Source of the DNA: Cetobacterium somerae
GTDB taxonomy: Bacteria > Fusobacteriota > Fusobacteriia > Fusobacteriales > Fusobacteriaceae
Assembly: GCF_022430525.1 (NCBI RefSeq)
Contig: NZ_CP092522.1
Span: 62,001-126,000, forward strand
Reading direction: 5' to 3'
Length of the DNA stretch: 64,000 bases
Below, piece by piece: positions 1-64,000 of this stretch. The translations under genes and the position numbers were made by a program. Under the pieces are notes generated by a model. That model saw only the letters and a program-made list of their open reading frames with translations, made no database searches and was not told the DNA's origin. Numbering within the stretch: the stretch's first letter is position 1; each line of letters starts with the position of its first letter.

Positions 1-810
1 TACTCCTGATTTTACAAAACTTGTCATTATTTTTTTCTGGAAGAATGCATACATAATAATTGGAAAAATAATTGTTAATGCTGCAATTGCCATTGTTACA
101 CCCCAATCATTTCCACCTTCAGAACTTATAAACATCTGAAGAGCTAAAGATAGTGTGTAGTTTTTCTTTTCACTTAAAATTAATAAAGGCCAAAAATACT
201 CATTCCATGAGTTTATAAAAAATAGTATTCCCATAGATATAATAGAATTTTTAATCATTGGTAAAATAATATGATATAAGACTTTAGTTTCTTTAATTTT
301 ATCTAATTTAGTTACTTCGAGAATAGATTTAGGGATTCCTTTCATATTTTGTATAATCATAAATATTCCCATTCCATCAGCTAATTGAGGAAGAATAACT
401 CCTAAGCTTGAATTTAAAAGTCCAATCTCAGAAATCATAAGATAATTAGGTATCATAGTTACTGTAAAAGGAACAAATAGAGTTCCTAAAATTAGAAAAA
501 TTAAGATTTTTTTGCCTTTAAAATTTTTAAAAGTTAAAATATACCCAGCTAAAATACTCGTGATAATTTTTCCAAAAGTTATAGCAGCAGATATAAAAAA
601 TGTATTCCATATATATCTTAAAATATCTACATTTTCAAATATATAAGTATAATTTCTAGATGTTATAACTTTAGGAATTATGCTTAAAGGATCTGCAAAA
701 ATTTGATCCATGCTTTTAAAAGAGATTGATAACATATATATAAGAGGAAAAATTTGAACTCCTATAATTAGTAAAAATAAGATATGCCACTTACTTTCTT
801 TAATTTTCAT
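1..810 (-). CDS. Sugar/glycerol-phosphate ABC permease, MalG/UgpE type (3' end cut)
   Basis: Inner-membrane permease of a CUT1-family ABC importer. The frame is open from the ATG at 810 (MKIKESKWHI) to the window edge, about 270 codons; the last visible residues look like the usual permease tail, so only a few residues are missing. It is hydrophobic throughout, with about six membrane spans. The EAA loop that docks the ATPase is visible (PKSILEVTKLDK, followed by ILPMIKNS). It overlaps the upstream permease by 11 bases, so the two are translationally coupled. It resembles UgpE and the MalG-type permease at 3968-4771. No binding protein or ATPase for this copy is in the window. Confidence 0.9.
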   Translation of the reverse strand, partial: MKIKESKWHILFLLIIGVQIFPLIYMLSISFKSMDQIFADPLSIIPKVITSRNYTYIFENVDILRYIWNTFFISAAITFGKIITSILAGYILTFKNFKGKKILIFLILGTLFVPFTVTMIPNYLMISEIGLLNSSLGVILPQLADGMGIFMIIQNMKGIPKSILEVTKLDKIKETKVLYHIILPMIKNSIISMGILFFINSWNEYFWPLLILSEKKNYTLSLALQMFISSEGGNDWGVTMAIAALTIIFPIIMYAFFQKKIMTSFVKSGV

Positions 811-1681
811 AGTAAACTCCTTTTTCTAAAACTTTAATCTTTATAGAAATTAATATAAAGAAGAAAAGCATTGTTATAACAGAAAGTGCTGAAGCTCTTC
901 CTGTTTGAAAAAATGTAAATGCATATTGATAAATACTATATACAAGGTTTGTACTACCATTATTTGGCCCACCTTGAGTTAAAACATTTATGGGGACAAA
1001 CACCTGCTGTAATCCGTATACAATTGTCATAACGATAACATACAGTGCAGTTGATGATGTCATTGGAATAACAATGTATAAAAATATTTGTAAATTTGAA
1101 ACTTTATCAAGTTTAGCATTTTCTATAAGTTCAGTAGGAACTTCGAGTATTCCAGCTAATAAAAGAATTAAATTATAACCAAAAATTTTCCAAGCAGTAA
1201 TAAGAGTTATTAAAACCATTACGAGACCATTAGTTTTTAACCAAAATTGAGGTTTTAAATTTAAGAGCTCATAAATTTTTGATATAGGTCCTATCATAGG
1301 ATTAAATACCCATACAAAGACTAGTGAGGCTACAACTAACGAAATTATGCTGGGAAAAAAGAACATAGTTCGATAGAATCCTTTAAATTTATTCACTAAA
1401 AATGCTAAAATATAAGCAATAATATATGGAAGTATAAAGTTAAATATAATCAATAAACCTATATATATAAGCGTATTTATTAAAGACTTATGGACACTAT
1501 CTTCTGTTAATATATCTATATAATTTTCAAGTCCAATAAATTTTTTATTTTTACTAATCATATTCCATTGAAAAAAACTTAAATAGAAAGTTTTACAAAT
1601 GGGATAAAAAATAAAAATGGTAAAAATGGTTAAAGCGGGCATTAGAAATGCTACTGCTAAAAGTGTTTCCTTTTTTTTCAT
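800..1681 (-). CDS. Sugar/glycerol-phosphate ABC permease, MalF/UgpA type
   Basis: Inner-membrane permease partner of the gene at 1-810. About 293 residues with six predicted spans, the first near residues 9-30. The EAA loop is present (VPTELIENAKLDKVSNLQ, then YIVIPMT), as is the TQGGPNNGSTNLVY segment typical of MalF/UgpA permeases. Two ATGs are adjacent at 1684 and 1681. AAGGAG lies only 2 bases before the first and 5 before the second, so I prefer 1681. Its stop overlaps the start of the MalG-type gene. It probably opens an operon running left out of the window. Confidence 0.9.
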   Translation of the reverse strand: MKKKETLLAVAFLMPALTIFTIFIFYPICKTFYLSFFQWNMISKNKKFIGLENYIDILTEDSVHKSLINTLIYIGLLIIFNFILPYIIAYILAFLVNKFKGFYRTMFFFPSIISLVVASLVFVWVFNPMIGPISKIYELLNLKPQFWLKTNGLVMVLITLITAWKIFGYNLILLLAGILEVPTELIENAKLDKVSNLQIFLYIVIPMTSSTALYVIVMTIVYGLQQVFVPINVLTQGGPNNGSTNLVYSIYQYAFTFFQTGRASALSVITMLFFFILISIKIKVLEKGVYYEN

Positions 1682-1844
1682 CATGTCTCCTTAAATTATT
1701 TTTTCTCAAACTCAAAATATAATATCAGATAGATGTTAAACAAAAATTAATTTAAGGTAAAGATATGTTTAAATTTGTAAAAAAAATGTAAATAAAAAGT
1801 TTTATATAAAATTGTAAGTTTATATCACAAAAATATTGATAACC

Positions 1845-1873
1845 TTGTGAAAATTTATGTTGTTTTATATTAT
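1845..1873 (+). promoter_or_regulatory. Candidate promoter in the 326-base gap 1682-2007
   Basis: TTGTGA at 1845-1850, a 17-base spacer and TATTAT at 1868-1873 point towards the small gene at 2008. In DNA this AT-rich such matches arise by chance. The gap must also hold the leftward promoter of the permease pair, which I could not single out. No gene-like frame with a ribosome site was seen in 1682-1990. Confidence 0.3.
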
Positions 1874-2007
1874 ATTCGTGTAATTTTTAAGTTGATTTAT
1901 GTTAAAAATTAACAAAAAAAGATAAAATATGATAGAATATATAGAAGAATTTATTTTTTTTTAAAAAAATCTAATATTACTAAATTTATTTGTCAGGGAG
2001 GAATGAA

Positions 2008-2115
2008 GTGAAAAAAATAATTTTACTTTTAACACTAGGGGTTACATTAATGGGAGTAGTTAAAGTTATATGGGAAGAAAATCAAATAGAAAGAGTTTAT
2101 ATATTAGATAAGTAA
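2008..2115 (+). CDS. Small membrane peptide, 35 aa
   Basis: Unrecognised. A GTG start at 2008 follows a strong site AGGGAGG (1995-2001) at 6-base spacing. An ATG at 2003 is followed at once by a stop and is excluded. The product begins VKKIILLLTLGVTLMGVVKV, one hydrophobic helix of about 17 residues, then a charged tail with WEENQIERV. A clear terminator follows 32 bases after the stop. The unit of ribosome site, short frame and terminator suggests a real small gene, either a single-span inner-membrane peptide or a tiny exported one. Function unknown. Confidence 0.6.
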   Translation: MKKIILLLTLGVTLMGVVKVIWEENQIERVYILDK

Positions 2116-2147
2116 GATAATATGAATTTAAATAGTATTATAATATA

Positions 2148-2176
2148 AAAAGGTAGATTATATTAATCTACCTTTT
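2148..2176. terminator. Bidirectional intrinsic terminator
   Basis: A perfect 13-bp stem (AAAAGGTAGATTA against TAATCTACCTTTT) with loop TAT, flanked by A and T runs. It closes the small gene at 2008 on the plus strand and the lipoprotein gene at 2181 on the minus strand. Confidence 0.88.
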
Positions 2177-2180
2177 AAAT

Positions 2181-2546
2181 TTATTTAATTAAAAAATGAG
2201 TAATAATACTATTTTTTTCTAAAATTCCTTCATTTTTTTTAAAATGAATTACTATTGGACCATTATTTAATTTAATTCCATCAGCTGATATAGCTCTAGT
2301 TAAATTATATGTTTTTTTATTTGAATCTGTAAAGGTAGCAGTTTCCCAATTGTCATTTGTAATAAGAGTTCCAATAGTTTTATTACCATTAGATATTAGA
2401 ATAAGTTTTTGATTTTCATTAATTTTAGGAGCTATAAGTGATTGAGTTAGTGGAGCTGATGCCTTTGAGTTTGATTTTGAGGTTAAAGGTTTGCACCCAG
2501 CTAAAAATATAAAAGTTGTAGTTAATAATAAAATTTTGAAATTCAT
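2181..2546 (-). CDS. Small lipoprotein, 121 aa
   Basis: Unrecognised secreted lipoprotein. Residues 1-17 form a signal peptide ending in a lipobox (FLAGC) with Cys18 as the predicted acylated residue. The mature part starts with a Ser/Lys/Thr-rich linker, then a probable beta-rich domain from about residue 45 (KLILISNGNKTIGTLITND) to the end. GGAGG lies 8 bases before the ATG. It appears monocistronic, ending at the terminator shared with the 35-residue gene. Confidence 0.8.
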   Translation of the reverse strand: MNFKILLLTTTFIFLAGCKPLTSKSNSKASAPLTQSLIAPKINENQKLILISNGNKTIGTLITNDNWETATFTDSNKKTYNLTRAISADGIKLNNGPIVIHFKKNEGILEKNSIITHFLIK

Positions 2547-2617
2547 AAATGCCTCCTAATTTTTATAAATTTAAACCATGTACTATTTTTTAAGTATAGC
2601 ATATTTTTACATTAAAT

Positions 2618-2839
2618 TTATATAATTAATCTTAAATTTTTATTAGACATAGTATCGAATTCTTTTAAAATTTCAATTTGAAATTTCAAAAACTCTTCTC
2701 TTTTTTCATTGATATTTTGAATTTTAGATATAATTTCAAATTTCTTCATATAATATTCAATTCTCTTATTAAAAAAATTATTTTCTAAAAACCATTCGAG
2801 TAAATCTATTTTTCTTTGCTCATCATTGTATTGTTCCAT
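2618..2839 (-). CDS. Hypothetical protein, 73 aa
   Basis: Unrecognised. The frame stays open upstream to 2920, but AGGGGA sits about 6 bases before the ATG at 2839 (MEQYNDEQRKIDL), so I start there. The product is charged, rich in Lys, Glu, Phe and Ile, and looks wholly helical with a possible coiled coil around residues 20-65. No signal peptide or membrane span from this start. It lies alone between a lipoprotein gene and the divergent ugp-like operon; no function can be inferred. Confidence 0.6.
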   Translation of the reverse strand: MEQYNDEQRKIDLLEWFLENNFFNKRIEYYMKKFEIISKIQNINEKREEFLKFQIEILKEFDTMSNKNLRLII

Positions 2840-3096
2840 TGTATTCCCCTTGATTGAAAAATTTAAACAAAACTCAAGTATACTTTTTTTGTATGTTTTA
2901 AAGTTTATGTATATAAACATTATATAGAAATTATGTTTAATTTTCTATTTGAAATTTTAAAAATTTTTTTTTATTACAAATTTCAAATTATCTAATAGTA
3001 ATAATATCAAACAACAGATGAAATTATACATAACTTTTACATAAAATTCATAATGAATTAACATAGATAGTATAAAGTGTTATATAAGGAGGGATT

Positions 3097-3966
3097 ATGA
3101 AAAAAGAACAAAATTTAACAGGAATTTTATTTTCAATACCATCATTAATAATACTAATAACATTTTATATTTTTCCATTAATGAAAACCGTTTTATATTC
3201 TTTTTCATTTACTGATGCAAAAGGACAAATAGTAGAATTTGCAGGAATTGAAAATTTTTATGAACTATTTACAGATTCAACATTTCATCAAAGTATTTTA
3301 GTAACTTTAAAATTTTCATTAATAACAGTTTTATTTAGCATGATAATATCTTTATTTTTAGCAATAATATGCAATGAAAAATTAAAGGGGATAAAGTTAT
3401 TTCGAATTATCTTTTCATCAAGTATGGGAGTATCAGTATCCGCAAGTTCAAGTATAGTTTTATTTTTATTTCATCCAAGTGTTGGATTAATAAATGATAT
3501 ATTAAGTTTATTTGGAGTTTTACCGATAAATTGGTTTACAAGTTCAACCTACGCTATTTGGGCAATATCTTTTGCCACAATATGGATGAATATAGGATTT
3601 GGGTTTTTAGTTTTAACAGCTGGATTGCAAAATATAAGTCAAGAGATAGATGAAAGTTGTGAAATTGATGGAGTAGATTATTTTACAAAACTTTTTAAAG
3701 TAACTATTCCATTATTGAGTCCAAGTTTATTTTATTTGTTAATCACAACGACTTTAAAAGCTTTTCAAAGTTTTGGTCAAGTAGATATGTTAACTGGTGG
3801 TGGACCTGCAAACTCAACTAATTTTATAGTTTACAGTATATATAAAACAGCATTTAGTAACTATAGATTTGATTACGCTAGTGCTCAGGGATTATTTTTA
3901 CTTATTTTAATTACAATAATAATGGTAATTAAATTCAAATTAGAGAGGAAGGTGCACTATCAATAA
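3097..3966 (+). CDS. ugpA: ABC permease, UgpA-like
   Basis: Inner-membrane permease of a glycerol-3-phosphate-type importer, 289 residues, six predicted spans with the first near residues 9-30. The EAA loop is visible (SQEIDESCEIDGVDYFTKL, then VTIPLLSP), as is MLTGGGPANSTNFIVYSIY. The C-terminus KVHYQ resembles the KVRYQ ending of E. coli UgpA. GGAGGG precedes the ATG. It heads a permease-permease-binding protein operon with a 1-base gap to the next gene. The substrate assignment rests mainly on the UgpB-like protein at 4805. No UgpC ATPase is nearby. Confidence 0.9.
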   Translation: MKKEQNLTGILFSIPSLIILITFYIFPLMKTVLYSFSFTDAKGQIVEFAGIENFYELFTDSTFHQSILVTLKFSLITVLFSMIISLFLAIICNEKLKGIKLFRIIFSSSMGVSVSASSSIVLFLFHPSVGLINDILSLFGVLPINWFTSSTYAIWAISFATIWMNIGFGFLVLTAGLQNISQEIDESCEIDGVDYFTKLFKVTIPLLSPSLFYLLITTTLKAFQSFGQVDMLTGGGPANSTNFIVYSIYKTAFSNYRFDYASAQGLFLLILITIIMVIKFKLERKVHYQ

Positions 3967-3967
3967 T

Positions 3968-4771
3968 ATGAAAAAAAGAGCTATGTATATATTACTTATT
4001 ATTTCTGGAATTGTAGTATTTTTTCCAATAATTTATTCTTTAGTAGCTAGTTTTATGACAACTAAAGATATAATGAGTGGAAAGATTCTGCCATCACAAA
4101 TAAATTTTATAAACTATAAAGATTTACTTCAAAATATTCCAATACTTCAGTTTTTCTTTAATAGTTTAATAACATCAATAGTTGCAATGATTTTTCAAAT
4201 TATCATATGTAGTTTAACAGCTTATGCTTTAGTTTTTATTGAATTTAAAGAAAAAAAGATAGTATTTTTATTAGTGATGTGTTCAATATTTATACCGTGG
4301 GAAGCTATATTCATTCCAAATTATTTTATAATTTTAAAAATGAGATTATTAAATACAAAATTAGGAATTATATTACCATTTTTAGCAAATGGATTAGGAA
4401 TATTTTTAATGGTTCAGCAATTCAAAACATTAAATAAATCTCTGATTGAAGCTGCTAAAATTGATGGATGTAGCCATGGATTTATATATTTAAAAATAGT
4501 ATTACCTTTATCTAAAGGAATTTTAAGCACTTGGGGAATTTATTCTTTTTTAAATGTTTGGAACATGTATTTATGGCCATTAATGATATCAACAAGACCA
4601 GAGTCAAGAACAATTCAAATTGGATTAAAAATGATAAAATCAGAAGAAGGTACAAATTTTGGTGTTTTAATGGCAGCTGTAGTTATAGTAATAATACCAT
4701 CTTTAATAGTATTATTTTTAGGTCAAAGTCAACTTGAAAAGGGAATGACATCTGGAGCAGTAAAAGAATAA
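3968..4771 (+). CDS. ugpE: ABC permease, UgpE-like
   Basis: Second inner-membrane permease of the 3097-6100 operon, 267 residues, about six spans. The EAA loop reads LNKSLIEAAKIDGCSHG followed by IVLPLSKG, and the downstream segment WNMYLWPLMI fits MalG/UgpE. The start lies 1 base after the ugpA stop, with a ribosome-binding stretch (GAGAGGAAGG) inside the ugpA end, so translation is coupled. The binding-protein gene follows after 33 bases. A MalG/UgpE-type gene of similar size is at 1-810 on the other strand. Confidence 0.9.
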   Translation: MKKRAMYILLIISGIVVFFPIIYSLVASFMTTKDIMSGKILPSQINFINYKDLLQNIPILQFFFNSLITSIVAMIFQIIICSLTAYALVFIEFKEKKIVFLLVMCSIFIPWEAIFIPNYFIILKMRLLNTKLGIILPFLANGLGIFLMVQQFKTLNKSLIEAAKIDGCSHGFIYLKIVLPLSKGILSTWGIYSFLNVWNMYLWPLMISTRPESRTIQIGLKMIKSEEGTNFGVLMAAVVIVIIPSLIVLFLGQSQLEKGMTSGAVKE

Positions 4772-4804
4772 ATTAAAATAAATTTAAAATAACTAGGAGG
4801 AAAA

Positions 4805-6100
4805 ATGAATTTAAAGAATTTAGTAGTACTTGGATTAACAATTTCAACAGTTATATTTGCAAAAGAAAAGGTTGTATTTTGGCACTCAATGAGTGGGCAG
4901 CTTCAAAATAGTTTAAATAAAATAGTTACAGATTATAATAATTCACAAAATAATATTGAAATAGAAGCAATTTATCAAGGATCTTACGAAGAAACAATAT
5001 CTAAATTTAAAGCTATTTCAGGAACGAAAGAAGCACCTGCCTTAATTCAAATGAATGATATTTCAACAGCTTTTATGTATAAAAGCGGAGCTATAACTCC
5101 AATTGAGAAGTTTATAAAAGAAGATAATTTTAATGTAAATAATTTAGAGGATGCATTACTGAACTACTATAGAATTGGTGGTGAATTATATTCAATGCCA
5201 TTTAACTCATCAACAGCGATATTGATTTATAATAAAGATGCCTTTAAAGAGGTAGGATTAGATCCAAATAGTCCACCTAGAAATTATTCTGAATATGCTG
5301 AATATTCTAAAAAGTTAACAAAGAAAAATAGTAATGGTTCAATTGAAAGATATGGTTCAGCTATGATTATGTATGGATGGTTTATAGAGCAATTTTTAGC
5401 TAATGATAATAAATTGTATGTAAATAAAGAAAATGGAAGAATGGGTGAAACTCCAACAGAAGTTACTTATGAAAAAGATCTACCTCAAATTTTAGAATGG
5501 TTAAGAGAAATGTATAAAGAGGATTCTGCAACATCTTATGGAAGAGAATGGGATTCTACTAGAACAGCTTTTGCATCAGGTAAAGTTGCAATGTATTTAG
5601 ATTCTTCTGCTGGAATAAAGGGTATTATCAATAATTCAAATTTTGAAGTGGGAACAGGATTTATTCCAAATGCAAATGGAGAATTTAATGGAAGTGTTGT
5701 TGGAGGAGCGTCTCTTTGGATAACAAATTCCTCGGATAATGCTACACAAAAAGCTGCATGGGATTTTATAAAGTATGCAACATCTAAAGATGTCCAGACA
5801 TATTGGTCAATTAATACAGGATACTATCCTGTTAATAGAGGATCTTATGAAACTTCAGAGATGAAAGAAAATATGGAAAAATATCCACAATTTAAAACAG
5901 CAGTTGCTGAAATTAAAGAAACAAAACCATCTTTTGCTACTCAAGGAGCTATTTTAGGTGTATTCCCAGAGGTAAGAGAGAAAATGGTTGAAGCAATGGA
6001 AGTTAATTATGAAGAAAAAACTTCGATTGATAAAATAGTTGAAAAAGTTGTAATTGATTCAAATAGAATAATTCAAAGATATAATAAAATAAATAAATAA
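4805..6100 (+). CDS. ugpB: Periplasmic glycerol-3-phosphate-type binding protein, UgpB-like
   Basis: Extracellular solute-binding protein (family 1), 431 residues with a signal peptide at about 1-19 (cleavage near VIFA-KEK). Segments that match E. coli UgpB as I know it are VVFWHSMSGQ at the mature N-terminus, MPFNSSTAILIYNKDAF, VGGASLWI, NTGYYPVNR and a late LGVFPEVRE, placed like the UgpB region holding the substrate-binding arginine. The expected ligand is glycerol-3-phosphate or a glycerophosphodiester, but another polyol or sugar phosphate is possible. AGGAGG precedes the ATG, and a strong terminator follows, so the operon ends without an ATPase gene. Confidence 0.9.
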   Translation: MNLKNLVVLGLTISTVIFAKEKVVFWHSMSGQLQNSLNKIVTDYNNSQNNIEIEAIYQGSYEETISKFKAISGTKEAPALIQMNDISTAFMYKSGAITPIEKFIKEDNFNVNNLEDALLNYYRIGGELYSMPFNSSTAILIYNKDAFKEVGLDPNSPPRNYSEYAEYSKKLTKKNSNGSIERYGSAMIMYGWFIEQFLANDNKLYVNKENGRMGETPTEVTYEKDLPQILEWLREMYKEDSATSYGREWDSTRTAFASGKVAMYLDSSAGIKGIINNSNFEVGTGFIPNANGEFNGSVVGGASLWITNSSDNATQKAAWDFIKYATSKDVQTYWSINTGYYPVNRGSYETSEMKENMEKYPQFKTAVAEIKETKPSFATQGAILGVFPEVREKMVEAMEVNYEEKTSIDKIVEKVVIDSNRIIQRYNKINK

Positions 6101-6111
6101 ATAAAGTATAA

Positions 6112-6143
6112 AAAAAATCTCTATTTTACGTAGAGATTTTTTT
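6112..6143 (+). terminator. Terminator of the ugp-like operon
   Basis: A 12-bp stem (AAAAAATCTCTA against TAGAGATTTTTT) with a 7-base loop, ending in a T run just after the ugpB-like stop. Confidence 0.88.
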
Positions 6144-6230
6144 ATTAACCAAGCCATATTATGGCCATATTTTTGAAGTATTATAATCTATATCAATAAA
6201 AATTAAAAGATAAAAATAAAAGGAGTAAGA

Positions 6231-6305
6231 ATGAAAAAATTATATAATTTACTTGGAATTATTGTATTGGCAAATATAGGTGTAATTTTTCTAAAGAGTA
6301 TATAA
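6231..6305 (+). CDS. Very small membrane peptide, 24 aa
   Basis: Unrecognised. AAAGGAG lies 6 bases before the ATG at 6231, and the frame encodes 24 residues starting MKKLYNLLGIIVLANIGV, essentially one hydrophobic helix with a lysine anchor. A terminator begins at the stop codon itself, so this is a compact unit of ribosome site, frame and terminator. It parallels the 35-residue gene at 2008. At this length chance cannot be excluded, but placement and initiation signals are good. Confidence 0.5.
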   Translation: MKKLYNLLGIIVLANIGVIFLKSI

Positions 6306-6330
6306 AAAAGCTAGAGTAATCTAGCTTTTT
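6304..6330. terminator. Bidirectional terminator after the 24-aa gene
   Basis: An 11-bp stem (AAAAAGCTAGA against TCTAGCTTTTT) with loop GTAA. It overlaps the stop of the small gene and abuts the 3' end of the leftward gene at 6329. Confidence 0.85.
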
Positions 6331-7000
6331 ACAATTCATTTAAAAATGATTTATTATTGAAGATAAACTCCCTTATTAGAATAGAGGTTTTAGGATGTTT
6401 TAGCATCTTTTGAAATATTTGTATATTAAGTTTAATGTTATTTAAAGTATTTAGATTTAAATTATTACTGAATTTAATACCATAATATTTTGATATTTCA
6501 AAAAGTTTTGGCCATCGATTTCTGCCATGAGAATTTTTTATTTCTACGGTGCTAACATTTGTAAGCATAGTACAGAATTGAATTTTGGTTTCTAAATTTA
6601 ATAAATGGTTATAAAGTTTAATATTGTATGAAACAAAATGTATTGTATCTTTAGAAAAATATTCAAACTCTTTTAAATTACTAGTATTTTTAAGTTCTTC
6701 TAAATAGATTATTTCTCCTGTTTTTAAATTAAAGCCAATTTTAATAGCACTGATATAAAGAATATCTGAGTTTATATCTAGATTATTATTACTCAAAGAA
6801 AAAAATATTATTTTCTTATAATTTTTAGAAAGCTCTAATTCTTCTTGTTTTGTAGAAGCTATAGTTTTACTAATCTCTTTTTTTGATATTGATATAGTTT
6901 TTTTACTATCTTGACTTTTAATATTTGATTTAAATTTTGAATTTTTTATATGAAAGAAAACTACTACTATGATAATGATTATAAAAATAATATATAACAT
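6329..7000 (-). CDS. Membrane-anchored DnaQ-like pseudo-exonuclease
   Basis: 223 residues. Residues 2-17 form a very hydrophobic N-terminal anchor, 18-60 a charged linker, and 62-205 resemble a DEDDh exonuclease (RNase H fold). The first strand reads IIFFSLSNNNLD where the family has FDLETTGL, so the catalytic Asp and Glu are Ser68 and Ser70. The HNxxFD block is YNIKLY (125-130), and the final HxAxxD block is LNTLNN (183-188), with His and Asp lost. Family-like CTML (143-146) and RWPKLFEISKYYGI remain. All five catalytic positions look replaced, so it is probably a binding or structural relative rather than a nuclease. No ribosome site precedes the ATG; it lies 8 bases after a 54-codon gene and is probably coupled to it. 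Confidence 0.7.
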   Translation of the reverse strand: MLYIIFIIIIIVVVFFHIKNSKFKSNIKSQDSKKTISISKKEISKTIASTKQEELELSKNYKKIIFFSLSNNNLDINSDILYISAIKIGFNLKTGEIIYLEELKNTSNLKEFEYFSKDTIHFVSYNIKLYNHLLNLETKIQFCTMLTNVSTVEIKNSHGRNRWPKLFEISKYYGIKFSNNLNLNTLNNIKLNIQIFQKMLKHPKTSILIREFIFNNKSFLNEL

Positions 7001-7008
7001 ATATAATC

Positions 7009-7173
7009 TTAAACTCTAGTTAGCTTTAATTTTAATAAGCTATCAGTAGAATTTTCAAAATTTATAGATTTTAGTTTAAAATCTAATGCTTCTAATTTTG
7101 GTAGTAGTTCTTTTGTTATTTTTTCACATAATTCACTTTCTGATAAATGTTCTCTTTTATTTAAGTTGTTCAA
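7009..7173 (-). CDS. Hypothetical small protein, 54 aa, TTG start
   Basis: Unrecognised. An exceptionally strong site GGGAGGG (7180-7186) lies 6 bases before a TTG at 7173, opening a 54-codon frame: NNLNKREHLSESELCEKI, then KLEALDFKLKSINF. The product is soluble and charged, probably helical with a coiled-coil tendency, and has one Cys. It ends 8 bases before the pseudo-exonuclease ATG, so the two form a two-gene unit in which this gene supplies the ribosome site. The rightward frame over the same bases has no ribosome site and is taken as a shadow. Confidence 0.65.
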   Translation of the reverse strand: MNNLNKREHLSESELCEKITKELLPKLEALDFKLKSINFENSTDSLLKLKLTRV

Positions 7174-7365
7174 ATAAATCCCTCCCGAAAAAAATTATAT
7201 ATGTATATTTTATACTAATTTGTAGAAAAATTGAAGCTAAAATTAAAAAAAATTATATTTGCAAATTATGAAAGAAAAATAGGTAACAAGTTTCAAATAG
7301 TTAAAAAATAAAAAAATGATACAATTAATCTATCAGAACAATAATATATAAGGATGGTTTTAAAA

Positions 7366-7905
7366 ATGAATAATTTATCAAAAAATATTTACCTCACATT
7401 ATTAGTAATTGGAATAATTTTTAGTTTAATTGGAGTGTTTGGTATTTTTAATCCACTAGTGTTTTCTATTTATTTAATTGAAATTTTAGCTATATTTTTC
7501 TTTATGAATGGAGTTAAAAATTTAACAAAAGGAATACAGTTAATTAAAAATCCAAATGTCCATTGGAGTTTATTTATACTTTTAAGTATTTTAGAAATTA
7601 TAGCAGCACTATCACTTTTAATAACTCCATTTTCAAGCCAAATTTTTATAATAATTTATATTGGATTCATTATGTTATTAAAAGGAATATTTGTTGTATT
7701 TAATACTTTATTTCATAAAAATATTTTTCCAGGATTAGCTAGTGTAAGTTTTAGCAGTGGATTGATAGATATTTTATTTGGAGTTTTATTAATGGTAGTT
7801 CCATTTATATCACAACAGTTTATTTTTTTATGTATAGCTTGGTATATTTTATTTAGTGGTATAAATTTAGTTATGATAAGTTTTTCAATAAAAAGAAATA
7901 TTTAA
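7366..7905 (+). CDS. HdeD/DUF308 family membrane protein
   Basis: 179 residues with six predicted hydrophobic helices in three pairs. Characteristic glycines and short polar turns (GVFGIFNPLVFSIYLIEILAIFFFMNG, in pieces) resemble the repeats of HdeD, an inner-membrane family linked in E. coli to acid resistance. An ATG at 7354 sits inside the ribosome site AAGGATGG (7350-7357), so the ATG at 7366, 8 bases downstream, is the better start. It is monocistronic, with a terminator directly after the stop. The molecular role of the family is not established. Confidence 0.8.
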   Translation: MNNLSKNIYLTLLVIGIIFSLIGVFGIFNPLVFSIYLIEILAIFFFMNGVKNLTKGIQLIKNPNVHWSLFILLSILEIIAALSLLITPFSSQIFIIIYIGFIMLLKGIFVVFNTLFHKNIFPGLASVSFSSGLIDILFGVLLMVVPFISQQFIFLCIAWYILFSGINLVMISFSIKRNI

Positions 7906-7930
7906 AAAAGGTACTTAGGTACCTTTTTTA
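7904..7930. terminator. Terminator after the HdeD-like gene
   Basis: An 11-bp stem (AAAAAAGGTAC against GTACCTTTTTT) with loop TTAG, overlapping the stop codon. The A and T runs make it usable from both strands, so it may also end the RND operon arriving from the right. Confidence 0.85.
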
Positions 7931-7953
7931 ATTTTTCTTTTTATAAATTAGTT

Positions 7954-10900
7954 TTATTTTATAATTAATTTATTTTCATCGTATTCATAATTTTTAAAAT
8001 TAACTTTATAGAAAGTTGCATAAATAACTGGAATAACTCCTAGAGCTAAAACTGTGTCTGTTGCTAAACCAAAGATTAATACAACGGCTAATGGTTGAAA
8101 AAGAGGCCCACCGAAAAAGTATAGAGGCATAAGTCCAACTAAAGTAGTTGCAACAGTTAGGAATATAGGTCTAAGTCTAGATTGACATCCAAATACGATT
8201 GCATCTTGATCACTTCTTTTTAACTCTTCTTTTTCAATTGTCATTTTATCAACTAAAATAATTGCATGATTTAAAACAACCCCAGCTAAGGATATAATTC
8301 CAATCATAGCCATAAATCCTAGTTGCGTATTTGTAATTAGAAGACCAATAGCAATTCCTAAAAGAGATAATGGAATAACAAGCATTATAGTTAATCCTTT
8401 TTTCATAGAATTAAATTGTCCTACAACTAAAACAAACATCATAAGTATCGCAAAAGGAACTTGTGCAAATAATGCATCTTGATTTTCTTTAGATGTTTTC
8501 ATTATTCCAGATGGATAATACTTTATATTAGGACCCCATTCTTTTAGTTTTTCTTCTAGCCATGGTTCTACGAGTTTATTAACCTCTAAAGGGGTAGTGT
8601 CATCTTTAACAGCTGCATCAATTTCGATAGAGTAAGCCATATTTCTTGTAGAAATATAATTTTGTCTAAAATCTAATTTTATATTAGCAATCTGTTTTAA
8701 AGGAACTGCTTTTCCAGAAGAGTTTATTAACTCAATAGATTCAATAGATTTAATATCATTTTTATAAGTATTTTTTCCTCTTAATACAATAGGAATGATT
8801 GTGCTTTGAGGAGGAGCATTGAAATCTCTAAAAATAGTAGCATTATAACCTTGTAGAACAAATTGTAAATCTTTTCCAATTGTATCGTTATTAAATCCAG
8901 CTGCTTGAGCTTTTTCTTGATTTATTTCTATACTAATATCAGGTACTTCATTACCCCAAGCATCTGAGATAGAGTATGCACCAGGAGTATTATTAAGTTT
9001 ATTTTTAAGTTCGTTAGCACATTTTTTAAGAAGTGTAATATCATTTGATGTTAAAACATATCCTAAATCTTTTTCTAAAGTAACTCCACTTCCTAAACCT
9101 TTGGTAACAATATCAATACTTGGATATTTATTTTTTAAGTAAGTGTTTATTTCAGTACTTATTTTAGGAATTAGAGTATAATCAGTTAAATTATACATTA
9201 TATAAGCGTATTCAGTTAAACGAGTTTCAGGAGTATATCCTGTAGAGAATCTTGGAGCTCCACCTCCTATAAAAGACCCCCAACTTAAAACTCCAGGTTT
9301 TTTATAAACTAAAGTTGTTCCACCAGTTGTTATGTAGTCCCAAAGCGTTGGAGATAGTGGTTCTTGATCTCCAGTCGAATAATTCTTAGATATAAAATTA
9401 TTGGCATCTTTAACCACTTTTCTTGTAAAGTTTATGTCAGTACCTTTAGGTAATCTTATGTATGTTGACATAACAGGATCAGTTGAAGCTGGCATAAAAT
9501 TGTTTGGAACAAGCCCAAGTAGCCAAAGTCCTAAAATAAATGAAATAGCAGTTCCAATAAGAGTTATCTTTTTATTTTTTAGAACTGTTAAAAGAATATT
9601 TCTATATATTAGATATGGTTTACTATTTAAGTCTTGTTTTTCTCCAGCTTTTATTTTAATAAAATCATAGCAAAGCAATGGAATCAAAGTTTGATTTATA
9701 AGCCATGATCCAATTAAAGCTAACATAACAACTATTGTTAATGGTCCAACATATTGTCCCATGTCCTCTTTATTCAAAATAATAGGCGAAAATGCCATTA
9801 TTGTTGTTATAGAACTTACAAGTAAAGGAATAGCAAGAGTTTTAGCAGATTCTAAGCAAGCTTCCATTCTTCCTTTTCCATTTTCTAAAAGAACAATAAT
9901 ATTTTCAGACATAACAACAGCATTATCTACTAACATTCCAAGAGCAATTATAAGACCAGCCAAGGTAATTTGATTAATACCATAATCCATATAGTATAAA
10001 CCAATTAAAGTAAATGCGATTGATGTTGGAGTAAGAGCAGCAACTATAAGACCAGATCTAATTCCTAAAAATGCTAGCATAACAAGAACTATTGTAATTA
10101 CAGCTTGAAAAAGATTAGCAATAAAAGAGGTAACTTTTACTTGCACTAAATCAGGTTGATAATAAATTTCACCTATTTCTAAACCTATAGGAAGATTTTT
10201 TTTGAACTCTTTTAAAGTATTTTGAATTCCATTACTCATAACTAAAATATCTTCACCAGATCCTAAAGAAACTCCCAAAGTAATTGCATTATTCCCATTG
10301 AAATCTATTGAATATGGTGATGGGTCTTGATATCCTTTATAGATATTAGCAATTTCTTTAAGGTAAATACTTTCTTTTCCATCATTACTTGTAATAACGG
10401 TATTTTTAATATCTTCTATACTTTCAAAATTACCAGTTGGATTTATTTTTAATCTATCTTCATTGATAACAATATCCCCACCCTTGATAATAATATTAGA
10501 ATTATTTAAAGTTGTAAGAATAGTTTGTAAGGTAATTCCAGTTTGTGAAAGGAGTTTATTGTCGATATCAACATATATAGTTTGACTTTGAACTCCACTT
10601 ATATCAATTCTTCCAATTTGTGGAACAGCAAATAAAAGTGTTTCTTTTAATTTTGTTGCAGTTTCATAAAGCTCTTCATATGTATACCCATCTCCACCTA
10701 ATGCTAAAAGAGTTCCATACACATCACCAAAATATGTATTTATTTGTGGTGTTTGGACTCCAGTTGGCAAATAAGGAACAACGAAAGTATTAATTCTATC
10801 TCTTAACTCTTGCCAAACAGGCTGTAAATCTTTGTATTCACTTTTTATATTTACATATACATTTGATTGTCCATCAACATTTTTGGATTCGACATAGTCA

Positions 10901-11130
10901 AGAGCATCCATATTTTGAACTTGATCAGCAATTCTCTTACTAACTAAATCACCAACTTGTTTTGCGTTTGCTCCAGGCCAATTAGTTGTAATCAATGCTA
11001 CTTTAATTGTGAAACCAGGATCTTCGGCTTTTTCTGACTTATCGTAAGATACGTATCCAACTATTAAAAGAAGAATAAATAATAAATAAGCTGTAACTTT
11101 GTTCTTTATGGTTAATTCTGTTAAACTCAT
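7954..11130 (-). CDS. RND efflux transporter, inner-membrane pump (AcrB family)
   Basis: About 1058 residues, normal for the family. The first helix lies near residues 10-30, the porter domain includes TNWPGANAKQVGDLVSKRI, and the second helix cluster near 330-480 contains GMLVDNAVVMSENI, placed like the RND proton-relay helix. The architecture repeats in the second half (MMFVLVVGQFNS, LGFMAMIGIISLAGVVLNHAI). A GTG at 11142 overlaps the adaptor gene, but the ATG at 11130, about 7 bases after AAGGTGAG, fits better. It is the last gene of a TolC-adaptor-pump operon exporting drugs or other small molecules by proton antiport; the substrate is unknown. Confidence 0.93.
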   Translation of the reverse strand: MSLTELTIKNKVTAYLLFILLLIVGYVSYDKSEKAEDPGFTIKVALITTNWPGANAKQVGDLVSKRIADQVQNMDALDYVESKNVDGQSNVYVNIKSEYKDLQPVWQELRDRINTFVVPYLPTGVQTPQINTYFGDVYGTLLALGGDGYTYEELYETATKLKETLLFAVPQIGRIDISGVQSQTIYVDIDNKLLSQTGITLQTILTTLNNSNIIIKGGDIVINEDRLKINPTGNFESIEDIKNTVITSNDGKESIYLKEIANIYKGYQDPSPYSIDFNGNNAITLGVSLGSGEDILVMSNGIQNTLKEFKKNLPIGLEIGEIYYQPDLVQVKVTSFIANLFQAVITIVLVMLAFLGIRSGLIVAALTPTSIAFTLIGLYYMDYGINQITLAGLIIALGMLVDNAVVMSENIIVLLENGKGRMEACLESAKTLAIPLLVSSITTIMAFSPIILNKEDMGQYVGPLTIVVMLALIGSWLINQTLIPLLCYDFIKIKAGEKQDLNSKPYLIYRNILLTVLKNKKITLIGTAISFILGLWLLGLVPNNFMPASTDPVMSTYIRLPKGTDINFTRKVVKDANNFISKNYSTGDQEPLSPTLWDYITTGGTTLVYKKPGVLSWGSFIGGGAPRFSTGYTPETRLTEYAYIMYNLTDYTLIPKISTEINTYLKNKYPSIDIVTKGLGSGVTLEKDLGYVLTSNDITLLKKCANELKNKLNNTPGAYSISDAWGNEVPDISIEINQEKAQAAGFNNDTIGKDLQFVLQGYNATIFRDFNAPPQSTIIPIVLRGKNTYKNDIKSIESIELINSSGKAVPLKQIANIKLDFRQNYISTRNMAYSIEIDAAVKDDTTPLEVNKLVEPWLEEKLKEWGPNIKYYPSGIMKTSKENQDALFAQVPFAILMMFVLVVGQFNSMKKGLTIMLVIPLSLLGIAIGLLITNTQLGFMAMIGIISLAGVVLNHAIILVDKMTIEKEELKRSDQDAIVFGCQSRLRPIFLTVATTLVGLMPLYFFGGPLFQPLAVVLIFGLATDTVLALGVIPVIYATFYKVNFKNYEYDENKLIIK

Positions 11131-11131
11131 A

Positions 11132-12229
11132 TTACATCTCACCTTTTATTAAAGAAACTTTTTGATTTTCTAACACTTGATTACTTCCTTTTGTTATTAC
11201 AAAGTCCCCGTGACTTAAGCCAGATGTTATAATAACTCCATTTGATGTTGGAGTATTTAAAATTTCTACTTTTTGTTTTTTAGAAATACCAATATTATTT
11301 ACAATATCTGTAACAACATAAACATATTTTTCGTTACTAGGTCCTGTAATGATAGAACTTAAAGGAAGAGAGATTATATTTTCATCCTCTTCTAATGTAT
11401 TTAAAGATATATTAGCAATCATTCCAACTTTTATATCTGAGGAATTAGCATCGTTTAATTTAGCTTTAACAGGGTATGTACTTCCATAACCAGTTGAAAG
11501 AGTTCCAATATTAGTTATAACGCCATCTATTTTTTTATTATTTAAAGATGATATAGTAATATTAACCATTTGTCCTTGTTTTAATTTCCCAACGATAGAT
11601 TGTGAAACATTAAATTCAACACTTCTATCACCATCACTATTTAAGATAAAAATAGTAGTCTCAGGACTAACAATTTGATTAACTTCACTTTTAACTTGTC
11701 CAATAGTTCCATTTTCTGGTGCTTTTAATTGTGTATAACTAAGCTTTAACTTAGATAAATTTAAAGCTTCTTTTAAGGCATTTACAGTAGAAAAAGCAGA
11801 TTTATATTGAGCTATAGCGCTATCATAAGATGCTTTAGAAATACTATTTTCTAAATAAAGAATCTGAGATCTTTTATAATTAGCTTCTGTTTCTGCAAAA
11901 GAAGCTTGTCCTTTGGCTAAATCTGCTAAAGCCTTTTCGTAGTTTAGCACATACTCAGTATTATCTAATGTTGCTAAAACTTCACCTTTTTTTACAGTAT
12001 CTCCTAAATCAGCAATTCTTTTATTTATAGTTCCAGAAACTCTAAAACTTAGATTTGATAGAGCTTCTGATTTAATAGTTCCAGAATATGTTCTTTTAAC
12101 CGAATTTTCTTTCGAACCTACAATTTCATAAACAACTGGTTTTATATTTTCATTTTTATTATTACTTTCTTTTTTACCACAAGCTAAAACTGATAGTGTT
12201 AGTAAAAAAATTAAAAATTTATTTTTCAA
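11132..12229 (-). CDS. RND efflux periplasmic adaptor lipoprotein (AcrA/MexA family)
   Basis: 365 residues, TTG start at 12229 after AGGAGG (which overlaps the tolC stop). A signal peptide with lipobox (SVLAC) predicts Cys17 as lipidated. Then a lipoyl half-motif (SFRVSGTINKRIADLGDTVKKGEVLATLD), a long helical hairpin at about 95-160 (AETEANYKRSQILY), the second lipoyl half (LKAPENGTIGQV), and beta-barrel and membrane-proximal domains to the end. It bridges the pump and TolC. Genes on both sides are in the same operon with gaps of 1 and 10 bases. Confidence 0.92.
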   Translation of the reverse strand: MKNKFLIFLLTLSVLACGKKESNNKNENIKPVVYEIVGSKENSVKRTYSGTIKSEALSNLSFRVSGTINKRIADLGDTVKKGEVLATLDNTEYVLNYEKALADLAKGQASFAETEANYKRSQILYLENSISKASYDSAIAQYKSAFSTVNALKEALNLSKLKLSYTQLKAPENGTIGQVKSEVNQIVSPETTIFILNSDGDRSVEFNVSQSIVGKLKQGQMVNITISSLNNKKIDGVITNIGTLSTGYGSTYPVKAKLNDANSSDIKVGMIANISLNTLEEDENIISLPLSSIITGPSNEKYVYVVTDIVNNIGISKKQKVEILNTPTSNGVIITSGLSHGDFVITKGSNQVLENQKVSLIKGEM

Positions 12230-12239
12230 TGTGATCCTC

Positions 12240-14411
12240 CTATTTTTCTAGTACTTCATTTAAATTATTTAATATTTCTAATTTTTCATCAGAAGTCATT
12301 GTAATTGACGATTTACCATAAAGATTTTCTAATTTTAATGCTGAATTAATTAGATTAAAATTTTGAATAACATTATTTAATTCTTGAGAAAGTGCATTAT
12401 TTTGTGCCGAAAGTAAATCTGTAACAGTGATTGTACCTTCAGAGTAAAGATTTCGTACTATATCTAAATTTTTCTTAGCTACAGTTGAAGAAGTTGAAGT
12501 TGAATAATTTTGAACATAATTACTTAAAAGTTCAGTATAAGTTTGTAAAACTTGCTGAACTAAATTATTTTTTGAATCTGCCCAAGAATATTCTAAAGAT
12601 TGAATTTCACTTTCTATTTTTTTAGAGTTATAATATATTTCACCACCAGAAATAAGAGGTAATGTTGCAACTATTCCAGCTTCCCAATATTCATCTGGGA
12701 ATTTTTTATTAGAATTTTCTCCCCATGGTGTAATCATATTATCTTTATAATATTTTCCTGCTGCAGAAACCTTTGGTAAAAATCGTTCTCTTTTATTAGC
12801 AGATAATTCTCTTTCTTTAGCTTTTATATTATTATTTAAAGATGCTAAAGAGTTAGAATTTGAAATAGCTCCTTGAACAAGAAAATTTTCTATCTTTTTA
12901 GATCTATCAGATCCATATGAAAAATTTTTATTGAATGAATCACTTAAAACAAAATAAGTAGATACATCTTTTAATGACTCGTAATTATAACTATTATCTG
13001 TTGGTAAATTTAAAAGAGTGTTTAGATAAATCTCTTGATTTTTGATTTCACTTCCGATATTAGCTATATTTGCTAAGGAACTTGCAACATCAGATTCAAG
13101 TCTATAAACATCTTGAAGACCACCAGCACCTACTTTATAATTTAATTTAGCAATCTCTAAACTTTCTTTTAAAAGAGCGTAGTTACTTTTTTGAATATCT
13201 AGTTGAGCATTTAATTGAAGTATATTGACATAAGTAGATGCTGTATAATATAAAATATTTAACTTTGTCTGTTCATATTGTTTTCTACTAGAATCAAGTG
13301 CAAGTTTTTCAATTTGAACAGAAGCATTAAGTTGATCATTGAAAATAACTTGAGAAAGTTCTAAATATGAGCTTACACTATTTGTAGGAGCTCCCATCTT
13401 AAAATTACTTGTTTTTTTATCAATAGCATTATATTGCATATTTGCATTCAACTGAGGTAATCTTGAACTATTAGAAATTTTCACATTATAAGAACTAGTT
13501 TCTAAATCTTGTTTAGATTTTAAAAGTGAAAAATTTGAATTTAATGCTCTTTCAACTGCATTTTTTAATGTAAGTTTAATTCTATCTTTTTCAGATATTT
13601 TTAAATTTGAAATATTTTGTAAAAAAATAAGATTTGGATATAGTCCAAGTTTGTTAGCTACATCTCCATTAAAAAAAATATTTTCTCTAGGTTCATTGAC
13701 TTCAACTACTTTGCCCAATCTATTGTTAGTTTTATAAAGCATATAATTTAATGATGCAGCTCTAATACGTTTTGAAAATTCCTTTTTCATATCAATACCA
13801 ACATAAGCATATTTATTAAAATTTTCATTGAACGATATTAAAAATATAGGATTTTTACTTTCTTTTATTTTCTTTTCGTCAGCTTTATATATATTAATTT
13901 TTAAATTGTTTATATTAATATTTTTAGATAAGTTAGTAATGTTTACTTCACTCATATTTGAAATAAAAATATCGATTTCATTTACTCCATTTACATTATT
14001 AAAGATTTGAAGATAGTTTTTTAAATCTAAATCACTGTAGACATAATTTAAATTATTTGGTAATTTTTCTAAATTTTTTCCAAAACCTAAAGGTGCAGAA
14101 TAAAATTTATTTTTGTTTAAATTTTTTATTTTATCGATAGAAGTATCAGTTAAAATAAAAAGACTATCAATTTTATTATCTAAATTAATAGAATTTAGTT
14201 GATTTTCTAGAGTTTGATTATCAACATATAGAACTTTTATTATATTCGGCTGAAAATTAGTACCAGCAAAATTTTTAGTTAGTTCATCTTTTAGAATATT
14301 TAAGTAAGTATTTGATATTTCATCATTATTTTCTAAAATAACTGCAGTATTAAGTGTTTTAGAAAAAATAGAAATATTCATTATAAGTAATAAAAATAAA
14401 ACTTTGATCAC
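12240..14411 (-). CDS. TolC-family outer-membrane factor with N-terminal solute-binding-like domain
   Basis: 723 residues, far longer than the usual TolC (about 430-490). Residues 1-18 are a signal peptide. Residues 20-265 look like a periplasmic binding-protein fold of the ABC_sub_bind/TrpX type: two alternating strand-helix lobes, late YAYVGIDMKKEF, and a closing FFNGDVANKLGLYP, which parallels the NLKTAKKLG-IP ending of that family. From 278 (IKLTLKNAVERALNSNFSL) to about 715 come the two TolC repeats with long helices and barrel strands. GTG start 5 bases after AGGAGG. First gene of the efflux operon. The extra domain could sample cargo or modulate the channel; that is inference. Confidence 0.88.
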   Translation of the reverse strand: MIKVLFLLLIMNISIFSKTLNTAVILENNDEISNTYLNILKDELTKNFAGTNFQPNIIKVLYVDNQTLENQLNSINLDNKIDSLFILTDTSIDKIKNLNKNKFYSAPLGFGKNLEKLPNNLNYVYSDLDLKNYLQIFNNVNGVNEIDIFISNMSEVNITNLSKNININNLKINIYKADEKKIKESKNPIFLISFNENFNKYAYVGIDMKKEFSKRIRAASLNYMLYKTNNRLGKVVEVNEPRENIFFNGDVANKLGLYPNLIFLQNISNLKISEKDRIKLTLKNAVERALNSNFSLLKSKQDLETSSYNVKISNSSRLPQLNANMQYNAIDKKTSNFKMGAPTNSVSSYLELSQVIFNDQLNASVQIEKLALDSSRKQYEQTKLNILYYTASTYVNILQLNAQLDIQKSNYALLKESLEIAKLNYKVGAGGLQDVYRLESDVASSLANIANIGSEIKNQEIYLNTLLNLPTDNSYNYESLKDVSTYFVLSDSFNKNFSYGSDRSKKIENFLVQGAISNSNSLASLNNNIKAKERELSANKRERFLPKVSAAGKYYKDNMITPWGENSNKKFPDEYWEAGIVATLPLISGGEIYYNSKKIESEIQSLEYSWADSKNNLVQQVLQTYTELLSNYVQNYSTSTSSTVAKKNLDIVRNLYSEGTITVTDLLSAQNNALSQELNNVIQNFNLINSALKLENLYGKSSITMTSDEKLEILNNLNEVLEK

Positions 14412-14695
14412 AGTATCCTCCTAAATTTAAATTTGACTAAATATTATATACTTTAAATTTAATATTTGTATATTTGCAAAGAAATACTAAAAAAAATGTA
14501 CTGTGTTGCATAATTAAAAGTTCTTCTATTTATATGAGAAAAATGATATACTATTAAGACATATATATTATTAAAATTTTAAATATAATAAATTTGATAA
14601 GATATGTTTTAGAGGATTATTTTCTTTAAACATATCTTTATTTAATTATCATTAAGTAAGAGTAAAAAAATTAAAGAAGAGGGGTGAAAGGATTT

Positions 14696-14734
14696 ACTTT
14701 TAGCAATTTAATATAGAAAAATAAAGCTAAAAGT
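14696..14734 (+). promoter_or_regulatory. Hairpin in the 5' leader of the BglG-type regulator (gap 14412-14745)
   Basis: A perfect 9-bp inverted repeat (ACTTTTAGC at 14696-14704, GCTAAAAGT at 14726-14734) lies between a purine-rich ribosome-site-like stretch (14676-14692, AGAAGAGGGGTGAAAGGA) and the ATG at 14746. The rest of the 334-base gap is AT-rich and must hold the leftward promoter of the efflux operon and the rightward promoter of the regulator. TATAAT-like boxes occur, but I could not assign them with confidence. Confidence 0.45.
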
Positions 14735-14745
14735 GTTATCTAAAA

Positions 14746-16173
14746 ATGTTTTTAAATAAAAAATCATTGAATATTTTAAATTTGTTTTTAAGTTTAAAGA
14801 GGTACAGTTATTCAGAATTAGAAACAGTTCTGAAAATAAAGAAAAGATCAATAACAATGAATATAAATACAGTAAATAGTTTTTTACATAACCATAATAT
14901 AAATGGAATACTGAAAGAGGATGAAATTTTTTATATCGACGAGAAAGAAATTTTAAAAATAAAAGATTTATTATCACATGCACCTTTTAGTCCTATTGAA
15001 AGAAGAGACTATATTTTATTAAAACTTTTTTTTACTAATAAAGTGATATTAAGTAATAGTTTTATTGAATTAGATATCACAAGAAGAACGTTAAACTATG
15101 ATTTAGAAAGAATAAAAGAATATTTAATAAAGTATAAGCTTAAATTAGAAAGTTTACCTTCAAAAGGAGTTTTTCTCATTGGAAATGAAATAAATATAAG
15201 ATTTTTATTTGCAAGTTATTTAACTAAGTATTTTGTAGAAAGAGATAGTTGTCATAATCTATTTATTAATTTGATTAACAGCATTTTTTCTAAAAAAGAG
15301 GTGAGTCTAGCTAAAAAGATAGTTTTAAATCTAATAAATAAAATGAATATTTCCCTTCCACCAGAAGATTTTTTTAAAATTGTTTCAATAATTTTGATTC
15401 ATTCGTTTAGAGAGATTAATTTTCCATGTTCATACGAGGAATATAGAACTTCTCAGGTTTTATTGGAAAATAAATATTATAATAAAGTTATAAATTTTTT
15501 AAAAACTCATGGATTGGAGGAGTTAAAAATATACGAGTTAGATACAATAGCGGAACTTCTTTTATCATTAGATATTGAAAGATATACAATGAATATTGAG
15601 AATGAAGTAAATTTATTTTTAAAAAATCTTGAATTTAAATTAAATATAACTATTCCAAAAGAACAAGATTTTTTAATGCAAGTTTCTAATGCAATAAGAA
15701 TAGGAAAGTTTAAAGCAGAATTAAATTTTTTAGAGCATAAAGAGCTACATAAATTAGATAGAGAATATAAAAAATATTATGTAGAAATAAATAATGTAAT
15801 TAAAGAAATTATTCCTAAATTTTATTTAGAGGATATCATATACTTAACTATACTTATAAAAAATAGTGTAGATATGAATGACTTAGAACATAAAAAACCA
15901 AAAAATATAGCAATAATAGATAACTCTTTTAATCATATTTATGGAAAAATGTTATTAAAATATATAAAAGGAAATTATTATGTAAACATTTTAAAGATAT
16001 TGGATAATTATCAATTAAAAGATTTTTTAAAAAATGAAAATGAAATAGATTTCATATTAACTTTAAATGATATAAATATAAAAAAGACAAAAGTTCCAAC
16101 GATAAAGATGGATTTTAAGTATATATTAAATAATGTTTGCGAACTAGAGAAACATGGTTTTTTAAAAAAATAA
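14746..16173 (+). CDS. BglG/MtlR-type transcriptional regulator with PRD-like region
   Basis: 475 residues. The N-terminal half carries two helix-turn-helix segments (about 15-60, YSELETVLKIKKRSITMNINTVNSFL; about 85-125, FIELDITRRTLNYDLERIKEYL) of the DeoR/Mga/BglG type. The middle (about 165-370) is all-helical like PTS regulation domains, and the C-terminal 90 residues (NIAIIDNSFNHIYGKMLL) resemble a EIIB-like lobe. No PTS genes are in the window and conserved phospho-histidines are not obvious, so sugar control is uncertain. It sits divergently beside the RND operon and might control it. No good ribosome site immediately precedes the ATG. Confidence 0.7.
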   Translation: MFLNKKSLNILNLFLSLKRYSYSELETVLKIKKRSITMNINTVNSFLHNHNINGILKEDEIFYIDEKEILKIKDLLSHAPFSPIERRDYILLKLFFTNKVILSNSFIELDITRRTLNYDLERIKEYLIKYKLKLESLPSKGVFLIGNEINIRFLFASYLTKYFVERDSCHNLFINLINSIFSKKEVSLAKKIVLNLINKMNISLPPEDFFKIVSIILIHSFREINFPCSYEEYRTSQVLLENKYYNKVINFLKTHGLEELKIYELDTIAELLLSLDIERYTMNIENEVNLFLKNLEFKLNITIPKEQDFLMQVSNAIRIGKFKAELNFLEHKELHKLDREYKKYYVEINNVIKEIIPKFYLEDIIYLTILIKNSVDMNDLEHKKPKNIAIIDNSFNHIYGKMLLKYIKGNYYVNILKILDNYQLKDFLKNENEIDFILTLNDINIKKTKVPTIKMDFKYILNNVCELEKHGFLKK

Positions 16174-16276
16174 TAGAGTTTTAATAATATATTTATTTTG
16201 ACATATTTCTGTAACAAATCTTTGGTAATATTAATTTATAAAATAAAAAATAGATTAAAAAAGAGGAGTGAAGATT

Positions 16277-16639
16277 ATGAAAAAAATATTATTAGTAGGA
16301 GCTTTTGTAATATCAGCAGTTTCATTTGCAAATGGACATACAACAATGGAGAATATGAATCATGGATCTATGGGAAGTAATACGAACCATTCAAGTATGA
16401 AAATGATGAATGGAGATATGAATTGTAAAATGATGGGGAAAATGAATATGACTCCAGAATTAAAAAAACAAATGCAAGATGATATGATAAAAATTCAAGA
16501 AAAACAATTAGAAATTAATAAAATAATGAATACAACAAATCCAGATATGAAAAAAATAGAGAGATTGAATAATGAAATATATCAAATAAAAGCTACTCAT
16601 ATGACAAAAATGCAACAAAATATGATGAAAACAAATTAA
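16277..16639 (+). CDS. Met/His-rich periplasmic protein
   Basis: 120 residues. A GTG at 16268 is in frame, but GAGGAG (16263-16268) lies 8 bases before the ATG at 16277, so I start there. Signal peptide at 1-18 (VSFANGH). Residues 20-60 are packed with Met and His (MENMNHGSMGSNTNHSSMKM, then MMNGDMNCKMMGKMNMTPE), and the rest is one long helix ending MTKMQQNMMKTN, similar in layout to small Spy/CpxP-like proteins. Met/His clusters are typical of Cu(I)/Ag(I) ligands. The following two-component system has a Met-rich sensor, supporting a metal-stress role; this is inference. Confidence 0.75.
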   Translation: MKKILLVGAFVISAVSFANGHTTMENMNHGSMGSNTNHSSMKMMNGDMNCKMMGKMNMTPELKKQMQDDMIKIQEKQLEINKIMNTTNPDMKKIERLNNEIYQIKATHMTKMQQNMMKTN

Positions 16640-16646
16640 TTTATTA

Positions 16647-16674
16647 TAAAAAGGCGGGAATTCCCGTCTTTTTA
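16647..16674 (+). terminator. Terminator after the Met-rich gene
   Basis: A GC-rich stem (AAAAGGCGGGAA/TTCCCGTCTTTT with one G-T pair) symmetric about 16660, followed by a T run. It separates the Met-rich gene from the response regulator, although some read-through may link them. Confidence 0.85.
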
Positions 16675-16720
16675 TTGTATAATAAAGTAAATTTTGAGGG
16701 ATGTATTAAAAGGAGTTTTT

Positions 16721-17386
16721 ATGAGAAAAAAAATTTTAATAATAGAAGATGAACAAAACTTGGCAAATATAATAGGAAAAAGTTTAGAAAATGAAGGATT
16801 TGAAATAAAAATAGTAACTCAAGGAGATTTGGCCTTAGATGAATTTTATTCTTTTTCTCCGGCATTGGTTCTTCTTGATATAAATTTACCTAAAAAAAAT
16901 GGTTGGGATATTTGTAAAGAAATTCGCCAATACTCAAAAATACCTATAATTATAATGACTGCTAGAGATACAGAGTTAGATGAAATTCATGGATTAGAAT
17001 TAGGAGCTGATGATTATGTAACTAAGCCGATTAGTACAAAGGTAATTATATTAAAAATAAAAAAACTTTTGAAAATGGAGGATAATAGTTTTTTTTATTT
17101 AGATAAATTAAGCTTTGATTATAATACATTTAAAATTATGATAGAGGATATAGAGATAATATTATCAAAAAGAGAGACGTTACTTTTAGAATATTTTTTT
17201 AGAAATCAAGATATAATTTTATCAAGAGAGACATTATTAAATGAAGTTTGGGGGTTTGAATTTAGTGGAGAAGAAAGAGCAGTAGATACATTAGTAACTC
17301 GTCTCAGAAAAAAAATGGGAGTGTATGGAGAACATATAAAATCAATAAGAGGGGTAGGATATGTATTTAGCAAAAATAAGAGTTAA
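16721..17386 (+). CDS. OmpR-family response regulator
   Basis: 221 residues. Receiver domain at 1-115 with the acidic pocket (IIEDE), phospho-acceptor Asp53 (LVLLDINLP), a conserved Thr (IIMTARD) and Lys (YVTKP). Winged-helix DNA-binding domain at about 130-221 (RETLLLEYFFRNQD, VDTLVTRLRKKMG, IRGVGYVF). The frame is open to a TTG at 16694, but AAAGGAG lies 6 bases before the ATG at 16721. It overlaps the histidine kinase gene by 26 bases, a coupled two-component pair, and probably controls the Met-rich gene upstream. Confidence 0.93.
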   Translation: MRKKILIIEDEQNLANIIGKSLENEGFEIKIVTQGDLALDEFYSFSPALVLLDINLPKKNGWDICKEIRQYSKIPIIIMTARDTELDEIHGLELGADDYVTKPISTKVIILKIKKLLKMEDNSFFYLDKLSFDYNTFKIMIEDIEIILSKRETLLLEYFFRNQDIILSRETLLNEVWGFEFSGEERAVDTLVTRLRKKMGVYGEHIKSIRGVGYVFSKNKS

Positions 17387-18707
17387 CCTCTTTACTAAAA
17401 TATTTGTATTTTCACTATTTATAGTATTGATAACAATTTTAATAAATTATTCTTTTAATGCTATTTTCTTAGAGAAGTTTTATATTTATAGAAAAAAAGA
17501 AGTAATGTTAAAAGTTATACAAAATGCAAAAATTATTTATGAAACACAGTCTGAAAATAATTTTGAAAATTATGTCTATGATGTAAAAGAATCCATGGGA
17601 ATAGATATAGATATAAAAAATTCCAAGAAGAGTCGTATGATGGGAAGTCATATGATGAGAAGAAGTGATAGTATAGATAATATTCCATATAATAAATTTA
17701 TAGATAAGGAGTTGTTAGGAAATGATGCTAAGATTTTGTACTATGGAGAAGAGATATCAAAAGATACGGGAATATTTGTAAGTACTTCTTTATCAGTTAT
17801 TCAAGCCCATAGTCATGAAAGTAACATATTTAATATTATGACAGCATTAGTAGCATTAGCTATATCTTTAGGAACAGGATTAATATTTTCAAAAAGAATT
17901 ACAAAAGATATAGAGTATTTAAATAAAAAGGCTGATAAAATTTCAAAATTAGATTTCTCAGAAAATATTGAAATTAATAGAAATGATGAGATTGGAGATT
18001 TAAGTAAAAATTTAGAAAAAATGTCAAAAGAACTTTCAACATCAGTATCTAATTTAAAATCTTTTGTATCAAATGCATCTCATGAACTAAGAACTCCGAT
18101 TGCTGTTATTTGTACTCATGCAACAGCACTCCTTGAGCATAAAGAAATTAAAGAAGATGAGAAAAGAAAGTATTATGAAATAATTTTAAAAGTTGGAAAT
18201 GAAATGAAAGAATTAATTGAAAATTTATTAATATTATCTAAATTAGATAGTACAGTTTTCAAATTAAGAAATGAGAGTGTAAATTTAAAAAAAATTATAG
18301 AGGAAGCTTTGGAAAGATACGATATAATTGAATTAGAAAGAGATATAAATATAAATCTAAATTTAGATACAGAGAATGTACTTGGAGATTCAAGAATTAT
18401 AAAATTAGTTTTAAATAATTTAATCCAAAATGCTTTAAAATATAGTATTATTGGTGGTGATGTAAAGATTTTCCAAAAATTTAATTACTTAGTTATAGAG
18501 AATACTTTTCAAGGAGAACTTGGAAATGAGATTGAAAAACTTCTTCAACCTTTTTCAAGAGGCAAAAATGCTGAAGATTTTAAATTTGATGGAATGGGTT
18601 TAGGCTTATCTATAATATCTAAAGCTTTAAATTTAGCATCAATAAAATACGAGATAAAAGTAGATCAGAATAAATTTATAGTAAAATTAAAAATATTAGA
18701 TAATTAG
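17361..18707 (+). CDS. Sensor histidine kinase with Met-rich sensor segment
   Basis: 448 residues. Membrane spans at about 13-36 and 158-177 flank a periplasmic sensor of about 120 residues. The sensor contains a basic Met/His run at 90-101 (KSRMMGSHMMRR) and a His pair (AHSH) at 149-152. HAMP about 178-230, HisKA with phospho-acceptor His241 (SNASHELRTP), then the HATPase domain with N box NNLIQNALKYS and G box GMGLGLSII. The Met/His run fits Cu(I) or Ag(I) sensing in the manner of CusS, by analogy. Co-transcribed with the response regulator. Confidence 0.92.
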   Translation: MYLAKIRVNLFTKIFVFSLFIVLITILINYSFNAIFLEKFYIYRKKEVMLKVIQNAKIIYETQSENNFENYVYDVKESMGIDIDIKNSKKSRMMGSHMMRRSDSIDNIPYNKFIDKELLGNDAKILYYGEEISKDTGIFVSTSLSVIQAHSHESNIFNIMTALVALAISLGTGLIFSKRITKDIEYLNKKADKISKLDFSENIEINRNDEIGDLSKNLEKMSKELSTSVSNLKSFVSNASHELRTPIAVICTHATALLEHKEIKEDEKRKYYEIILKVGNEMKELIENLLILSKLDSTVFKLRNESVNLKKIIEEALERYDIIELERDININLNLDTENVLGDSRIIKLVLNNLIQNALKYSIIGGDVKIFQKFNYLVIENTFQGELGNEIEKLLQPFSRGKNAEDFKFDGMGLGLSIISKALNLASIKYEIKVDQNKFIVKLKILDN

Positions 18708-18746
18708 TTTAATAAAAAATACACTTATGAAAGGAGAGTTTTTAAA

Positions 18747-19562
18747 ATGTTTAAAGTAAATGATAAAATATGTATAGGTTGTGGAATGTGTGTAAAAGAT
18801 TGTTTTGTACGAGATATTGAGTTAGTTGAAGGAAAGGCAGTAATAAAAAATGTGACATGCTTTAAGTGTGGACATTGTGTAGCTGTATGTCCTGTAGCAG
18901 CGGTGTCTACAGATGAATATAGTATGGATGATGTAGTTGAATATAATAAAGAAAAATTTACTATTGAGCCTGATAATCTTTTAAATTTTATAAAATTTGA
19001 GAGAACAATAAGACAATTTAAGGAAAAAGATGTAGAGAATGAAAAGCTTTTAAAGATAATTGAAGCTGGAAGATTTACACAAACAGCTAGTAATGCACAA
19101 AATGTAAACTATGTAGTAATAAAAGAGCAGATTCAAGAAGTTAGAAAAATAACTCTAGAAGTTTTGAATAGTTTAGGAGAATATGTTTTAGAGAATTCAA
19201 CAAATCCTTTATATAAAAGATATGCTAAAATGTGGAGAAAAATGTATAATGATTTTATAGATAATCCTTTAGGAATAGATAATTTATTTTTTAGAGCACC
19301 AGCTTTGATAGTAGTTACTTCAGAACATCCTTTAAATGCTGGATTAGCTTCAGCAAATATGAAGCTTATGGTTGATGCTTTAGGATTAGGAACTGTTTTT
19401 AGTGGATTTTTTACAAGAGCTTGTGAAGGTAATTCTAGAATAAAAGATTTTTTAGGAATCGAAGAGAAACAAATTGTAGTAACATGCATGGTTATTGGAT
19501 ATCCAAATGTAAAGTATTCAAGAACTGCTCCGAGAAAAGCTCCAAACATTATTTGGAAATAA
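18747..19562 (+). CDS. Ferredoxin-nitroreductase fusion
   Basis: 271 residues. Residues 5-60 hold two 4Fe-4S motifs (CIGCGMCVKDC and CFKCGHCVAVCP), and 80-271 form an FMN-dependent nitroreductase domain (ERTIRQFKEKDV, RFTQTASNAQNVNYVVI, and late GLGTVFSGFF). Such fusions are common in anaerobes and are thought to pass electrons from ferredoxin to FMN; the substrate is unknown. AAAGGAGAG precedes the ATG. The gap of 39 bases after the kinase gene carries no clear terminator, so it may belong to the same transcript. Confidence 0.9.
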   Translation: MFKVNDKICIGCGMCVKDCFVRDIELVEGKAVIKNVTCFKCGHCVAVCPVAAVSTDEYSMDDVVEYNKEKFTIEPDNLLNFIKFERTIRQFKEKDVENEKLLKIIEAGRFTQTASNAQNVNYVVIKEQIQEVRKITLEVLNSLGEYVLENSTNPLYKRYAKMWRKMYNDFIDNPLGIDNLFFRAPALIVVTSEHPLNAGLASANMKLMVDALGLGTVFSGFFTRACEGNSRIKDFLGIEEKQIVVTCMVIGYPNVKYSRTAPRKAPNIIWK

Positions 19563-19577
19563 AAAAATACTTTTTAG

Positions 19578-19617
19578 ATAAAACTGTCAACTTAATTATG
19601 ACAGTTTTATTTTTTTA
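19578..19617 (+). terminator. Terminator after the nitroreductase gene
   Basis: A 12-bp stem (ATAAAACTGTCA against TGACAGTTTTAT) with a 9-base loop, then seven Ts. Confidence 0.88.
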
Positions 19618-19676
19618 AAAAAGTTTTATATAATGAAAAAAAAATATGTTATAATGAAAATAAAAAGGAGAATTTG

Positions 19677-20579
19677 ATGAGAGGGTTTATACTAGGTATT
19701 ATTTCAGCTTTATTTTTTTCATTAACATTTATTTTAAATGAGGTTATTAGTTCAACTCAAGGAAATTTTTTATGGACAGCTTCTCTTAGATATATTTTTA
19801 TGTTAATAATTTTATTTGTAATATTATTAACTAAAAAGCAGGTTAGTGAAGTATATAAACATATTTTAGAATTTCCAAAAAAATGGATATTTTGGAGCAC
19901 AATAGGATTTGGATTTTTTTATTTACCTTTATGTTTTGCATCAACTTATGGTGAAGGATGGTTAGTTGCTTCAACATGGCAAATAACAATAGTAGCAGGA
20001 GCTTTGATGACTCCTATTATTTCTAAAGGTAAACTCCCAGTAAAATTTTTAAAACTATCATTAATAATTCTTTTAGGGATATTTATTATACAGTTTGAAA
20101 ACTTTAAAGTGATTTCTTTGAAAAGTGGACTTTTCGGAATTATTCCGGTTTTTATAGGAGCTTTTGCATATCCTTTAGGAAATAGAAAGATGATGAATCT
20201 TGTAGGAGAAAGATTGACAGCTTTACAAAGAGTTTTTGGAATGACCCTTTGTAGTCTTCCGTTTTGGATTATAGTATCAATTTATGGTTTTTTTTCAAGT
20301 GGATATCCAAAATATAACCAAATTTTAAGTTCAATATTAGTTGCACTTTTTTCTGGAGTTATAGCGACAACATTATTTTTTAAAGCTACAGATTTAAGTA
20401 AAAATTGTCCGAATAGATTGGCTGTAATTGAAGCAACTCAAGCTACGGAAATAGTATTTACGATTATAGGAGGAGTATTGCTAGGCAATAATTTACCTTC
20501 AATATTATCTATGGTAGGTATTATTTTAATAGTTGTTGGAATTATTTTTGGAAGTTTTTTAAAAGAAAAAGCCCATTGA
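19677..20579 (+). CDS. DMT-superfamily transporter (EmrE-like, DUF-type multidrug exporter)
   Basis: 300 residues with ten predicted helices, the usual two EamA-like halves. Segments such as ALFFSLTFILNEVI near the N-terminus and late NRLAVIEATQATEIVFTIIGGVLLG fit the 'multidrug resistance efflux transporter' branch of the DMT superfamily. A TTG at 19674 directly precedes the ATG at 19677; AAAGGAG lies 6 bases before the ATG. It is monocistronic: the following terminator stem overlaps the last codons. Substrate unknown. Confidence 0.85.
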   Translation: MRGFILGIISALFFSLTFILNEVISSTQGNFLWTASLRYIFMLIILFVILLTKKQVSEVYKHILEFPKKWIFWSTIGFGFFYLPLCFASTYGEGWLVASTWQITIVAGALMTPIISKGKLPVKFLKLSLIILLGIFIIQFENFKVISLKSGLFGIIPVFIGAFAYPLGNRKMMNLVGERLTALQRVFGMTLCSLPFWIIVSIYGFFSSGYPKYNQILSSILVALFSGVIATTLFFKATDLSKNCPNRLAVIEATQATEIVFTIIGGVLLGNNLPSILSMVGIILIVVGIIFGSFLKEKAH

Positions 20580-20610
20580 ATAGTTAATCTATTCAATGGG
20601 CTTTTTTTGC
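20566..20610. terminator. Very strong terminator overlapping the DMT gene end
   Basis: A perfect 18-bp stem (20566-20583 against 20589-20606, core AGCCCATTGAATAG) with loop TTAAT and a T run. It includes the TGA stop of the transporter gene and lies 8 bases before the 3' end of the small secreted-protein gene on the other strand. Confidence 0.92.
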
Positions 20611-20617
20611 GTAAGTA

Positions 20618-20794
20618 TTAATTATTTGAGTAAATAAACATTGTTCCAGTAGCTGAAACAGGTTTAAAATTTGTTTTCGTATCTTGTGAAGTATATTTCA
20701 TTAAAGTTCCAGTGGCAGGAACTAATAAATTTTTTTCAGTAGAATAAGCCATTAAAGATAGAGATAATATTGAACTTATTATTAATAATTTCAT
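20618..20794 (-). CDS. Tiny secreted protein with duplicated ATGT motif, 58 aa
   Basis: Unrecognised. AGGAGG (20801-20806) lies 6 bases before the ATG. Residues 1-17 or so form a signal peptide (MKLLIISSILSLSLMAYS). The mature part of about 40 residues contains two copies of a short unit: VPATGTLMKYTS and VSATGTMFIYSN, about 20 residues apart, the second at the C-terminus. The repeat suggests a small beta structure. No lipobox and no cysteine. It stands alone, flanked by terminators. Function unknown. Confidence 0.75.
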   Translation of the reverse strand: MKLLIISSILSLSLMAYSTEKNLLVPATGTLMKYTSQDTKTNFKPVSATGTMFIYSNN

Positions 20795-20890
20795 GATTTT
20801 CCTCCTTTTATAAAATTGTAATTATTACAATTTTAAATTAATTATAAACTATAAGATAAAAAAATGCAAGCTATTTTTAATTTTTTAAAT

Positions 20891-20925
20891 AAAAAAACTG
20901 CTAATAAAAACTTTATTAGCAGTTT
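20891..20925 (-). terminator. Terminator of the ABC-F gene
   Basis: A perfect 14-bp stem (AAACTGCTAATAAA against TTTATTAGCAGTTT) with a 3-base loop. On the minus strand it ends in a run of Ts, just after the ABC-F stop at 20943. Confidence 0.88.
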
Positions 20926-20942
20926 CGAAATTAAATCTAATA

Positions 20943-22496
20943 TTAAATTATTTTTGTTGTCCAATCTTCAACATTCCAAATTTCAGTAGCAACATCCATA
21001 TAGAAATCAGGTTCATGGCTTACCATTAATACTGTTCCATTAAATTCTTTAATTGCTCTTTTCAACTCTTCTTTTGCATCTACATCTAAGTGATTTGTGG
21101 GCTCGTCTAGAATTAAGAAATTAATTTCACGATTCATAATTTTAGCAAGTCTAACTTTTGCATTTTCTCCTCCAGATAAAACACGCATCTGACTTGTAAT
21201 ATGATCTGTAGTTAAACCACATTTAGCAAGAGCTGCTCTAACTTCGGCATTAGTTAATCCAGGGAATTCATTCCAAAATTCATCTAAAGCAGTTATAGAA
21301 GAACTTTCTTCTTCTTGTTTAAAATAACCAATTTCTAAGAATTGTCCGTGTTCAATCTCTCCAGATAAAGATTTTATTCTTTTTAAAATTGTATTTAAAA
21401 GTGTAGATTTACCTAAACCATTAACACCTTTTATAGCAATTTTTTGGTTACGTTCTATTGTAAAATTAAGTGGTTTTGTTAAAGGTTCGTTATATCCAAT
21501 AACAAGGTCTTTTACAGTAATAATCTCTCTAGATGGTGTACGTGCAGTTTTAAATCCAAAAATTGGTTTTGGTTTTTCTCTAGCAATTTCGATAATTTCC
21601 ATACGGTCTAACTTTTTTTGTCTATCTTTAGCTAAGTTTGTTGTAGCAACTCTAGCTTTATTTCTAGCTATAAAATCTTCTAGATGAGCAATTTCTTTTT
21701 GCTGTTTCTTATAAGCTGCTTCTATTTGTCTTTTTTTCAGTTCGTACATCTCTCTAAAATAATAGTAATCACCAGTATATCTAGTTAAAACTGCATTTTC
21801 AATATGGTAGATAACATTTGTAACTTCATTTAAAAATGGAATATCATGTGAAACTAAAATAAAAGCATTTTCATAGCTTTTTAAGAAATTTTTTAGCCAA
21901 GTTATATGATCTTCATCTAGGAAGTTTGTAGGCTCGTCTAAAATTAGAATCATAGGATTTTCTAATAAAACTTTAGCTAAAAGTATTTTAGCTCTTTGAC
22001 CACCAGAAAGTTCAGAAACATCTCTTTCTAAACCAATATCAAGTAAACCTAATCCAGCAGCGTACTCTTCAATTTTAGAATCTAAATTATAAAAATCTGC
22101 TCCTTCAAGGATACTTTGGATTTCTCCAACTTCTTCTAAAATTATGTCCATTTCTTCAGGAGTACAGTCTCCCATTTTTGTGTAAAGATCCATAATTTCT
22201 TGTTCTAACTCAAACATATGAGCAAAAGCAGATTTTAAGATATCTCTAATTGTTTTTCCTTTTTCTAAAGTACTATACTGATCAAGATATCCTGTAGTGA
22301 TGTGATTACACCAAGAGACTTGTCCTTCATCAGGCATAAGTTTACCAGTAATAATATTTAAAAATGTAGATTTTCCTTCTCCGTTGGCTCCTACTAATCC
22401 AACATGTTCACCTTTTAAAAGTCTGAAAGAGGCATTTTCTAAAATAACTCTAGAACCAAATCCATGACTTACGTTTTTAACATCTAAAATACTCAT
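20943..22496 (-). CDS. ABC-F family ATPase (YkpA/YbiT-like)
   Basis: 517 residues, a cytosolic protein with two ATPase domains and no membrane spans. Walker A motifs are GANGEGKST (about 37-45) and GVNGLGKST (about 350-358); signatures are LSGGQ and LSGGEN; Walker B segments are ILILDEPTNFLD and FLILDEPTNHLD. A charged linker (about 245-300, KKRQIEAAYKKQQKEIAHLED) separates them, as in ribosome-associated ABC-F proteins that act at the E site. The length and linker fit the YkpA/YbiT group rather than antibiotic-resistance members. AGGAG precedes the ATG. Confidence 0.93.
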   Translation of the reverse strand: MSILDVKNVSHGFGSRVILENASFRLLKGEHVGLVGANGEGKSTFLNIITGKLMPDEGQVSWCNHITTGYLDQYSTLEKGKTIRDILKSAFAHMFELEQEIMDLYTKMGDCTPEEMDIILEEVGEIQSILEGADFYNLDSKIEEYAAGLGLLDIGLERDVSELSGGQRAKILLAKVLLENPMILILDEPTNFLDEDHITWLKNFLKSYENAFILVSHDIPFLNEVTNVIYHIENAVLTRYTGDYYYFREMYELKKRQIEAAYKKQQKEIAHLEDFIARNKARVATTNLAKDRQKKLDRMEIIEIAREKPKPIFGFKTARTPSREIITVKDLVIGYNEPLTKPLNFTIERNQKIAIKGVNGLGKSTLLNTILKRIKSLSGEIEHGQFLEIGYFKQEEESSSITALDEFWNEFPGLTNAEVRAALAKCGLTTDHITSQMRVLSGGENAKVRLAKIMNREINFLILDEPTNHLDVDAKEELKRAIKEFNGTVLMVSHEPDFYMDVATEIWNVEDWTTKII

Positions 22497-22683
22497 AAAA
22501 TTTAACTCCTAATATATTTAATTAATATTTTTTTTACGATACGCAATGCTCTAATTTTATCATGATTTTCAAATAAATGATACATACTTTTTTACAAGAG
22601 TTCAAGAAAGACTAGAAAACTTGTATTAATATAAAAAAAATGTTAAAATTTATACTCAATTAATTACGAGCGAGGTTTATTTT

Positions 22684-24657
22684 ATGTTAAAGAACAATCA
22701 AAATAACTGTTTTATAATTTTGAAATTTTTTATAAAACAGTATATCTATCTTTATTTTATGATGGTAATCAGTAGAATTTATTTTTTGTATAGAACTTTT
22801 CCCAAAGAAATAAAAATTCCAAAAGAAATAATTTATGAAGGATTTAAAGTCGGATGGATTTTCGATAATTCTATTATTGGTAGTTTCACCGTGATTACAT
22901 CACTTTTATTTATAATTTTTTATATTCTAAATAAAAAAAATTATAGAGTAGCAAAGAATATCTACATAATCCCAACTAGTATTTTATTTTTAATCATTTG
23001 TTCTTTAAGTTTTGGAAATGTTGAATATTTTAGAGAATTTGGATTTAATGTTAATTCATCTATTTTAAACTACTTTGGAGACACGAATGAAATAGTAGCT
23101 ACATTTTTTTCAGGAAACGACTATAACCCTATAACAAATTTATCAATTATTTTAATTTTAACAATAGGCTTTATAAAGCTAACTAAAAAAAATTTAGAAA
23201 AAATAAATTTAAGATTTGATTTCTTTGGGAATTTAAAGACTATGGTATCTATTTTAGTCATTATAACATTAGGAGTATTTTCATCAAGAGGTGGATTTTC
23301 AGAGGCAGTTTTAGACTGGGGAAGAGGATATTATTCAGAATATTCATATATGAACCAATTTGCTATAAATCCTATTTTTTCTTTAGGTAGATCTTATTAC
23401 AATTTAAAAAAAGAGCAAAGAAAAGGACGAGCATTGGAAAGAACTTTTTCAATAGATGAACTTAAATATAATATAAGAGAAATAGTAAAAGATCAACAAG
23501 CACAATATATTTCTGATAAAAATCCATTACTAAGAATAACAGATACAAAAAAAAATCAGGAAAATTATAATGTTGTAATTGTATTGATGGAAAGTTTTAT
23601 GTCAAAATATATTGGAGCTCAAGGAGCTGAAATAGATTTAACACCTAATTTTAATAAACTAGCAAAAGAGGGAGTTTTATTTAATAATTTTTATGCTACT
23701 GGAACTAGGTCTAATAGAGGTATAGCTTCTGTTACAGTTTCATACCCGTCGCCTAAAGTAATTTCTGTAACTAAAGAATTTACAGCAGGTCAAAAGGCAT
23801 TTTATTCGTTACCAAAGATTTTAAAAGAAAGAGGTTATGAAACATCATTTATATATGGTGGTGACGCTGAATTTGATAATATGGCTGGTTTTTTAAAGTT
23901 AAATGGTGTAGATAATATAATAGACGAAAAAAATTTTTCTAAAGATGATAAAACTATTAAATGGGGAGTACCAGATGATAAATTATTTGAAAAATCTATA
24001 GATTATTTAAATAATTTAAAGAAACCATTTTTTACAACAATTTTTACTTTGAGTAATCACGCACCATATGATATAGATTCAAATTACAAACGTTTTAAAA
24101 ATAATGAGTTTGGTGAATTAACTAATAGGTTAAATGCCTTTTATTTTGCGGATATGGCTTTAGGACAGTTTATAGAAAAAGCAAAGAAACAAGAATGGGC
24201 TAAAAATACAATTTTTGTTTTTGTAGCTGATCATGGCTTTAAAACAGATTCAAATTTTGATTTAAATTGGGAAAATTTTAAAATTCCACTTCTTTTATGG
24301 TCACCAGGAGACATATTTAATCCTGAAATTAGAGACATCACATCATCTCAAGTAGATATTCTTCCCACTATAATGGGAATTTTAGGAGGAACTTATAAAA
24401 ATTCAAGTTGGGGAAAAAATCTTTTTATTTCTTCTGAAGAAAGTTCATATGCTTACATAGTACAAAATAACTTTTACGGAGTAATAAAAGATAATCTTCT
24501 TCTTATTGATGGAGATGGAGTTAAGCCAAAACTTGTAGATATGCAAAGATCAGAATATTTAGAAGATATAGATACTCTAAATAAGTTACATGAGATTACT
24601 AGGACTTATTTAGAGTTAGAAACATATCAATTAAAAAACGGAACTTTTGCAAACTAA
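22684..24657 (+). CDS. LtaS-like sulfatase-fold phosphoglycerol transferase
   Basis: 657 residues. Five predicted membrane helices lie in the first 210 residues, followed by an extracytoplasmic alkaline phosphatase/sulfatase domain from about 295. The metal-binding Glu is in VIVLMESF, the likely nucleophile Thr in ATGTRSNRG, and later metal ligands in GGDAEFDN and VADHGF. In lipoteichoic acid synthase this fold transfers glycerol-phosphate; in Gram-negatives relatives modify glucans or other envelope glycans with phosphoglycerol or phosphoethanolamine. The two Ugp-like importers at the left end may be related to phosphoglycerol metabolism, but that is speculative. A fair promoter (TTGTAT-17-TAAAAT) lies near 22620-22650. 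Confidence 0.85.
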   Translation: MLKNNQNNCFIILKFFIKQYIYLYFMMVISRIYFLYRTFPKEIKIPKEIIYEGFKVGWIFDNSIIGSFTVITSLLFIIFYILNKKNYRVAKNIYIIPTSILFLIICSLSFGNVEYFREFGFNVNSSILNYFGDTNEIVATFFSGNDYNPITNLSIILILTIGFIKLTKKNLEKINLRFDFFGNLKTMVSILVIITLGVFSSRGGFSEAVLDWGRGYYSEYSYMNQFAINPIFSLGRSYYNLKKEQRKGRALERTFSIDELKYNIREIVKDQQAQYISDKNPLLRITDTKKNQENYNVVIVLMESFMSKYIGAQGAEIDLTPNFNKLAKEGVLFNNFYATGTRSNRGIASVTVSYPSPKVISVTKEFTAGQKAFYSLPKILKERGYETSFIYGGDAEFDNMAGFLKLNGVDNIIDEKNFSKDDKTIKWGVPDDKLFEKSIDYLNNLKKPFFTTIFTLSNHAPYDIDSNYKRFKNNEFGELTNRLNAFYFADMALGQFIEKAKKQEWAKNTIFVFVADHGFKTDSNFDLNWENFKIPLLLWSPGDIFNPEIRDITSSQVDILPTIMGILGGTYKNSSWGKNLFISSEESSYAYIVQNNFYGVIKDNLLLIDGDGVKPKLVDMQRSEYLEDIDTLNKLHEITRTYLELETYQLKNGTFAN

Positions 24658-24739
24658 AAAATAGTAATTATTGATTTTTAAAAGGGAAATTACTAAAAAA
24701 TTAGAATAACATAATAAACAACTAATTGGAGGTAGAAAT

Positions 24740-25495
24740 ATGAGTTTTAAAAATCAAATTGTTGTTATTACAGGTGGAGCAAAGGGTATTGGAAGAGGAC
24801 TAGTAGAATCTTTTGCCAAGGAAAATGCAGATATATATTTTTTAGATATGGATTTTGAAAGTGGTAATAAATTAGAGAATGAGCTTAATGATAAAGGATA
24901 TCGTGTTCATTTTAGATTAGTAGATATAACTAAAGAGATAGAACTAGCAGAAGTTATAGATAAAATTCCAAAAATAGATGTTTTATGTAGTAACTGTGGA
25001 ATATTTCCACAAAAAAAAATAATGGATATGAATGTTGAGGATTGGGAAAAAGTTCAAAAAGTAAATGTAACAAGCACATTTTTAGTAACTAAACATTCTA
25101 TAAAGAAGATGATTGGAGCAAAATATGGAAGAATAATTTTAACATCATCAATAACAGGACCAGTAACAGGATTTCCGGGATGGAGTCATTACGGTGCGAG
25201 TAAAGCGGCGTTGTTAGGGTTTATGAGATCAGCTTGTTTAGAAGTTGCTAAATTTGGGATTACAATAAATGCAGTTATGCCAGGAAATATATTAACAGAA
25301 GGATTAGCTCAGCAAGGAAATGATTATATTAATAGTATGAAAAAAAGTGTACCAGTAGGATTTTTAGGTGATGTTTCCGATATAGCTAACGGTGTTATGT
25401 TTTTTGCTAAAAAAGAAAGCAGATATATAACAGGCCAAACTTTAATTATAGACGGTGGACAAATTTTACCAGAATCTTTAGAGGCTTTAGCTTAA
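24740..25495 (+). CDS. Short-chain dehydrogenase/reductase (UcpA/FabG-like)
   Basis: 251 residues, Rossmann fold. Cofactor motif TGGAKGIGRG (about 11-20), catalytic Ser in LTSSITG and the YGASK motif at about 152-156 (Tyr, Lys), and a C-terminus IDGGQILPESLEAL resembling the end of E. coli UcpA. The usual NNAG motif reads SNCG (CSNCGIF), so the first Asn and the Ala are replaced by Ser and Cys. Reaction unknown. GGAGG precedes the ATG; it follows the LtaS-like gene by 82 bases. Confidence 0.88.
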   Translation: MSFKNQIVVITGGAKGIGRGLVESFAKENADIYFLDMDFESGNKLENELNDKGYRVHFRLVDITKEIELAEVIDKIPKIDVLCSNCGIFPQKKIMDMNVEDWEKVQKVNVTSTFLVTKHSIKKMIGAKYGRIILTSSITGPVTGFPGWSHYGASKAALLGFMRSACLEVAKFGITINAVMPGNILTEGLAQQGNDYINSMKKSVPVGFLGDVSDIANGVMFFAKKESRYITGQTLIIDGGQILPESLEALA

Positions 25496-25499
25496 TTGA

Positions 25500-25528
25500 T
25501 TTACTATTTGTTTCCATAATGGTATAAT
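25500..25528 (+). promoter_or_regulatory. Candidate promoter of the DedA-like gene
   Basis: TTTACT, a 17-base spacer and a consensus TATAAT at 25523-25528, 26 bases before the ATG at 25555. Confidence 0.5.
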
Positions 25529-25554
25529 TAAAAAAAATTCTTAAAGGATAGTTT

Positions 25555-26103
25555 ATGTTTGAAATATTAAAAGAGTTTGGGATTTACGGAATAGCAATAG
25601 CTGGATTGTTAGAGGCAACAATATTACCTATTCCAATGGAGACAATATCCGTACCAGTATATCTTTCTTCAAGAGAGAAAGTGGCGTATTTATTAATAAT
25701 TTTAATAATTTGCTCTACTTTAGGTAGCATAATTGGTTATTTATTTTGGAGAAAAATTAGTGGACCAATTAAAAATAGATATTTAAAATCAGAAATATTT
25801 GTTAAAATAAAAAAAATGTATGAAAAAAATGCTTTATTAACATTGCTGACATCTGCATTTACACCAATACCTTTTGAAGGATATATTATAGTAGCAGGGA
25901 TTCTTGAAATAGAATTTAAAATATTTTTATTAGGAGTAGTTTTTAGTAGAGCTTTGAGGCATATTCCTCAAGGTATATTGATATATTTTTATGGAGAAAA
26001 AATAACAAAAAATATAGGAATATATAGTCTTATAACTGCGATAATTATATTCATAATTTTTTTCTTTATAAGAAAAATTATGAATAAAAAAAGACACCTT
26101 TAA
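25555..26103 (+). CDS. DedA/VTT-family membrane protein (YqaA-like)
   Basis: 182 residues with about five hydrophobic segments. It has the family layout: an early GLLEATILPIPMETISVP, a middle GYLFWRKISGP, then TSAFTPIPFEGYIIVAGI, and RALRHIPQG near the last helices. DedA-family proteins are inner-membrane proteins, several of which act as lipid scramblases or flippases; the exact role of the short YqaA branch is unknown. AAAGGA precedes the ATG. Monocistronic, ending at a bidirectional terminator. Confidence 0.85.
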   Translation: MFEILKEFGIYGIAIAGLLEATILPIPMETISVPVYLSSREKVAYLLIILIICSTLGSIIGYLFWRKISGPIKNRYLKSEIFVKIKKMYEKNALLTLLTSAFTPIPFEGYIIVAGILEIEFKIFLLGVVFSRALRHIPQGILIYFYGEKITKNIGIYSLITAIIIFIIFFFIRKIMNKKRHL

Positions 26104-26115
26104 GTGTCTTTTTTT
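26086..26115. terminator. Bidirectional terminator between DedA-like and transporter genes
   Basis: A perfect 12-bp stem (AAAAAAAGACAC against GTGTCTTTTTTT) with loop CTTTAA, shared by the converging genes at 25555 and 26120. Confidence 0.9.
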
Positions 26116-26119
26116 ATTA

Positions 26120-27418
26120 TTAGAACAAAACACCACCAATTACTCCCGCAACTAAGAGAGGAATACTATAATGCATAAATGTAGGAATACAAGTATCCCT
26201 TATATGATCATGTTGACCATCAGCATTTAATCCAGCAGTTGGACCTAATGTGGAGTCAGAAGCTGGAGAACCAGCATCTCCAAGAGCTCCAGCACATGCT
26301 ATTAAAACAATAGTACCTAGAGGAGAAACACCAAGTTCTATACATAATGGAACATAAATAGCTGCTAAAATAGGAACTGTACCAAAAGATGTTCCTATTC
26401 CCATAGTTACAAAAAGACCAACTAAAAGCATTACAAATGATCCCATTAATTTACTTCCCCCAACAACCCCCACAACACTTTGAACAAGAGGAGCAATTGC
26501 GCCAGTATTTCTAATTACGCTTCCATAACCAGCCGCAACTAACATAATAAAAGCAATTAATCCCATAATACCAATACCACCATTTATTAAATCATCAATC
26601 TCATTCCATCTAATAACTTTAGTAATTAACATAAATAATATAGCAGCAATTGCTCCTAGAGGTAAAGATCCTGTATATAGTTGAATTCCAAAGGCTATTA
26701 TAGCAGATAATAAAGTGTACCAATGCTTTAACTCCATTTTTTCAGGTATCTCTTCATGAACACCAGCTATAGTTAAATCCTTGTAAACTCTTGGCTTTGT
26801 ATAGCTAATAAAAATAGCAATCAAAAGTCCTATTAACATTGCTAATCCTAAAATCCAAGTTGCTTTCCAAACTTGATTAAGCTCAATATTTAGTCCATTG
26901 CTGACAATCTGATCTCTAAGAATTCCGTGGAAAATCAAACCAAAGCCAACAGGTAAAACAATATATGGCATTTTTAAACCAAAAGTTAAAGCACAAGCCA
27001 TAGATCTTCTATCCATTTTTAACTCATCCATTAATTTTAATAAAGGAGGAATCAAAATAGGAATAAAAGCTATATGCACAGGTATTAAATTTTGTGAAAA
27101 GCAAGCTATTGTAGAAATAATTACGGCAAGAATCCATTTTTTTCCACTAACAACTTTTGAAATTTTTTTTGATAATAGTGCAGCGACTCCAGTACTATTA
27201 ATAGCAACAGCTAAAGTACCTAAAAGTACATAGCTCAGAGCAGTTTCAGAATTTCCACCCATGCCTAGTATCAAAGTTTTCATCGTTTCATTAACTCCAA
27301 TTCCTGAAGTTACTCCTGCAACTAAAGCAGCAATTAATATAGCTAAAATTACATTTAATTTTAATAAACTGAGTATAATCATAGTGGAAACAGAGAGTAT
27401 TACTGGATTAAAAATCAT
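26120..27418 (-). CDS. YuiF/NhaC-type transporter, probable histidine uptake
   Basis: 432 residues, about 11-12 membrane helices. The C-terminal motif GDAGSPASDSTLGPTAGL and an earlier CFSQNLIPVHIAFIPILIPP mark the Na+/H+ antiporter-like amino-acid transporter family that includes B. subtilis YuiF. It lies 30 bases downstream of hutH in the same direction, so histidine (possibly D-histidine as well) is the likely substrate, by context. AGGAGG precedes the ATG; the terminator at 26086 ends the operon. Confidence 0.85.
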   Translation of the reverse strand: MIFNPVILSVSTMIILSLLKLNVILAILIAALVAGVTSGIGVNETMKTLILGMGGNSETALSYVLLGTLAVAINSTGVAALLSKKISKVVSGKKWILAVIISTIACFSQNLIPVHIAFIPILIPPLLKLMDELKMDRRSMACALTFGLKMPYIVLPVGFGLIFHGILRDQIVSNGLNIELNQVWKATWILGLAMLIGLLIAIFISYTKPRVYKDLTIAGVHEEIPEKMELKHWYTLLSAIIAFGIQLYTGSLPLGAIAAILFMLITKVIRWNEIDDLINGGIGIMGLIAFIMLVAAGYGSVIRNTGAIAPLVQSVVGVVGGSKLMGSFVMLLVGLFVTMGIGTSFGTVPILAAIYVPLCIELGVSPLGTIVLIACAGALGDAGSPASDSTLGPTAGLNADGQHDHIRDTCIPTFMHYSIPLLVAGVIGGVLF

Positions 27419-27448
27419 ATTGCCCTCCTATTAATTTTGATGTAATTC

Positions 27449-28990
27449 TTAATTTTTAATATGATGATTTTCTTTTTCTAAAGATTCAATAATTAAATTT
27501 TTCTTAATTACATCTTCAACTGTATCTATATCAGGGTACATAACTCTATCTTCATCGTAATACTTTACATTTTCTCTGATGATTTTGTAAGCTTCTTGAG
27601 TCATTAAACCAAGAGAGTCTTTAGATTTTTTTAAATCAATTGCTTGACAAGCACATAAAATTTCCATAGCTATAACTTTTCTAGCATTACCTAAAATCTC
27701 TCCAGCTTTTCTAGCTGCAATTGTTCCCATAGAAACATGGTCCTCTTGATTAGCTGAAGATGGAATTGAATCAACAGATGCAGGATGTGCTAAAACTTTA
27801 TTTTCTGAAACTAAAGAAGCTGCACTATATTGAACAATCATAAATCCTGAATTAACACCACCTTTTTCAACTAAAAATGCAGGTAATCCATTATTTAATT
27901 GAGGATTAACAAGTCTTTCAATTCTTCTTTCAGATATATTAGCCATTTCAGAAAGAGCTATTCCTAAAAAATCAAATGGGAGTGCCATTGGTTGCCCATG
28001 GAAATTTCCGCCAGAGATAACTTCATCTTCATCTACAAAGATAATAGGATTATCGGTAACAGCATTCATCTCTATCTCTACTTTTGTTTTTATAAAATTA
28101 AAAGCATCCTTACTAGCTCCATGAATTTGAGGTATGCATCTTAAAGAGTACGGGTCTTGAGTTCTTAGCTCTCCTTGTTTTGTTATACATTTACTTCCTT
28201 TTAATATTTTTCTTATATTTTCAGCTGTTGTTATTTGCCCAGCGTGAGGTCTAACTTTATGAACTTTTTTATCAAAAGCACAGATAATTCCATTTAAGGC
28301 TTCTATACTTAAAGCACCTGCTAAATCAAGATGTTTCATTAAATTTAAAGCATCATATGTCACATGAGCACCAATAGATGTCATAACTTGTGTTCCATTT
28401 ATAAGAGCCAATCCCTCTTTAGATGAAAGAGAATCTAAGATTTTAATACCAGCTTTTTCCATAGCTTCTTTTCCAGAAAGAAGTTCATTTTTATAATAAG
28501 CTTTTCCTAAACCAAGCATAACTAATACCATATGAGAAAGAGGAGCTAAATCACCAGAAGCTCCTAAAGAACCCTTTTCTGGAATATATGGAGTTACATT
28601 TTTATTTAACATTTCAACAAGAGTATCTAAAGTTATTTTTCTAACTCCAGAATGTCCTTTACAAAGATTGACAATACGTAACATCATAATTCCTTTAACA
28701 TATTCAATGGATAAAGGGTTTCCTACTCCACAAGAGTGACTCATTATTAGATTTTTTTGAAGAGCTTCTGTTTCATTTTCAGAGATAACTTGATCAGAAA
28801 ATTTTCCAAAACCAGTAGTTATTCCATAACAAACTTTTTGATCTGCTACGTATCTTTCAACGAGCTCTCTAGCTTTTTCAACATCTTTATATACTTCTTC
28901 TGAAATTTTTACTTTGTAACCTTTTCTAGTAATATTCATAAGATCCTCTAATAAAATGTCCTTTTTTTCAATCACATAAGTATTTTTCAT
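27449..28990 (-). CDS. hutH: Histidine ammonia-lyase
   Basis: 513 residues, the normal length. It converts L-histidine to urocanate and ammonia, the first step of histidine degradation. The self-processed Ala-Ser-Gly that forms the MIO electrophile is in GSLGASGDLAPLSH (about 140-153); family motifs YGITTGFG and SSANQEDHVSMG are also present. The frame is open to 29014, overlapping the upstream regulator, but AAGGAGG lies just before the ATG at 28990 (MKNTYVIEKK). Second gene of the ROK-hutH-transporter operon. Confidence 0.97.
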   Translation of the reverse strand: MKNTYVIEKKDILLEDLMNITRKGYKVKISEEVYKDVEKARELVERYVADQKVCYGITTGFGKFSDQVISENETEALQKNLIMSHSCGVGNPLSIEYVKGIMMLRIVNLCKGHSGVRKITLDTLVEMLNKNVTPYIPEKGSLGASGDLAPLSHMVLVMLGLGKAYYKNELLSGKEAMEKAGIKILDSLSSKEGLALINGTQVMTSIGAHVTYDALNLMKHLDLAGALSIEALNGIICAFDKKVHKVRPHAGQITTAENIRKILKGSKCITKQGELRTQDPYSLRCIPQIHGASKDAFNFIKTKVEIEMNAVTDNPIIFVDEDEVISGGNFHGQPMALPFDFLGIALSEMANISERRIERLVNPQLNNGLPAFLVEKGGVNSGFMIVQYSAASLVSENKVLAHPASVDSIPSSANQEDHVSMGTIAARKAGEILGNARKVIAMEILCACQAIDLKKSKDSLGLMTQEAYKIIRENVKYYDEDRVMYPDIDTVEDVIKKNLIIESLEKENHHIKN

Positions 28991-29000
28991 TTCTTCCTCC

Positions 29001-30137
29001 TTAAAATAGTTCATCTATTAACGGTAACATTGTAGCTCCAAGAGAAACACTACGCTCTCCAAAGTTTGAAAATATAATTGTTTCACTTCCTCTAAAAAAA
29101 ATATTTTTATCATATATTTTTTTTATCAGTTTTTCTTTAAAGAAGTCTTTATATTGAGAGATATTTCCTGAAATAATAATTTTTTCTGGATTGTACATAA
29201 AAATAATATTTTTAATGCCAATAGATAAATAATCTAAATATTTTTCAAATATTTCTTTAATTTGTTTATTTTCAAAATTTTCATTTTTAAATACATCTTT
29301 TAATTTAACTATATTTGGATTAACTTTTTTCGCTTCTTCAACTAAAGATAGTTCAGAAACATACTTTCCCCAACACCCTTTATTTCCACATTCACATAAA
29401 AGTCCGTTGAAATTTATAATCATATGATTAACTCTAGAGGCTTTTAAAAAAAATTCACCATAAAAATCTTTCTCTATAAAACTTGACATATTTAAAGTAC
29501 TTGAAATATTAAGTACTAAAAAGTTAGAAAAATCTTTTCCTATTCCTAAAAATTTTTCAGCTATAGCACAAAGATTGGCCTCATTATCAATAAGAACTTT
29601 TAAGTTATATCTCTTAGACAGAATTTTAATTTTATCTAAATTAATTCTTATGGATGAAGTAATTTCAATTATATTATTTTCATTATCAACGATTCCAGGT
29701 ATAGATATTCCTATTCCTATAATTTTTTCTTTTACATGGTTTTGAATATCTGCAAGAAACTCATCTAAAGCGTCGTCAATTTTTTCTATTAAAGTTTCTT
29801 TAAAAAAGTCATCTTTTATAATAACCTCTTTTAATATTTCACCTCGTTCATTTCCAAGATGTATTTTCAATGCTTTCAAATGTACTGATATTCCTATACT
29901 ATAAAAAAAATTTTTTTCTAAAGAGTAATATTGTGCTTTTCTTCCTGAACCAGATCCTATTTTTAAATCCTCTTTTATAATATTTGTATTTAAAAATTTA
30001 TTAATAATCGTTTTTACAGTTGGAAAGCTTATATTTAAATCATTAGAAATATCAGCTATAGATAGATTCCTTTGTTTTTGATAAATATAATGAAAGACCT
30101 TTTTTTCATTATTTTCTTTTATTTTTTTTTGATACAT
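29001..30137 (-). CDS. ROK-family transcriptional regulator of the hut locus
   Basis: 378 residues. Winged helix at about 10-70 (SIADISNDLNISFPTVKTIINKFL), then a ROK sugar-kinase-like fold with DNEANLCAIAEKFLG, a zinc-binding segment with three cysteines (CECGNKGCWGKYVSE, about 243-257) and a late EKIIISGNIS. ROK regulators usually sense sugars; hut genes are more often controlled by HutC, HutP or LysR types. It is first in the leftward hut operon and divergent from hutU, so it probably controls both. The canonical EXGH catalytic region is degenerate (VNHMIINF), consistent with a regulator rather than a kinase. Confidence 0.87.
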   Translation of the reverse strand: MYQKKIKENNEKKVFHYIYQKQRNLSIADISNDLNISFPTVKTIINKFLNTNIIKEDLKIGSGSGRKAQYYSLEKNFFYSIGISVHLKALKIHLGNERGEILKEVIIKDDFFKETLIEKIDDALDEFLADIQNHVKEKIIGIGISIPGIVDNENNIIEITSSIRINLDKIKILSKRYNLKVLIDNEANLCAIAEKFLGIGKDFSNFLVLNISSTLNMSSFIEKDFYGEFFLKASRVNHMIINFNGLLCECGNKGCWGKYVSELSLVEEAKKVNPNIVKLKDVFKNENFENKQIKEIFEKYLDYLSIGIKNIIFMYNPEKIIISGNISQYKDFFKEKLIKKIYDKNIFFRGSETIIFSNFGERSVSLGATMLPLIDELF

Positions 30138-30196
30138 TTATTCCTCCAAAGATATTTTTAAAACCAATTTAGTAATTCAGATGTATTCTAATCAAA

Positions 30197-30225
30197 TATA
30201 TACCTTTAAAAAAAATTAAAGTCAA
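30197..30225 (-). promoter_or_regulatory. Promoter of the ROK-hutH-transporter operon
   Basis: On the minus strand: TTGACT (30220-30225), 17-base spacer, TATATA (30197-30202), about 60 bases upstream of the ROK gene start. A good sigma-70 match. Confidence 0.6.
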
Positions 30226-30301
30226 CACTTCTTTTTTTTAAAAAAAATTATAGTTCGTATTTTATTCTTAAAACATAATAATAGAGAGTATTGTATTTTT
30301 T

Positions 30302-30330
30302 TTGAATAGACTTTATATAAAATATATATT
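30302..30330 (+). promoter_or_regulatory. Candidate promoter of the hutUIG operon
   Basis: TTGAAT (30302-30307), 17-base spacer, TATATT (30325-30330), leaving a leader of about 95 bases before hutU. The 294-base divergent region 30138-30431 is otherwise AT-rich; I found no clear long palindrome to name as the ROK operator. Confidence 0.42.
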
Positions 30331-30431
30331 ATATTTTTCATATTTTTCGAGGTATTAACATTATCAGAAGTTAAATTTTTTAGAAATTATTAAAGTCATT
30401 TAAAAAATATAAAGTGTGGAGGTTTTAAATT

Positions 30432-32447
30432 ATGTTAAATCAAGAAATTTTCAATGCTATGACTATTAAGTTAACTGCCTATGATATCCCTTTAGAAGCA
30501 CCTAAGTTTGATCCTAAAATTAGAAGAGCTCCTAAAAGAGTTGTACATTTAGAAAAAGATGAAGTTGCATTAGCGTTAAAAAATGCTTTAAGATATATTC
30601 CAGAAGAATTCCATGAGATGTTAGCTCCTGAATTTTTAGAAGAGCTTCATACTCACGGTAGAATATATGGATATAGATTTAGACCTGCAGGAAATATTCA
30701 TGGAAAACCTATATTTGAATATGAAGGAAAATGTACTGATGCTAAAGCAATTCAAGTTATGATAGATAATAATTTAGATTTTGACATAGCTCTTTATCCA
30801 TATGAACTTGTGACTTATGGTGAAACAGGACAAGTTTGTCAAAACTGGATGCAATATAGATTAATTAAAAAATATCTTGAAAATATAACAATGGATCAAA
30901 CTTTAGTTGTAGCTTCAGGGCATCCAACAGGATTATTTAAATCTCACCCTTCAGCTCCTAGAGTTATAATAACTAATGGACTTATGATTGGAGCTTTTGA
31001 TGATTACGATAACTGGGCTAGAGGGGCAGCTCTTGGAGTAGCTAACTATGGTCAGATGACTGCAGGAGGATGGATGTACATTGGTCCTCAAGGAATAGTT
31101 CACGGTACGTATTCTACAATTTTAAATGCAGGAAGACTTTTCTGTGGAGTTCCTGCTGATGGAGATTTAGCGGGTAAACTATTTGTAACATCAGGACTTG
31201 GAGGAATGAGTGGCGCTCAAGGAAAAGCTACTGTTATAGCTAAAGGGGTTTCTATTATCGCAGAAGTTGATTTATCTAGAATTCAAACTAGATTAGAACA
31301 AGGTTGGATAAATAAATTTGTTTCAACTCCTAAGGAAGCTTTTGATTTAGCTAAAGAGAAAATGGATTCAAAAACTCCATATGCTATTGCTTATTTAGGA
31401 AATATAGTAGACTTATTAGAATACGCAGATGCAAATAACGTTCATATAGATCTGTTGTCTGATCAGACGTCTTGTCACGCAGTTTACGACGGAGGATATT
31501 GTCCAGTTGGGATAACATTTGAAGAAAGAACAAGATTACTAGCAGAAGATAGAGGAACTTTTAGGAAATTAGTTGATGAAACATTAAGAAGACACTACAA
31601 CGTAATTAAAAATTTAACAACTAAAGGGGTATACTTCTTTGATTATGGAAATAGTTTCTTAAAATCTATTTATGACATTGGAATTAAAGAGATATCAAAA
31701 AATGGAAGAGATGATAAAGGTGGATTTATATTTCCATCATATGTTGAAGATATTTTAGGACCAGAACTATTTGATTATGGTTATGGACCATTTAGATGGG
31801 TTTGTTTATCAGGTAAAAAAGAGGATCTTTTAAAAACTGATGCAGCAGCTCTTGAACTAGTAGATCCAAATAGAAGATATCAAGATAGAGATAACTATAT
31901 GTGGATTAAAGATGCAGATGAAAATGGACTTGTTGTAGGAACACAAGCTAGAATATTCTACCAAGATGCTATGAGTAGAACTGCAATAGCTTTAAAATTT
32001 AATGATATGGTTAGAAAAGGTGAGATAGGACCAGTTATGTTAGGACGTGATCACCATGATGTTTCAGGAACAGATTCACCATTTAGAGAAACATCAAACA
32101 TAAAAGATGGAAGTAATATTATGGCTGACATGGCAACACAATGTTTTGCTGGAAATGCTGCCAGAGGAATGACTATGATAGCATTACATAATGGTGGTGG
32201 AGTAGGAATAGGAAAATCTATTAATGGTGGATTTGGAATGGTTTTAGACGGAAGTAAAAGAGTAGATAATATTTTAGCTCAAGCAATGCCATGGGATGTT
32301 ATGGGAGGAGTTGCAAGAAGAGCTTGGGCAAGAAATCCACACTCTATAGAAACTGTTATAGAATTTAATAAAAATAATGAGGGAACAGATCATATTACTT
32401 TACCATATATTGTAAACGAAAATTTAATAGAAAAATTAGTAAAATAA
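30432..32447 (+). CDS. hutU: Urocanate hydratase, long form
   Basis: 671 residues; it adds water to urocanate to give imidazolonepropionate, using NAD+ as an electrophile. Recognised by YETGQ-like VTYGETGQVCQNW, the Gly-rich Rossmann segment SGLGGMSGAQGKA, the Cys-containing LSDQTSCHAVYDGGYCP, and the late HNGGGVGIGKSINGGFG. Most bacterial HutU proteins are about 550-560 residues, while the longer form, as in vertebrate UROC1, is about 670; this one is the long form. TGGAGG precedes the ATG. First gene of the rightward hut operon; hutI follows after 10 bases. Confidence 0.96.
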   Translation: MLNQEIFNAMTIKLTAYDIPLEAPKFDPKIRRAPKRVVHLEKDEVALALKNALRYIPEEFHEMLAPEFLEELHTHGRIYGYRFRPAGNIHGKPIFEYEGKCTDAKAIQVMIDNNLDFDIALYPYELVTYGETGQVCQNWMQYRLIKKYLENITMDQTLVVASGHPTGLFKSHPSAPRVIITNGLMIGAFDDYDNWARGAALGVANYGQMTAGGWMYIGPQGIVHGTYSTILNAGRLFCGVPADGDLAGKLFVTSGLGGMSGAQGKATVIAKGVSIIAEVDLSRIQTRLEQGWINKFVSTPKEAFDLAKEKMDSKTPYAIAYLGNIVDLLEYADANNVHIDLLSDQTSCHAVYDGGYCPVGITFEERTRLLAEDRGTFRKLVDETLRRHYNVIKNLTTKGVYFFDYGNSFLKSIYDIGIKEISKNGRDDKGGFIFPSYVEDILGPELFDYGYGPFRWVCLSGKKEDLLKTDAAALELVDPNRRYQDRDNYMWIKDADENGLVVGTQARIFYQDAMSRTAIALKFNDMVRKGEIGPVMLGRDHHDVSGTDSPFRETSNIKDGSNIMADMATQCFAGNAARGMTMIALHNGGGVGIGKSINGGFGMVLDGSKRVDNILAQAMPWDVMGGVARRAWARNPHSIETVIEFNKNNEGTDHITLPYIVNENLIEKLVK

Positions 32448-32457
32448 AGGAGTAAAA

Positions 32458-33702
32458 ATGGCGAGTGATTTATTAGTATATAATATAGGAGTTCTAATAA
32501 CTTCTAAAGAAATTGATATTATTAATAAAACCTCCATGGAAAATATAGAAGTATTAAATAATGCATATGTGGCTATAAAAAATGGCCACATATTTTCCTT
32601 AGGAGAAGGTGATTATGATAGTAGTCTTATAGAGAATAATACTATTCTTATTGATGCTGAAAAAAATGTTGTTATTCCTGGACTAATTGATTCTCATACT
32701 CATTTAGTACATGGTGGATCTAGAGAAAATGAGATGTTCTTAAAAGCTAAGGGAGCAACTTATATGGAAATTTTAAATGCTGGTGGTGGAATTTTAAGTA
32801 CTGTAAAAGCTACAAAAGAAGCTACAAAAGAGGAGCTAGTTGAAAAAGCTAAAATTAGTTTAAAAAAAATGTTAGCCTTTGGTGTTACTACAATTGAAAG
32901 TAAAAGTGGTTACGGATTAGATTTAGAAACAGAGATAAAGCAGCTAGAAGTTAATCAAATACTAGATAAAGAACAACCTATTGATATTGTTTCTACTTTT
33001 ATGGGAGCTCATGCTATTCCAAAGGAGTATAAAGGAAAAGAAGAGGCTTTTATTAAAAATATTATTCAAATGCTTCCTGAAATAAAAGCAAAAAATTTGG
33101 CAGAATTTTGTGATATTTTTTGTGAGCACGGAATTTTTTCTGTAGATCAAAGTAGAGAGGTACTAAAAGCAGCAAAAAAACTAGGATTTAAATTAAAAAT
33201 ACATGCTGATGAAATTGAAAGTATTGGAGGGGCTGAATTAGCTGGAGAGTTGGAGACTACATCATCTGAGCACTTAATGGCTGTTAGCGACGAAGGAATA
33301 ATAGCACTAAAAAATAGTGGAGTTATTGCTAATATTCTTCCTGGGACATCCTTTTATTTAAAAAAAGAATACGCTCCTGTTAGAAAAATGATTGACCATG
33401 GAGTTCAAATAGCTTTATCAACAGATTATAATCCTGGATCATGTCCTACTGAAAATTTACAACTAATTATGCAGATAGCAGCTTTATACTTAAATATGTC
33501 TCCAATAGAGATTATAAAAGCAGTTACAATAAATGGAGCAAAATCATTAAATAAAGAGAAGCAAATAGGTTCTATTGAAATTGGGAAAAAAGCTGATTTA
33601 GTTATGTTTAACTCTAAATCGTTAGAGTATATTCTTTATCATTTTGGTATTAATCATACAAAAATGGTTATAAAAAATGGAGAAATTGTGTATAATATTT
33701 AA
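32458..33702 (+). CDS. hutI: Imidazolonepropionase
   Basis: 414 residues; hydrolyses imidazolone-5-propionate to N-formimino-L-glutamate. Amidohydrolase fold with the metal motif DSHTHLVHGG (about 78-87), ESKSGYGLD, a second metal His in FMGAHAIP and KIHADEI, and the catalytic Asp in LSTDYNPGS. AAGGAG precedes the ATG. Third step of the pathway, translated directly after hutU. Confidence 0.96.
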   Translation: MASDLLVYNIGVLITSKEIDIINKTSMENIEVLNNAYVAIKNGHIFSLGEGDYDSSLIENNTILIDAEKNVVIPGLIDSHTHLVHGGSRENEMFLKAKGATYMEILNAGGGILSTVKATKEATKEELVEKAKISLKKMLAFGVTTIESKSGYGLDLETEIKQLEVNQILDKEQPIDIVSTFMGAHAIPKEYKGKEEAFIKNIIQMLPEIKAKNLAEFCDIFCEHGIFSVDQSREVLKAAKKLGFKLKIHADEIESIGGAELAGELETTSSEHLMAVSDEGIIALKNSGVIANILPGTSFYLKKEYAPVRKMIDHGVQIALSTDYNPGSCPTENLQLIMQIAALYLNMSPIEIIKAVTINGAKSLNKEKQIGSIEIGKKADLVMFNSKSLEYILYHFGINHTKMVIKNGEIVYNI

Positions 33703-33726
33703 TAAAAAGCTAGGAGAAGATAAGAT

Positions 33727-34671
33727 ATGTACTGGAGCGGAAGGATAGATGGAGAAGAATTAGATGTTCTTCGTATACACCAAGTTGTTAACGTTATGGA
33801 ATTAAATCAATTACTTAGAGTTGATTTAAAAGAGAAAAAAGTTTGTTTTGTAAGTTTTAATTCTGATGAGGGTGTTAGAAGAAACTCCGGAAGATTAGGA
33901 GCAAAAGATGGATGGATTCATGTTAAAAAAGCTTTGTCAGGATTCCCAATTTTTAAAGAAGATTTAAAATTTTATGATTTAAAAGAAACAATCGAAGTTA
34001 TAAATCATGACTTGGAGTCAGCTCATATAAGAATGTCTGAAATAGTTTCAGCTTTAAAAGAAAGAAATTTTCTAGTAGTTGTTTTAGGAGGAGGTCATGA
34101 TATAGCGTTTGCAAATTATTCTGGAATTTTAGATTATGCTTTAAAAAAAGAAGAAAAACCTAAGATTGGAATAATAAATTTTGATGCTCATTTTGATATG
34201 AGAGAGTATAAAAACGGTAGAAATTCAGGAACTATGTTTCTACAAATAGCTGATATTTGTAAGGAAAAAGCGTTAAATTTTGATTATAATGTTTTCGGAA
34301 TTCAAAAATTTTCTAACACTAAGAGACTTTTTGATAGAGCAGATGAATTAGGAGTTAAATATTATTTTGCTGAAGAGATAAGAACTATTCCAAGTGATGA
34401 TCTTTACTCGATTTTAAAGAGAAATGACTATATACATTTAACATTATGTACTGATGTATTTCATATAACTTCTGCTCCTGGAGTGAGTGCACCACAAACT
34501 TTTGGAGTTAATCCAAGAAATGCATTACCTCTTTTAAAAACAATTGCAAGATATTCAAAAAATTTAACAATAGATGTAGCAGAGATTAATCCAACCTTTG
34601 ATTATGATGATAGAACATCTAGATTGATGGCTAATATAATTTATGAACTTATTCTTAGTCATTTTGAATAA
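33727..34671 (+). CDS. hutG: Formimidoylglutamase
   Basis: 314 residues, arginase/ureohydrolase fold; hydrolyses formiminoglutamate to glutamate and formamide. The manganese site is seen as GGGHD (about 120-124), NFDAHFD (about 151-157) and CTDVFHITSAPGVSAPQ. The last of these differs from the usual DxD form seen in arginases but fits formimidoylglutamases. Position after hutI supports it over agmatinase. It completes a pathway with no separate N-formylglutamate step. Confidence 0.93.
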   Translation: MYWSGRIDGEELDVLRIHQVVNVMELNQLLRVDLKEKKVCFVSFNSDEGVRRNSGRLGAKDGWIHVKKALSGFPIFKEDLKFYDLKETIEVINHDLESAHIRMSEIVSALKERNFLVVVLGGGHDIAFANYSGILDYALKKEEKPKIGIINFDAHFDMREYKNGRNSGTMFLQIADICKEKALNFDYNVFGIQKFSNTKRLFDRADELGVKYYFAEEIRTIPSDDLYSILKRNDYIHLTLCTDVFHITSAPGVSAPQTFGVNPRNALPLLKTIARYSKNLTIDVAEINPTFDYDDRTSRLMANIIYELILSHFE

Positions 34672-34694
34672 TTATATACAATAAGGAGGAGAGA

Positions 34695-35483
34695 ATGAGT
34701 TTAAAAAAATTAAAGTTTTCAAAAATAAATCCAGCAGGAAATATAACTTTACTTTATGATATGAAAAATATAGATAGCGATGATATTCAAAAAATTTCTA
34801 AAATTTCTATGGGTGATTTAAATTTGTATGCAGAACAAGTAGGATTTATTAATGATACTCATCTTCAAATGATGGGCGGAGAGTTTTGTGGAAATGCTTG
34901 CAGATCTTTTGCAGCTTATTTAGCGTTTAATGATATAAATTTTAAAAATAAAAAAGATTATAAAATAACTTGCTCTGGTGAAAATTCAAAATTAAATGTA
35001 GAAGTTAGAGTTTCAGAAATTGATAATATATTTTTATCAAGAATTAAAATGCCTAAAAGTATTTCTACTGAAACAATAGATTTAAAATTATCAAAAGAAA
35101 AAATTTTAAAAATAAGTGAAATTATTTTTGAAGGAATTGTTCATTTTATTGTAGAGTCTTCTGTAGATAATGAAATTATAAATAAAATTAGAGAGTATTC
35201 TAATAAGAGAAAATATTCAGCTTTTGGAGTGATGTTTTTTGATTATAATAAAATGCATATGGTACCATATGTAGAAGTTCAAGGATTTGATGGAGTTTGG
35301 GAAAATAGTTGTGGATCAGGGACAACTGCAGTTGGATATTATTTAAAAAAATATAAAAATATAGATTTTGCAAAAATTATTCAACCGGGAGGTTGGTTAG
35401 AAGTTTCTCATGAAAATAATGAAGTTTTTATAGATGGTCCTGTTGAAATAGTTGCTGAGGGAATTTCTTATATAAATTTATAA
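34695..35483 (+). CDS. DapF-fold racemase, probable histidine racemase
   Basis: 262 residues in a diaminopimelate epimerase-like fold. The two catalytic cysteines of cofactor-independent racemases are in place: Cys65 (GGEFCGNACRSFAAYL) and Cys206 (NSCGSGTTAVGY). The family includes DapF, proline racemase-like proteins, CntK and a histidine racemase characterised in Fusobacterium nucleatum. As last gene of a hutU-hutI-hutG operon (23-base gap, AAGGAGGAG site), histidine is the obvious substrate: it could convert D-histidine to L-histidine for HutH, or make D-histidine. Substrate is inferred from context and family. Confidence 0.82.
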   Translation: MSLKKLKFSKINPAGNITLLYDMKNIDSDDIQKISKISMGDLNLYAEQVGFINDTHLQMMGGEFCGNACRSFAAYLAFNDINFKNKKDYKITCSGENSKLNVEVRVSEIDNIFLSRIKMPKSISTETIDLKLSKEKILKISEIIFEGIVHFIVESSVDNEIINKIREYSNKRKYSAFGVMFFDYNKMHMVPYVEVQGFDGVWENSCGSGTTAVGYYLKKYKNIDFAKIIQPGGWLEVSHENNEVFIDGPVEIVAEGISYINL

Positions 35484-35490
35484 AATATTA

Positions 35491-35520
35491 AGAGAGGAGA
35501 AAGTTCCTCTCTAATTTTTA
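35491..35520 (+). terminator. Terminator of the hutUIG-racemase operon
   Basis: An 8-bp stem (AGAGAGGA against TCCTCTCT) with loop GAAAGT and a T-rich tail, 8 bases after the racemase stop. The stretch 35521-35731 that follows is AT-rich with no supported gene. Confidence 0.85.
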
Positions 35521-35731
35521 TTTCAAAACTTTATTAAACGAAATTATTATTATCAATACTAAGTCATTAGCATGAGCTTTCAAATATTCTATGGAAGATT
35601 TTATATATTAGTGTATCAGAAAACTTATTTATTGAAAATAATTAACTTTAGTTGAATTCATGAAATAACTACTAGGAATATAAATATTCAGAGTTATATT
35701 AAATAATATATTTAGAAAATTATAAATTCCT

Positions 35732-36358
35732 TTAAATTATTGATAAAATATCTAATGGTTTATTCAAAATGAAATCAGCTGTTGTTTTAGAAATATCGAT
35801 TGCTCCCCAAGAAGCTAGAGCAAATTTCATACCAGCTTTTTTACTAGCAATCTCATCAGCTATGGTATCACCAACATATATAACATTTTCTGGATTTAAG
35901 CTTAAAAGCTTTGCTCCTAAAAGTAATGGTTCAGGATTAGGTTTATGAAGAGTAGTATCTTCTGCAAGGACAGCACAGTTAATATATTTATCTAGTTTTG
36001 TAGGAATAAAATCAATTTCATACTGTTTTTTCATTTTAGAACTAACTATTCCTATTTTAATTCCTTTCTCATATAAAGTTTTAAAAACCTCATTAAATCC
36101 ATCATATAAAACTGCCCCTTCTTCAAATTCATTAACATATTTAACCCATTTACCATAAGAGTCTTCAATATTATCAAAACCAAGCATTTTAATAGTTTGT
36201 TTGCCAGGATATGCACAATATTTAATAAGATTATCATAAGAAATTTCTTTTCCAAGTTCCTCTAAAATTAACTTTTGTAATGGAATTATATTCATTTTTT
36301 GAGTATTCAAAATAGTTCCATCTAAATCAAAAAGAATGCCTTTAATAGTATTTTTCAT
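35732..36358 (-). CDS. HAD-superfamily phosphatase (PpaX/Gph-like)
   Basis: 208 residues, cytosolic. HAD motif I DLDGTILNT (about 11-19) with the nucleophile Asp, motif II in GIVSSKMKK, motif III Lys in HKPNPEPLLLGAKLL, and motif IV VGDTIADEIASKKAGM. The alpha-helical cap between motifs I and II resembles pyrophosphatase PpaX and phosphoglycolate phosphatase. Substrate unknown. AAAGGAG precedes the ATG; it stands alone on the minus strand between the hut locus and the GNAT gene. Confidence 0.88.
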   Translation of the reverse strand: MKNTIKGILFDLDGTILNTQKMNIIPLQKLILEELGKEISYDNLIKYCAYPGKQTIKMLGFDNIEDSYGKWVKYVNEFEEGAVLYDGFNEVFKTLYEKGIKIGIVSSKMKKQYEIDFIPTKLDKYINCAVLAEDTTLHKPNPEPLLLGAKLLSLNPENVIYVGDTIADEIASKKAGMKFALASWGAIDISKTTADFILNKPLDILSII

Positions 36359-36508
36359 ATAAACTCCTTTTTATTATTTTTCTAACCTCATAGTAACATT
36401 CTCTAAAAAAAATTGGAATATATTTTTAATAAAAATAATTTTGTATTGACATTTGAGGCTCAATATAATAATATCATAAGAACAAAAATTTTAAAGGAGA
36501 GTGACTAT

Positions 36509-37030
36509 ATGAAACTTGAAATGAAAAAATCTAACTTAAATGATGGAGTTGATGTTTATAGATTTCTTTGTGATTTAGGAATAGGAGAAAATGGATTTCA
36601 TATGACCCCTCCAAGTGATAAAACAGAATTCAAAGAATTATTAAAAAAATTTTTAAAAGATTCAGAGGAAATTCAGCCAATAGGTCGAGTAATGCAAGAA
36701 ATATATTGGATGTATATTAATAATGAAATTGTAGGAATATTAAAATTAAGACCTCAATTGAATGAAAATTTATTAATAAATGGTGGAAATATGGGTGTTA
36801 GTATTTCTCCAAAATTTAGAGGTAATGGATATGGTAAATTAATTATAAAAAAAGGAGTAGAGCTTCTAAAAGAAAAAGGTGTTTATAAAATTTTAATAAC
36901 AATTTATGAAGATAATATACCTTCTAGAAAAGCTGTAGAGAGTAATGGAGGAGTATTATACGATATTAATGAAGATCTTTGTAGGTATTGGATAGATAAT
37001 ACAGTAAATATAGATAACGAACAACTATAA
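36509..37030 (+). CDS. GNAT-family N-acetyltransferase
   Basis: 173 residues. The frame is open to 36413, but AAAGGAGA (36493-36500) lies 8 bases before the ATG at 36509 (MKLEMKKSNL). The acetyl-CoA binding motif is SPKFRGNGYGKLIIKKGVELL (about 105-125, R-x-x-G-x-G), and the late ENIPSRKAVESNGG-like segment (DNIPSRKAVESNG) is also typical. The N-terminal half contains MTPPSDKTEF, seen in acetyltransferases of the same general type. It precedes an amidohydrolase gene by 23 bases, likely one operon. Substrate unknown. Confidence 0.85.
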   Translation: MKLEMKKSNLNDGVDVYRFLCDLGIGENGFHMTPPSDKTEFKELLKKFLKDSEEIQPIGRVMQEIYWMYINNEIVGILKLRPQLNENLLINGGNMGVSISPKFRGNGYGKLIIKKGVELLKEKGVYKILITIYEDNIPSRKAVESNGGVLYDINEDLCRYWIDNTVNIDNEQL

Positions 37031-37053
37031 TTAAAATATTTGGAGGACGAGTT

Positions 37054-38289
37054 TTGAAAATTAATATTAAACGAATTATGAGTGACTTAGAAATTTTAAA
37101 TACATTTAACAACACTCCTAAAAATGGTTGTAGCAGATATTCTTTTACTATTGAAGATAAAAGAGCAAAGGAATACTTGATAGGTGAAATGAAAGCTGCT
37201 GGTATGGAAGTTTGGTTTGATGGTATTGGAAACTTACATGGACTTTTAAAAGGAAATGGAGATAATAAAAAGATTGTATTAAGTGGCTCACATATAGATA
37301 CTGTTGCAAATGGAGGAAAATATGATGGGAACCTCGGAGTAATTGGTGCTCTTGAAGTTGCTAGAATACTTTCTAAGAATGAAGTGAAAATCTATAATGA
37401 TTATCAAGTTTCAATTTTTGTTGAAGAAGAAGGGCCTCATTTTAGTACTAATTTAATAGGAAGCAAAGCTTTTTGTAAAAATTTTTCTACAGCTCATAGC
37501 AAGAAAATTAAAGATTCGGATGGAAAGTCAATGTATGAAATTATGAAAGCAGTAGAATATAATCCAGAGGATATAGATAAGATTTCATTTGATTCTAATA
37601 AGTTTAAGGCTATGATTGAACTTCATATAGAACAAGGAAGAGTATTAGATTTAGAAAATAAATCTCTTGGAGTAGTTAAAGGTATTGTAGGATTAAAGTG
37701 GTTTAAGATAATAATAAAAGGTGAGTCTAATCATGCAGGGGCTACACCTATGAAGTACAGATTAGATCCTGTAGTAGAAGGATGTAAGTTAATCTCAGAA
37801 ATACCAAATATTGTAAAATCTATGGATGATAGTTCAATAGTAGCAACTGTTGGAAAAATAAATATATTTCCGAATCAAACTAATATAATTGCTAAATTTA
37901 TAGAGTTCACAATAGATTTAAGAGGAATCGATGAGGAAAATTTATTAACTGTAATAGATGTAATAGGTAGCCAATTAGATGAATTAAAAGAAAAAGGTTT
38001 CTATTGTGAAATTGAACAAATAGCTGAAGCAAAGGGAGTAAAATCTAATTCAGATATTTTAGATATAATAGAAAATACTATAAAAATAAGAAAGTATAAT
38101 TATACAAAGCTCTATAGTGGAGCTAATCACGATACAAGTATTTTAGGACAACATATCCCATCAGCGATGATATTTGTACCAAGTGTTGATGGAAGAAGTC
38201 ATTGTAAAGAAGAATTAACTAAAGAAAGAGATATAGAAGCTGGTTGCCAAATATTATTTGATACAATTGTTGAGTTACTGAAAAAATAA
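37054..38289 (+). CDS. M20-family amidase (N-carbamoyl-amino-acid hydrolase/allantoate amidohydrolase type)
   Basis: 411 residues, TTG start 7 bases after GGAGG. Dinuclear metal site is visible: SGSHIDTVANGGKYDG (about 79-93), VEEEGPHF (Glu pair), LHIEQGRVLD, and a late His in GANHDTSI. The dimerisation 'lid' domain lies about 210-325 (GESNHAGATPM). These enzymes hydrolyse carbamoyl or ureido groups; the exact substrate here is unclear. Proximity to the hut locus and the co-transcribed GNAT suggests amino-acid derivative catabolism, but hydantoin genes are absent. Confidence 0.87.
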   Translation: MKINIKRIMSDLEILNTFNNTPKNGCSRYSFTIEDKRAKEYLIGEMKAAGMEVWFDGIGNLHGLLKGNGDNKKIVLSGSHIDTVANGGKYDGNLGVIGALEVARILSKNEVKIYNDYQVSIFVEEEGPHFSTNLIGSKAFCKNFSTAHSKKIKDSDGKSMYEIMKAVEYNPEDIDKISFDSNKFKAMIELHIEQGRVLDLENKSLGVVKGIVGLKWFKIIIKGESNHAGATPMKYRLDPVVEGCKLISEIPNIVKSMDDSSIVATVGKINIFPNQTNIIAKFIEFTIDLRGIDEENLLTVIDVIGSQLDELKEKGFYCEIEQIAEAKGVKSNSDILDIIENTIKIRKYNYTKLYSGANHDTSILGQHIPSAMIFVPSVDGRSHCKEELTKERDIEAGCQILFDTIVELLKK

Positions 38290-38316
38290 AACACACGGAT
38301 CATTCCGTGTGTTTTT
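38288..38316. terminator. Bidirectional terminator between two M20 genes
   Basis: A perfect 12-bp stem (AAAACACACGGA against TCCGTGTGTTTT) with loop TCAT, shared by the converging genes ending at 38289 and 38320. Confidence 0.92.
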
Positions 38317-38319
38317 ATT

Positions 38320-39477
38320 TTAACTTAAAAAATCTAAAGTATATTGAGCATATAAAGCTGTACCAATTTCTAGAGAATCTTCATCTATTGCAAATTTTTC
38401 ATGATGATGAGGATAATTAGCATCTTTAGCTGGATTTCCAGCTCCAACAAAAGCTAAAACTCCGGGTACTTTCTCCAAGAAATAGCAAAAATCTTCTCCA
38501 CCAGTAATTTTTTCCATTTTTATAATTCCATCTCTTCCAAGAATAGTTTCAACAGATTTTAAAGCTATCTTTGAGCAATTTTCATCATTTATACAAGGTG
38601 CAGTTCCATATGTATAATTAACTTGACCAGAAGCTCTATACGTATCACAAGTTCCCTTTGTAACTCTTTCTAATATTGATTTAAAATTATTTCTAATTTC
38701 AGGATTAAAAGCACGAGTTGTTCCTTTTAAAATAGCTTGATTTGCAATAACATTAAATCTTGTTCCAGAATGAAAAGAACCGACAGTTACAACACTAGAT
38801 TCTAACGGACTAATCTCTCTACTTACAATTGATTGTAAATTCATAATTAAAGCTGAACCAACAACAACGGCATCAATAGTTTGATGTGGGAGCGATCCAT
38901 GCCCACCTTTACCGTTTACAACAATTTCAAATATATCTGCTGATGCCATTCTAGGACCAGCTTCTACAGAAACTTTACCACAAGGAAGATCACTCCATAA
39001 ATGAATTGCAAAACATCCATCTGCATTATCAATAGGTTCCTCTTCAAGCATTTTTAAAGCACCTTGCGCAATTTCTTCTGCAGGTTGGAAAAAAAGTCGA
39101 ACTTCGCCAGCTAAAGTATCTTTTATTTCATTTAATACTTTAGCAGCTCCTAAAAGCATTGCAGAATGTCCATCGTGGCCACACGCATGCATCAAACCGT
39201 TATTTACAGAACAATATTCTACACCAGTACACTCTTGAACTTGTAAGGCATCCATATCTGCTCTTAAAATAATTTTTTTACCTTTTTTACCTTTATTTAT
39301 AAATCCAACTACGCCAGTACCTGCAATTACTTTAAATGGAATCCCCATTTTTGTTAATTCTTCTTGAATTCTCTTAGATGTTCTAAATTCTTGAAAACTT
39401 GGTTCAGGATATTTATGAAACTCCCTTCTCATGTTAATAATATAATTTTTATTTTGTTCTACAAGTTTTTTAATCAT
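38320..39477 (-). CDS. M20D-family amidohydrolase (N-acyl-amino-acid/hippurate hydrolase type)
   Basis: 385 residues. The N-terminus MRREFHKYPEPSFQE, the metal motif ADMDALQVQE, MHACGHDGHSAMLLGAAKVL with the metal Cys and His, and PAEEIAQGALKML are classic for IAA-amino-acid or N-acyl-amino-acid hydrolases. The late GGEDFCYFLEKVPG carries another metal ligand region. Cytosolic. AGGAGG precedes the ATG. It is co-transcribed with, and 12 bases after, a membrane transporter gene, suggesting uptake and deacylation of an acylated amino acid or peptide. Confidence 0.92.
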   Translation of the reverse strand: MIKKLVEQNKNYIINMRREFHKYPEPSFQEFRTSKRIQEELTKMGIPFKVIAGTGVVGFINKGKKGKKIILRADMDALQVQECTGVEYCSVNNGLMHACGHDGHSAMLLGAAKVLNEIKDTLAGEVRLFFQPAEEIAQGALKMLEEEPIDNADGCFAIHLWSDLPCGKVSVEAGPRMASADIFEIVVNGKGGHGSLPHQTIDAVVVGSALIMNLQSIVSREISPLESSVVTVGSFHSGTRFNVIANQAILKGTTRAFNPEIRNNFKSILERVTKGTCDTYRASGQVNYTYGTAPCINDENCSKIALKSVETILGRDGIIKMEKITGGEDFCYFLEKVPGVLAFVGAGNPAKDANYPHHHEKFAIDEDSLEIGTALYAQYTLDFLS

Positions 39478-39489
39478 TTTCTATCCTCC

Positions 39490-40662
39490 TTATAGTAATT
39501 TTACAAATATTCCAGCTATAATAACAGAAACAATAGTTACAGAAACAAATCCTCCAACTAACATTTTTGGTAACATAGCATCAATTAAAAATTGTTTTTC
39601 TTCTTCTGTTTCTCCTAAAGATTTAGCTGCTTCAACTGTTAAAGCATAATTTGCAGGAAATCCATATAAAGCATTTAAAGATATGGCACAAGCCATTGGA
39701 GAAGATTCTTTTAAAATTTTACCAACGACAAATGAAAATATTAACATTCCAACTACACCAAATCCAATAATACCTATGAAAGGAATCAAAAGAGTTTGAA
39801 GCATTTCAGGAGTAGCTTTAGATAATCCTCCAAATATAAAAGCCATTAGACCAGTCATATAAAATCCAAAAGTTCCAGATACATTTAAAGGTTTTCTTTC
39901 AATAAAGCCACTTTCAGCACCAATTACTCCAACAAATAAACAGATAACATATCTAGAAACAACTTCATTAATTGCTTCTGTAAATAAAATTGCACCTCCA
40001 ACTAAAAGAGCAAGCTTTAAAAGAACAATATAAGTTGTTTGATATTCTTTCGGTAAAGGTGGAATTAATCGCTTTGTCTCCTCTTCTTCAATCTCTTTTT
40101 TATCAAGATTAATAGCTTCCCCTTTTCTAAATTTTTTCAAAAGACTTGTTCCTTCTAATCTTAGAACAAAAGCTGTTAAAGGATAACCAATAAATCCTTG
40201 CATAACATACATAACAACAGCTAAAACAGCAAGCTCAGGCAATCCTTTAGCAGTTGCGGCCTCGGACATAATAATTGAAGCAACAACACCTCCGCTAAGT
40301 GGCGGGGTTGCAATAACTAACATTTCCCAAGGAAAAAATAGTTTTCCTAAAACTAAAGTTCCAAAACAAATTCCCAATATTCCAAAAATAGCTATTGAAA
40401 ATGACTTCCATTGTCTAATAAGTTCTTTTAAACTTAACATAGTTCCTAAATGTGTAACAAGAAAAAGCATAGAACTTATAATAATTGGAGTTACGAATCC
40501 AGCTATTTCAAGAATATTTTCTGGAAATATTGTCCAATAACCAATTAAAAAAACAATAGCGGTAATAAAAACAGATGGAACAATAGCCTTAGTTTTAATA
40601 GAAATTATTTCTCCGATAGCTAGAGCTCCCAAAACACAAATAATAGCTGTAATTAAACTCAT
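39490..40662 (-). CDS. Predicted inner-membrane transporter beside M20 hydrolase
   Basis: 390 residues, about 10-11 hydrophobic helices with a charged central loop (about 180-205, LDKKEIEEEETKRLIPP). The C-terminal part contains SPMACAISLNALYGFPANYALTVEAA, reminiscent of GltS-like sodium/carboxylate symporters, and an early PPLSGGVVASIIMSEAA. I cannot name the family with certainty. First in an operon with the M20D amidohydrolase, so it probably imports that enzyme's substrate. GGAGGGG precedes the ATG. Confidence 0.75.
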   Translation of the reverse strand: MSLITAIICVLGALAIGEIISIKTKAIVPSVFITAIVFLIGYWTIFPENILEIAGFVTPIIISSMLFLVTHLGTMLSLKELIRQWKSFSIAIFGILGICFGTLVLGKLFFPWEMLVIATPPLSGGVVASIIMSEAATAKGLPELAVLAVVMYVMQGFIGYPLTAFVLRLEGTSLLKKFRKGEAINLDKKEIEEEETKRLIPPLPKEYQTTYIVLLKLALLVGGAILFTEAINEVVSRYVICLFVGVIGAESGFIERKPLNVSGTFGFYMTGLMAFIFGGLSKATPEMLQTLLIPFIGIIGFGVVGMLIFSFVVGKILKESSPMACAISLNALYGFPANYALTVEAAKSLGETEEEKQFLIDAMLPKMLVGGFVSVTIVSVIIAGIFVKLL

Positions 40663-40907
40663 AAAAAATCCCCTCCAAATAGTACCAAATAAAAAATATT
40701 ATTGTTATAAATTTTTGTTATTATACACTGGTATTATTAATTAAATAAAATATAAAAAATATATAGTTATGATATGTTTGAAATAAAAAATATATTATTA
40801 AATTTCAAGCTGTATTTAAAATAAAAGGAAGGTAAGTATTTTCAACGAATAGATAAAACAAAGTATGTCTTTTTATTTTAAAATTTTTTTAAGCTTTGGA
40901 GGTAATC

Positions 40908-41603
40908 ATGAAAAAAAAAAATAAGTTATTTTCATTAATGATAATATTTTTTATTATTTTTAGTAATGGATTTGCAAAAGAAAAAATATATTCTCAAGGA
41001 AATAGTAAAATCAAAAAGATAGCTTTAACTTTTGATGATGGACCGAATGATACTTCTCTTCCGAAAGTTTTAGATTTATTAAAAGAAGAAGAGATAAAAG
41101 CATCCTTTTTTTTCATAGGTAAAAATATTTTAGATAGAAAATTAGAAGTTGAAAGAGTTTATAAGGAAGGACATTTAGTTTTAAATCATAGTTATACGCA
41201 TTCAAATTTTGATAAGGCATCTCAAGAACTTATAATATCTGAAATAGAAAAAACAAATAATACAATTAATGATATTATAGGTATGACTCCAAAGTTATAT
41301 AGACCACCATACGGTATAATTACAGAAAATGTAAAAAAGGCTGTTAAAAATTTAGATATGAATATAGTGCTTTGGAATGTAGATGGAGAGGATTGGAATG
41401 CAAAGAGATCATTAGATTATGTAGTAAATACTCAAGAAAAAGAAACAAAAAATGGAAGTATTATTCTTATGCATACACAACCAGATAAAGATACATCATA
41501 TGAAGCTTTGAAAAAATTAATTCCATATTATAGAAGCAAAGGATATGAATTTGTCAAACTTGATGAATTGTTAAATATAGAGCCATATAAAAGTTTAAAA
41601 TAA
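40908..41603 (+). CDS. Secreted polysaccharide deacetylase (NodB domain)
   Basis: 231 residues. A TTG at 40896 is in frame, but GGAGG (40899-40903) serves the ATG at 40908. Signal peptide at about 1-23 (IIFSNGFAKEK). The NodB domain at about 37-225 shows motif 1 LTFDDGPND (catalytic and metal Asp), motif 2 HSYTHSNF (metal His), motif 3 RPPYG, motif 4 WNVDGEDW and motif 5 IILMHT. These zinc enzymes remove acetyl groups from peptidoglycan or other polysaccharides outside the cytoplasm. Monocistronic, with a strong terminator overlapping the stop. Gap 40663-40907 holds no other supported gene. Confidence 0.92.
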   Translation: MKKKNKLFSLMIIFFIIFSNGFAKEKIYSQGNSKIKKIALTFDDGPNDTSLPKVLDLLKEEEIKASFFFIGKNILDRKLEVERVYKEGHLVLNHSYTHSNFDKASQELIISEIEKTNNTINDIIGMTPKLYRPPYGIITENVKKAVKNLDMNIVLWNVDGEDWNAKRSLDYVVNTQEKETKNGSIILMHTQPDKDTSYEALKKLIPYYRSKGYEFVKLDELLNIEPYKSLK

Positions 41604-41643
41604 AAAAGGATAAAATTCTAAATGAATTTTATCCTTTTTTTTA
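41602..41643. terminator. Bidirectional terminator after the deacetylase gene
   Basis: A perfect 17-bp stem (41602-41618 against 41624-41640, core GGATAAAATTC) with loop TAAAT, running from the deacetylase stop to the 3' end of the leftward small gene. Confidence 0.92.
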
Positions 41644-41871
41644 TTGCATACTTGAAGTCATTAAAAATGTCATTGAAAGAAACCAAATAATCATACCAAT
41701 AACTAGCATAACTAAAGAAGCAATTAAAAAATTTTTTAAATTTTGATTAGTTTTATCAGAAACTAGCCATTTAATCCACATAATTATATTTACAATGGGA
41801 ATCATCATAATTATTTGAATTATAATCCAGTCTTTGACAGTCAACACTTTTTCGTTATCTTTTATATCCAT
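41641..41871 (-). CDS. Small two-span membrane protein, 76 aa
   Basis: Unrecognised. From the ATG at 41871 the product starts MDIKDNEKVLTVKDW and has two helices, about 15-36 (IIIQIIMMIPIVNIIMWIKWL) and 48-72 (FLIASLVMLVIGMIIWFLSM), joined by a polar loop with SDKTNQNLKN. The frame extends to an ATG at 41916, but that start has no ribosome site; GGAGG at 41910-41914 lies inside the extension, separated from 41871 by a hairpin. The polar N-terminus from 41871 looks like the true start. Confidence 0.7.
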   Translation of the reverse strand: MDIKDNEKVLTVKDWIIIQIIMMIPIVNIIMWIKWLVSDKTNQNLKNFLIASLVMLVIGMIIWFLSMTFLMTSSMQ

Positions 41872-41877
41872 TTTCAA

Positions 41878-41904
41878 GAGAGATATTTTGATAAATATTC
41901 TCTC
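41878..41904 (-). promoter_or_regulatory. Hairpin between ribosome site and start codon
   Basis: GAGAGATATTT (41878-41888) pairs with AAATATTCTCTC (41893-41904), leaving one bulged base and a 4-base loop. GGAGG lies just upstream (41910-41914) and the ATG just downstream (41871). Folding would leave 11 unpaired bases between ribosome site and ATG. Confidence 0.45.
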
Positions 41905-41973
41905 ACCCACCTCCATAATATATAGTTTATATTAAAATTATACAGTTAAACATAGTTATTTCCTTTAAGTTTA

Positions 41974-42007
41974 TAAAAAAATAAGCATCAAGAGAAAATC
42001 TTGATGC
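41974..42007 (-). terminator. Terminator of the lipoprotein gene
   Basis: A 9-bp stem (GCATCAAGA against TCTTGATGC) with loop GAAAA, followed on the minus strand by a T-rich tract. Confidence 0.87.
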
Positions 42008-42019
42008 TCGATTTTATAA

Positions 42020-42268
42020 TTAGTTAGCAACTGTTTCAACTATTTCTTCAGTTGATACAATTTCAGAGTTTGGAATTATAACATCTCCACTTGTTTCTTC
42101 GATTACATCTGCTACAACAGATTGTTCAATAGCTTCAATAGCACTATTAGTAGGCACTTTTTCAATAACAGTAGTCTGTTCAACTATAACTTCTTGTGGA
42201 GCAACCTCTTCTTTTCCACACGCTGTAAAAATTGTTAGTATTGCTAAAGATAATAAAATTTTTTTCAT
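42020..42268 (-). CDS. Small acidic lipoprotein, 82 aa
   Basis: Unrecognised. Signal peptide 1-16 with lipobox (FTAC) and predicted lipidated Cys17. The mature 65 residues are strongly acidic and rich in Val, Ile, Glu and Thr (EEVAPQEVIVEQTTVIEKVP, then SEIVSTEEIVETVAN), with no cysteine and low complexity, suggesting a disordered surface or periplasmic tether. AAAGGAG precedes the ATG. Monocistronic with its own terminator. Confidence 0.8.
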   Translation of the reverse strand: MKKILLSLAILTIFTACGKEEVAPQEVIVEQTTVIEKVPTNSAIEAIEQSVVADVIEETSGDVIIPNSEIVSTEEIVETVAN

Positions 42269-42510
42269 TTAGAACTCCTTTTGTTGTTAAATTTACGACA
42301 TATTGTACAACTATTTTAAGAGATTGTATATTTGAAATTTTAGATCAAAAGTTTTGGTATAATTTTTCAACTTTATAATATGTTCAATTGTTTACAATCA
42401 TAACAAATAAAAATTAGTTTGATTTTTAATAGAACAAAAGTTATACTACTAATAATAAGATTAAAAAATTTGGACATAAAAGTTTAATCAAAATAATTAG
42501 GGGGATACAA

Positions 42511-43419
42511 ATGTTAGAGGGACTACAATTAATTTTAAATACTTTATCAACAGGAGTCGTTGTATTAAATAATAAGGCTGAAGTTAAATTTTTAAATAAG
42601 TATATGATGAGTATAATGAAAAAAAAGCATTTAAAAAATCAACAATTAGGTGAACTTTTTGGAAATTTATTTACTTGTATTCATACAGAAGACAGTAATC
42701 AAAGATGTGGGGAAACCGAAAACTGTCCCGAATGTCCATTAAGAAAATCTTTAGGAGAAGTCTCTAAAGCTTCTCAAATTGTTGTTTTTGAAAAGGAATT
42801 CTACTTATCAGAAGAGCAACAAAAATTAAAAAAATTTTTTGGAATTAGTGTGAAACCTGTAATTGATTCAGACGAAGGTGAGGTATTAATTGAAGTATTT
42901 CCAATAAAGCATGATAAAGTTAGTGAATTTTATTTATATTATCAAAATATAGATGAAGTAAATAAAAAAGTATACAGAGATGTTTTAACAGGTTTATATA
43001 ATAGAAATTTTTATGAAGAAAAAATTTCTAAAATTTATAATAATATGGAACATCTTAGTGTAATTTTACTAGATATAGATAATTTCAAAAGTTTAAATGA
43101 TACAAAAGGTCATATTGAAGGTGATAAAATACTAAAAGCTCTTTCTAAAATAATAAAAGAGACTATTAATTCCGAAAGTTATGCAATAAGAATGGGTGGA
43201 GATGAGTTTTTAATTTTAGTAAAAAAAACAAAAGAAGAAGCATTAAATTTAGCTAAAATAATTTTATCAGAATTTGAGGCTTTTAATAAAAGTATAAGTA
43301 TAGGAGTTGCTGAAAAAAAGATAGAACTAAAAACAATAAATGATTTATATAAAAAAGCAGATATGGCTCTATATACAGCTAAAAAAAATGGTAAAGGAAC
43401 AATAGTGACAAATTATTAA
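42511..43419 (+). CDS. Diguanylate cyclase with Cys-rich PAS-like domain
   Basis: 302 residues, no membrane span. Residues 1-140 form a PAS-like sensor with four cysteines: Cys56, then CGETENCPEC (Cys66, 72, 75), a possible metal or redox site. GGDEF domain about 155-302: VLLDIDNFKSLNDTKGH and the active-site RMGGDEF at 227-233. The inhibitory RxxD site expected about five residues upstream is absent (NSES), so product inhibition of the classical type is unlikely. It makes cyclic di-GMP. AGGGGGA precedes the ATG. No EAL domain in the window; a c-di-GMP riboswitch lies at 60.9 kb. Confidence 0.92.
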   Translation: MLEGLQLILNTLSTGVVVLNNKAEVKFLNKYMMSIMKKKHLKNQQLGELFGNLFTCIHTEDSNQRCGETENCPECPLRKSLGEVSKASQIVVFEKEFYLSEEQQKLKKFFGISVKPVIDSDEGEVLIEVFPIKHDKVSEFYLYYQNIDEVNKKVYRDVLTGLYNRNFYEEKISKIYNNMEHLSVILLDIDNFKSLNDTKGHIEGDKILKALSKIIKETINSESYAIRMGGDEFLILVKKTKEEALNLAKIILSEFEAFNKSISIGVAEKKIELKTINDLYKKADMALYTAKKNGKGTIVTNY

Positions 43420-43492
43420 TTAATTTATATTATTTTCTTCAAAATAATGTTATAATAACAGATACACAAAAAATATTATAAATGGAGAAAAT

Positions 43493-44731
43493 ATGAAATT
43501 TAAAGAATTTAATTTTAAAACAGAAATAATGGCACAAATAGATGCTGTTGGATATAAAGAACCTACACCTATACAAGCTCAAGCTATTCCTGTTATTATG
43601 GAAGGTAATGATATTCTTGGATTAGCAAAAACTGGAACAGGAAAAACTGCTGCATTTGTTTTACCTATTTTGGAAAAAATAGCAACAACAAAAGGAAAAG
43701 GAAGAGGAGTCAGAGCTCTTATTATTGCACCGACTAGAGAACTTGCAGAACAAATTAATAATACAGTTTTACAATTAGGAAAACAAATTGGAATAAAAAG
43801 TTTAACTGTTTATGGTGGAACATCAGCAAAAAAACAGATAGAAGGTTTGAAAACAGGTGTGGATATTGTTGTAGGATGTCCCGGAAGAATATTAGACCAT
43901 ATTAACCAAGGAAATTTAGGGTTAACAAGACTTGAATTTTTGGTATTAGATGAAGCTGACCACATGTTAGACATGGGATTTTTAAAAGATATTGAAAAAA
44001 TTGTAAAACATACTCCTAAAAAAAAGCAAACTCTTTTCTTCTCAGCAACAATGCCAAAAGAAATTAAAACTTTAGCATTTAAAGTTTTAGAAAAGGGACA
44101 TAAAACAATTGAAGTAGAATACAAAGATCCTGTTAAATTGATTGAGCATGAATTATATCACATAGATCACGATGATAAAAAATCAAAACTTATAGAATTA
44201 CTTGATGATTCGAGTATAGAATCTGTTATTGTTTTTACAAATGGAAAACACAAAGCTAGACATCTTAGTAAAACATTAGAAATTAAAGGATTAAAAGCTG
44301 TAAATTTTCAAGGTAATTTATCACAAAATCAAAGAGATGCTGCTTTATCTGGTTTTAGAGAAGGAAAATATAATATACTTGTAGCTACTGATATTGCTGC
44401 TAGAGGCTTAGATATACCTCAAGTTACTCATGTTATAAACTTTGATTTACCTAAAACGGCTGAAGCATTTACTCATAGAAGTGGAAGAACAGGAAGAGCT
44501 AATAAAAATGGTATAGTAATTTCTTTTTCGTCATTAGATGATAAAAAGATTTTAACAGAAATTTTAAAATTAAATAAGATAGAATTTGCTAAAGTTCATG
44601 GAAATGAGAAAGATTTATCTAAAAAGCCTATAAAAAAATATAATGAAAAACCTACCAATACTCAAAATAAACCTAAATCTAATAGATTTAAAAAATCTTC
44701 AAATAAACAACAAAGTGCAAAAAAATCTTAA
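43493..44731 (+). CDS. DEAD-box RNA helicase
   Basis: 412 residues. Q motif (FKTEIMAQIDAVGYKEPTPIQAQAIP), motif I AKTGTGKT, Ia PTRELAEQ, II DEAD (LVLDEADHMLD), III SAT (FFSATMP), V ATDIAARGLDIPQV and VI HRSGRTGR are all present. The C-terminal 50 residues are basic and Asn/Lys/Ser-rich (KPKSNRFKKSSNKQQSAKKS), a typical RNA-binding tail. It belongs with RhlE/CshA-type helicases acting in ribosome assembly or RNA decay. GGAG precedes the ATG; own terminator. Confidence 0.95.
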   Translation: MKFKEFNFKTEIMAQIDAVGYKEPTPIQAQAIPVIMEGNDILGLAKTGTGKTAAFVLPILEKIATTKGKGRGVRALIIAPTRELAEQINNTVLQLGKQIGIKSLTVYGGTSAKKQIEGLKTGVDIVVGCPGRILDHINQGNLGLTRLEFLVLDEADHMLDMGFLKDIEKIVKHTPKKKQTLFFSATMPKEIKTLAFKVLEKGHKTIEVEYKDPVKLIEHELYHIDHDDKKSKLIELLDDSSIESVIVFTNGKHKARHLSKTLEIKGLKAVNFQGNLSQNQRDAALSGFREGKYNILVATDIAARGLDIPQVTHVINFDLPKTAEAFTHRSGRTGRANKNGIVISFSSLDDKKILTEILKLNKIEFAKVHGNEKDLSKKPIKKYNEKPTNTQNKPKSNRFKKSSNKQQSAKKS

Positions 44732-44732
44732 T

Positions 44733-44770
44733 AAAAAAATCTTTCTATTTATTTAGAAAGATTTTTTTTT
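44733..44770 (+). terminator. Terminator of the helicase gene
   Basis: A 14-bp stem (AAAAAAATCTTTCT against AGAAAGATTTTTTT) with an 8-base loop and a T run, directly after the stop. Confidence 0.88.
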
Positions 44771-44772
44771 AT

Positions 44773-44810
44773 AAATCATCTCGTATTATATGTATAATAC
44801 GAGATGATTT
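44773..44810. repeat. Perfect 18-bp palindrome in a gene-free stretch
   Basis: AAATCATCTCGTATTATA (44773-44790) and its exact reverse complement (44793-44810) are separated by TG. It follows the helicase terminator and is not itself followed by a T run. The 10-mer AATACGAGAT inside the right arm recurs at 44881-44890. The remaining 44811-45009 is AT-rich with an A/T-only palindrome at 44953-44973 and no supported gene. Confidence 0.8.
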
Positions 44811-45009
44811 GTAATGAATTTACTAAAGTTTTTTAATAAATTATAAAATATACATAAAAAAAAGAGATTTGAATTAACTAAATACGAGATTATATAAATA
44901 AAAAAAGGAATCCAGTAGATTAAATTCATAGGATTCACTTTATTATTTCTTAAAATTATTTTTGAAAAATAATTATTTATTATAATTTGTAATTTATAGT
45001 AAAAATCAA

Positions 45010-45606
45010 TTATATACTTAATATTAATACAGAACCCATAGTTAAATATACTCCACTTGAAATATAAGTCATATATTTTTGGAAATTCCCTTTTATATTT
45101 TTTATAAAATGAGAAACAAAACTAGCCAAACAAATAAACCAGATAATTTCAACTATTAAATATGCAGTTCCTAATAATAAAGCTTCTTTTGCATAATTAT
45201 TAGTATTTATTACAAATTGAGGAATAAAAGTTACAAAAAATAATAGTATTTTAGGATTTGCTAAATTAGTAATAACTCCTCTTATATAACAATCATTTTT
45301 TAATACTAGTGAAGCATTTGAACTTTCATTATTTTGTTTACTTTTTAAAGTAACAATTCCAATATATACTAAATAAAGACCACCAACAATTTTTATAAGG
45401 CTTAACATATTTGGAAATATATATATAATTGAAGAAAGTCCAATAGCAGCAAGAATATTGTAAATCATACCTCCTGTCATTATACCTAAAGCTGATAAAA
45501 TTCCCTCTTTTCTTCCTAAAGAAGCTGAGTTATTCAATACATAAATTGTTGCTATTCCAGGTGTTGCTGCAATAATTAAAGATGATAATAAAAAACTTAG
45601 TAGCAT
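45010..45606 (-). CDS. LysE/RhtB-family amino-acid exporter
   Basis: 198 residues with about six hydrophobic helices. The family signature near the N-terminus is ATPGIATIYVLNNSASLGRKEGILSALG, and the middle contains GGLYLVYIGIVTLKS and NLANPKILLFFVTFIPQF. Such proteins export amino acids or derivatives such as lysine, threonine or homoserine. AAAGGA precedes the ATG. It is divergent from an XRE-cupin regulator with a large inverted repeat between them, the usual exporter-regulator arrangement. Confidence 0.9.
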   Translation of the reverse strand: MLLSFLLSSLIIAATPGIATIYVLNNSASLGRKEGILSALGIMTGGMIYNILAAIGLSSIIYIFPNMLSLIKIVGGLYLVYIGIVTLKSKQNNESSNASLVLKNDCYIRGVITNLANPKILLFFVTFIPQFVINTNNYAKEALLLGTAYLIVEIIWFICLASFVSHFIKNIKGNFQKYMTYISSGVYLTMGSVLILSI

Positions 45607-45686
45607 ATTTTAGTCCTTTCTATATGAATTTGTCTGTAAAATTAATATTACAAAGAGATATTAACATAAAAAAATGTTTTTTTCAA

Positions 45687-45717
45687 CAAAATAATGAATA
45701 TTTTATTCATTATTTTG
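45687..45717. promoter_or_regulatory. Probable operator between lysE-like gene and XRE-cupin regulator
   Basis: A perfect 14-bp inverted repeat, CAAAATAATGAATA (45687-45700) and TATTCATTATTTTG (45704-45717), with a 3-base spacer. It lies just upstream of the regulator's -35 box and about 80 bases from the exporter start, placed to control both. Confidence 0.6.
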
Positions 45718-45722
45718 AATTT

Positions 45723-45751
45723 TTGTACTAAAGTAATTTTTATGATATAAT
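45723..45751 (+). promoter_or_regulatory. Promoter of the XRE-cupin regulator operon
   Basis: TTGTAC (45723-45728), 17-base spacer, consensus TATAAT (45746-45751), 27 bases before the GTG start. Confidence 0.62.
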
Positions 45752-45778
45752 TAATAAAAAATAAATAGGAGTTGACTA

Positions 45779-46315
45779 GTGGAAATATCTGAAAAAATTA
45801 AAAATCTAAGAAAAGATCGAGGGTTATCTATAAAAGAACTTTCTGAAAAAACAGGTCTCTCTGTTGGATTTATTAGTAATTTAGAAAGAAATATTAATAG
45901 TCCATCTATTGCTAATCTTCAACTAATATGTAAAGTTTTAGATATTAGTTTGATTGATCTTTTAAAAGAAGATAAAGAATCCGTTACAACGTTAAAAGCA
46001 GAAGATCGAAAATTATTATTTACTTCCAATAAAGAAGGAACTAAGTACTATAATTTAATACCTGATAATTCAGAAATTAATGGAAGTTATGTTATTATCA
46101 ATCCTAAATGTACATCTGAAAATGTACGATGGAGTCATTCGCACGATGAAATTGGAATAGTTATTAAAGGTGAATTAGAAATAAATCTTTCAAATAGAAA
46201 AATTTATAAATTAAAAGAAGGAGATTCTATCTATATAAAGAAAAATACACCTCATAAATATAGAAATCCAGGAAATATTCCTGCAGTTACTCATTGGTTC
46301 TCTATAAAAAAATAA
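45779..46315 (+). CDS. XRE-family regulator with C-terminal cupin
   Basis: 178 residues, GTG start 7 bases after AGGAG. Helix-turn-helix at about 5-60 (LRKDRGLSIKELSEKTGLSVGFISNLERNINSPSIANLQLI), then a cupin barrel at about 105-178 with WSHSHDEIGIVIKGE and HKYRNPG, which supply likely ligand-binding His and Glu. Regulators of this build commonly control amino-acid or polyamine transport and catabolism. It probably represses itself and the divergent LysE exporter through the inverted repeat at 45687. A methyltransferase gene follows after 13 bases. Confidence 0.9.
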   Translation: MEISEKIKNLRKDRGLSIKELSEKTGLSVGFISNLERNINSPSIANLQLICKVLDISLIDLLKEDKESVTTLKAEDRKLLFTSNKEGTKYYNLIPDNSEINGSYVIINPKCTSENVRWSHSHDEIGIVIKGELEINLSNRKIYKLKEGDSIYIKKNTPHKYRNPGNIPAVTHWFSIKK

Positions 46316-46328
46316 AAAGGAGAATAAT

Positions 46329-46970
46329 TTGAAATCAGATAAATCTATAAAATACAAAGAAAATACAATTAAATTTTTTAATCAAATGGCTCATAAAAGT
46401 CATGGAGATTCTTTTAAGCACTATAATAATGTTTTAAAATGGCTTAAAGAACTATCCATAAATGAGAAATATACCCTTTTAGATTTAGGAACGGGGAAAG
46501 GAGATCTTTTAGTAAAAATTCTAAATAATATCTCTATTAAAAATAAATCTTGGAATTTAATTGGCTTAGATATATCGCCAGAGATGATAAAAAAAGCTCT
46601 TGAAAAAAAACTCCCTGTTAACTTAAACGTTGGAGATAGTGAATCATTACCTTATAAAAATTTATCAATTGATATTATAACATGTATTAATTCTTTTCAT
46701 CATTATTCTAATCCTGAAAAATCAATATATGAAATAAATCGAGTTTTAAAATCAGAAGGAATACTTATTTTAGGAGAAATTTGGTTACCACCTATATTTA
46801 GAAATTTGATAAATCTATTTCTTCCTTATATGAAAACTGGAGATTATAAAATTTACTCTTGTAAAGATATTATAAAATTATTTTCTCAACAAGGTATTAT
46901 TTTAGTGGAAAAAAAATACGTTTTTCCTAGTAATTATACATATTTATTAAAAAAAGCTGAAGTAAAATAA
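46329..46970 (+). CDS. Class I SAM-dependent methyltransferase
   Basis: 213 residues, TTG start after AAGGAGA. SAM-binding motif I LLDLGTGKGDLLVKI (about 44-58), acidic residue in GLDISPEMIKKALEK, motif for adenine contact GDSESLPY, and DIITCINSFHHYSNPEKS (motif IV). The layout matches UbiE/COQ5-like small-molecule methyltransferases. Co-transcribed with the XRE-cupin regulator; substrate unknown, possibly the compound exported by the LysE-like protein. Confidence 0.88.
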   Translation: MKSDKSIKYKENTIKFFNQMAHKSHGDSFKHYNNVLKWLKELSINEKYTLLDLGTGKGDLLVKILNNISIKNKSWNLIGLDISPEMIKKALEKKLPVNLNVGDSESLPYKNLSIDIITCINSFHHYSNPEKSIYEINRVLKSEGILILGEIWLPPIFRNLINLFLPYMKTGDYKIYSCKDIIKLFSQQGIILVEKKYVFPSNYTYLLKKAEVK

Positions 46971-46987
46971 ACCTACTTCAGCTTTTA
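46952..46987. terminator. Bidirectional terminator after the methyltransferase gene
   Basis: A 13-bp stem (AAAAGCTGAAGTA against TACTTCAGCTTTT) with a 9-base loop, overlapping the last codons of the methyltransferase gene and abutting the 3' end of the leftward gene at 46991. Confidence 0.88.
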
Positions 46988-46990
46988 ATT

Positions 46991-48112
46991 TTAAAATCTA
47001 TAAGTAATTCCAACTCCTCCTTGAGGTTGAAGTTTCCAATCTTTTTGCGAAGAACCCCAAACTTGATTTGAATACTTGACTTGCACAAATAAATCCATTG
47101 TTAAATCTTCAGAATGATTATATATTATTTTTAATTGAGGTAAAACAAAAGCATTAAACATATTAGAGTAACTTTTATCACTATCTAATTTTGTTGGCCA
47201 TAACCAACCATACCCATGATTTATTATCCAAAATGTTGGCTTCCAATTCTTTTCACTACTACTTGTAAATATATACGGATCAAAACCTGTAGCAAAATTA
47301 AATTGAAGATTTGTTCTTTTATTAAATTGATAAATATTTTTAGAATATTCAAGCCAAGAAACAATTGCAAAGTAATTCATCTCCTCTTTTTTATCAATTT
47401 TAAAATCACCATTATACCATTCCTTAGATAAGTATCCGTTAAATTGAAATTTAAAATCTTCATAAATTTTAAATTGTGTTAATAAATTAAGTGCTGCATG
47501 ATTCATATGACCGTTAGGATTAGATTTTACAAATGACCCATAATAATATAATGGTTGTATTGCAAATTGCAATACTTCAAAATTTTCACTCTTTGGAAAA
47601 TATTTATAAAAATCTAAAGATGAACTTATCCAAGTCCAATATTTATCATCAGAATCTTTAAAAAAATTTGTTTGTCTAGCTCCTATTTGAGTTCTCCAAA
47701 TAGCTTTAGTATCAAAAAAGTTTTTATGAATATATTCAAAATAGCCCTTAGGTACACTAAAATTATGATTAGCTTTATTACTATCTTTTTTATATTCACC
47801 ACTATAGATATTCATTAATCTATTCCATTCAAAAAATAATGACCATTGGGGTGTGAATGTATAATCTAAGTAAAGCATAGGATGAGCTGTCGCAGTTTTA
47901 TACTTACCGGAATTTCCATAAATTGTAAATATACTTCCAACTTCTCCATAAGGAGTAAATGAATTTTCTAAAAAATTTGTTTCTTGTTTTATTCTCTTAT
48001 CATAAGAAGTTTGTATACTATTTCCAATCTCTGTATTTTTGAGTTCTGCAAAAGCTTTATTACATAAAATTGAAGTTAAAAGAAAAGAAAATATCAAATA
48101 TCGTTTCTTCAT
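46991..48112 (-). CDS. Outer-membrane beta-barrel protein
   Basis: 373 residues. Signal peptide at 1-22 (ILCNKAFAELK). The rest alternates aromatic and polar residues in amphipathic strands (YLDYTFTPQWSLFFEWNRLM, WISSSLDFYKYF, LTMDLFVQVKYSNQVW) and ends in the barrel-insertion signature GVGITYRF. About 350 residues would allow 12-16 strands. It resembles porin-like proteins of Fusobacteria only in general layout; the family is not certain. GAGGAGAG precedes the ATG. It lies 44 bases after the oxalate operon in the same direction, so it could serve uptake of its substrate. Confidence 0.78.
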   Translation of the reverse strand: MKKRYLIFSFLLTSILCNKAFAELKNTEIGNSIQTSYDKRIKQETNFLENSFTPYGEVGSIFTIYGNSGKYKTATAHPMLYLDYTFTPQWSLFFEWNRLMNIYSGEYKKDSNKANHNFSVPKGYFEYIHKNFFDTKAIWRTQIGARQTNFFKDSDDKYWTWISSSLDFYKYFPKSENFEVLQFAIQPLYYYGSFVKSNPNGHMNHAALNLLTQFKIYEDFKFQFNGYLSKEWYNGDFKIDKKEEMNYFAIVSWLEYSKNIYQFNKRTNLQFNFATGFDPYIFTSSSEKNWKPTFWIINHGYGWLWPTKLDSDKSYSNMFNAFVLPQLKIIYNHSEDLTMDLFVQVKYSNQVWGSSQKDWKLQPQGGVGITYRF

Positions 48113-48156
48113 AAATTACTCTCCTCATCTTTAGTTAGACTATTTATTTTAGAAGT

Positions 48157-49182
48157 CTAAAAATTCCATGTTGATACCATTCTTGTTATCCATATCCAGA
48201 ACGGTGCAGCAACCATAAATAAAAGTACACTTACAGCTAATGAGGATGTACCTGTACGTACATAAACTTGATAACGGCTACTTATAATAATCCCAGAAAA
48301 TGCAGGTGGTAAAGCTCCTGAAAGTACAAGCATTTGAAGGTGTATTGGATCTAATTTTACAAGTAATCCAACTATTAATAAAAGTCCAGGCATTAATATT
48401 AGCTTAATGAATGTATTATAAATAATTTCTAAATCAAATTCAAATTTTAATCCTGATAATGTTAATCCAGCTGCAAATACAGCAACTCCAGAGTTAGCTT
48501 TTGATATTAATTCAAAGTTAGGATCTAAAATAGGAGGAAATTCTATTCCAAGTAAAACAATTATCACGGCCAGTATAGGAGCCCAAGCTACTGGTTGTGT
48601 TAATGCACTTATAACTGGATTTTTTTCTAATTTTTGCATCTCTTGCTCAAACTCGTCAATCTCTTTTTTTATGCCAGTTTCAGTGCTTAAGTCTTTAATT
48701 AGTTGGTTTTGAACTTTTGCTCCACCAGGATTTAAAAGAGATAGTCCTATTGGAATTGTAATTGCATTAACCACTATTGAAACTATAGCTACAACAAGTC
48801 CAGTATTAGCTGTAGCACCAAATATAGGATCTAAAACAGCAAATCCCAAAAATCCAATTGTTGGTGATCCTGCAATTAATGCACAGACAGCTGCTTCACC
48901 CTTTGTATGTTTAAAAAATTTATAACAACTAAAGAATGACCACATAAAAACACCTACAATAACAAAAGTACTTACTAAAGTTAGTTTTATATCTTCAAAT
49001 AACATATGTCTATCTGCTTTTACAATTGATACAAACAAAGCTGCAGGTAGAGCATAATTTAGAACCAATTTATTAAAACTTCTAGCATTATCTTGATTAA
49101 AAGCTTTTGTTTTTCCAGCATAAAATCCTAAAAGCATAATTACAAAAATTGGAACTATATCTTTCATAATAATATCCCACAT
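48157..49182 (-). CDS. AEC-family transporter, probable oxalate/formate carrier
   Basis: 341 residues, about ten membrane helices in two groups of five, with a charged central loop (about 165-195, [19 protein letters not shown]) and the late [15 protein letters not shown] segment typical of auxin efflux carrier-like transporters. It is the last gene of an frc-oxc-AEC cluster, matching E. coli yfdW-yfdU-yfdV, where YfdV is the AEC protein. Likely exchange of oxalate and formate or oxalate uptake; inferred from context. AAAGGAG precedes the ATG. Confidence 0.87.
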
Positions 49183-49211
49183 ATTATCAGCTCCTTTTAA
49201 TTTTTAATTTT

Positions 49212-50915
49212 CTAATTTTTTATTGCAGTTTTAGGATTTAAAGAGGTAATATGACCACTTTCAGTTCCTGTTTTTGGATCTATTTTACAATTAATTAAAG
49301 TTGGCTTTAATGACTCTATACCTTTTGTAATTGCATTTTTTAACTCCTCTTGAGTTTCTACATTATATGGAGTTCCTCCAAAAGCTTCAATTAACTTATC
49401 GTATCGTGCTGTTGCCATAAGAGTTGTTGGAGATGGATCTGTTCCTCTACCTAAATTTTCATGGTCTCCACGATAAATTCCACCATTATTGAATACTACT
49501 ATTGTTATAGGAAGTTTATATCTACAAATTGTTTCAATTTCCATTCCACTGAATCCAAAAGCACTATCTCCTTCAATGGCTAAAATTGGTTTGTTGCTAG
49601 TTATGGCTGCTCCAATTGCAAACCCCATTCCTACTCCCATTACTCCCCAAGTTCCACAATCTAAACGTCTACGAGGATAGTACATATTTATAACATTTCT
49701 TGTATCATCTAGAGTATTAGCTCCTTCATTTACAAGATAAATATCTTTATGAGAATCTACAACTTCCTTAACAATTTTTAAAGCATTATAGTAGTTTAAA
49801 GGCATAGTTATTGCATTTAATTTTGTTGCCATCTTATCTATATTAATTTCTTTATCTTTTTCAATATTTTCAATCCAAGAAGAATCTACTTTTATAGATA
49901 TTTTTTCCAATCCATTTACTAATAATTCCATACTTGATTCAATATCTCCTACCACTGGAGCTTCTATCGGACGATTGCTATCTATTTCTTTAGGATCGAT
50001 TTCTAATTGAATAAAACGAACGTCTGGATTCCAATGTTTTCCTTTTCCATGACCTAAAAGCCAATTTAATCTAGCACCTATAAGCATAACTATATCCGCA
50101 TTTTCTAAAACAAATGAACGAGCTGCTGCTGCACATTGTGGATGATTATCTGGAAGCAACCCTTTTGCCATTGACATTGGTAAAAATGGAATTCCAGTTT
50201 CCTCTAAAAATTTTTTTATTAATTCGTCTGCTTGAGAATAGGCAGCTCCTTTTCCTAAAAGAACTAAAGGTTTTTTTGCATTTGAAAGTAAATTTAATGC
50301 CTTAATTATAGAATCAGAACTAGGTATAGACTTTGGAGCTGGATTTTCTACTTTAAATAAAGTTTTTTCTGCCTCTACTTTATCAATGACACTTCCTAAT
50401 AACTCTGTAGTTACATCTAAATAAACTCCTCCTGGTCTTCCTGAAGTTGCAGCTCGAATAGCTCTAGCTAATCCTATTGCTATATCTTCTGGTTTATTTA
50501 TCCTATAGGCTGCTTTAGCAAAAGGTTTTGCAATATTCATTTGGTCTAACTCTTCATAGTCTCCTTGCTGCAAATCTATAATAGCTCTATCACTAGAACC
50601 ACTTATTTGAATCATTGGAAAACCATTAACTGTTGCATTTGCAAGAGCAGTTAAACCATTTAAAAATCCTGGAGCTGAAACAGTTAAACATATCCCTGGT
50701 TTTTTTGTTAAATATCCACTTATAGCTGCTGCGTTTCCAGCTGATTGTTCATGTCTAAATCCTATATATCTAATTCCTTCTTCTTGAGCATGTCTTGCTA
50801 AATCTGTTATAGGAATTCCTACAACTCCATAAATAGTATCAACTCCATTTTTTTTCAAAGCTTCTACCATTACATGCATTCCATCTGTTAAGTTATCATT
50901 TTGAACACTAGACAT
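49212..50915 (-). CDS. oxc: Oxalyl-CoA decarboxylase
   Basis: 567 residues, a thiamine-diphosphate enzyme converting oxalyl-CoA to formyl-CoA and CO2. N-terminal PYR domain with the catalytic Glu in GFRHEQSAGNAAA (about 55), central domain with VMLIGARLNWLLGHGKGKHW, and C-terminal PP domain with the ThDP/Mg motif GDSAFGFSGMEIETICRY then NNGGIYRGD. The segments match Oxc rather than acetolactate synthase. AGGAGG precedes the ATG. Between the formyl-CoA transferase and the AEC transporter in one operon. Confidence 0.95.
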   Translation of the reverse strand: MSSVQNDNLTDGMHVMVEALKKNGVDTIYGVVGIPITDLARHAQEEGIRYIGFRHEQSAGNAAAISGYLTKKPGICLTVSAPGFLNGLTALANATVNGFPMIQISGSSDRAIIDLQQGDYEELDQMNIAKPFAKAAYRINKPEDIAIGLARAIRAATSGRPGGVYLDVTTELLGSVIDKVEAEKTLFKVENPAPKSIPSSDSIIKALNLLSNAKKPLVLLGKGAAYSQADELIKKFLEETGIPFLPMSMAKGLLPDNHPQCAAAARSFVLENADIVMLIGARLNWLLGHGKGKHWNPDVRFIQLEIDPKEIDSNRPIEAPVVGDIESSMELLVNGLEKISIKVDSSWIENIEKDKEINIDKMATKLNAITMPLNYYNALKIVKEVVDSHKDIYLVNEGANTLDDTRNVINMYYPRRRLDCGTWGVMGVGMGFAIGAAITSNKPILAIEGDSAFGFSGMEIETICRYKLPITIVVFNNGGIYRGDHENLGRGTDPSPTTLMATARYDKLIEAFGGTPYNVETQEELKNAITKGIESLKPTLINCKIDPKTGTESGHITSLNPKTAIKN

Positions 50916-50993
50916 AGTAACCTCCTAAATATATTTATGTCTTTGTAAAGAATTTTGTGGTAATTAGAATCAATTACCACAAAATCTAATTAA

Positions 50994-52265
50994 TTATTTA
51001 CAAATAATATGTTTTTCACGAAATTGTTTTATTTCTTCATCTGAATATCCAATTGATTTTAAAACTTCATCTGTATGCTCTCCTAATAAGGGCGCGCTTT
51101 TTATATCTGGAGTAAAGTTTGAGAACTTTTGAGGACAACCTATTGTTAAATACTCTCCACGTTTTGGTTGCTCAACTTTTACAAGAGTTCCACATTTATG
51201 TAGTGAATCATCTTTTTCTATTTCAGCCATACTTAAAACAGGCCCACAAGGCACTCCAAATTTACTCAATTCATCTACTACTTCAAATTTATCTCTTGTT
51301 ATTGTATATTTTTCTATTTCTTTATAAATTTCTTGTTTTACTAGATTACGAGCCGCTGGAGTATTAAATTTAGAGTCTGTAATCCATTCAGTCTTACCAA
51401 TACCTTTGCAAGCTTCCGCAAAAGCTTTATCTTCATTTTGTAAAACTATATATACATAAGCATTTGAATCTGTTTCCCATCCTTTACATTTATAACACCA
51501 ACCAAGAACTTGGCCACCCTCAGCATTTCCATAACGTGGAACTGTATCTTTCACTTTTTCTTCAGGATATCCTGGAAAATGTTTTAATTCTCCTGTATGC
51601 TCTAAAATTAATTGATCACGAAGTTTAACTCTACATAAATTTAAAACAGCTTCTTGCATTGATTGATATACAAAACAACCTTCTCCTGTTTTTTCTCTTT
51701 GCATTAATGCGGCAAGTAGTCCTATTACTAAATGCATTCCTGTATTACTATCTCCTAACGCTGCTCCTGATTGAGTTGGAATATTATGATCCCCATCCCA
51801 CCATCCTGTAGTTGCTGCTGCTCCACCTGCACATTGAGCAACAGGTTCAAATGCTTTTACATTTGCATATGGAGACTCTGGATTAAATCCTTTTATAGAA
51901 CCATATATTAAACGAGGATTTAATTTATGAACTTCTTCCCATGAGAACCCTAATTTATCTGCTGCTCCTGGATGAAGATTTTCAACAAAAATATCAGCAT
52001 CTTTTAAAAGTCTTGTTAAAATTTCTTTTCCTTCAGGTGTTTTTGCATCTAATTCTATTGAACGTTTGTTACTATTTAATTGTAAAAAATATAATCCATC
52101 TAAATTAGGAATATCTAACATCTGGGTTCTTGTTGGATCACCTGTTCCCGGTCGCTCAATTTTAATAACATCTGCTCCTAACCAAGCCAATAATTGTGTA
52201 CATGCTGGTCCTGATTGTACTTGTGTCCAGTCAATTACTTTGATTCCCTTTAATGGTGCTGTCAT
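50994..52265 (-). CDS. frc: Formyl-CoA:oxalate CoA-transferase
   Basis: 423 residues, class III CoA-transferase. It moves CoA from formyl-CoA to oxalate, so it cycles with Oxc. N-terminus [34 protein letters not shown], catalytic Asp in [12 protein letters not shown] (about 173), active-site glycine loop AEGGQVLGW, and a late [17 protein letters not shown]; all closely follow the Oxalobacter enzyme as I know it. AAGGAGG precedes the ATG. First gene of the operon. Confidence 0.95.
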
Positions 52266-52429
52266 AATAAATTCCTCCTTATTTTGATAATAAAATAATT
52301 TATAATTTGAAAATAATCAATTCAAAATTGTTTTTTTATTCAAAATAAAAAATGCGATTCCTTTAAAAAAAATAATATTTATTTAAAATCTTCTTTTAAA
52401 TAAATTTGTTATTTTATTTTTTTTATAAA

Positions 52430-52462
52430 AAAAAGATAGAATTTTTTAAATTCTATCTTTTT
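52430..52462 (-). terminator. Terminator of the cupin gene
   Basis: A 15-bp stem (AAAAAGATAGAATTT against TAAATTCTATCTTTTT-type arm at 52448-52462) with a TTT loop; its minus-strand T run lies just beyond the cupin stop. The rest of 52266-52429 is AT-rich, with no supported gene. Confidence 0.85.
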
Positions 52463-52465
52463 ATA

Positions 52466-52819
52466 TTATTCTTTATGATTAATTATAACTGCTATCATTT
52501 CTAGTTCACTTTGGCCAGTATTAATAAGAGAATGCTCTTCTCCATGAGATGTATATACAACATCTCCTTCACCAACTTTATATATTTCATTTGCTTCTTG
52601 AACTTCACCATTTCCTTTTAAGATATAGTAAACCTCAAAATCATTAATATGTTTATGAAACCCTATTGATGAACCTCTCTCTAAAATCACTCTACTAAAG
52701 AGTTTTCCCTCATCTTTTAATTCAGTTGCAGTTAAAATTTCAATCATCTTCAACCTACCAAATCCACCTTTTAAACCTTCAATTTCATTAACCTTTAAAT
52801 CAGATTTTCTCTTAATCAT
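52466..52819 (-). CDS. Single-domain cupin protein
   Basis: 117 residues, one beta-barrel. Cupin motif 1 is GFHKHINDFEVYYILKGNGEV (about 53-72; two His and a Glu as metal ligands), and motif 2 is GEEHSLINTG (His). No HTH, no signal peptide. Small cupins of this kind are metal-binding with diverse roles; sequence alone gives no substrate. It lies upstream of the oxalate operon on the same strand but is separated from it by a terminator, so a link to oxalate is unproven. Confidence 0.85.
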   Translation of the reverse strand: MIKRKSDLKVNEIEGLKGGFGRLKMIEILTATELKDEGKLFSRVILERGSSIGFHKHINDFEVYYILKGNGEVQEANEIYKVGEGDVVYTSHGEEHSLINTGQSELEMIAVIINHKE

Positions 52820-52889
52820 AAATACATCCTTCTTGAAATTTTATTTTTAGAGTACCATTAATCAAATATAAATTCAAGAAAAATATTTA

Positions 52890-53126
52890 TTAGTTTATAA
52901 TTTCTAATAGGTCCCAATCCTCTTCACTTCTTTTGAAATATCTAATAACCCAATCGTTTTCTAATTTTAACTTTAATTTTTCAATATATTTGCATGCATC
53001 TTCTGGTGTAGGAAAAAATTGTCTTGAATCTATAAAGTCATAATTCTCATTATTTATAACCTGTATTCCTTTAAAAATTTCAACTTTATACTGTCTTTTT
53101 AGCTCTTGTTTCTTTACGTAATTCAT
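52890..53126 (-). CDS. Hypothetical protein, 78 aa
   Basis: Unrecognised. GGAGG lies 4 bases before the ATG. The product is soluble, basic-acidic mixed, with alternating predicted strands and a helix (PTPEDACKYIEKLKLKLEND) and a Trp-rich end (NDWVIRYFKRSEEDWDLLEI). It resembles small one-domain proteins of unknown function. A hairpin with a T run lies 46-72 bases upstream in its leader, so it may be controlled by premature termination. Confidence 0.7.
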   Translation of the reverse strand: MNYVKKQELKRQYKVEIFKGIQVINNENYDFIDSRQFFPTPEDACKYIEKLKLKLENDWVIRYFKRSEEDWDLLEIIN

Positions 53127-53162
53127 AAAACCTCCGATTTAAATTTTATAAAATAACTAAAT

Positions 53163-53198
53163 AAAAATAAAACAGCCCTGTTATAGGTACAAGGCTGT
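53163..53198 (-). ncRNA. Terminator-like hairpin in a short leader RNA
   Basis: On the minus strand ACAGCC and GGCTGT (53193-53198 with 53172-53177) close a hairpin extended by CCTTGT/AACAGG with a bulge, and a U-rich tail (TTTTATTTTTATTT) follows. A promoter lies 20-50 bases upstream. The product would be either an RNA of about 50 bases or a leader attenuator for the 78-residue gene. No open frame with a ribosome site is present before it. Confidence 0.5.
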
Positions 53199-53218
53199 AT
53201 GATAAATCATTTAAAGAC

Positions 53219-53248
53219 TTTATATTTTTAAAATATACACTTTGACAA
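53219..53248 (-). promoter_or_regulatory. Promoter of the short leader RNA
   Basis: On the minus strand: TTGTCA (53243-53248), 18-base spacer, TATAAA (53219-53224). Expected start near 53212. The rest of the gap up to 53428 is AT-rich and must hold the rightward promoter of the response-regulator gene. Confidence 0.5.
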
Positions 53249-53428
53249 AAAATACTACTTCATATCATTATATCGCATATTTGTAAAAAAGTATAGTTTT
53301 ATATTTTTTAATACATACTCGTTTATTTCTTTATTACACATAAAATACACATAAAAAAAATAAAATAGACTATATTTATAAATTGAGATAAAATATAGTA
53401 ATATTTTAATTTAATTGTAGGAGATTTT

Positions 53429-54103
53429 ATGGAAAAAATTTTAATTATAGAAGATGAAGATTTTTTAAGAGATATCTTGAAAAGATATCTTGAAAAAGAG
53501 GGATATGAAGTCGTTGAAGCAAGTAGTGGTGAAATTGGAGTAAAAAAATTCTATGAAGATAACTTTTCTCTTATCTTACTTGATGTTATGCTACCGGGAA
53601 TTCAAGGATGGGAAGTATGCAAGGAAATCAAAAAAATATCTGATACTCCTATTATAATGCTTACTGCTCTTAGTGATGAAGATGATGAAGTCAAAGGATT
53701 AGAACTTGGTGTAGAAGATTATATTGGAAAACCATTTAAACCTAAAGTTTTAGTAGCAAGAGTTAATTCATTAATAAAAAGAAAAAGAATTTCCTCTCTA
53801 GAAAAAATTGGAAATTTAGTAATTGATAGAGAAAATTATAAAGTTCTAAAAAATGGAAAGGAATTAAATTTAGGAAATAAAGGTTTTGCTCTTTTAATGT
53901 ATTTCATTTTAAATAAAGACTTAGTATTAACTAGAGAAAAAATTTTAAATAATATTTGGACTTTAGACTTTGAAGTTGATGAAAGAGTTGTTGATACACA
54001 AATAAAAATATTAAGAAAAAAAATTGGTGAAGGATATATTAAAACTATTAGAGGAGTTGGTTATAAATTTCAGGAGGTAGAAAATGAAAAGGATATCGTA
54101 TAA
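53429..54103 (+). CDS. OmpR-family response regulator (second system)
   Basis: 224 residues. Receiver 1-115: acidic pair IIEDED, phospho-acceptor Asp52 (LILLDVMLPG), Thr in IMLTALSD, Lys in YIGKPFKP. DNA-binding winged helix about 125-218 (NKGFALLMYFILNKD, VDTQIKILRKKIG, IRGVGYKF). AGGAG precedes the ATG. It overlaps its kinase gene by 20 bases. No obvious target beside it; candidates are the leftward small gene or the MsrAB gene. Confidence 0.93.
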   Translation: MEKILIIEDEDFLRDILKRYLEKEGYEVVEASSGEIGVKKFYEDNFSLILLDVMLPGIQGWEVCKEIKKISDTPIIMLTALSDEDDEVKGLELGVEDYIGKPFKPKVLVARVNSLIKRKRISSLEKIGNLVIDRENYKVLKNGKELNLGNKGFALLMYFILNKDLVLTREKILNNIWTLDFEVDERVVDTQIKILRKKIGEGYIKTIRGVGYKFQEVENEKDIV

Positions 54104-55364
54104 AATTTTTCTATTTTTAAATTGCTTAACTTATAGTTTTATAGCTTTATATGTCCTTATTAACTATCTTTTTTTAGAGGATTATCAAATTGGTTTAAAA
54201 AAGAAAGAAATTATCTCTCTTGCAAAAGAATATAAAAGTGAAAACTACGAAGATCTTAAGGAAGAAGCACAGCTCAATGCTATTTTTATAAAAGAAGTTT
54301 CTATTCATAAAGAAAAAAATATTGGTGATAATAAAAATATAAAACCACACCCCATGAAAATTATTGAAAATGAATTATGGGATGATGTTAAAAATGGAAA
54401 AGAAGTTTTAAACATTCAAATTGGAAGAGATAATATTAAGCGAATTGTTTTAGCTAAAAAATTAAATGATGATAAAATGTTAATTATAACTACATCTATT
54501 GCTCCTATTACTGATGTTATAAAATCAACCTTAAAATTTTTTATTTATATCATTCTTTTAAGTATTCCAATCAATTTATATATTGCTTATAAATTTTCAA
54601 TAAAAATGGGAAAACCTATTGAATCTGAACTTATAGAGCTAAACACTCAATTAAAAAATGAATTAGAAAAACAGAAAAAATCTGAAGCTTTTAGAAAGAA
54701 TTTCATATCTAATGTTACACATGAATTAAAAACTCCTGTGGCTATAATTGATGGATATAGCGAAGCTATTTTAGATGGGATTATTGAATTAAATGAAATA
54801 CCAGATATTTGTAAAAATATTAATTTAGAAGCCTCTAATATGAATGCTTTAATACAAGAGTTACTTTTTTATTGTAAAATGGAATCAGGGTATATTCCAA
54901 TAAAAAAAGAATACATTGATTTAAAAGAAACTATTAAAAATATTTTAAAAAGATATGCCATAGATTTTAAATTAAATAATATAAATTTAAAAACTTCTTT
55001 AGATAAAATTGAAATATATAGTGATAAAAAACTTTTAGATCGTTGCCTCAACAACCTTATTATTAATTCACTCGCATATGTTAATGTAGAAAAAAATATT
55101 GAAATAATACTAAATAAAAATGAAATTATTATTAAAAATAGTAGCGAAATTTTAAAAGATGATAATTTAGAAGAATATTTTAAACCTTTTTCTAAAAAAA
55201 ATGATAAAAAAGTTAGAAAATATGGTGGTACTGGATTAGGACTATCTGTTGTGTCAGAAATTCTTAAAAATCTTAATTTAGAATATAACTTTTATTATGA
55301 ATTTAATGAAAAAGTTGTGATTTTTAAAATTTTATTAAAAGAAGATAAAAAGTTTAATTATTAA
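54084..55364 (+). CDS. Sensor histidine kinase (second system)
   Basis: 426 residues. Membrane spans at about 7-30 and 148-170 flank a periplasmic domain of roughly 115 residues. HisKA with His213 (SNVTHELKTPVAIIDG), preceded by a coiled coil (LNTQLKNELEKQKKSEAF); HATPase with N box NNLIINSLAYV and G box GGTGLGLSVV. No Met/His cluster in the sensor, unlike the kinase at 17361. CAGGAGG precedes the ATG inside the regulator gene. Signal unknown. Confidence 0.93.
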   Translation: MKRISYKIFLFLNCLTYSFIALYVLINYLFLEDYQIGLKKKEIISLAKEYKSENYEDLKEEAQLNAIFIKEVSIHKEKNIGDNKNIKPHPMKIIENELWDDVKNGKEVLNIQIGRDNIKRIVLAKKLNDDKMLIITTSIAPITDVIKSTLKFFIYIILLSIPINLYIAYKFSIKMGKPIESELIELNTQLKNELEKQKKSEAFRKNFISNVTHELKTPVAIIDGYSEAILDGIIELNEIPDICKNINLEASNMNALIQELLFYCKMESGYIPIKKEYIDLKETIKNILKRYAIDFKLNNINLKTSLDKIEIYSDKKLLDRCLNNLIINSLAYVNVEKNIEIILNKNEIIIKNSSEILKDDNLEEYFKPFSKKNDKKVRKYGGTGLGLSVVSEILKNLNLEYNFYYEFNEKVVIFKILLKEDKKFNY

Positions 55365-55410
55365 TAGTTTAGTAACTAAATATATCTTTTAAAATATTTT
55401 TACATAATAA

Positions 55411-55450
55411 GATCCATCATTTTTGAGATTCTAAAATGATGGATCTATTT
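55411..55450. terminator. Terminator between kinase and msrAB genes
   Basis: A perfect 13-bp stem (GATCCATCATTTT against AAAATGATGGATC) with a 9-base loop, between converging genes; the T-tail is moderate on both sides. Confidence 0.82.
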
Positions 55451-55469
55451 TATAGATTTTATTATAAAA

Positions 55470-56426
55470 CTATTTTTTCTCTATAATACTTTTTAAATAA
55501 CCATATCCTTTTTCTTCCATATTTTTCAATGGAATAAATTCGATAGCAGCACTATTTATGCAATATCTTAATCCTCCAAATTCTCTCGGTCCATCGTCAA
55601 ATACATGTCCTAAATGAGCTTTTCCAACTCTACTCACTACTTCAACTCTTTCCATATTAAAACTGCTATCTCTATGATAATTTACTACCTCTGGTGCAAT
55701 TGGTTTTGAAAAACTTGGCCATCCACATTGAGAATTAAATTTATCTTTAGATGAAAAAAGCGGTTCTCCCGTTGTAATATCAACATAAATTCCTGGCTCA
55801 AAAAAATCCCAATATTCGTTATTAAAAGCTCTTTCTGTATCTCCTAATTGTGTTACTTTATATTGTTTTTCTGTTAATTTAGATTTTAATTCATTATCTG
55901 ATAATTTAGTATATTTATTTTCATCAATTATCATGTTATCGGCTTTTGATAAATCTATATGACAATAACCATTCGGATTTTTCTTTAAATAATCTTGATG
56001 GTAATCTTCTGCCAAATCAAATCTAATTAAAGGCATCACTTCTACCATAATTTTTTTAGGATAATTTTTTTGAAGTAATATAATCTCTTTCTCAATAATC
56101 TCCTTGTCTTCTAAATCTGTATAATAAATTCCTGTTCTATATTGAGTCCCTTTATCATTTCCTTGCTTATTTAAACTAGTTGGATCTATAATTCTAAAAT
56201 AGTACTTTAAAAGTGTTTCCAAATTTATTTTCTCAGAATTATATATTACTTCAACAGTTTCAGCATGTCCTGTCCCGTTATATATAACATCTTCATATGT
56301 TGGATTTTCTGTTATTCCATTTGCATATCCTGAATTAGCATCAATTACACCATCAATTCTTTTCATATAAGCTTCTACTCCCCAAAAACATCCACCAGCT
56401 AAATATATTTTTTTAATATTTTTCAC
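55470..56426 (-). CDS. msrAB: Bifunctional peptide methionine sulfoxide reductase MsrA/MsrB
   Basis: 318 residues, GTG start after AGAGGTGA. The MsrA domain (about 5-155) has catalytic Cys13 in [10 protein letters not shown] and the late [15 protein letters not shown]. The MsrB domain (about 190-315) has the resolving Cys in [18 protein letters not shown] and catalytic Cys in RYCINSAA. The structural zinc CxxC pairs of some MsrB proteins are absent ([19 protein letters not shown]). It repairs oxidised methionines of both S and R type. No signal peptide, so cytosolic here. Confidence 0.96.
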
Positions 56427-56564
56427 TTTATCACCTCTAAGAGTTTTTTATTATTATATTTATTCTACATATCAATTGTCAAATTTCTTCTTAAATTAAA
56501 AAGAAATTAAAAAAAAACTTGTAAAAACTAAAAAGATTAGCATTTATGAAAGGAAGGTAAATTT

Positions 56565-59189
56565 ATGGATAGCTTAAATGATAATAAGTTTTATAAAAAA
56601 AATTTAAAAGAAATCTATAAAATTTTTGATAGTAGCGAAACTGGATTAACATCTTATAAAGTTAAAAATTGGATTCATCGTGGAGCTAAAAATTTATTAA
56701 CTAAGGCTCCTGAAAAAACTTTTCTTTCAAGGGTTTTAGTAGCTATTTCAGAACCTATGGTTAAAGTTTTAATAATAGCTATTTTTTTGACAATCATAAT
56801 AAATATAATGTCTATTGAACAACATCAGACTCCAGATTGGGGACAAACTATTGGAATAACCTTTTCAGTTCTTTTAGCAACTTTAGTAACTGTTTTCATG
56901 GAGAAAAGATCCCAAGACGCCTTTCTTGCTTTAAAAGAAATTGGAGATAAAAGAAATATTAAAGTTATGAGAGAAAATATAATTTATGAAATCCCTATCG
57001 AAGATATTTTTCCAGGAGATATTATTTTTATATCTACAGGAGATAAAATTCCTGCTGATGGAAGAATAATTGAAAATAATGACTTAGAAATTGACGAGTC
57101 TCTATTGACAGGAGAAAGTCAAGCTTCTAGAAAAATTCAAGAACCTCTACAAGGAGATAATTATTCTCTTGGTGAAAGACTTAATATGGTTTATTCCGGA
57201 ACCTTTGTAGTTTCAGGTCATGCTAAAATTCTAGTAACTGCTATTGGAGATAATACTGAAATTGGAAAAATATCTACATCTGTGCAAATCGAATATAACA
57301 TTCTGACTCCATTGCAAAAAGAATTAGGAAATTTGGGCAAAAAAATTGCTATTGCCGGAATTGGAATCGCTATTATTGTCTTTTGTCTTAAAATATTTAA
57401 CTACTATATTGATAGCCAATTAAATTTACCAAATATTGCACAAGCTATAACTATCTGCATTGTACTTATTGTTTCTACTATTCCAGAAGGGCTCCCTACT
57501 ATGATTGCTGCAACTTTAGCTCTAGGAGCAATCCGTCTTTCTAAAGAAAATGCCTTAGTTAAAAAATTAGCTGTTTGTGAATCTATTGGGGCTATTGATG
57601 TTATTTGTTCTGATAAAACAGGAACATTGACTGAAAATAAAATGAGTGTCATTAAAATTGAAAACTTAAATGAAGATATGTTAGTAAAAAATATTTTCTT
57701 TAATAATAGCTCAGCCTTCTCCCAAGATAAAAATTCAACTAAAAAATTTATAGGAAATCCTACTGAAATTGCTCTTCTAAATTATTACTCAAATTTAAAA
57801 GAAAAATTTATAATAAAAGAGGAAAAACTTCTTTTTCAATACCCATTTAACTCTACAAAAAAAAGTATGGGTAGTATTATATCAACCTCAACTTTAAATA
57901 ATTACATATTTTTTATTAAAGGAGCTCCTGAAAAAATATTTGAAGTTTGCAAAATCTCTGAATTTGAAAAACAAAATCAACTTCAAGCAATTCAAGCTGA
58001 ACAACGAATTGGAAGAAGAATTATTGCCTTTGCTCATAAAAACTTATCAAAAGAAGAAAAATGGAGAGATTTTGAAAATGATCTTATGAAAGATTGTATC
58101 TACGACGGTTTTGCTTCAATTTCAGATCCTATTAGAAAAGAGGTTTTTGATGCTATTACCACATGTCAAAGAGCCGGTATTGATGTTAAAATTCTTACAG
58201 GTGACAACACCTTAACTGCTACTACAATAGCTAATGAGTTGGGTTTAATCAAATCTGATTCACTTATTCTTGAGGCAAAAGATATAGATTCTATGAATGA
58301 CTACGAACTAAGAGGGAAATTGCAACATATTTCTGTTATTGGAAGAAGTAACCCTTTAACTAAACTTAGAATAGTTAATACTCTTATGGAAATGGGTAAA
58401 TCTGTTGCTGTTACTGGAGATGGAATAAATGATGCTCCTTCACTTAAAAGGGCAGAAGTGGGTATTGCTATGGGAATAACGGGAACTGAAGTTTCTAAAG
58501 AAACTGCTGATATAATTCTTCTTAATGATTCTTTTGCTACTATAGTTAAAGCTATCGAGTCCGGAAGAGGTCTTTACGAAAATTTTCAAAAATTTATTCA
58601 ATTTCAACAAATAGTAAATGTTTCCGCTTTATTTCTTATTTTAATGTTTGAACTTTTGGATTGGGGTACACCTTTAAAGCCTATTCAAATTCTATGGATT
58701 AATATTATGATGGATGGTCCTCTTGCAATCTCACTAAGTTTTGAAAAAACTAGAAAATATATCATGACTGAATTCCCAAGAGATAAAAGCAAAAGTATTG
58801 TGACCACTGATCTATGGATTAATATCTTTATAAATTCTACATTTATGGTTTTATCTATGATTTTTTTTATAAGGGTTTTTCATATCAATAAAGAAATGAC
58901 ACCTACATATATTTTTAACCTTTTTATATTTTTAGTTATATTTAATGTTTATAATTGCAAAAGTATTGGAAAAAACTCTATACTAAAAAGTTTTTTTAAT
59001 AATAAAGTTCTTAATATAATTGTTATAAGTACTATCATTATTCAAATTTTTATATCTATATTTTTAAGAAGTTTTTTCTCTTTAAATTATTTAAATTATA
59101 TAGAATATTTAAAAATTATATCTTTTAGTTTATCAATAATAGTTTTTTCAGAATTTATAAGATTTTTTAGAAGAGTTTTTAATAAATAA
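56565..59189 (+). CDS. P-type ATPase, Ca2+-transporting type (P2)
   Basis: 874 residues, about ten membrane helices. Actuator loop motif LTGES, the P2A-type M4 motif STIPEGLPT with ion-ligand Glu, phosphorylation Asp350 in CSDKTGTLT, nucleotide domain KGAPEKIFEVC, and hinge TGDGINDAPSLKRAEVGIAMG. The N-terminal region (NWIHRGAKNLL) matches the cation-ATPase N domain. It probably exports Ca2+; Mn2+ is possible. GAAAGGAAGG precedes the ATG. Monocistronic between msrAB (divergent) and the cbiK gene (convergent). Confidence 0.94.
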   Translation: MDSLNDNKFYKKNLKEIYKIFDSSETGLTSYKVKNWIHRGAKNLLTKAPEKTFLSRVLVAISEPMVKVLIIAIFLTIIINIMSIEQHQTPDWGQTIGITFSVLLATLVTVFMEKRSQDAFLALKEIGDKRNIKVMRENIIYEIPIEDIFPGDIIFISTGDKIPADGRIIENNDLEIDESLLTGESQASRKIQEPLQGDNYSLGERLNMVYSGTFVVSGHAKILVTAIGDNTEIGKISTSVQIEYNILTPLQKELGNLGKKIAIAGIGIAIIVFCLKIFNYYIDSQLNLPNIAQAITICIVLIVSTIPEGLPTMIAATLALGAIRLSKENALVKKLAVCESIGAIDVICSDKTGTLTENKMSVIKIENLNEDMLVKNIFFNNSSAFSQDKNSTKKFIGNPTEIALLNYYSNLKEKFIIKEEKLLFQYPFNSTKKSMGSIISTSTLNNYIFFIKGAPEKIFEVCKISEFEKQNQLQAIQAEQRIGRRIIAFAHKNLSKEEKWRDFENDLMKDCIYDGFASISDPIRKEVFDAITTCQRAGIDVKILTGDNTLTATTIANELGLIKSDSLILEAKDIDSMNDYELRGKLQHISVIGRSNPLTKLRIVNTLMEMGKSVAVTGDGINDAPSLKRAEVGIAMGITGTEVSKETADIILLNDSFATIVKAIESGRGLYENFQKFIQFQQIVNVSALFLILMFELLDWGTPLKPIQILWINIMMDGPLAISLSFEKTRKYIMTEFPRDKSKSIVTTDLWINIFINSTFMVLSMIFFIRVFHINKEMTPTYIFNLFIFLVIFNVYNCKSIGKNSILKSFFNNKVLNIIVISTIIIQIFISIFLRSFFSLNYLNYIEYLKIISFSLSIIVFSEFIRFFRRVFNK

Positions 59190-59192
59190 AAA

Positions 59193-59232
59193 AGCTCCAT
59201 CTCAAAATCATAGAGATGGAGCTCATTTTTTA
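59193..59232. terminator. Bidirectional terminator between the P-ATPase and cbiK genes
   Basis: A perfect 11-bp stem (AGCTCCATCTC against GAGATGGAGCT) with a 9-base loop and flanking A and T runs. Confidence 0.92.
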
Positions 59233-60147
59233 TAAATCTTTACTTTTTGCGTATCCTGCTTTTTTATCTATGATATCTATACTTTTATGTTTTTCAAGAA
59301 ACTTTGCATTTCCAACAAACATATCTTGAATTTCAGGAATTTCACCAAGAGGAATAAGTTTAACCTTAACTTTAAATCCTGCCTTTTCTAAATTTTCTTT
59401 CCATTCTCCTGCGATATCATTTTTAGCATGGTCTCCCGCAACAAACATCATTGGCATCAAAACAATCTCTTTTTTCTTATCCTTTTTAAGTTGTTTTACT
59501 ACAGTTTCAAAAGTTGGATATCCTTCAACAGTTCCAACATAAATTGGTTTCTCCATATCTTTAGCCATATAATCAAACATTGCATAAGCTGATGTTGCTG
59601 AATTATATGTTCCGTGTCCTACTAAAACTACAGCTTCTTTTTTATTTAAAGGTCCTACTGTCTTCATAACAGCATTAATTGTATCTTTATAATGATGAGG
59701 ATCACTTAATAAAGCATCTCCAACTCTTAAATTATTAAAATCTTTTGTATGAAATTGAGCTTCTTTTTTTATTGATTCCATTTCTACACCATCAATTACA
59801 TTTGTTGGTTGAATAATTACATTCTTATATCCTTGTTTTTTTAGAGATGCTAAAACTTCGCTTGGACTATATTTTTTTATTCCCTCATTTGCTGCCACTC
59901 TCTTAGTAACAATTCTAGATGTATATGCTTCAAATACATCTGCTTTTCCATCAAAAGCTTTTATAGCTTTTTGGTTAATTGCATCAATAGTTTTAGCTCT
60001 AGTGTCTGAATGAGTTGTTCCAAAGTGTGTCATGACAACTGCACTTTTCCCACCAGTATAAAACTCAGCATCTTCAAAAGCTTCTTCTCCATGAGCTAAT
60101 AATAAAGCAGTAGATAAACAAAATAATGATAATAATAATTTTTTCAT
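59230..60147 (-). CDS. cbiK: Periplasmic sirohydrochlorin cobaltochelatase
   Basis: 305 residues with a signal peptide at about 1-18 (LLLAHGEE). The CbiK/chelatase fold follows from about residue 32 (VVMTHFGTTHSDTRAKTIDAI), with a metal His in LVGHGTYNSATSAY and a second in MFVAGDHAKNDIAGEW, plus Glu in GTVEGYPTFE. CbiK inserts Co2+ into sirohydrochlorin in anaerobic cobalamin synthesis. Exported CbiK proteins are known in Desulfovibrio; their role there may be cobalt or heme-related transport rather than synthesis. Controlled by the cobalamin riboswitch directly upstream. GGGAGG precedes the ATG. Confidence 0.93.
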   Translation of the reverse strand: MKKLLLSLFCLSTALLLAHGEEAFEDAEFYTGGKSAVVMTHFGTTHSDTRAKTIDAINQKAIKAFDGKADVFEAYTSRIVTKRVAANEGIKKYSPSEVLASLKKQGYKNVIIQPTNVIDGVEMESIKKEAQFHTKDFNNLRVGDALLSDPHHYKDTINAVMKTVGPLNKKEAVVLVGHGTYNSATSAYAMFDYMAKDMEKPIYVGTVEGYPTFETVVKQLKKDKKKEIVLMPMMFVAGDHAKNDIAGEWKENLEKAGFKVKVKLIPLGEIPEIQDMFVGNAKFLEKHKSIDIIDKKAGYAKSKDL

Positions 60148-60179
60148 AAAAATATCCTCCCAAATATAATTTAATTTGG

Positions 60180-60365
60180 AAAAAGAGTCTCCTCTTCTCC
60201 GTCCTCGCAGATTTTATAATGGCAGGTCTCCTGACTTAGATTCATCCTACTCGTATCCCTTCCCAAATAAAAATATTCAGTGGTTTCTATACTTTCGTCC
60301 TCTTTACAGTGGCGGGACCGTTTAAGTTTTTCACTTAATTCCCTTTTAATCTTTAGAACCATTAC
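60180..60365 (-). promoter_or_regulatory. Cobalamin riboswitch
   Basis: Minus-strand leader of cbiK. The B12 box AGTCAGGAGACCTGCC (about 60223-60238) is intact; upstream are ACGGTCCCGCCACTG (about 60305-60319), GAGGACGAAAG, and GGGAAGGGATACGAGTAGGATGA, in canonical order. A later pairing region (GGAGAAGAGGAG with CTCTTTTTCC, about 60178-60200) probably forms the expression platform near the ribosome site. Binding of adenosylcobalamin is expected to shut off cbiK. A 63-codon frame across it is a by-product. Confidence 0.93.
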
Positions 60366-60371
60366 AGAGGT

Positions 60372-60400
60372 ATATTATCACTAACATGTTTTTTTTTCAA
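60372..60400 (-). promoter_or_regulatory. Promoter of the cobalamin riboswitch transcript
   Basis: On the minus strand: TTGAAA (60395-60400), 17-base spacer, TAATAT (60372-60377), placing the start a few bases before the riboswitch. Confidence 0.65.
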
Positions 60401-60452
60401 CCATTTTATAAAAAAAGAATACTAATTTATTTTTATATATATTTTATTGATA

Positions 60453-60710
60453 TTATTTTTTCTTATTTTTATAAAAATAAACTATATAAATTCTTGATAA
60501 AATTGCTCCGATTAATGCAGCAAAAAATCTGTGACCACTATTTTGAGCTAAATAATAAAATCCTGCTAAAAGAAGAAAAATTCTTAATATTGAAGTCACA
60601 AAAATAAATAATGAAGGATTTTTAAATTTTTTACTTTCGTCAATACCAAAATTTAAACTATAAAAAAATAAAAAACCTAAAATAATTCCACCTATAAATG
60701 CAATAATCAT
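60453..60710 (-). CDS. AtpR/ATP-synthase-I-like small membrane protein
   Basis: 85 residues with three predicted helices (about 1-22, 33-52, 60-80). The order GGIILGFLFFYSLNFGI, then SILRIFLLLAGFYYLA, then FFAALIGAILSRIYIVY matches the AtpR subunit of N-type ATPases, including the helix-2 Arg (SILRIF) and helix-3 Arg (LSRIY) of that family. AAAGGAGGAG precedes the ATG. No ATPase subunit genes are nearby, so its role here is unclear; it might be a distant relative with another partner. Confidence 0.75.
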   Translation of the reverse strand: MIIAFIGGIILGFLFFYSLNFGIDESKKFKNPSLFIFVTSILRIFLLLAGFYYLAQNSGHRFFAALIGAILSRIYIVYFYKNKKK

Positions 60711-60824
60711 AATGCTCTCCTCCTTTTATAGCTTTATATATTTTCGCTATTATTTATCAATATTTACCATTAAAAAATATTTTTCCTTGCTTTTTTTTAT
60801 TTTTTAATATTAATAATAGAAATA

Positions 60825-60853
60825 TTGACTTTTTATTGATTTTATTATATTAT
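60825..60853 (+). promoter_or_regulatory. Promoter of the c-di-GMP riboswitch transcript
   Basis: TTGACT (60825-60830), 17-base spacer, TATTAT (60848-60853), about 18 bases before the aptamer's P1 stem. Confidence 0.62.
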
Positions 60854-60867
60854 TTTTATGTACAATA

Positions 60868-60942
60868 TAATAACTGTGGCAAAATAAGGGAAACTTTATG
60901 ACGCAAAGCTATAGGGTCTTTAAAATGACAGCCAGTTACACT
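60868..60942 (+). promoter_or_regulatory. Cyclic-di-GMP class I (GEMM-I) riboswitch
   Basis: Conserved aptamer elements in order: P1 5' arm TAACTG (60871-60876), GTGGCAAAATAAG, a GGAAAC loop region with ATAAG/CTTTAT pairing (P2), the highly conserved TGACGCAAAGCTATAGGGTC (60899-60918), P3 receptor region, TGACAGCC and P1 3' arm CAGTTA (60933-60938). The 3' arm is also the first arm of the terminator at 60932-60958, so ligand-stabilised P1 would block termination: a predicted ON switch. Confidence 0.92.
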
Positions 60943-60967
60943 TTTTTAGTGTAACTGGATTTTTTTA
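60932..60967 (+). terminator. Riboswitch-controlled terminator
   Basis: A perfect 11-bp stem (CCAGTTACACT against AGTGTAACTGG) with loop TTTTT and a T run, 18 bases before the DUF4402 start. It shares CAGTTA with the riboswitch P1 stem. Confidence 0.92.
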
Positions 60968-60984
60968 TTTTTATGGGAGGGAAT

Positions 60985-61473
60985 ATGAAAAAAATTTTAA
61001 TTTCAAATCTATTATTAATATCATCTTTAAGTTATTCATCTTTAGAAAACTCAGCTGTAGAAAGTTCAATGAATATAACTGCAACTATTATTAAACCTTT
61101 AACAGTTCAATCAAATGGGCCTTTGGACTTTGGTAATATTTTACCTACTGCAACTAGCCATGCTTATTCGAGCTTTACTGTAAAAGGAGAAGAAAATGCA
61201 AATGTAAAGATTTCTTTCGAAAACTTATCTTCTGATGGAGCTAGCTTCACTGTGCCACTTCATAATAGTAATAATAGTGATTCGTTTAATATAACTTTTA
61301 ACTGTACTGCACCAAACTCACCTGGTAATTTTTTAAACCACACAAACAACATGATTACTCTAACTAATAATGGGGAAATAGTATTAAGTATTGCTGCAAC
61401 TGCTCAACCTAGAAGAGATCAGACTCCTGGTCAATATACAGGAGAATTTACTATGAGAGCGACATACGAATAA
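60985..61473 (+). CDS. Secreted DUF4402 protein under c-di-GMP control
   Basis: 162 residues. The ATG at 60973 overlaps the ribosome site; GGGAGGG (60975-60981) serves the ATG at 60985 (MKKILISN). Signal peptide about 1-19 (SLSYSSLENS). The rest is a beta-rich domain with the DUF4402 hallmarks LTVQSNGPLDFGNILP near the start, a middle TNNGEIVLSIAATA, and a closing PGQYTGEFTMRATYE. Such proteins resemble fimbrial or surface subunits; the role is inferred. No chaperone or usher gene is nearby. The c-di-GMP riboswitch in its leader suggests expression in sessile conditions. Confidence 0.85.
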   Translation: MKKILISNLLLISSLSYSSLENSAVESSMNITATIIKPLTVQSNGPLDFGNILPTATSHAYSSFTVKGEENANVKISFENLSSDGASFTVPLHNSNNSDSFNITFNCTAPNSPGNFLNHTNNMITLTNNGEIVLSIAATAQPRRDQTPGQYTGEFTMRATYE

Positions 61474-61475
61474 AT

Positions 61476-61517
61476 AAAAAAATCCCTATACAAATTTCGT
61501 ATAAGGATTTTTTTTTA
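61476..61517. terminator. Bidirectional terminator after the DUF4402 gene
   Basis: A long stem with one bulge each side (AAAAAATCC-TATAC against GTATA-GGATTTTTT) and loop around AAATTTC, shared by the converging genes at 60985 and 61515. Confidence 0.85.
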
Positions 61518-61979
61518 TTTATTTTTTCTTATCTCATCTATAACTTCTAATAAAAACTTCTTACACTGATCATTTTTTATTGTGTAATAAACATCATGAA
61601 ATTGCGGTGATGGAAACTCTGCTAAAAGTATATTCATAACCATTCTATCTCTATAAATATCAGATCTATTTAAGCTTCTTTCTATTTTTCTTAAACTTTC
61701 ATCATCTTCTTCCAAAAGATTATCCACAATTGTATTAGCATTTTTAATTAAAATATCTAAATTTGTAAGTCTATCTCTTCTATTTCTAACCTTATTTTTT
61801 TCATAAAATGTTTTTCCTTTATTTAACTCTGTTAAAAGTCCAAATAAATTAAGAGTTGGATCTTTTTCTAAAATATTTAGTATTTTTCCATATATTATAT
61901 TGCTCTCTTTATCCTCTGGACTTTGATTTTTTAAATTTTTTATATATTTTTCTGAAATTTTAATTAATATATCGTTCAT
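61515..61979 (-). CDS. Hypothetical helical protein, 154 aa
   Basis: Unrecognised. The frame is open to 61994, but the ATG there overlaps the ribosome site GGAGG, so the ATG at 61979 (MNDILIKISEKY) is the better start. The product is cytosolic, strongly helical and charged, without cysteines except one near the C-terminus (NDQCKKFL). Segments such as LEEDDESLRKIERSLNRSDIYRDRMVMN look surface-exposed. Monocistronic. No function can be inferred. Confidence 0.72.
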   Translation of the reverse strand: MNDILIKISEKYIKNLKNQSPEDKESNIIYGKILNILEKDPTLNLFGLLTELNKGKTFYEKNKVRNRRDRLTNLDILIKNANTIVDNLLEEDDESLRKIERSLNRSDIYRDRMVMNILLAEFPSPQFHDVYYTIKNDQCKKFLLEVIDEIRKNK

Positions 61980-62115
61980 AAAATTCTCCTCCATAATATT
62001 TTCTTAGACTTATAGTATAACACACTTTATAAAATATATAAATAACTTATAGATAATATTGCAATTATATGACATTCGTAGTATATACTATATTAAAACA
62101 ATAGAGGAGGTTAAT

Positions 62116-63432
62116 ATGTATGATACAATCGTAATTGGGGGCGGAGCAGGTGGACTTACAACTTCAATTGGTCTTGCTTCTGCTGGAAAAAAGGTTCTTT
62201 TAATTGAAAAAGATCATTTAGGTGGAGAATGTACTTGGGGTGGATGTGTTCCATCTAAAAGTTTTATCTCAGCATCTAAAACTGCTTCAACTTTGACAGA
62301 AGCTCTAGAAATGGCTCTTAAAAATGTTCATGCTATTGGCAATAGTGAACTTCCTCATATTTCTAACTTCAAAAATATAGATTTTATAAAAGGTGAAGGA
62401 GCTTTTATTGATAAAAATACTATTTTAGTTAATGGACAACAGTACGTTGGAAAATATATTGTTATTTCTACAGGAAGTTCACCTTTTATTCCTAATATAA
62501 AAGGATTAGATAAAGTTGAGTACTTAGCAAATCATAACTTCTTTTATGAAAAAGGTGATTATAAAAGTATTACTTTAATTGGCGCAGGAGTAATCTCTTT
62601 AGAGCTAGCTTTTCCTCTTAAAAAATTAAATATAGATGTAACTATTCTTGAAAAATCCGATATTTTTCTACCTATGATGGAAGCTGAAGTGAGAGATTTT
62701 TATCTTAATAAATTAAAAGAAGCAGGAATAAATTTAATATTAAATTGCACATCTATGGAAATTGAAAATATAGATAATAATATTCTAATAAAAACTAATA
62801 ATGGTGATTTTTTAAGTGAAAAAATATTTATCTCTGCTGGTAGAACTCCAAATATACAGAATCTTAATTTAGATAACACTAAAATTAAGTATGATGCAAA
62901 AGGAATTTCTGTAGATGAATTTATGAGAACATCTGAAAAAAATATATTTGCAATTGGTGATATAGCCTCTTCTTTCAAATTTTCACATGTGGCTGGTTAC
63001 CAAGGAGAAATTGTTGTAAGAAATATTCTTTTCCCATATATTATGAAAAAGATAGATTATTCATTTATTCCTTGGACACTTTTTGGAGATATTGAAGTTT
63101 CTAAAGTTGGTTTAAATGAGGAGGATGCTCACAAAAAATATAAAAAAACATATATATATTCTCTAGATTTGAATAATGAGAGAAGTTTAATTACATTTGA
63201 AAAAGCATTTTTTCTAAAAATTATTTGTGATAATAGATTTAATATTGTCGGTGCTACTTGTATTGGTGAACGAGCTGGTGAAATTATTGGTTTTTTACAA
63301 CTAATGATTGGAAATAAAGTAAAATTTTATAAGGTTATGAATTCTGTGCAAGCATATCCTACATATACATATTATATTAGAAATTTGGCTAAAAAAGCTT
63401 ATATTGATTATCTAAGAAGTTTTTTACCTTAA
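62116..63432 (+). CDS. FAD-dependent pyridine-nucleotide disulfide oxidoreductase (MerA/Lpd-like)
   Basis: 438 residues. The frame is open to 62059, but GAGGAGG (62104-62110) lies 5 bases before the ATG at 62116. FAD motif VIGGGAGGLTTSIGLASAGKKVLLIEKD; redox pair in GGECTWGGCVPSK (Cys about 40 and 45); NAD(P) motif TLIGAGVISLELAFPL; second FAD segment IFAIGDIAS. The C-terminal interface reads SVQAYPTYTYYIRNL where Lpd has the catalytic His-Glu (HAHPTLSE), so the His is Gln. Related to mercuric-reductase-like enzymes without the N-terminal metal domain; substrate unknown. Confidence 0.9.
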   Translation: MYDTIVIGGGAGGLTTSIGLASAGKKVLLIEKDHLGGECTWGGCVPSKSFISASKTASTLTEALEMALKNVHAIGNSELPHISNFKNIDFIKGEGAFIDKNTILVNGQQYVGKYIVISTGSSPFIPNIKGLDKVEYLANHNFFYEKGDYKSITLIGAGVISLELAFPLKKLNIDVTILEKSDIFLPMMEAEVRDFYLNKLKEAGINLILNCTSMEIENIDNNILIKTNNGDFLSEKIFISAGRTPNIQNLNLDNTKIKYDAKGISVDEFMRTSEKNIFAIGDIASSFKFSHVAGYQGEIVVRNILFPYIMKKIDYSFIPWTLFGDIEVSKVGLNEEDAHKKYKKTYIYSLDLNNERSLITFEKAFFLKIICDNRFNIVGATCIGERAGEIIGFLQLMIGNKVKFYKVMNSVQAYPTYTYYIRNLAKKAYIDYLRSFLP

Positions 63433-63438
63433 AATTTT

Positions 63439-63470
63439 AGGGATATTATTAAAATAATAATATCCCTTTT
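63439..63470. terminator. Terminator between the reductase and the final M20 gene
   Basis: A 12-bp stem (AGGGATATTATT against AATAATATCCCT) with a 5-base loop and T run, shared by converging genes. Confidence 0.87.
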
Positions 63471-63481
63471 TAATTTTTATT

Positions 63482-64000
63482 TTATCTTGATAAAAAATCT
63501 TCTTTTATATTCTCTAGTTTTTCTTTATTTAAAATTAAATCCAATCCTAGTAAAGCCAAAGCTTTTCCTCCCAATATTACAGCCTCATCTCCTTTAATAG
63601 ATCCGGCAGCCTTTGCAAATTCATGAGTATGACCAAAAACACTATAATCACAAATTTTTATATTTGGATGAATTGTTGGTATTATCTGACTCACATTCCC
63701 CACATCAGTTGATCCCATCCCTTTTTTTGAATCTATAGAAACTTCTACTCCTAATTTTTTCATAGTTTCTACATAAAGTTCATCAAAATATCTCGTTGGT
63801 ATAAGATTATCAACTCTATTTTGGAAACTTGAGACCTTTGCTCTACATCCTGTCATAAGTGCTGCACCGTGAGCTATAGCTTCTACTTTTTCTGTAACTT
63901 CATCACACCCCTCTTTTGTCGAAGATCTAATGTAAAATCTAGCCTTAGTGTAATCTGGAATTATATTTGGCGCATCTCCTCCATGAGTTATTATTCCATG
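63482..64000 (-). CDS. M20-family amidohydrolase, AbgB/peptidase type (5' part cut)
   Basis: The frame runs from the stop at 63482 through the window edge; 172 codons are visible, with no start in the usual position. The upstream part reads HGIITHGGDAPNIIPDYTKARFYIRS, a hallmark of the AbgB/amidohydrolase lid domain, and the later part has GSTDVGNVSQIIPTIHPNIKI, MGSTDVGN being the C-terminal metal motif region. An internal ATG at 63856 is not a plausible start because homology-like sequence continues upstream. Substrate could be p-aminobenzoyl-glutamate or other N-acyl amino acids. Confidence 0.9.
   Translation of the reverse strand, partial: HGIITHGGDAPNIIPDYTKARFYIRSSTKEGCDEVTEKVEAIAHGAALMTGCRAKVSSFQNRVDNLIPTRYFDELYVETMKKLGVEVSIDSKKGMGSTDVGNVSQIIPTIHPNIKICDYSVFGHTHEFAKAAGSIKGDEAVILGGKALALLGLDLILNKEKLENIKEDFLSR

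Follow-up and report, generated by a model that had tools for sequence, protein, structure and literature searches.

A c-di-GMP-I riboswitch ahead of a DUF4402 gene in Cetobacterium somerae and its probable link to a divergent, dispersed chaperone-usher fimbria

The locus lies near the 3' end of the window, the whole 64,000-nucleotide stretch of Cetobacterium somerae DNA that was analysed, and consists of a promoter-like pair, a c-di-GMP-I (GEMM-I) riboswitch aptamer (60868-60943), an intrinsic terminator (60932-60958) and a gene for a DUF4402 protein (60985-61473), all on the forward strand. The proposed covariance-model search, run on the whole window, matched the aptamer to Rfam RF01051 at 55.2 bits (gathering threshold 35, E 4.7e-8) and so confirms the earlier claim of a full GEMM-I aptamer. 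Membership of the c-di-GMP-I class is thus supported by the sequence, and binding of c-di-GMP is predicted. The promoter-like pair TTGACT-17-TATTAT (60825-60853), ahead of the leader, is a consensus match only, as such pairs were equally common in shuffled sequence and this one no rarer there; one can also be read at the equivalent place in the ortholog on Cetobacterium metagenome contig L009. The open reading frame list places the start of the gene at 60973 (166 aa), which precedes the Shine-Dalgarno sequence GGGAGGG (60975-60981) and is an unlikely start; the Shine-Dalgarno sequence and the orthologs indicate that the true start is ATG 60985, giving a protein of 162 aa. Beyond the gene, a terminator-like hairpin (61476-61514) was scored on the reverse strand, where it would serve the convergent gene, and its 3' side on the forward strand is T-rich as well.

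Two further elements were seen close by. Not far upstream of the c-di-GMP switch, the reverse strand carries a cobalamin riboswitch (RF00174, 111 bits, 60204-60378) that precedes a gene for a CbiK-type cobalt chelatase (59230-60147). A lone gene for AtpR, an N-ATPase subunit, occupies 60453-60710 on the reverse strand, and no other N-ATPase genes adjoin it in the stretch read.

In alignment to RF01051 the aptamer retains the equivalents of both ligand-contacting bases, G60879 for Vc2 G20, the position tuning selectivity between c-di-GMP and cGAMP (PMC9262584), and C60932 for the ligand-pairing C (Vc2 C92, pilM C75, Cd1 C87; roles of the latter two in PMC9262584). C60932 also opens the terminator stem, in which the arms CCAGTTACACT (60932-60942) and AGTGTAACTGG (60948-60958) form 11 perfect base pairs around a 5-nt loop, TTTTT, followed by ATTTTTTT. 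The T run within the latter (60960-60966) ends 18 bases before ATG 60985, in agreement with the original prediction. Terminator-like sites are enriched around the gene (three in 60700-61600 compared with 0.2 in shuffles), and a perfect 11-bp hairpin containing G+C and followed by a T run occurs at just two other places in the 64 kb. In related switches the pairing of the stem is kept through compensatory changes from T-A to C-G and from G-C to A-T.

The 5' arm of the terminator includes the 3' strand of the aptamer together with C60932, and all window-type orthologs examined share this overlap with the ligand-pairing C. Because both structures use the same bases, including C60932, the full terminator and the ligand-bound aptamer exclude each other, and ligand should therefore raise read-through. 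In the pilM switch, which is an ON switch, pairing of C75 in the terminator abolishes binding (PMC9262584). Folding with RNAfold without ligand favours the complete terminator by 17 kcal/mol (-29.8 vs -12.8 kcal/mol), and switching must thus be kinetic, decided during transcription. Anatomy and conservation in the orthologs support both the class and the direction originally proposed, that of a transcriptional ON switch; from these we infer the ligand response and the direction in vivo.

Other readings of the switch were weighed against this one. An OFF switch, in which ligand would promote the terminator, has a precedent, since class I includes OFF as well as ON switches, Cd1 among the former (PMC9262584), but it is very unlikely here, given that aptamer and terminator share bases including the ligand-pairing C and cannot coexist, and that inspection of the leader revealed no separate antiterminator able to pair with the stem. 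It is more doubtful still, to the point of being scarcely credible, that the aptamer senses 3',3'-cGAMP instead of c-di-GMP. GEMM-I aptamers of Geobacter do so (PMC9262584), but cGAMP specificity was rejected on the G at the Vc2 G20 position, and the genome encodes 11 GGDEF regions and several HD-GYP/EAL proteins, some of them behind the same switches. A G precedes CAAA in the 56 registered Cetobacterium switches, as the search pattern itself required, and was seen independently at the G20-equivalent position in locus L082.

The original prediction had the ligand act by stabilising a peripheral P1 helix (TAACTG, 60871-60876, with CAGTTA, 60933-60938) in competition with the terminator. The pairing is real as a string match: six base pairs can form in the correct register both here and in locus L102, and the 5' and 3' strands also match in L140. 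However, the helix is lineage-specific: it is absent from the nearest ortholog (L107/L009, 79-80% identical), pairing in the P1 register across 56 Cetobacterium switches shows no excess over shuffles (41.7% vs 41.1%), and no P1 was detected in Cd1, likewise of class I (PMC9262584). Across 64 switches, AGCU and AGUU, which Rfam pairs at the 3' strand, showed no covariation. The mechanism as first proposed is thus unlikely, although P1 may add strength in this species. The conserved principle, as read from the aligned switches, is consumption by the terminator of the ligand-pairing C and the strand that follows it.

The DUF4402 protein (PF14352, 26.4 bits, cut-off 25.2) has a signal-peptide-like start and an ortholog on contig L009 with 79% identity, where aptamer, terminator and gene order are identical. 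Compared with the ortholog of about 80% identity, dN is about 0.14 and dS about 0.59, and the gene is therefore under purifying selection. NCBIfam holds no name for DUF4402, and a single-sequence AlphaFold model of the window protein was unusable (pLDDT 39.5). The C-terminus, GQYTGEFTMRATYE, carries a Gly at position -14 and a penultimate Tyr, a combination found in only this one of 55 open reading frames of the window; the Gly is present in 14 and the Tyr in 15 of 19 relatives, and FimA, FimF, FimG and FimI have the same two residues. A profile of 19 DUF4402 proteins aligned by hhalign to ten E. coli pilins over 121 columns, up to the last residue (E 3.2e-7, probability 93%), while the control comparison with chaperone profiles gave a signal-peptide match only, or nothing. 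The protein is accordingly a predicted subunit of the chaperone-usher fimbrial type.

Eight c-di-GMP-I switches were found in the genome (G000), and every DUF4402 gene (five), usher-like gene (two) and full-length chaperone gene (three) that it carries lies behind one of them. Besides the window gene, the switches precede three DUF4402 genes in a row; an operon for an HD-GYP protein, a peptide-binding protein, a 279-aa DUF4402 protein, an 871-aa usher-like protein, a MORN-repeat protein and a PapD-like chaperone (C1:613511-614248); a second operon for a chaperone, a 192-aa protein, another chaperone, an 888-aa usher-like protein and two small proteins (chaperones within C1:345582-347752); a small MarR-like regulator; a very large, repeat-rich surface protein (2199 aa or more; G000 C3:123236; L021, 5404 onward); and a GGDEF and a GGDEF-EAL protein (G000 C1:1012958 and C1:1015100; L016). 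The order HD-GYP, SBP5, DUF4402, usher under a switch is conserved in relatives. The description of the window gene as lone, free of assembly neighbours, holds within the window, where no chaperone or usher genes accompany it, but not for the genome, in which the two usher/chaperone operons stand behind switches of the same kind. Genes for chaperone-usher subunits usually, though not always, have those for chaperone and usher next to them.

The arrangement also recurs across the genus, as the suggested search for DUF4402 genes behind the same riboswitch in related genomes revealed. A total of 58 switches were found in 11 of the 12 Cetobacterium genomes, and every Cetobacterium DUF4402 gene comparable in position, a comparison outside which the usher operon of G004 fell, lies 3' of a switch. 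An apparent exception on G009 contig 43 has its switch, interrupted by an assembly gap. At that site (L140, 1800-2100) a stretch of N breaks the aptamer and is flanked on either side by aptamer-like sequence, possibly reflecting a tandem aptamer.

As switches precede the GGDEF and GGDEF-EAL genes and an HD-GYP gene comes first in the operon with the 871-aa usher-like protein, c-di-GMP would control both its own production and its own degradation. The original prediction had pointed to a diguanylate cyclase in the window lacking its inhibitory site, and the gene at 42511-43419 indeed has an intact GGDEF motif and no RxxD before it. Its distance from the switch means little because the genome has 11 GGDEF regions, of which this is one, and a special link between the two was rejected on that count. 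A MarR-like regulator of about 96 aa lies 3' of a c-di-GMP-I switch in many Cetobacterium species (L019, 4775-5062; L086, L101, L106, L113, L119, L126, L129) and is followed in L086 by a gene for a 1246-aa protein. A 137-aa frame (G000 C1:373751-374113; L166) matches the chaperone profile over its first half alone, has no detected switch and is a possible remnant.

Profile comparisons connect the remaining components to fimbrial assembly. The usher-like proteins and the ushers of E. coli aligned across the plug region (E 2.9e-5, compared with 0.33 for TonB-dependent receptors as a control), and the chaperone aligned with fimbrial chaperones (E 3.9e-6) and with CsuC (3e-4). The usher-like proteins had no match in the Pfam usher family or in NCBIfam, PDB sequence searches with the DUF4402 and usher profiles gave nothing convincing, and single sequences of E. 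coli EcpA, EcpC and EcpB gave no match. Gene context adds to these similarities, with DUF4402 genes directly beside usher-like and chaperone genes in three other genera (genomes G023, G020 and G014). In G023 a short DUF4402 gene directly 3' of the switch opens an operon that continues with HD-GYP, SBP5, DUF4402, usher, a 301-aa protein, a chaperone-like protein, DUF4402 and a chaperone. Within Cetobacterium, the usher termed usher1 is present in eight of the nine DUF4402-bearing genomes and absent from G001 and G002, both of which are without DUF4402 (G011, too incomplete, was left out of this count). The exception, G007, has a window-type DUF4402 gene and only a 31% identical usher homologue in a genome that is 93% complete. 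We posit, at about even chances, that Cetobacterium and its relatives possess a chaperone-usher pathway too divergent for Pfam's usher models, with DUF4402 proteins as its subunits and with the subunit genes scattered as cassettes that each have a c-di-GMP-I ON switch of their own.

The same ON switch could instead govern a DUF4402 protein that is no fibre subunit but acts by itself, as a beta-sandwich protein that is secreted or stays in the periplasm. The window without assembly genes, the remoteness of the pilin alignment (15% identity) and the presence of the gene in G007 without a close usher1 are all in keeping with such a protein. We nevertheless regard a solitary role as improbable in view of the DUF4402 genes that adjoin usher and chaperone genes in G023, G020 and G014, the C-terminal Gly at -14 and penultimate Tyr shared with E. 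coli pilins, and the co-regulation and co-occurrence with the usher.

On balance, the window gene probably encodes a dispersed subunit of a divergent chaperone-usher fimbria that is co-induced with its assembly machinery by c-di-GMP-I ON switches. Without ligand, the strand after the aptamer AG, CCAGUUACACU, would pair with its downstream complement to form the terminator, which would also take the ligand-pairing C60932, and transcription would stop ahead of the gene. If c-di-GMP binds while the aptamer is being transcribed, the strand would be held, the terminator prevented or delayed, and the DUF4402 gene read. The product would be exported as a pilin-like subunit of a divergent chaperone-usher pathway and, in place of neighbouring gene products, a chaperone and usher encoded elsewhere in the genome, in operons under c-di-GMP-I switches of their own (C1:605386 and/or C1:345384), would assemble it in trans, with adhesion as the presumed final role. 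A shared riboswitch, not an operon, would thus keep subunit and machinery together.

How far the terminator reaches into the aptamer differs between gene classes. In the Cetobacterium switches that have a DUF4402 gene first, the terminator starts between -3 and 0, counted from the end of AGC (-1 for the DUF4402 switch of the window), and thereby takes up the ligand-pairing C, whereas in those of the HD-GYP operon, the chaperone operon, the MarR-like regulator and the cyclase it starts at +1 or later (+2 for the HD-GYP/usher switch at C1:605386). Entry of the terminator into the AGC|CAGTT core was observed in 14 of 15 DUF4402-first switches and in none of the 31 switches of other known classes in Cetobacterium (p 6e-11, an overstated value given that orthologs are not independent, though the split holds in every known gene class). 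DUF4402-first switches of G023, which belongs to a different genus, are shallow (+4 and +7), and the deep terminator is therefore a feature of Cetobacterium. It is conceivable, if rather speculative, that depth sets different c-di-GMP thresholds, with shallow switches inducing the machinery first and deep ones the subunits later. The only shallow DUF4402-first switch of the genus, L121 (G009 contig 57), precedes a DUF4402-like gene where the window genome has a switch followed by GGDEF-EAL. In G014, from another genus, L136 and L137 have higher-scoring aptamers and no clear terminator by a simple scan, possibly reflecting a different expression platform.

The class of the switch and its mechanism are of known kinds, as represented by pilM, Bc2 and Cdi-2-4. 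A close counterpart is Geobacter metallireducens pilM, a GEMM-I transcriptional ON switch controlling pilus genes in which aptamer and terminator are mutually exclusive and the ligand-pairing C is sequestered (PMC9262584). It differs in sensing cGAMP, where G20 here predicts c-di-GMP, and in controlling pili of an unrelated type (PMC9262584), while the predicted target here is a chaperone-usher subunit encoded away from its machinery. The Bc2 RNA of Bacillus thuringiensis is likewise a c-di-GMP-I ON switch with a terminator and antiterminator before a surface adhesion gene, cap, but serves one Gram-positive cell-wall adhesin with no set of fimbrial operon and subunit cassettes (PMC4933901). 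In Clostridioides difficile, Cdi-2-4 turns on the pilin gene pilA1 via c-di-GMP read-through, although with a class II aptamer and for a type IV pilin adjoining its pil genes (PMC6366702). C. difficile Cd1 resembles the present element in being of class I without a detected P1 and in having C87 followed by a second C at its 3' end, and differs in being an OFF switch with a terminator able to coexist with the aptamer (PMC9262584). The proteins resemble FimA, FimC and FimD of E. coli type 1 fimbriae and their relatives in profile-level similarity of subunit, chaperone and usher and in the Gly at -14 and penultimate Tyr, but here the usher is beyond the reach of Pfam, the subunit genes are spread genome-wide and control is by RNA switches.

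The target system and its dispersed arrangement appear undescribed in the literature searched, which held no mention of DUF4402 and, among the titles and abstracts found, nothing on c-di-GMP switches or chaperone-usher pili of Cetobacterium or Fusobacteriota. The graded overlap of terminator and aptamer in these switches forms a natural series useful for the study of riboswitch thresholds. The analysis offers a testable role for a 'domain of unknown function' and a pointer to a c-di-GMP-controlled fimbrial system in Fusobacteriota, in which a shared RNA switch would take the role of an operon and coordinate subunit genes spread over the genome with assembly machinery encoded far from them.
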